From the NCBI GenBank assembly GCA_018398765.1, contig JAHBMJ010000355.1, positions 105,123 through 130,367 on the forward strand: a stretch of 25,245 nucleotides of DNA. Reading direction: 5' to 3'. The position numbers and the translations under genes are program-made. Shown one piece after another: positions 1 to 25,245 of this stretch. How positions within the stretch are numbered: position 1 is the first letter of the stretch; every line of letters begins with the position of its first letter. The stretch comes from Chromera velia (lineage: Eukaryota > Sar > Chromeraceae). The notes beneath the pieces were generated by a model. The model did not search any database. It was not told the origin of the DNA and was given only the letters and a program-made list of their open reading frames with translations.

Positions 1-1035
1 AGACCTGCTTGAAGGTTTGCTTCTCTGTCGTGGGAAATGAGGAGATCGCCCCGTTCGCTCCTCTTCTCGTCTCCTGTATCGTGAACCCCCAGGAGACCGT
101 CGAGCACGGAATCGAGATGCTGCATTCTGCCACTTTCTCTGCCGAGTTCAGAGAGCCTGCTCTTTCAGTCACTCTCCCCCTTCTCAAGGTCAGTCAGCAA
201 GCCTGCGCCCCCCCCACAATTCACTTCTTTGTTTTGATCGGCCCGGTGCGTGGAGGACCCTGGTGTAGGTGGTTCGATTCCGTCGTCCGCTGTTTGTTGG
301 GGAAAATTCGGTTTGGTCAGGGGGGTCTCAGTTAGGCCGGCTTTCTCGATTTAATTGTGGGTTTGTTTTGTTAATTTCCTTCTTTCGTCGGTGGTGCTTC
401 ACTTGATAGGCTGCACTGCTTCCGGGGTGTCTGGAGAGTCTCATTTTTGAACGCTTGGATGTCTGTTTTTATTTTACTTTATTTCCTTTCTGAAAAAGAA
501 AAGAAGAAAAGCAAGAAAAAAAGAAAAGAAGAAGACCATGTAGTCTGTCAAAAGAAGAACATATAGTCTGTTGGTGGAAACAGACGGCATTGGCCAACTG
601 CATGATTTGTCAAACAAGTAGTCGACGGCTCTTTTCCTCTCCTCTCCTCAGTTTGCTTCTGGAATCATTTGAGGGAGGGTAAAAATGGTTTCATAGTGAT
701 TTTTCTGTTGAATTGTTTGCGCAAGGTCACTACATGGCTGCTCGACTTGTCCCTCCCCGCTCTGTTCTTCTTTGGTTGCTCTACTGCGTGCAGAGAGCGC
801 TCCGTGAGGGCACGACCACGATTCGGGAAAAAGTGGCAGTCATCATTAAGAACATGTGCCAGCTCATCAAGGAGCCTCGCGAGCCCTTTCTGTTCTTTGC
901 CGAGATTTTTCGAGAGCTCGAAAAGGCGTCCCTGGCTACCTGCACTCTTGAGAAGCTTCTGGCAGGCAGCGACGGTTGCAAGGAAATATCTCTGTCGGTA
1001 CTCAACGCGCTGTCACAGTGCACGTCGGATGATTG
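1..1035 (+). pseudogene. eEF3-like HEAT-repeat segment, copy A (partial; open at the left edge)
   Basis: Exons 1-188 and 794-1035 are joined by a phase-0 intron (donor CTCAAG|GTCAGT, acceptor GCGTGCAG|AGA). The joined product reads like the later part of the HEAT domain of fungal-type eEF3, the ABC-ATPase elongation factor that binds ribosomes and helps release E-site tRNA. Recognisable stretches are FAPLLVSCIVNPQETVEHG, ATFSAEF, LSVTLPLLK and, across the splice, RALREGTTTIREKVAVIIKNM followed by CQLIKEP. In fungal eEF3 the equivalent segments directly precede the remaining HEAT repeats and the ABC cassettes. Here a donor follows at 1036 (GTGAGT), but no ABC cassette (no Walker A or signature motif) was seen downstream. 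The N-terminus would lie left of the window. It may be a relic, or a real gene cut by rearrangement or misassembly. Family assignment is fairly sure; functional status is unknown. Confidence 0.6.
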
Positions 1036-1406
1036 GTGAGTCTCTGTTTTTCTTTCTTCCCGTTTTGACAACCCGTTGCCTTTTCTTCTATACTAGCTCC
1101 CTTTTCGACTGCTGGTGCAATCAGTCGTTTTCTCTCTCGCATTCGGACAACATGTGTGTCCAGTCATTAGCATGTTCTTGTCTTTGCGATTTGTGTTTTG
1201 GTGCTTGTGAATGATCTTTAAATTTCTTCTCAGAGAAACGACACGGAAACAGACAACATGTCCTCCTTACCGAAATAAAATGAATGTATTTTTAATTATT
1301 TGGAATAAATGAATAAATTTCATTCATGCAAGAAACAGACAACATTTCTTTCTGTTCTAGTTGCGAGTTTGTATGTTGACAGCTTGTTTCCTTTTGCTGC
1401 CTGCAG

Positions 1407-1836
1407 CTCTACCCCCCCCCCTAATTGCCTTCTGCGTTGACAACCTGCCCCTCTTGCTTGACCTCCTGTCGGACAAGGTGAGACCCGTCCAGCGTGCCGC
1501 AGAGGCTCTGCTGAAGACGGTCACGGAGAGTCTGAACGCCAACGCACTGAGGTTCCCCCACCTTGTGATTCCGAACATCCTCACTGCCTGCCGCTCTTCG
1601 AAGAACTGGCAGACCACGCTGGGTGCTTTGAACTTCCTTTCCAGCCTCGCAACCGGCACTGAGGAGGTCGCTGCTCAGGTGTCCCATTCCCTTCCTCTCA
1701 TTGTGCCCGTTCTCTCTGAGACTGCACGATGTCAAGCCTCAGGTGGTTGAGGCTGCCAAGACCTGCCTGAGACGCTGCATTGCTCTTGCAAGCAATGAGG
1801 ACACCCCCTTCGTTCCTTCTTTCTCCAGCGGCGGTT
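1407..1836 (+). pseudogene. eEF3-like HEAT-repeat segment, copy B (frameshifted and truncated)
   Basis: An exon-like block follows acceptor CTGCAG at 1401-1406. It encodes IAFCVDNLPLLLDLLSDKV, then ALRFPHLVIPNILTACRSSK, NWQTTLGALNFLSSLATG and PLIVPVLSET. This matches the earlier part of the eEF3 HEAT domain, where yeast eEF3 has the comparable 'NKWQ' and 'PELIPVLSET' landmarks. At about 1724 the frame changes: one base is extra or two are missing between SET and HDVKPQVVEAAKTCLRRC. Similarity then runs to NEDTPFVPSF and fades at about 1836. The end of copy B (from 1759) is homologous to the start of copy A (from 1), so these are diverged paralogous pieces, not one continuous gene. No start codon, upstream exons or ABC domains are evident. 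The exon's phase also does not fit the donor of copy A at 1035/1036. Most likely a pseudogene fragment; a sequencing indel is the alternative for the frameshift. Confidence 0.6.
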
Positions 1837-2369
1837 TTTACCTACACGGAAAGCGAAACACGAACGATCGGACTGCAGACATAGAGGAAAGGTCAGAATG
1901 CGGCAGAGTCAGTACGTGTTTTGTCTGCTAGTGTTCTTTTCGTTTTCCCCCTTTGTTTTCCATTTGCTTTGAGAGAGGGTCGCGTGACTGATTTTGGCGG
2001 CTTCCTGATTAAGTCCCTCGCTTGTCCCGACCTCTCGTATGCATGATTGAGTTTGCTTTCGGAGTTAGGGCTGGGGTTCTGGACGCTCGTTCCCACGTGC
2101 GCCGCGGTGATCGAGTTAGTAAGGCCTTCGAATAAGTCCGAAAGCGCGAGCCCCCGTGTAGTCGAAGGGGCGAGCCAAGTAGTGGTGACGCTGCTTGAAC
2201 GCAACCCTTTTTCCAGTTAGGGGCTGCAAGCCACACGGAGGAACATGAAGCAGGGGGTGAGGGGGTAGCTAGACATTGAGAAAGCCGATTAGAGAGAATG
2301 AGGACAAGAAGGAGTCAGGCCATTTAGTAGTCAGCTCTTAGTCAAGACACTTCAGGTAGGCTTACTTAT
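1837..2369. other. Non-coding stretch after the eEF3 fragments
   Basis: No ORF here has recognisable protein character, and stops are frequent in all frames. The sequence moves from mixed composition into the GTTTA-rich repeat that follows. It could be the decayed remainder of copy B. Confidence 0.5.
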
Positions 2370-2610
2370 GTCGAGCTCAGTTAGGTTTAGTTAGGGCAAG
2401 TAAGTCGAGTTAGTGTAAGTTTAGTTTCAGCTTTAGTTTAGTTTAGTGTTTAAGCTTCAGTTTAGTTTAGTGTTTAAGAAGCAGTTTAGTTTAGTTTAGT
2501 GTTTAAGGTTTAGGTTAGTGTTTAAAGTTTAGTTTAGTTTAGTTTAGTGTTTAAGGTTTAGTTTAGTTTAGTTCAGTGTTTCAGGTTTAGTTAAGTTTAG
2601 TTTAGTTGAG
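2370..2610. repeat. Degenerate GTTTA-rich tandem repeat with a nested longer unit
   Basis: The + strand is built from GTTTA/TTTAG pentamers, repeatedly interrupted by GTGTTTAAG or GTGTTTAAGG. This gives a loose higher-order unit of roughly 20-35 bases. TAG and TAA appear in every frame, so it is not coding. The pentamer resembles a shortened plant/algal-type telomere unit (TTTAGGG), but GGG runs are almost absent, so true telomeric origin is only a possibility. Confidence 0.75.
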
Positions 2611-4480
2611 TCAGCAAGGTAAAGATCAGACGAGTCAGGCGAGAAGAGGTCAGTCAAGAGATGCAAGGGGTTAGGGATGTAGAACGCGACTGCTCTGTCT
2701 CATTCTGGTGCGACTCTCTCTGTGTCGTTTGCAGCGAGGGGGCGAACAAAAAAACAAAGAAGGAGAAGAAAAAGGACGAGAACCCCGCGCAGCCTCAGAG
2801 TCTGTCAACAAATTCCTCTTCCTCCTCTTCAAACTTGCATTGAACGAGCTTGAATCAGATCGATGGAGATCCGGTCATGGGAGGGAAAGAGGGAAGGGGA
2901 ACAGGCAGCAGCTCTGGCAGCAGGAAGCATGGGGAGTTTCCGCTCTTCAGCAAACAGGTGGATACACAGGCTCTTCATTCCTTCCGGTCGGATGGATGCA
3001 TTGATTCAATGTTTTCGGATCTCTCTCGATTGAGTGCTTTTGCATCCGTCTGTGCGTCCGTCCGTCCGTCTGTCTTTCTTTTCTTTTTGTCTTGTCATGT
3101 TTCTTTGATTGATGCTCTTTTGAAGAATTCGCTGGAAGGAAGGGAGGGAGTAGAGGAAGACGGAGAACAAAAAAAGCGAAAGATTGAAGCAGCAAAGAAA
3201 AAGGCGGAACTTGCACATCACAATTGTCAATGAAAGGAAGACGACAGGACACAATTCAGCAGATCTTTTAGACCCCTCCCAGTGCTCCCACAAGGTTTTT
3301 CTTCTAGAGACGGAATGCTCCGTCCTCCCTCGTCTCGTCTCGTGCTGCTGCTAGAGAGGAACTTTGACCGCGTCCTCCAGGCAGGCAGGGGGGGAGACAG
3401 AAGAGGAGGGTTCGGTGATAGAAGGGGCGGATTTGAGAAGAACGTGTGGAGGGACAATATCAGGGATGAGGGGGACAGTCATGAAGAGCCTGTGTTATCA
3501 ATTACGCACATGCACCCATTCTTGGGCAGCGCAAAAAGAAAAAGAGAGGAAAAATGCACTTGCACGCAGCATAGCAACACAAAAAGCCGCAATTTTTGGC
3601 AGAGAGTGGGCATGCAGATAGATACCAGAATGGTTTTTTTTTTACCTCCTTTCACTTTCTCCCATGCACTCCCTCTTCCGTATAGCTCTGCATGCACTTC
3701 TCTCTCTTCTGTGACCGTCTCTTCTCTCTCTTTCCCGTCCTCTCTCTTACTCCTTCTCCCACCTTCCTCCAGCCTTTGTCCCTCTGTCTCAGGGAGGGAT
3801 CATTGCATGTTTGTGTGCTTGTTGGGAAATGACCGGGAATTAAGGGATGAGAATTAAGGTAGCCAGGAAAGAGGGGGCCAGGGCGCAAATTCAACCCAGA
3901 AAGTTATTGCTTATCTTCTTTCCTGTGTCTTCCTTGGGCAAGGGGGGAGGAGAGCTGAATTGAGCGAACTTTGTGGGCGGAGCAACATGTCTCTCCTCCG
4001 TTTTGTCTGGCTTCCCTGACGGGTACGGGTACGATCACATCGAATTCAAATCGTCAAACGATGTCTGGTCTTTGCTGTCCTTGACTCGATTTGTTTTTCC
4101 CTTTTCTCTCTCTCTTATTGGATTCCCCCCCTCGATCCTTTCCTTACACTACAGGCAAAACCATCTTCCTTCCTGTTGTCCTTCTTCATCCTTCTTCGTT
4201 GTCCATGATCGAGGACACAAGCAAGAGAGCAGAACAGGAAAGCAAAAGACCAGAGAAATCAAAAGATGAAGAACCTCCATTCCTTGTTTGGTTCTCTCGA
4301 CAGTCATCCCTTCCTGTCTGTCCATGAGTCCATGAGGATGGCAGGGCAAGGGAGGGCGACGGAAGGAAGAAAAGAAGCAGTATGATGGCTGATCGATAGC
4401 CTGGCAACCCTCTTTGTCTTCTGCTATCTCTGCATGTATGTGTTTCTGTGTGTAAGTGTTTCAGAGTCGCAGGCTGGCAT
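2611..4480. other. Non-coding or unresolved stretch with low-complexity ORFs
   Basis: Short ORFs are rich in Lys, Ser and Arg and look compositional. Two stretches could be relic exons: a lysine-rich block after a TTTGCAG acceptor (2735-2843, ending in a stop), and a second lysine-rich tail at about 3150-3233. Another block near 3390-3430 reads as RGG-like GGDRRGGFGDRRGGF. None can be joined to a gene with confidence. Confidence 0.4.
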
Positions 4481-4897
4481 AGAAGAATGGACAGACAGAC
4501 AGACAGACAGACAGATCTTTGATTGTATTCACAAATCTGTGTGAGAGTACGGCACCTGTTCCTTCCTTCCTTTCTTCTTTCCTTCCTTTGCGCATTTCGC
4601 GTTCCAAGAAAGAGCGGATGTTTCGCGTTCCAATTTTCTTTTTTTGAGAAAAGTGCGCAGCCATGTAATACTAGAAAAGGTGGACAAGCACCGAAAGAGA
4701 GAGATGCCCTGAATCTCTTTTCGCGCCCCTCTTTCTGTTGGGGGGAAGGAAAAAAGAGAAGAGAAGAGGGCAATTCGATCGATCGGACTGCTTCCGTCAG
4801 CACCCCTTTCTTCTTCTCTCTTCCTCCTGTCTGATCTTTCTCTTCGATCGAGAGAGGTGAGACGAATGAATGTTTGTTCGTGCACACGTGTGTGCGT

Positions 4898-4929
<32 letters not shown>

Positions 4930-4930
4930 T
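4481..4930. repeat. Microsatellite cluster: (ACAG)n and (TG)n
   Basis: An ACAG tetramer array lies at about 4490-4513, and a TG array interrupted by C and A at about 4886-4930. TTCC-type tracts lie between them at about 4560-4590. Long ORFs here on either strand (HTHTHT-type peptides) are repeat artefacts. Confidence 0.85.
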
Positions 4931-6930
4931 GTCTTTAGGTCTTGATTCATTCAACCCTTAAGTTCATTCGTGGTCTCACTTAGTCGCAGCTGGTGGGTAG
5001 GGGCAAAGGGGTTGATGCGAAGGGGGAAGGGAGGGATGGTCTTTTGGATGTTCCCATCGTGTTGGCGTGCATGTCTGTGTGCCTCTGTCTGTTTTGTCTA
5101 TCATATAGGCCGGTCTATGATGGAGAACGTTCAGCCAATGCATCCATCCCATCCATCATCCCCCTAACAGGCACGCAAAATTAATTCGTTTGTCAGATTG
5201 GTTCAGCAAATGGGTGAGTGAGTGGAGTGGGTGGGAAAATGGGTGGGTGGCTGTTGCCATACATCTCCTACCTTCCTCTCCGCTCCCCTTCTGTCGGGCC
5301 GTCAGTTGAGAGAGGGAAGAGGGAGAAAGGGGAATGGATAACAAGGACGAACAAGGTCGCACATAGAAAGAGAGTACAGAAATTGATCAAAGACGAAACG
5401 ACCAGACTCAGTCACCCGCATGACAGGGAAGAGCTGATTCTTTCCTGACAGCAAGCAAGCTGCCTTCGTGGCAAGAAATACAGTCTGTCAGGAGACCTTC
5501 GTATCCTTTCATGACGTCTCGATCTCTTTTATCTTTTCTCAACATTCCCCTTTTTCCGTTAATTCTGTCACTTACCTCGCGGCTTCTCTTCTCTTCCTCT
5601 GGCCCTTCCTTCTCCTAGCTCCCGCCTCCTATTCATTTCCTTCCACAGAATGAATCGTCACTCCCTCCCTAGCTGCATCATCGGAAGGACAAAGGGATTC
5701 ATGTAGCTTGGTGATGTGCGTGCATGCCCACCCAATCATCAATCCCCTTTCTTTACCTTTTTCCTTTCGTTCTTTCTTTCTTTCTTTCTTTTTTTCTTTC
5801 TGACTGGCGTGTTGTCTGCCCGATTGACACCTGGACGGTTGCTCGATCGACCGGTGGGTTGCGCAGGCGGGGAATCCAGTGGGAGCTGTTCTCACTCCTT
5901 TCTGATTGGATGCCACGGAATCGGGGTGGACGAATCCTTTTTTTTCTTCTGACAGGAAGCCTTAGGGACCAACCGACAATTCGAGTCGCCGTCTCTTGAC
6001 GTACTCCTGCCTGCCTGACTGAGGACTGCATTGATTGACTGAGGACTGCATTGAATGCATGACCTTGATTGCATGATGGCATTTGATGCATCACGCAAAC
6101 AAACAGTGCACGGATCGATGGATCAATGGAGGTGCGCATCCGGTAGAAATAAAGCAATGTGCTAGGCAATCATGTGTTTAAACGCAGTCTCGCAGGCAGA
6201 CTGACTGGTGTTGGCTGCACTTCAGTGCATGCGGAGGTGATCATAGATTGGCGGTTGGACCTTCATCGTGCACGAGCACAGCCTGCTGACAGCTTTAGAC
6301 AGCTCATGCATGCATGCAGGCAGAAGATTCAAACAGTGAATCAAACTCGGGGTGTTATCCATTGTGCACTGGCACTCATTCACAAGTTGACGGTCAACAT
6401 ATCGGTGGGTCGATGAAGGTTGGTCCGGGACCCCTGGGCGATACACAAAGAGCCGTTTGTCACGTCGAACTTGAATCACTTGTCACTCTCTAGGTCACTC
6501 TTAGTTACTCTCAATATCTATTTGTAGCGATCGAGCAAGAATGAAATATTAAATGCTAGATTATAAATGCTGTAAAATTTTAAATTTCATCATCGTGTTC
6601 ATTCTATTTTAAAATATTTGCCTAGTTGTCAGAGGAAGAGATTGACTTGCCTGAGATGGTTCAAGAATTCGAAAGAGAGAAAGAAAAGGTTTTGATGGGA
6701 CTGAGTTGAATGATTTTCATGCTTCCGGAACCTTGTAATGATTGCGCTGATTTGCATACGCTGATGCTGGGGTCCTTTCCATTCTTTCCTTTTTGCGTTC
6801 TGCCCAGGGATGAACAGAGTTAAGGGGGGGAATGGTTGTTGGGAACAATCTTGGGAACCAGAAAGACTTCATACGCGCACGCCGAGCGATAAAGAAAGTG
6901 CAAGGCGATGTCAGGCAGTAAGCACCGCGC
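4931..6930. other. Gene-free interval with TTTC tract and TGCAT-rich sequence
   Basis: No ORF shows conserved protein character. A (TTTC)n tract lies at about 5767-5800. A short direct duplication of a GACTGAGGACTGCATTGA-type unit occurs at about 6018-6054. TGCATGCA palindromes overlap at 6307-6318. From about 6530 composition becomes AT-rich, leading into the inverted-repeat element. Confidence 0.5.
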
Positions 6931-7573
6931 GCGCATCTAGGGTTGGGCACTAAAGTTTTTTTTATAATATAGTTTGCCTGAAAAACTTTAAACTTTAACT
7001 TTAAAACTTTAAAATAAACATGCAACTATTTATATGTGATAAGTGATTTAGCCATGCCCTTAAGCACTGTCGCCGTTTTATAACTTTTGTCTCATGCAGT
7101 ATAGAGGTCGCCCCCGCAAATGGTAAGTGGATCTAGAAGACGTTGCGAGAGAATTTGATTTCATTTATATCGTTATATATCGTTACGGGTAGTTGCGAGC
7201 AAAGTTCCGCTGAGTCCACCGTCATTTTCCCCTTGCTCTGCTTCTAACTCTAACTAATTTATAACTTTTCCGCTAACTTTTCCGTCGCCGATGATTATTT
7301 CTGATGTGCATGAACATAAATTTAAACCTGAATAGCTAGCTGAATAGACTAAGCTCCTAGAGTCCTAGTTAAGCTCTAGGACTGAACTTTTGTTACCTTC
7401 TTAGTATATAAGCTAGTTGATATGACTTAAAATTGATTTAATTATGACTGACTTAATTAAAGATTTATTAAAAAACTAATTGAAAAATTTTTTTTTAAAA
7501 TAAAGTCTGGAGGGCAAAAAAAAACTTTAACAAAAAAAAACTTTAAAACTTTAGTGTCCAACCCTAGGTGCGC
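6931..7573. mobile_element. MITE-like non-autonomous element with 25-bp terminal inverted repeats
   Basis: The left end, 6931-6955, begins GCGCATCTAGGGTTGGGCAC and continues TAAAG. The right end, 7549-7573, is its reverse complement with two mismatches in 25 bases. The 643-bp interior is AT-rich, has no ORF, and contains repeated AAAGTTTTAAA/ACTTTAAA motifs near both ends plus a smaller inverted repeat around 7350-7385 (CTAGAGTCC / CTCTAGGACT). GCGCAT also occurs as a direct repeat at 6931-6936 and 7570-7575, so the true ends may be slightly inside the outermost TIR bases with a 6-bp target duplication. No transposase is present. Superfamily cannot be named from this alone. Confidence 0.75.
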
Positions 7574-8208
7574 ATACAGAGTGCTCATGCAGTTTGCAAT
7601 GCATGCATGAATACATTATACATGGAAAAAGAAATACCACAGAAGTGAGTTCACATAAAACGGAATGACAGAGAGACAGAACAGACATCAGAAAGAGGGA
7701 CACAAAAAGATACAGAGGTGACATGTATTTAAGTGGACCAATACAAACGAATACGGTAGTACATGCACGACACGTGCACACATGCAGTCTGACTGACCGA
7801 TCGTATCTGTTCTGAGTAGCCAACCTGGAATCTCTCTAGAAGGAGTCGAAAGATGAACGACCAGACGAACAGACCGTTGCGTAGATACACGTAAGTAGAA
7901 GTCGTAGCCCTATACGCTAGCCCTCCGTATGCTCAACAATCTTTAAAAGTTTTCCTAGAAGTTTTCTAAAAAAATAAGTTTTACGCTTTCACTGCCTTTC
8001 AGCAGCTTTCTTACGCAGCTATCAAACTTGAAGTCACGCTGAATTTCTCACTTCTAAAAAAGCTATAAAACTAGTGACTTTAAAATTGATTAGTTATTTG
8101 ACAAATTTAATTGACAGTTCATGAGATTTGAGTATCACCAGACTCCATGTCAAATGGTCTACATGTACAAAGGAACAGAGCACTTTGAGTTTTTCCAGTA
8201 TGTCTATT
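7574..8208. other. Intergenic region downstream of the CAP/PUB gene
   Basis: Because the neighbouring gene is on the minus strand, this is its 3' flank. It holds a TGCATGCA palindrome at 7600-7607 and AT-rich sequence from about 7930 to 8110. No ORF with protein character was seen. Confidence 0.5.
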
Positions 8209-10254
8209 TCAGAACCCGTGTGCCCCGAAGAGCTGAGTCAAGTAGAAAGACCCGTCAGGTGACTGTGATATTCCAATCCCACACACAGAGAACTTCCCCC
8301 GCAGGTTTCGTTCGTGCCCTGGCGATTTGATCCATCCATCGACCGCCATCTTGGCGACCTGAAACACCCCCTTGTTCATCGCAACGTTCTCTGCTGACTG
8401 GACCGATCGGAAGGGGTAAGCCTTAAACCGCTCATTTGCACCATCATGCCCGAAAGGCACACGCCCAGCAGCCATGTTTTGGGAATGGCCCTGTGCGATT
8501 CGACACAGGGCGTCTGACCAAATGAGAGCGTTCAACCCTAGTTTCCGTCGGTATTCGTTCGTAAAATCCAAGGCCTGTTTGCCAATGTAGACGGGGTCAA
8601 GTTCCTGATTTCGGATTTCTGCCAGAGACTTGGGGGCATTCCACCTCCGTCTCTCGTCCTCTGCGTACTTTCCGGGGCCGTCTCCTTCTTTCCCCCTCGA
8701 CTCCCGTCTCTGCCGGTCCCCCCCTTCCAGTGTTCCCAAGAAACGTTTCGTCTCCTCGGCTGTCATGCCACGCAAGCTGAACGTCTGCTGCTGCTGTCGA
8801 GAGGCGCTGCCGGGGCGAGAACCGGAAGAAGAAGAAGCAGAAGGAAAAGACGGGACTAGTCCCCCACCCCCTCCCCCACCGGAGACGGCCGCATGCCGCT
8901 GTTGCGCCATCAGCCGGGCCGCCAAAAGTTGCGACTGCGCGTCTTGTCGGGCTGTGTCGCCCTTAGTCCTTCGCTGAAACTCAAACGCACCTCCACCCCC
9001 TCCACGCCCCTGCCGCCCTCCCCCCTGCTGACGCTGGTTCACCTCCCCACCCGCAGCTGCTGATCCCTGCGCGGGGGGCAGGGGACTCCTGCTTCTTCCT
9101 GCCCCCCTCCCTGCTCCTCCGGCTGCCCTCGTTCTCGATTCGTGAATCTCTGCAAGGAATCTCCGCTGGGAGATGCCACTTACGCCTGCTGCTGCTCCTC
9201 CAGCTGCTGCTGCTGCTGCTTTTGAAGTTTGTTGCTGGTTCTGTCGCTGTTTTGCTGGGGGCAGCTGGGCAGTGCCAGGCTTTTTGTTTGCTGCCTGTTC
9301 GGCAGGGGGGATGGCTGAGGGGTCTATCTCAACGATGAGGTCCTCAAGGAGACCTAGAGCAACTGCGAGGGTGTCAATGAGGGCAGCCTGGGAAGGAGAC
9401 AACTCGGATAGAATCGGAGGGGGGGCGGGAGCCTCAGGGGATGAAAGGGGGAGGCACATCTGGAGGGGGTCTTCTGGGGATTCGATAAAGCCACTGGCTT
9501 TCATGAAGTCCTTTGCTGCTGGGAAAGCACCGATGGTTTGTGAGATTTTTGGATTGGTGAGTTTGAAGGAATGAAATTTGGTTTCGAGTGGTTTCTCCGT
9601 CACGTTGTTCAAAAGAGTTCTCATAATCTTCATCGTCTGCAGTCGTTTCTCTGAAACATTCAGAGGCGTGATGGTCGGGTTGGGGGGGTGAGAACCATCG
9701 GGAGGGGAAGGAGAAAAGGGGAAGGGACTGGGCTCCATGAGAAAGAGAGGCTCCAAGGCACTCACAATTCTCTCCAACGACTCTTCGGACACAGTCGAAG
9801 AAGATGGAACATTTTCTCTCCCCTCCTCGTCTTCCCTTCCTTCTTCATCGTCTTCATCTAGAGTGAGGTCGATGAGCGGAGGCTGATCAGAAACCTCTGC
9901 GGGGGGGGGAGAAAGATCACCACCTGCCTCCCCTCGCTGTTCGTTTCCCTCACCCCCACCCTGAGCAGGAAAGGAGCACTCCCCCCTGGCTGCTTTTTCC
10001 AGAACAAAATTGACAACAAACTGACGGGAGGGCAAAATGTCTCCATTTGCCCGCACAGCTTCATAGATGCATGTGCGAAGAGAGGCCACTTCTTCTGAAG
10101 GGAACACCTCCATCAACTCCCTCAAGAGAGCTTCTGCAGATTCCGCTCCCTGTCCTTCTCCCTCACCGTCTCCAACCAGCAACTGGCGCCCCAGCTCCCT
10201 CTCTCCATCCGCATCCCGGTACCCTCCCGCCTCCCCTCCTGCCATCTGTCCCAT
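8209..10254 (-). CDS. CUE/UBA-like + SIM + PUB + CAP (YkwD-type) multidomain protein
   Basis: An intronless 681-codon ORF; an in-frame TGA lies just upstream of the chosen ATG. Residues 41-90 resemble a CUE/UBA-like helix bundle (LLRELMEVFPSEE...VVNFVLEKA). Residues 126-136 (PPLIDLTLDED) look like a SUMO-interacting motif followed by acid. Residues about 155-268 resemble a PUB domain (KRLQTMKIMRTLLNNV, PLETKFHSFKL, IGAFPAAKDFMKASGF), a family that often binds p97/Cdc48. A helix at 281-312 precedes a low-complexity Gln/Ala/Gly/Arg linker (320-530). Residues about 555-678 form a CAP/SCP domain closest to bacterial YkwD: TNEYRRKLGLNALIWSDAL, H590, FGHDG (H603), E608, AENVAM (E622), SPGHERNL (H647). 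CAP proteins are usually secreted, yet no signal peptide or membrane helix is visible, so a cytosolic or nuclear role is inferred. CAP and PUB calls are strong; CUE-like and SIM calls are moderate. Confidence 0.85.
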   Translation of the reverse strand: MGQMAGGEAGGYRDADGERELGRQLLVGDGEGEGQGAESAEALLRELMEVFPSEEVASLRTCIYEAVRANGDILPSRQFVVNFVLEKAARGECSFPAQGGGEGNEQRGEAGGDLSPPPAEVSDQPPLIDLTLDEDDEEGREDEEGRENVPSSSTVSEESLERIVSALEPLFLMEPSPFPFSPSPPDGSHPPNPTITPLNVSEKRLQTMKIMRTLLNNVTEKPLETKFHSFKLTNPKISQTIGAFPAAKDFMKASGFIESPEDPLQMCLPLSSPEAPAPPPILSELSPSQAALIDTLAVALGLLEDLIVEIDPSAIPPAEQAANKKPGTAQLPPAKQRQNQQQTSKAAAAAAGGAAAGVSGISQRRFLAEIHESRTRAAGGAGRGAGRSRSPLPPAQGSAAAGGEVNQRQQGGGRQGRGGGGGAFEFQRRTKGDTARQDAQSQLLAARLMAQQRHAAVSGGGGGGGLVPSFPSASSSSGSRPGSASRQQQQTFSLRGMTAEETKRFLGTLEGGDRQRRESRGKEGDGPGKYAEDERRRWNAPKSLAEIRNQELDPVYIGKQALDFTNEYRRKLGLNALIWSDALCRIAQGHSQNMAAGRVPFGHDGANERFKAYPFRSVQSAENVAMNKGVFQVAKMAVDGWIKSPGHERNLRGKFSVCGIGISQSPDGSFYLTQLFGAHGF
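9185..9222 (-). repeat. Trinucleotide (GCT/AGC) tract inside the CAP/PUB gene
   Basis: Runs of GCT on the + strand encode the alanine tract (SKAAAAAAGGAAAG, residues 344-357) in the linker between the PUB and CAP regions. Length variation here would not shift the frame. Confidence 0.75.
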
Positions 10255-11135
10255 CGTCCAGATCAGAGGGAATCAATCTGGTTCACTCTCTACGGACGCA
10301 GTTGGAACTCGAATTGATTTGATTGATTCAGAACCCAAATTCTTGCCGTCTCCGGAGGGCTTTCAAGGGACTCTCTCGCAAGCTTGATATTGTGCCGAGC
10401 TTTGATATTTTGCCTTTACAGGTTCAAGCGAGATCACAGGAGCTCCTTCCTACTGACAGCAACTTGCAACTTCTTCTCTTAATACGTAGCTCCCCTGAAG
10501 TTTCTGCGTTTGCTTTTGACAAGATCTGCGAAGTCATCAAAAAGGATACCTCCGTAAATTTTTGTGGTGACTCTGCCGGCGTCCTGCCGGTGGCCCCGGA
10601 AAGCTCCGCCGCACATGTTGGAAGCCGCTTTGAAGGGCCACGCGCATGCATATGCAGGAATTTATGAGCAACGCTGAAGTTTACTATAGTTTATACTCAG
10701 AGTGTCTGACCGATGTCTGACCGTCATCATGCAGATCGTAATAGATCGTATCAATTGAGCTAGGCTGCACGACTGCACACAAGAAGATCCCTGCATGAGC
10801 AGTACATACAGCCCAGTTGAGATTGTGCCAAGAGTTTAAGTTGCTTTTGAACTTTCCCATCAAACCGTTCTGATCGATCGCACTCTGGATCGACTCTCAT
10901 CATGAACTCCGGTCGTCTCTCTTTCCTCCAGCTTCAGTCTGCCTTCCTAGATCAGGCAGGCGCTCTACGATAGAGCTAGTCCGTCCGTGGAGGCGCCCTC
11001 CCGCTCACTTTTTGTTTGCGACGTGAGCAAAACATAAAGCAAAGCACGATAGACTAGGGTGTGAAAAAGTTTTTCGTTCCAAAACGCAACCGAAGGAACG
11101 CATCAAGAACTAAGGCAAGGAGGAGCTAGGCGAAC
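10255..11135. promoter_or_regulatory. Divergent intergenic region between the CAP/PUB gene and the MFS gene
   Basis: These 881 bases separate two start codons facing away from each other, so both promoters should be here. A short perfect hairpin, GCTCTA-CGA-TAGAGC, lies at 10962-10976, next to an interrupted CTGCC/GGCAG inverted repeat at about 10939-10960. No TATA box can be assigned with confidence. A 114-codon + strand ORF at 10323-10667 has no recognisable features and is not called. Confidence 0.5.
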
Positions 11136-13330
11136 ATGGGGAATGAGGAACCGCTATCGCCTGCGCAGGCAGAGCCCACTCAGGCCGACCTCTCTCCTGT
11201 CGCACCCACCGCCAATGGGGGACCGCAACCGCCCCAGGCCTCCCAGACGAAGGAGCTGCAAAGAGTCAAGGTGAGTGCGTCTCGAGTAGCAAGCAAGTAA
11301 TCCCTCTGGATACAAATCTTCCCCCCGCCTGTCTCCTCTTGCGCCCCCTTTTTCCGAGCCCCTTTGCCTGGCCCCTGCTCTGTGCATGCATGTGCCCCCT
11401 TTGCGCTACGCACGCACGCAGGTGGGCCATCCAAGGGAGGACGTGGGGTACACGAAGTGGGTGTTCGCGTCCTTCGTCGTGATCTCCACTCTGGTACAGT
11501 TTGACTCGGGCATCGTCCCCTCCTCCCTCATTGAGATCCAGGGGGTCCGTCAGCTTGCTTGCTCACTGTCATTCCTCCTTTCGCTTGTGTCTGCACAGGA
11601 AAAGGGAGTATGAGGCATTGCCGTGCTCTTCTTCGGAAGAGAAGAAGGGAAGGAAGGAAGGAAAGATCGCGGCTCTCCCGACTGCCAGGTTGAGGCTGAG
11701 GTTCGACGGAAAGGAGGAAGGAGAGGGGTCCCGGTGGAGGGCGCGCGCGCGCGCGCGCGCGCGCGCGCGCGCGTGTGTGTGTGTGTCTGTGTCAACAATG
11801 TCCGCGTGCCCCCCTCACCAGCTGGATTTGCACAGCAGATGGATGGGTGGATGCATGCATGGCCATGTGTGGCTGCCTGCTTGTGTCTATGTGTATGCAT
11901 GTATGCATGTGGGTGTGTTTGTATGGCTTCCTGCAGCAATTTGGAATGAATGCCTCGGAGGCAGGGCTCCTCGGGGCCCTCCCCTATATCGGGGTCGTGG
12001 TTGCGAGCGTGCCGGTCTCCCGTCTCCTCCAAAAGAACGGGTGGCAGCAGACGGTACTCTTCTGGGGCCTGTTGTTGAATCAGGGATCCCTCGCGCTCCT
12101 AGCACTCGCTTGGGAGAGAGGGCTCCTCTACACGTCCCGTATTTTGATCGGCATGACTCAAGTCAGTGCATGCATGGCCCTCTCCCTCTCTGTCTCTGTC
12201 TCTCTCTCTCTCGTTGAGTGTTCTGCTTTTTGCAATCGTCGTGATCACTATGAGGGATTCCCATCTTCTGAAGGGGGGGAGGGTTCCTGTGTTGTTCTTC
12301 ATTGCCTCCGGCTGGCTTGCTGCAAATTAGGTCCGCTGCTCCTCTCTTCCGGTTGTCTCTTGACTGACAAGGATCGAGGGCTTCCCTCCCTCCCGGCCAT
12401 CTCCCTCCGCCCTGTCATTTCATTTCCTCCACTCCCCTCTGTTGCTTCTCTGTCTCAATCAAGCATCTCTCTCTTTCTCTCTCTCTCACACACACACACA
12501 CTTTCTGTCTGTCTGTTTGTCTCTCCCCTGCCCACTTTGTCAGAGTTTTCGTGATGTTCTTTTATCTCTGTTGCTTTCTTTCTGTTTGTCTGTTGTGTTG
12601 ATGAAGAAGAGGAGGGAAAAAGAAACCATATAGTCTGTCTGTCTGTCTGTCTGTCTGTGTGTGTGTGTGTACACGATGGATGGATGGGGGCATGATGGAT
12701 GGATGGATGGAATGATGCATGCAGACGGTGGTTGCGGTGTACGGCCCTGTGTGGGTGGACGAATTCGCTCCTCTGGAAAGCGCCACTTTGTGGATGGCCC
12801 TGATCCAAGCTGCCAATGTGCTCGGCGTGACTGTCAGTCATCTTTCTTTGTCAATCAATGAATGAATGGATGGATGAATGAATGAATGGATGGATGAATG
12901 AATGGATGGATGAATGAATGAGTGAATGGATGGATGAATGAATGAATGAATGGATGGATGAATGAATGAATGGATGGAGGGGTTTCGTTGAATCAACCAG
13001 CCTGCTTTGTGTGAGAATCAGAAAAAGCTCCCGTGCTCTCTTTTGTAGTTTTGCTTCTTCTTCGCAGCGCTCTGGATTTAATTTCATGAAGTGTTTTTTT
13101 CTGCTTCTCTCCTCTTGCCGATGCTGCTTCTCCTTTTTTTTCGGCATAGCTGTTGAGGGAAGGTGTGTGTGGGGGCGGGGGTGGAAGCAGTCGGAAGCAA
13201 GGAAGGGACAGAGGCAGGGGGCAAATTGTGGCAAAGAGAGTGACATGTGGACATGGCGGGCGGTGAGACAAAGCAAAGCTACAAAAAGCGGATGAGAAAC
13301 GACAAAATTCAAAGACGAAACGTCGCCCTA

Positions 13331-13368
<38 letters not shown>

Positions 13369-13921
13369 TTCTTGTGTGCAGTTTGGGTATGCAATTGCTG
13401 GAGGATTCATTTCGGCAGGTGGGCCATCATTTTTTCCTTTTGTGTCGATTTGCTTGGATGATGCGCTTTCTTTTTTCTCTTTCCTGTGCTGTCCTGTCCT
13501 TTATCCAACAACCGTCAGATTGTGTGTGTATGAGAAGTTAGTTCGTCGTTTGTTTGTACGTGGAGGGTCTAAAGAAAGAAAGAAAGAACCCTGCTGCCCT
13601 GTGCACAGTCCCTTTCTTCCTTCTTTCCTTCCTTCCTTCCTCTCAGGTCTCCCTTGGCAATTCGCCGTGTGGCTTCAACTTATCCTTCAGGGCCCTGTCA
13701 CACTCTGCACAGGTCTCCTGGTCTCCTGGAGAAAGTCAGTCAGTCAGTCAGTGTATGCATTCATTCTGATGAAAATAAATGGATGCACAGGTGTCCTCGT
13801 CTCCTGGAGAAAGTCAGTCAGTCAGTCGGCAGTTAGTCGGGGGACGCTCTCTTTGCAGCCGATCTCGGTGGCAGCTGGGAGGGCAGGTTGGCTCGATCGT
13901 TTGTTGGTCTGTAGAAGGAGG

Positions 13922-13963
<42 letters not shown>

Positions 13964-14496
13964 GTGGTTCTGGTTCTGTGTATTAATGAATGAATGAATT
14001 TTTGTTTGTTTGTGTGTTTCTGGCGGGTCGTCAGGGAAGAAGAACGCAGAAAGGGACCTCGGATTGCACGCACATGTTTTTGTTCTTCCGTTCTAGCTAT
14101 CTGTCTGACGGCTGGCTCTATTGCTTTGCCGAATCTCGAAGACGCACTCACGCGCGCGGTTAACCATTCATCTGTACATTGACTAGTTTGTTCCAGGACA
14201 GCAGGTCCCGCGCAGTATGCGACCCATTCAATGAATACACGCAAAGGTGCACGAATGAATTCGATCTATCGAGATATCGACCTGTCTGCACGAACGATCG
14301 ATGTCCCTGTGAAGACTGCAAGGCATTTCTTTCTTTCCTTCCAGTTTTGAAGCAGCAGCGCGCAGATGGATGGAACGCGTGTCTACTTGCTCCTCAGCTT
14401 TTTCTTTTCTTGTGCGTCTACGTCCTCTCCCCCTCTCTTTTCCTCTCCCTCTGTCTCCTGCCCACCCCCCTTCTCTCTGTGTGTGTGAACGAACAC

Positions 14497-14536
<40 letters not shown>

Positions 14537-14581
14537 GTACATCAACCTCCCGGATCCGGAGGAGCTGAAGGTTGGTAGGGC

Positions 14582-14621
<40 letters not shown>

Positions 14622-16172
14622 TTTTCCTTTCCTCATTTATCGCTCATCAAGCGCAGAAAGATAGATAACGTCTGCTGTCCTCTATGCGCGCGTCCGTCAA
14701 TAAAGCTTTCTCTCTCTGCTTTAATTGTACCTCGAACAAACATGTCGATATGTCTTCTTGACGCTTCCTCTTTTGATGCGATTTCTGATGGGTCGTCACA
14801 GTGAGATGGGCGGGCACTCCCTTCCTTCCTTCCTTCCTTCGTTCCGTCCGTTTGGAGGGAGGGAGGGAGGGAGGGAGGGAGAGAAATGGAAAAGAAAAGA
14901 GCGGAAAGCACGAACAGGAGAGGGGGGTGAGGCAATCCTGTGAGAGCGAAGAGAAAAGAAGCAAACGATCGAATGTAGCACGGAAGAAAAAATCGATGGT
15001 TAGTGACTCGTCGAAGAAATACACGCACAGTTTTTCTCTTCCCTCTCTGTCGCTGCTGCTATTTCAAAGAAATGATGTCATTGACGCGTTTTCTTTCTTT
15101 CATTTGCCATGTCGTATGCATGCTGTGCTCGCTCTGCAGAAGGCGATGTTGGCCCTCCAGAGGGAGCAGATGAAAAGGGGGACGATACAGCGGGCTATCG
15201 GGACGGGACGGTGAGTCGTCGATCGACGCACGCAACAGCTAGACACGACAGAAGAGGATGGGAGAGGACTGAGAGACTGACAAAAAGAAAGAAAGACGTC
15301 CTGGAAAAGAGAAAAAACTCGGTCTACTGAGAGGGGAAAAACACATTTCCCTCCTGGTCTTTTCAAATTTCATTGCTTTCCCGTCTGCCTGGTCCCTGTG
15401 TTTTGGCTCGCCCTCCTTCTGTCTGTCAGTCAGTCAGTCTGTCTGTCTGTCTGTTTGCGTTCTTTTGACTTAATCATTCATGAACTCTCTCTCTCTCTCT
15501 CTCTGCGCGCTTCGTCGAGAGGCCCCACTCCCTCCCGCCTGCCTGCCTGCAGGTACGGGGACCAGAGCGCTGCCCTCCTTGCCGAGGGGGACCCTTCAAG
15601 GGAACAGAGCGGGAGCGCCGAGGGAGACGGAGACGGAAGCGAATACCCCCCTTCCCAGCAGATGAAGCAACACCAGTCGGACCCCCTTCCCGTCACGTCT
15701 CGGGACGGCCTCTCGACCGCGCCTCAGAGCGCCCAACTGAACGGAAACGTGAACATGGTGAACGGTCAACCGAGCAAGGGTGCGAGGAAGAGCATGTTTC
15801 CCGCAGTCGGAGCAGCAGAACACGAAGGCCTGACGTCCTCTACAGAGAGGGAGGGGGTGCTTGAGGGAGACGCTGGAGGGTTGAGCCAGCCAATGCAGGC
15901 TCCTCGTCTGACTGCGGCAGTGTTGAGTCTTCTCCAGAAGGATTTGGGGGCATCGGGACAGGAGGAAGAGGAAGAGGAAGGGAAGGACGAGGGGGGAGAA
16001 GAGGAGGGAGAGGGAAACGGAGGGAAAGCAAATGGACAGCAGCGAGCCGCCAGCAGTCCTCATCGACCGCGCTTGGAGAACGGCTTGGAGACCAATGGAG
16101 GTAGGTACCTGCGTGGAGAGATAGGTGTATGTGCCCTTCCTTCCCTCCCCCCTCCCTTCCTTTCTAAAGGCA

Positions 16173-16226
<54 letters not shown>

Positions 16227-17047
16227 GGTTGTTTCCATTCCACGTTTCCTTTCTGTCTCTCTTCTCCATTTATTTCTTTTCTGGCTGCACGTTGGGAAGT
16301 GATGAGATTTTCATATTCCGCCTTCTCATACGGCGTCTTGTCGGAATTCTTCCCTGCCTGCCTGTCCGTCCGTCGGTGTGTCGGTCTCTTCTTTCGTCCG
16401 GCGATGTTTTTGGTTGATTTCGTGAACTTTTGACAATCCCCGTCTTTCTGTGCAAAAGTAAATACATATTAGGATCAAAGAAAACGGAAAAGAAACGAAA
16501 AAAGAACCACAGGCACATCAAATTCCTCCTCGTGTTCTCCCCTGAACGTGTAAAGAAAAAGGAGTCAAAGGAAATTAAGGAATAAGGAGCAAGGATAAAA
16601 AAATCGACGCAGATGAATGTGTGAGCGACACTCTTCTAGCTCAGCGTCGTTTGCTGATTTCGTCCACAAACAAAAAGCAGTCGTCATTCATTTATCGCAT
16701 GTATTCATCGTATGCATCCATGCATGCAGACGGAGGCAACGGCGCAGGTCTAGAGGAGGACGGGTTTGGGTTGGAAGGCCCGGACCTGCGCGCTGCCTCT
16801 CAGATCAGCGTGCGGCCTTCTGACGGTGGGACTTACGAGACAGAGAGGCTGATGGACATCGCAGACGAGAGCGACACACCAGAGGAAGAACACGAGAACG
16901 TCTGGAAGAGACTGCTCAAACCTACCTGTGCGTCCTCATCCTCAAGATTTGTTTCTTTCTTTCTTGATTGATCGATTGAGTGATTGATGGACATTTTTCA
17001 TTCATGTACCTTCTATTCTGGATTGATTGTAGTCTTGGATCACCCAT

Positions 17048-17096
<49 letters not shown>

Positions 17097-20000
17097 AGTG
17101 TGTGTGTGTCTGGATACACACCGAAAGGGAAGAAGACCTGACCTCTAGGTCGAACGAACAGGTACCTTCCTTCCTTCCATCAGCCGACTTTCGAGTACGC
17201 CGAGCGAAGACTTAATTGTGCGATTTTCAGCGGTAGATTGAGAGAGAACGAAATTGGCAGAAGACAGGCCGACTGCGAGAGAGGGACGCGTGCAGGAAGA
17301 AAATGCAGTCAAGCAGTCTCGGTGGCAATCGAACAGAAGCGGCGCAATTGGCAGAGGATCCCATCTAGCTGTGCATCCGCTTCTGCTGTGCCGCCTGAAT
17401 GTTCTCTTCTCTGTCTCTTTCTCTCTCTCTCTGTGACTGTGTGTGTGTGTGTGTGTGTGTGTGTCCGTCTGTCTGTCCCATTGCTTGCTTACTTCATTTT
17501 GTTCTTGCGTATGTGTGTGTCTGTGTCTGGGCCCCCGGGGGGCCCTGCTGCAGCCAACATGGTTCTTGCGGGTCCGAACGCGGGCGTGACGGCGTCTCTG
17601 AATCCGCTGATCGAGGACGAGAGGGAAGGTCTGAGAGTCCATCAACAGGGGGGGGCGTGGAATCGGATGAGGTCGTCTAGCATGGACAAGGAGGACCCTG
17701 GGGGGGAGTTTGGAAGGGGGATCACGGGGGTGGCTCTCGGGGTGTTCGGAGGTCAGCGGTCGGGGATCCACTCCCCTTCTGGCAGCCCTGCGAGGGCAGG
17801 CGGCGGTCTGAGGGCCTCAACAGAGGCGGGGGGTATGGCAGCCATCCAGGAAGAGGGCGACAGCCCTAACGGAGAGGGGGCGTGGCAACGAGAATCACAT
17901 CTTCATAGGGACATTTCAGCAACACCGGTCCCTCGGGCAGGTCGGTGTTTGTGAGAGTGATGAGGTTGTTTCTTGTACATTGTGATTCTTTTCTTTTGCT
18001 TATCCGTGTCTTTCTGTGTCTGTCTACGCATATGCATGTGCTCGTGATTGGAACACTCATTGATGTTTTGCCGTTGTTTTCAGGTTCGCTTCTCCTTTTC
18101 TTCATTGCTTCCTTTCTTCCTCTCTCTCTTGTTCTCTCTCGCTCACTCTCTCTCTCGCTCGCTCGCTCGTTCTGTGTGTGCGTGTACGTCTGTGTAGAGT
18201 CCGCTCGATGCCTCTCTCGTCCCACCCCTCTGCCTCCCTCGCTCTTTTCTACTGATTGCAGAGTTACCCCTCAACTTTCCTCGAGGACAGTCCCCCCCGC
18301 CCTCAGGAAAGATTTCCGTTCTCACTCCCATCAGAAGAGGACCTCAGCCGACCTCAGCTTCCAGTCCCTTCGGCAGGGCGAACTCTCGAAAGGAGAAAGA
18401 GAAACAAGACAGAGAGGTGTCCTCTCACGGAGTCAGCCCCAGTTCCCAGAGGAACACAACAACGGGAGTCCCCCCAAGACCCCCACGAGCAGTGACCTCC
18501 TCCGAGACGCCTCAGGTGATTGGGAAACCCTCAGCGTTGGGAGAGGGGGGACAGCAGGGGTGCCACTTGAGTGCAAATTTGGACCAGCTTCCTTTGCCCC
18601 AAGTCATCTCAGGGGAGTCCAACGGTCGGCAGAGAAAAGAGAAAGGAGAGGGAAGGGACAGAGAGAAGGAAGCTCTGTCTGACGATCTGGAGGCTGGGGG
18701 TGGGGGTGAGGGGACAACGTGGCGGGATCCGGAGGCGCCTGTGGGGGGAAGGAGAGATGACGGGATGTCCAACCACAGAGAATACTCCCTGGGGGGGGGG
18801 CCTGGGGCAGATGGGTCCTTTCATCTGTACGGAAAGCATCAGGTGGGTGGGTGGGTGGTCGAACTGTTGTGTTTCGTTGACCAACAAACATTCTGTTTTT
18901 CTTTCTTTCTTTCGAGTTGCTGCTGTGTCTGACCAGTGAGTGCCAGGGTCTCCCTGAGACGAACGAATTGACGGACTGCCTCTTTGTCTGTTTGTCTGAG
19001 TGCGTGCCTGCCTGCCTGCCCATTGGCTTGCTTGCAGAGAACGAGCGACCCAAACTTTCCCTACAAAGGACGAAGACAGTCCTCCGTCCTGTCTGCACTA
19101 GGAATGGAGATGCCGACACCCGGACAGGGGGGGCAAGGGGGGCCCGATGAAGTGCAGCCGACCTCCGCTTGGGCCGTTTTTTATGATAATCTCAAGAGCG
19201 TCGTTACGTCAGTCAGCCTCCTTCTCTCTCTTTTTCTTTCTTTCTCATACACACACGCACTGGATCTTTTCCCTCAAGCAGCGAAAGCGACGGGCGGACT
19301 GCGAGACAAAAAGACGAACAAATAAAGAGACAGAAAGAAAGGCAGCAGACAGACGGTAGGCAAGAGACAGAAAGGCGCATGCGGGGAGGGACAGATTGCA
19401 TGGGTTCTCCCTCGTTCCTTCCAACCGCCTCGCCTGCTTTTCTTCTTTCTTTCTTTCTTGCGCCACCTCCAACTTTCATTTCCGACAAACAGGAAGATCC
19501 GGACAAATTCGCGAAGAGAATATTTCGGGTGTTCTCGCGTTATCTTCTTTCTCTATTTGTTTCTTTTTTTTGCTTTCTTTCTTTATTCACGTTTTCCTTT
19601 TCTTTCTTTCTTTCTTTCTTTCTTTGTTTGTGTTTTGTGCGTATGTGCAGCAACTGGATTTTCCTGTCGCTTGTGTTTGGCCTTTGTGCCCTCTTCTTCG
19701 TGCTGACGGGAATCCAGTTTTGGTCCACAAAGTATTTCGTTGAAGAATTTAATGTCAGTCAGTCGTCAGGCTAAGGCTCTCCTCGAAGCAATAAAGCTCA
19801 CTTCTCTGAGAATATTATGGTATTCTTGGAGAGAGGGGGATTGAAAATGTAGAGAGAGGGAAGAGAAATGACAACCTTTCTGACTGTCAAGTCTTTGTTC
19901 CCTTCCCAAAATTATGGAAGGAACTGTTTTCGCTCCTTCATTGACCCCCGGGGGGTTTTCGGCTTCTCTGCTCTTTCCCCCTCTCCGCCTCTTTCCCTGC

Positions 20001-20733
20001 TTTCTCCCTGCATCTGAATAGAAAGAACCAAGCGGATTTCCCACACAAAACAAACAAACAAACAAACGAAAAGAAAACCAATCAATCGACAGGTGGGAGG
20101 AGCCCTGACTGTCTGTTTTTGAATCATGCAAGAAACGCTCTGTCCGGCCCGCTAGCCAACATTCTAGACAGACTGAGGATCCCCTTCGTGCTTCACGGCA
20201 CCGTTATCCACCGGGCTGCTTATCTTCTTCTTCTCCTCCAATTTCATCACTCCCCTCACCCCTTCCCTCTTCCTCAATCTGTCTGCACGAGGAAAACGAG
20301 CACCGTCAGGGGGGCCCACTGCATGACAGCACATTTAGTTAGGTGATGACATGTTATTATGCATTGATGAGCTAATTGCAGCAAGCGCAAGCGACGATCA
20401 CGATTGCGTTCTCCATCACGGCCGTGTCTGCCCCCGTCATCGGCGTTATCGGGGGGGGCATCTTGGTGGACTGCGCGGGGGGGTATAAGGGAGCGGCGTC
20501 GACCATCAGGGCCCAGTACATCACTTGCGCGTTCGGGGCCTGCGCCACTGCGGCGGGGGCAGTGGCCTCGATCTCGCAATCGTTTCCTCTCTCCATCGCC
20601 ATGGTCTGTCCGTCAGTGACTTGGTTCAATTCTTTCACTGTCCCCCCCCTTCCTGTTTCTGGTCTCTTCTTCTTTCTTTCCTGTCACAGTCAGCGCCTCG
20701 ATCCCTCAGTCAGATGATCTTTCTATCTATCTA

Positions 20734-20768
<35 letters not shown>

Positions 20769-22235
20769 GTGTGTGTGTGTGTGTGTAAACGTGTGTGTGT
20801 GTGCAGGTATGGTTGGTCCTTTGTTTTGGTGGAGGCGTCGTGCCGGCAGCGTTTGGAATCATCGTGACGACTGTGGAAATTGAGTTGCGACCTTTTGCCA
20901 CAGGAACGGGAATGCTTCTGTATAATCTTTTGGGATTCTCTTTAGGTTCGTTGGTTGGTCGGTTGGTCAGTCAGCTAGATGGATGGATGGATGACTTTCT
21001 AGAATCCTTCCTTCCTTCCTTGCTTGCTTCCTTCATGCAGTTAGTTGATAGTAAATGTTGTCTCTTAATTAATTGCAGCACCTGGCCCAGTAATCCTCCC
21101 CGTCTCTTCAGGCTCGTCTCCCTCTCTCTCTCTCTCTCTCTCTTGTTCTCTTCTTTGGTTGGGTCGTTATTGTTTCTTCTTGTGCGCATCTTTGCGCAGC
21201 TCTAGTCTTCTTCTTCCTTCCTTTCCAGCAGTGGTCAGATTGGGGAGAACGCTCTGGTGGGGTACTCACAAAATGATTTGGATTTTGTTTCTTGTGATGT
21301 TCCTTTCCGCCAATGCGTGTGAAGAGTTTGGTGGGATAGACGGAGAGGGAGAATGAAGTTATGCGACTCCATTTTCATCTCGATGGCAGAATTGTATTGT
21401 CTTCCGTTCTCGGTCGTGCCTCCCCCCTCCCGTACACGTGTGTGTGTGTATGTGTGTGCGTGTGTGTGCGTGTGTGTGTGTGTGTGTAAACGTGTGTGCA
21501 GGAACTTTTCTGCCGGGTGTCGTGATTAGCTCGGTGAATTTGAGGTGGGGCATGGTTGTTATTTTTCTGTGGTCCTTTTTCGGTTTGTTCTTCATGGGTC
21601 TCGCTGCGTTTCTCGGGACGATTAAGTACAGAGCGCTGCTCGCCCAGCAGAAGTTGGACGAGGAGGCGATTCGGAGGGGCTTGCTGGAGGAAGAGGAAGA
21701 GAGGAAGGGGAAGAGGGGGGTCGGGAAGGCCAGTAAGAGAGGGAAGAAGAAGACGGTGGGCAGCGGTTTTCATCCTTTCACAGGAGAACAGCTGGAGGAA
21801 ATCGGCTTGACGGGCCCGTCTGTGCGGGATGTGAAGAGAATTCGGAAGCAGACCCTTGTGCAAGTCGATGGGGATGGGGGAGAGAGTACCGTCCGCAGAC
21901 GGCACTCCTCGATGGGCCCATCTGCCCGAAGTTCCTCCCATCCAAGGCCTCAACAACAGATGTTGGAATCGCCGGTGAAACAGAAACCCGGAAGGCCTCT
22001 GCAGCCTGTGAGTCCCCTCTGCGGAGTGGCAGATTTGCCAAACAGCCAGAGTACGGGAGGTCACGATGCGGCTGTGAGTGTAGAGAAAGACGTTGCAGAC
22101 GAAAAGGAGAAGAAGGGAGGAAGGACGCCCATGAGGTCGCTCGAGTTCGGGGGAGGGGGTGCTGCAGGGCGTCTGTCTGCGACCGCAGCGCCGGATCCGG
22201 CCAGGCTGCTTGACTCAAAGCAGCAGCAAAAGTAA
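11136..22235 (+). CDS. Major facilitator superfamily transporter (Spinster-like), 17 exons, giant central loop
   Basis: Inferred exons: 11136-11270, 11422-11544, 11937-12161, 12725-12832, 13382-13418, 13647-13734, 14537-14570, 15140-15210, 15553-16100, 16730-16927, 17554-17940, 18262-18842, 19038-19207, 19651-19753, 20382-20603, 20807-20945, 21502-22235 (TAA). They sum to 3,903 nt, giving 1,300 residues, and frame holds at all 16 junctions. Approximate helices: TM1 58-78, TM2 94-115, TM3 125-145, TM4 148-175, TM5 180-206, TM6 213-236, TM7 902-925, TM8 940-966, TM9 978-1001, TM10 1004-1030, TM11 1040-1066, TM12 1073-1095. Landmarks are FDSGIVPSSL, MNASEAGLLGALPYIG, YGPVWVDEFAP and a motif A-like GGILVDCAGGYKG after TM8. 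The N-tail, the loop (about 240-900, acidic run 411-427) and the C-tail (about 1096-1300) are low-complexity and probably cytosolic. MFS assignment is strong and Spinster-like is moderate. Substrate and membrane are unknown. Exon edges need transcripts. Confidence 0.85.
11741..11786. repeat. (GC)n followed by (GT)n in intron 2
   Basis: An uninterrupted alternating GC run of about 33 bases (11741-11773) passes directly into alternating GT to 11786. Alternating purine-pyrimidine sequence of this kind can form Z-DNA. Confidence 0.95.
12475..12670. repeat. Microsatellites in intron 3: (CT)n(CA)n and (TGTC)n(TG)n
   Basis: CT then CA dinucleotides occur at about 12475-12501, and TGTC tetramers passing into TG at about 12633-12670. 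Both lie within the 563-base intron 12162-12724. Confidence 0.9.
12857..12978. repeat. TGAA/TGGA tetramer array in intron 4
   Basis: About 120 bases of interleaved TGAA and TGGA tetramers, grouped in a loose higher-order pattern of two or three TGAA then two TGGA. The minus strand stays open and reads as repeated HSSIHSFI-type peptide; this is a repeat artefact. Confidence 0.95.
13335..13381. repeat. (GT)n tract forming the 3' end of intron 4
   Basis: Alternating GT runs to about 13367, followed by CTTCTTGTGTGCAG and exon 5. The repeat sits where a polypyrimidine tract is normally found. Confidence 0.9.
13706..13826 (+). repeat. Tandem duplication of the exon 6 end and its splice donor
   Basis: The segment from TGCACAGG through CTCCTGGAGAAAGTCAGTCA (from 13706) recurs from 13784 with two substitutions. 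The offset is 78 bases, exactly 26 codons. The intervening sequence, including GTCA repeats, has no stop. Both copies carry the donor context AGAAA|GTCAGT, at 13735 and 13813. Confidence 0.9.
13926..13959. repeat. (GA)n microsatellite in intron 6
   Basis: An uninterrupted GA run of about 34 bases, one of the few purine-rich dinucleotide tracts on the sense strand of this gene. Confidence 0.9.
14497..14616. repeat. (TG)n and (CT)n tracts flanking microexon 7
   Basis: TG repeats run up to the acceptor at 14534-14536. The 34-nt exon 14537-14570 follows, then (CT)n starts about 20 bases after the donor (about 14589-14614). Confidence 0.9.
14818..14882. repeat. (CTTC)n then (GGGA)n arrays in intron 7
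   Basis: A pyrimidine tetramer array at 14818-14840 is followed after about 15 bases by a purine array at 14855-14882. The arms are only approximately complementary, so a weak hairpin or triplex-prone structure is possible. Confidence 0.9.
16173..16224. repeat. (CT)n(GT)n compound microsatellite in intron 9
   Basis: CT to about 16195 passes without interruption into GT to 16224, about 70 bases after the exon 9 donor. The same CT-then-GT arrangement recurs in introns 10 and 11 or nearby. Confidence 0.95.
17055..17110. repeat. (CT)n(GT)n compound microsatellite in intron 10
   Basis: CT at 17055-17081 leads into GT to about 17109, interrupted by GAGTG. A second compound tract lies at about 17420-17464 in the same intron. 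Confidence 0.9.
20722..20806. repeat. (TCTA)n(TCTG)n(TG)n array ending in the exon 16 acceptor
   Basis: Tetramers change into TG repeats, interrupted by TAAAC at about 20786, and the TG run ends in GTGCAG at 20801-20806. The TAAAC resembles a branch-point site set within the repeat. Confidence 0.9.
21437..21501. repeat. (GT)n-rich tract ending in the exon 17 acceptor
   Basis: GT repeats with scattered substitutions contain GTAAACGTG at about 21486-21494, then GTGTGCAG and exon 17. It closely mirrors the layout before exon 16. Confidence 0.9.
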
Positions 22236-22750
22236 AGGAGGGGAAAAAGGGGCACATGCAGGACGAGAGCGGGGAAGGAATGAGGGCGAAGAGAAAGAAA
22301 GAAGGTGAGGGATCAGACGTTGGAGAGGAGAGAGGGAAGTGCAGACCCATTCCGCCCAAGGAATTCCGTTCCTCTTTCCCTAGCTCTCTGTCTACCTGAG
22401 TGCAAACGTCCCTACTCCAAAGAATCAAACGAGTAGACAGTATGCATGCGGGACTCCACTTGTGCACATCGGGCCCGGCCCATGGGGCAGGTGTGTGCTG
22501 CTGGTGGACACCCGCCCGGAATCGTCGTCAAAAATCACTGTAAGCAAATGATTGATTGCATGCACGCATCCATACAGAATTCAAGAAAAAACAATTAAGT
22601 CACGTCAATCAGCCGTTCTAGCAGCCGTTTGATGAAGTGTGTTAGTTCGTCTGTCGACCGGTTGGCGTGTGCATGCAGGCTTTTGAAGGAGCGATGCCCT
22701 TGTGCCTTAGTCTTTGTGCATGGCAGCCCATTGCAACAAACTTCTCAGTG
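22236..22750. other. 3' flank of the MFS gene
   Basis: No gene was seen. An AATAAA polyadenylation hexamer was not found close behind the stop. TGCATGCA occurs at 22557-22564 and 22670-22677. Confidence 0.5.
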
Positions 22751-24670
22751 CCAGAGTCAATTCGATCATTCATATATCGGTTCATGTATGTAAAATGAAG
22801 TCCTAGATACAGTCTTTAGTACGGTCTATAATAGTCTACAGTGACTCTACACTAGAGTCTACAATTGGCTTCATAATTAGCTAGGCATTAGATCTACTAT
22901 GAGATTAGGGCTTTTCCCTATAGTAAGCATATCACATTAATTGTAGATCAGCCTCTCAACTCTATCAACTCGGCGGATAGACTGGACTGTCATACAGTCA
23001 CCGTATTGCATGTCTGCTTACTTCAACTGAGTTTAGCGTTTAATTTCAAGAGTTCAATCCTAAACTATAGATCCTAAAAAAATATGTCCTTCGCTAGGTC
23101 CTTCGCTTTGGCATGACGCCCCGCCACTTTCTTTATTCGATCCTAGTGTGATCTGTAAAGTTTTAAAATGAAATAAAGTTTAAAGTGTGGTTTAAGTCTA
23201 TGGACTGTAAAATATAACTTTTGAAATGCATTTTAAATTTTTTTATACATACATTGAAACTATATTGAAAAATGTTTTAAAAGGCTAAACATTTAACAAT
23301 CCTAAACAACACATCAATATGTTCAAACTTTTTATTCTTAATAATTCTTAAAGTTTTAAAACCAAGAAAGTTTTAAAGTCTAAAGTCTGTGGTCAGACTT
23401 TATTATAGTAAAAATAACTTTACAGATCACATCTAAAAATGTTATATATTCTAGTATATATTCAAACAATTAAATAATTGAATTAATGCAATTATATGTA
23501 AGACTAGGTATAAGAAATTAGGTATAAGAAACCTAACTCAGTGACTGACAGTGAAAAAAAACTTTAGGAAAAATTAAATAATAAATATATATAGTAAAAA
23601 ATGTAGGTCTAGATGCAGGTACCATATGATATTATTTGAAAGCATGCCAAGTTGGATGACTTAAATCCTATACCTCTGCCTAGACCCCTGCTGAGGGCCT
23701 GCTTTACTTTGCTTCCTACTTCAGGTTTTCCGACTATCCCTAACTCACGCTAACTGCATGTATATGTCTATAACATTCTATTATTAAGGGGCCATGTAAA
23801 AATCTATTTGAGTATTAGTGGTACGCAAACGGGCTTAGGTCGGAGCGGAGGGGGTCTTTGCATGCTAGCAAAGCAAAAATGACCATTCTTCTCGACTATT
23901 AAAACATATTTTTACTAGCATTGTTAAGTTAAAAAAACTGGGTTTTCATTTTTTTTAGGGGGGGTGTGCCGGTGCGTGCTGCTGTAGTCGAAAGTAGGGG
24001 AAGGGGGGTCTTCCATGCCACTGACACTCAAATGAATTTCCATATGGCTCCTAAAGTTAGACCTAAACACACCACTTAAAATCTTAAATTCTCAATTGTA
24101 CAGTGTTAATTCTACTGTTCAAAAATCATTTTTTGAAAATCTGTGTCGCAAGCCGCTGCGTGTATGGGGTAAGTTTTGAATTTTTAATAATGTTGCATGT
24201 AAAAATGGTGTAAGTCTTCAAAGTTCTAAATTTTAAATCTAAAATCTTCAAAAGCAATACTATGCATAGCTATAGATACGGCGTAGATTTCGAAAAACCT
24301 AGTAAAAAACCGTGCCAGAAACCGTATATATTGATGCGGCAAACGTAAGTGCGGCGCATAACGGAACCTAGAACCGAACAAAAACTTACCTAGAAACCTC
24401 AGGCTACAAGTTTATAAAAATTTAAAGCAGTAGTTTAAAAGAATTTAACATAATTCAACGTGAAAACAGAAACTAGAGGTCAACCACGGATTTAAAGAAA
24501 TTTATTAGGGAAATTAAAAAAGTTTAAAACAAAAATCTAACTATACAGATTTTAATTTGAAGAAGGAATTTAGCATTGCATAAAAATTAGTAGTAATTTA
24601 GAGAACGTCAACTTACATGTACGTACATACCTGCTTTGTATTTTAACAATCGGTTTCACAAAGGACACTA
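22750..24670. other. AT-rich non-coding island, probably old mobile-element debris
   Basis: Composition falls abruptly to AT-rich, with dense stops in all frames and recurrent AAAGTTTTAAA-type motifs shared with the element at 6931-7573. A smaller inverted-repeat element is nested at 23148-23430. No transposase or reverse transcriptase motif was seen. An intergenic matrix or centromere-like AT block is an alternative. Confidence 0.5.
23148..23430. mobile_element. Short MITE-like element with 15-bp perfect terminal inverted repeats
   Basis: GTGATCTGTAAAGTT at 23148-23162 is exactly inverted at 23416-23430. The 283-bp interior is AT-rich and non-coding. Near its right end is a perfect hairpin, TAAAGTCTG-TGGT-CAGACTTTA (23381-23402). 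Clear target-site duplications were not identified. The shared AAAGTTTTAAA motifs suggest kinship with the 6931-7573 element. Confidence 0.6.
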
Positions 24671-25036
24671 CCTTCTGATATAAGAAGACACCCGCTCGTA
24701 GTTTTCTGAAGAAAAATGGTTGAGAAATAAAGGAGATCTGGTCATCCAATTATCTCTGCCGTCTCCGTCTGTTTCTCTTCCAAGCATCACTCTGCTGGGC
24801 CGGTTCCTGTGTCCGCTTGCCACTCTCTTTGCTCCCGGAAGGAGCGCGGGGGCGCGGAAGCGTGGACACCGGTGGGGGGAGCGAAAGGACCCGCCGAACC
24901 CAGCGACGTGAGCAACCGATACGCGGCCACGCAGGGCTGAACGATACGCATCACTCAGATTGAGCATAGAATTCCTCGTTGCTGCTTTTATCTCTATTGA
25001 ACAAACCCATCGAGACTCGGCAAGGGAGCAGCACCC

Positions 25037-25245
25037 ATGTCGCAGTCTCCTGAACACAAGCAATCTTCTCCTTCCCCGTCTCGACATGACCTCTCTGATA
25101 AGAGAGCTGGACCGTCTCCTCCTCCGTCTTCAACATCTCCTACTCCTCCGTCTTCAACCACTGACTGCCATCGCCCAGGACGTCGGAAAACATCAAAAGG
25201 CCAGTCAAAGAGTAAGGCAGATGGCGCCAGCGAAGTGGGCCTGTC
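25037..25245 (+). CDS. Probable 5' end of a gene, Ser/Pro/Lys-rich N-terminus (cut by the window edge)
   Basis: An ORF opens with ATG at 25037 and stays open to the end of the window, about 69 codons. An in-frame TGA at 24998 lies upstream with no earlier in-frame ATG between, which supports this start. The product begins MSQSPEHKQSSPSPSRHDL and continues rich in Ser, Pro and Thr, then basic (PGRRKTSKGQSKSK). This looks like a disordered, possibly nuclear-localising N-terminus. No domain is recognisable and no signal peptide is evident. Composition changes from AT-rich to balanced at about 24670, as expected when entering a gene. It could equally be a chance open frame. Confidence 0.4.
   Translation, partial: MSQSPEHKQSSPSPSRHDLSDKRAGPSPPPSSTSPTPPSSTTDCHRPGRRKTSKGQSKSKADGASEVGL

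Follow-up and report, generated by a model that had tools for sequence, protein, structure and literature searches.

An intronless Chromera velia gene that joins a PUB domain to a YkwD-like CAP domain, and a second, intron-bearing member in the same genome

A PUB-CAP Gene in One Uninterrupted Frame

A PUB domain and a CAP domain were found in a single intronless gene in a 25,245-nucleotide stretch of the Chromera velia genome (contig JAHBMJ010000355.1, positions 105,123 to 130,367; here called the window), and a second gene with the same two domains was found in the same genome. What is new here is a PUB-domain protein with a partner domain that we have not seen reported, and its occurrence twice. 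No report of a PUB domain with a CAP domain or SCP domain was found in the open-access papers searched, and the first-pass annotation of this DNA had likewise known of no such fusion. A literature co-occurrence of "PUB domain" and "scp" was rejected, scp being ScPNGase there. The pair may already be annotated automatically in public databases. Judged from the sequences, the fusion looks like a true protein family.

The explanation that we favor, with a probability of roughly 0.4, is an intracellular, PUB-docked CAP protein resembling GAPR-1, whose window copy was derived from an intron-bearing gene and has been under selection. The PUB domain would dock on an acidic C-terminal tail or a PIM-like peptide of a ubiquitin-system partner, Cdc48/p97 foremost, and the YkwD-type CAP domain would be tethered at the docking site by the long linker of low complexity. 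The CAP domain would then not be a secreted effector; as in GAPR-1, it would be a module that binds metal through its histidine pair, and lipid or protein, and by which a client is recruited or held. Since the PUB domain is of known partner type, its fusion to CAP would offer a testable handle on intracellular CAP function.

The gene (8209..10254; this and all features of the gene below are on the minus strand) was a single frame from ATG to TGA with 681 codons plus the stop. Its stop-to-stop length was 687 codons, against 324 for the best of 300 single-base shuffles of positions 8000-10500. Pfam analysis of the 681-residue protein up to E 10 gave PUB and CAP and no further family. The PUB domain (residues 202-261; 9472..9651) scored 43.4 bits (E 3.2e-11; PF09409 cut-off 34.3), and the CAP domain (residues 562-676; 8227..8571) scored 62.6 bits (E 8e-17; PF00188 cut-off 21.1). 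The first-pass annotation had proposed both domains in one uninterrupted frame and a Pfam profile check; that check, run here, placed both scores above the curated cut-offs. The spans that it had given, residues 155-268 for PUB and 550-681 for CAP, were wider than the Pfam limits.

The Second PUB-CAP Gene and the Origin of the Window Copy

The search of the genome with PF00188 gave a CAP match at C1425:11952-12155 (minus strand) that read PFGHEGAHERF..AAENVAIN and was close to the window CAP, and an intron-split PUB domain lay upstream of it. Seven exons (14695-14338, 14231-14143, 14059-13722, 13235-13097, 12777-12649, 12197-11955, and 11650-11438) joined in frame into a protein of 502 residues, with six introns of 83-486 bases that were all GT..AG. 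In this model the start codon was picked by eye, and further exons upstream are possible; the end of exon 4 is uncertain, since 13 choices kept the frame and four of these had a GT donor, and position 13097 was used. Both domains passed the Pfam cut-offs in this protein as well (PUB 39.9 bits, CAP 66.1 bits).

In blastp, the window and C1425 proteins matched with 129 bits (E 4e-36) in the linker-CAP half and with 35.4 bits (E 4e-6) in the PUB core. They had the same domain order, an MGQ start, CAP domains that were 50% identical, and the linker motif GGGAF[ED]F[QK]RR, which the alignment placed at residues 420-429 of the window protein (GGGAFEFQRR; 8968..8997) and which reads GGGAFDFKRR in C1425. 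Because this second gene shares all of these features, an assembly or reading accident is an unlikely source of the fusion.

Two of the C1425 introns lay inside the PUB domain and one inside the CAP domain. Since the window protein aligned gap-free at those sites, its gene has the appearance of an old (retro)copy without introns. Retroposition was probably its origin; precise intron loss would leave an identical picture. Between the two CAP coding sequences, differences at codon positions 1, 2, and 3 numbered 56, 45, and 83 over 129 aligned codons, and 39 of the 64 identical residues were encoded by different codons. This third-position excess fits long selection for the protein sequence. The excess was weak in the PUB core, with 36, 24, and 41 differences over 58 codons (12 of 17 identical residues with another codon).

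The lack of introns in the window gene, against six modeled introns in C1425, would also suit a decaying retrocopy, or the frame could hold two genes that share it by chance and have no joint function. We consider such an origin very improbable in view of the 681 stop-free codons, the two intact domain profiles, the third-position excess in CAP, and the recurrence of the fusion in another gene that has several exons and lies elsewhere.

No third PUB-CAP gene was found in whole-genome searches with the protein of either member. The window query returned the window gene, C1425 (two pieces), C91, and a PUB-region match on C682; the C1425 query returned C1425 (seven pieces), the window gene, C91, and a weak match on C3788 (E 0.04). 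At E 0.1, a profile built from PUB regions detected no PUB in 15 kb of C91 or in 10 kb of C3788. The genome search with PF00188 gave 11 places including the window and missed C91, and the nine other CAP places were examined for PUB within 3-kb loci. The search with PF09409 gave four places and missed C1425, because its PUB is cut by introns. As only the best candidates were scored and exons were seen singly, the two PUB-CAP genes are a lower bound.

PUB Domain and Its Pocket

The single-sequence search of the PDB with the window protein (E < 0.01) matched the CAP half only and gave no PUB structure. A profile made from the window PUB region and three further PUB regions of the same genome matched NGLY1 (2hpl, E 2.6e-7) and UBXD1 (6sap, E 8.1e-6), and weakly RNF31 (0.18). 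According to PMC6995525, UBXD1 and NGLY1 grip the p97 tail through YxxN(x)9Y and K/RxxN; the pocket Asn and K/RxxN hold the hydroxyl of the tyrosine and the free carboxylate, and in UBXD1 the pocket tyrosines are among the residues whose change lowers binding most.

The corresponding residues were Leu214, Asn217, Phe227, Lys231, and Asn234 in the window protein and Val, Asn, Phe, Arg, and Asn in C1425. The pockets therefore read LxxN(x)9F and VxxN(x)9F, with both tyrosines replaced, while the carboxylate-binding K/RxxN was kept in both, with K231 and N234 in the window protein and Arg in place of Lys in C1425. The other PUB regions of the genome had Tyr, Asn, Phe, Lys, and Asn (C114), Ile, Asn, Tyr, Ser, and Asn (C682), and Thr, Asn, Phe, Arg, and Asn (C1436). 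As C114 and C1436 also have Phe, Phe at the second tyrosine may be normal in this genome; and as C114 keeps the first tyrosine, a PUB nearer to the p97 type exists elsewhere in it. A UBA-bearing frame (UBA_7, 102.9 bits) was located upstream of the C114 PUB exon on the same strand.

The window protein thus resembles UBXD1/UBXN6 and NGLY1 in having a PUB domain by Pfam and by the 6sap/2hpl profile match, with the Asn and K/RxxN kept. It differs from them in the absence of the pocket tyrosines and of a VIM, and in having CAP in place of the UBX or transglutaminase-like domain (by Pfam).

The change of the first pocket tyrosine to Leu or Val and of the second to Phe in both members raises a different possibility, tentative but to be taken seriously: the PUB would no longer bind p97 and, like that of SPATA2, would keep its fold and use another protein surface, and the CAP domain would be a regulated partner or anchor in a scaffold outside the Cdc48 pathway. 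The C114 PUB, with its upstream UBA-bearing exon and its first tyrosine, would then be the one nearer to the p97 type. Against this, the Asn and K/RxxN are kept in both members, and Phe at the second tyrosine is found in C114 and C1436 too. SPATA2, to our knowledge, has no CAP domain. By its published description it has, like the window and C1425 proteins, an aliphatic residue where the first pocket tyrosine would stand, and PIM binding by its PUB is given as not found (PMC6995525). With their altered PUB pockets, the two genes also offer a natural experiment on the pocket residues that p97-tail binding requires.

Candidate Cdc48 Ligands and the Link to p97

The CDC48 family search of the genome listed 29 places, none above the model cut-off, as expected because the genes are split into exons. 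Downstream of the two best of these 29 candidates, frames ended in EDDLYGS (C3521) and GDDLYS (C3757), the exons being unjoined. Given these acidic ...DDLY.. ends, a ligand for the PUB domain is probably present in the genome. A genome scan for the DDDLYxx codon pattern gave 14 matches against five for the reversed pattern, and the Cdc48 candidates were not among the matches. The two Cdc48-like genes differ in their C-terminal ends; one may be the host copy and the other a copy associated with the plastid.

VIM (Rx2h3AAx2R) and SHP motifs, with consensus sequences from PMC5389986, had no match in the window or C1425 protein. The helix LLAARLMAQQR, which resembles a VIM and whose C1425 counterpart has AAR, failed the VIM consensus and was rejected. 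The link to p97 drawn in the first-pass annotation was accordingly upheld in part: the Asn and K/RxxN and the Cdc48 candidates with ...DDLY.. ends speak for it, and the replacement of both tyrosines and the lack of VIM and SHP motifs speak against it. Binding of p97 by the PUB-CAP protein is plausible but unproven and, given the altered pocket, far from certain.

CAP Domain

The YkwD type assigned to the CAP domain in the first-pass annotation held as a likeness and not as family membership, since the window protein scored 38.8 bits with TIGR02909 (NCBIfam spore_YkwD) against a cut-off of 171. The single-sequence PDB search gave 4ifa (E 2.2e-4). A profile of the window CAP and three bacterial relatives matched 4ifa with E 3.1e-12 and GAPR-1 (1smb) with E 4.4e-5.

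In the profile alignment to 1smb, His603 (8446..8448) and His647 (8314..8316) were equivalent to GAPR-1 His54 and His103, the proposed zinc pair (PMC6900432). His603 was kept in C1425; His647 and Glu622 of the AENVA (GENxA) motif (8389..8391) were invariant in the alignments of two and four sequences. The candidate zinc histidine pair and the GENxA glutamate were therefore present in both members.

The bacterial relatives were obtained from a GTDB scan with two short peptide patterns, by which only close relatives are detectable. Three of 103 pattern matches were confirmed (an Ignavibacteria MAG, Thiohalocapsa sp. ML1, and a Bacteroidetes MAG), with 39-45% CAP identity and the AENVAMN stretch. 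Unlike the window protein, these YkwD-type CAP proteins were short, had export-like N-termini (by eye), and had no PUB. The fusion suggests recruitment of a bacterial-type CAP domain away from secretion. IMG/VR was scanned twice with these domain alignments (CAP and PUB); among the 63 and 32 pattern matches, no viral relative was confirmed.

Conservation of the histidine pair and the glutamate would also be compatible with an enzyme. In such a scheme the CAP domain would be a metal-dependent hydrolase, possibly a protease, which PUB brings to Cdc48-processed substrates, comparable to the NGLY1 glycanase or to Wss1, in which Cdc48-binding and SUMO-binding motifs are coupled to a protease. The window copy also has a candidate SUMO-interacting motif (below), which points the same way but is absent from C1425. 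Three general functions have been proposed for CAP domains, namely protease activity, which would fit this scheme, lipid binding, and oligomerization; no CAP activity is generally accepted, however, and the role is called still poorly understood (PMC6900432). An enzymatic CAP is on balance unlikely, and the binding module of the favored explanation is preferred.

N-Terminus, Localization, and Short Motifs

No N-terminal hydrophobic stretch was present in either PUB-CAP protein: over the first 35 residues, the 10-residue hydropathy peaked at 0.29 in the window protein and at 0.55 in that of C1425. By the same measure C91, a YkwD-type CAP gene, reached 2.79, and its N-terminus was like that of a secreted protein. 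The CAP domain had two cysteines in the window and one in C1425, with no cysteine pair in common. Together, the lack of an N-terminal hydrophobic stretch and of a common cysteine pair argue for an intracellular location of the PUB-CAP proteins, as with GAPR-1. The highest 19-residue hydropathy of the window protein was 1.88 at residue 290, which passes a loose membrane-helix threshold, against only 1.09 in C1425. With their MGQ start, both proteins matched the N-myristoylation pattern at Gly2, which is a weak pattern.

GAPR-1/GLIPR2 is alike in being a CAP protein without an N-terminal hydrophobic stretch and in the two aligned histidines. The window protein differs in its YkwD-type CAP, which scored better with the bacterial SCP 4ifa, in the fusion to PUB, and in its much greater length. 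GAPR-1 is described as located at the Golgi, on its cytosolic side, and as a binder of Beclin 1 (PMC6900432 and PMC7554809).

The CUE/UBA-like region that the first-pass annotation had placed before the PUB domain was not borne out: no UBA or CUE family was detected up to E 10 in the whole protein or in a 61-residue piece of the region. The same Pfam library does detect UBA_7 in the C114 frame, although it could overlook a domain that is short and divergent. The segment (residues 36-95; 9970..10149) fell in an alignment gap and was absent from C1425 as modeled. Its sole PDB match was a KEOPS subunit (E 0.009), which was set aside; the PDB sequence search gave no support for CUE/UBA.

A regular expression located the sequence LIDLTLDEDDEEGR at residues 127-140 (9835..9876), which resembles a SUMO-interacting motif. 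The pattern, defined post hoc, occurred in none of 20000 residue shuffles. It was absent from the C1425 protein; for this reason, and because the pattern was set after the sighting, the motif is treated as a lead only. With it the favored explanation could be extended, in a form that we regard as improbable: PUB would sit on the Cdc48 tail, the IDLT-acidic motif on SUMO-marked clients, and the CAP domain would act on or hold the extracted client or its membrane. If such a Cdc48/SUMO-wired CAP protein were true, the CAP superfamily would gain an intracellular ubiquitin-system role through its own domain architecture. We know of no other case of such a role within a CAP architecture.

Other PUB Frames and the Neighborhood of the Window Gene

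A second unusual PUB fusion was seen at C1436:25499-25699, where a 566-codon frame had a rhodanese match (43 bits) and a C-terminal PUB (51.3 bits). A dual-specificity-phosphatase match in this frame was under the threshold (14.1 against 33.5 bits). The protein starts with MGCASSK, which resembles a double-acylation signal. At C682:881-1054 (minus strand), a 383-codon frame had a C-terminal PUB (54.4 bits) near to that of C1436, with Ile at the first pocket tyrosine; no Pfam family besides PUB was detected in it up to E 0.1.

In the window, an EF3-like protein with HEAT repeats has an exon at positions 1361-1750 (plus strand; PF24987, 66.3 bits). A sigma-70/terminator scan was set aside as having no meaning for a eukaryote gene. 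From about position 11136 (plus strand) there is likely a multi-exon transporter gene, within which the frame 11775-12551 scored 25.5 bits with MFS_1, under the cut-off of 33.4. Its first ATG was 882 bases from the oppositely oriented PUB-CAP start, and the two genes may have a common promoter region.
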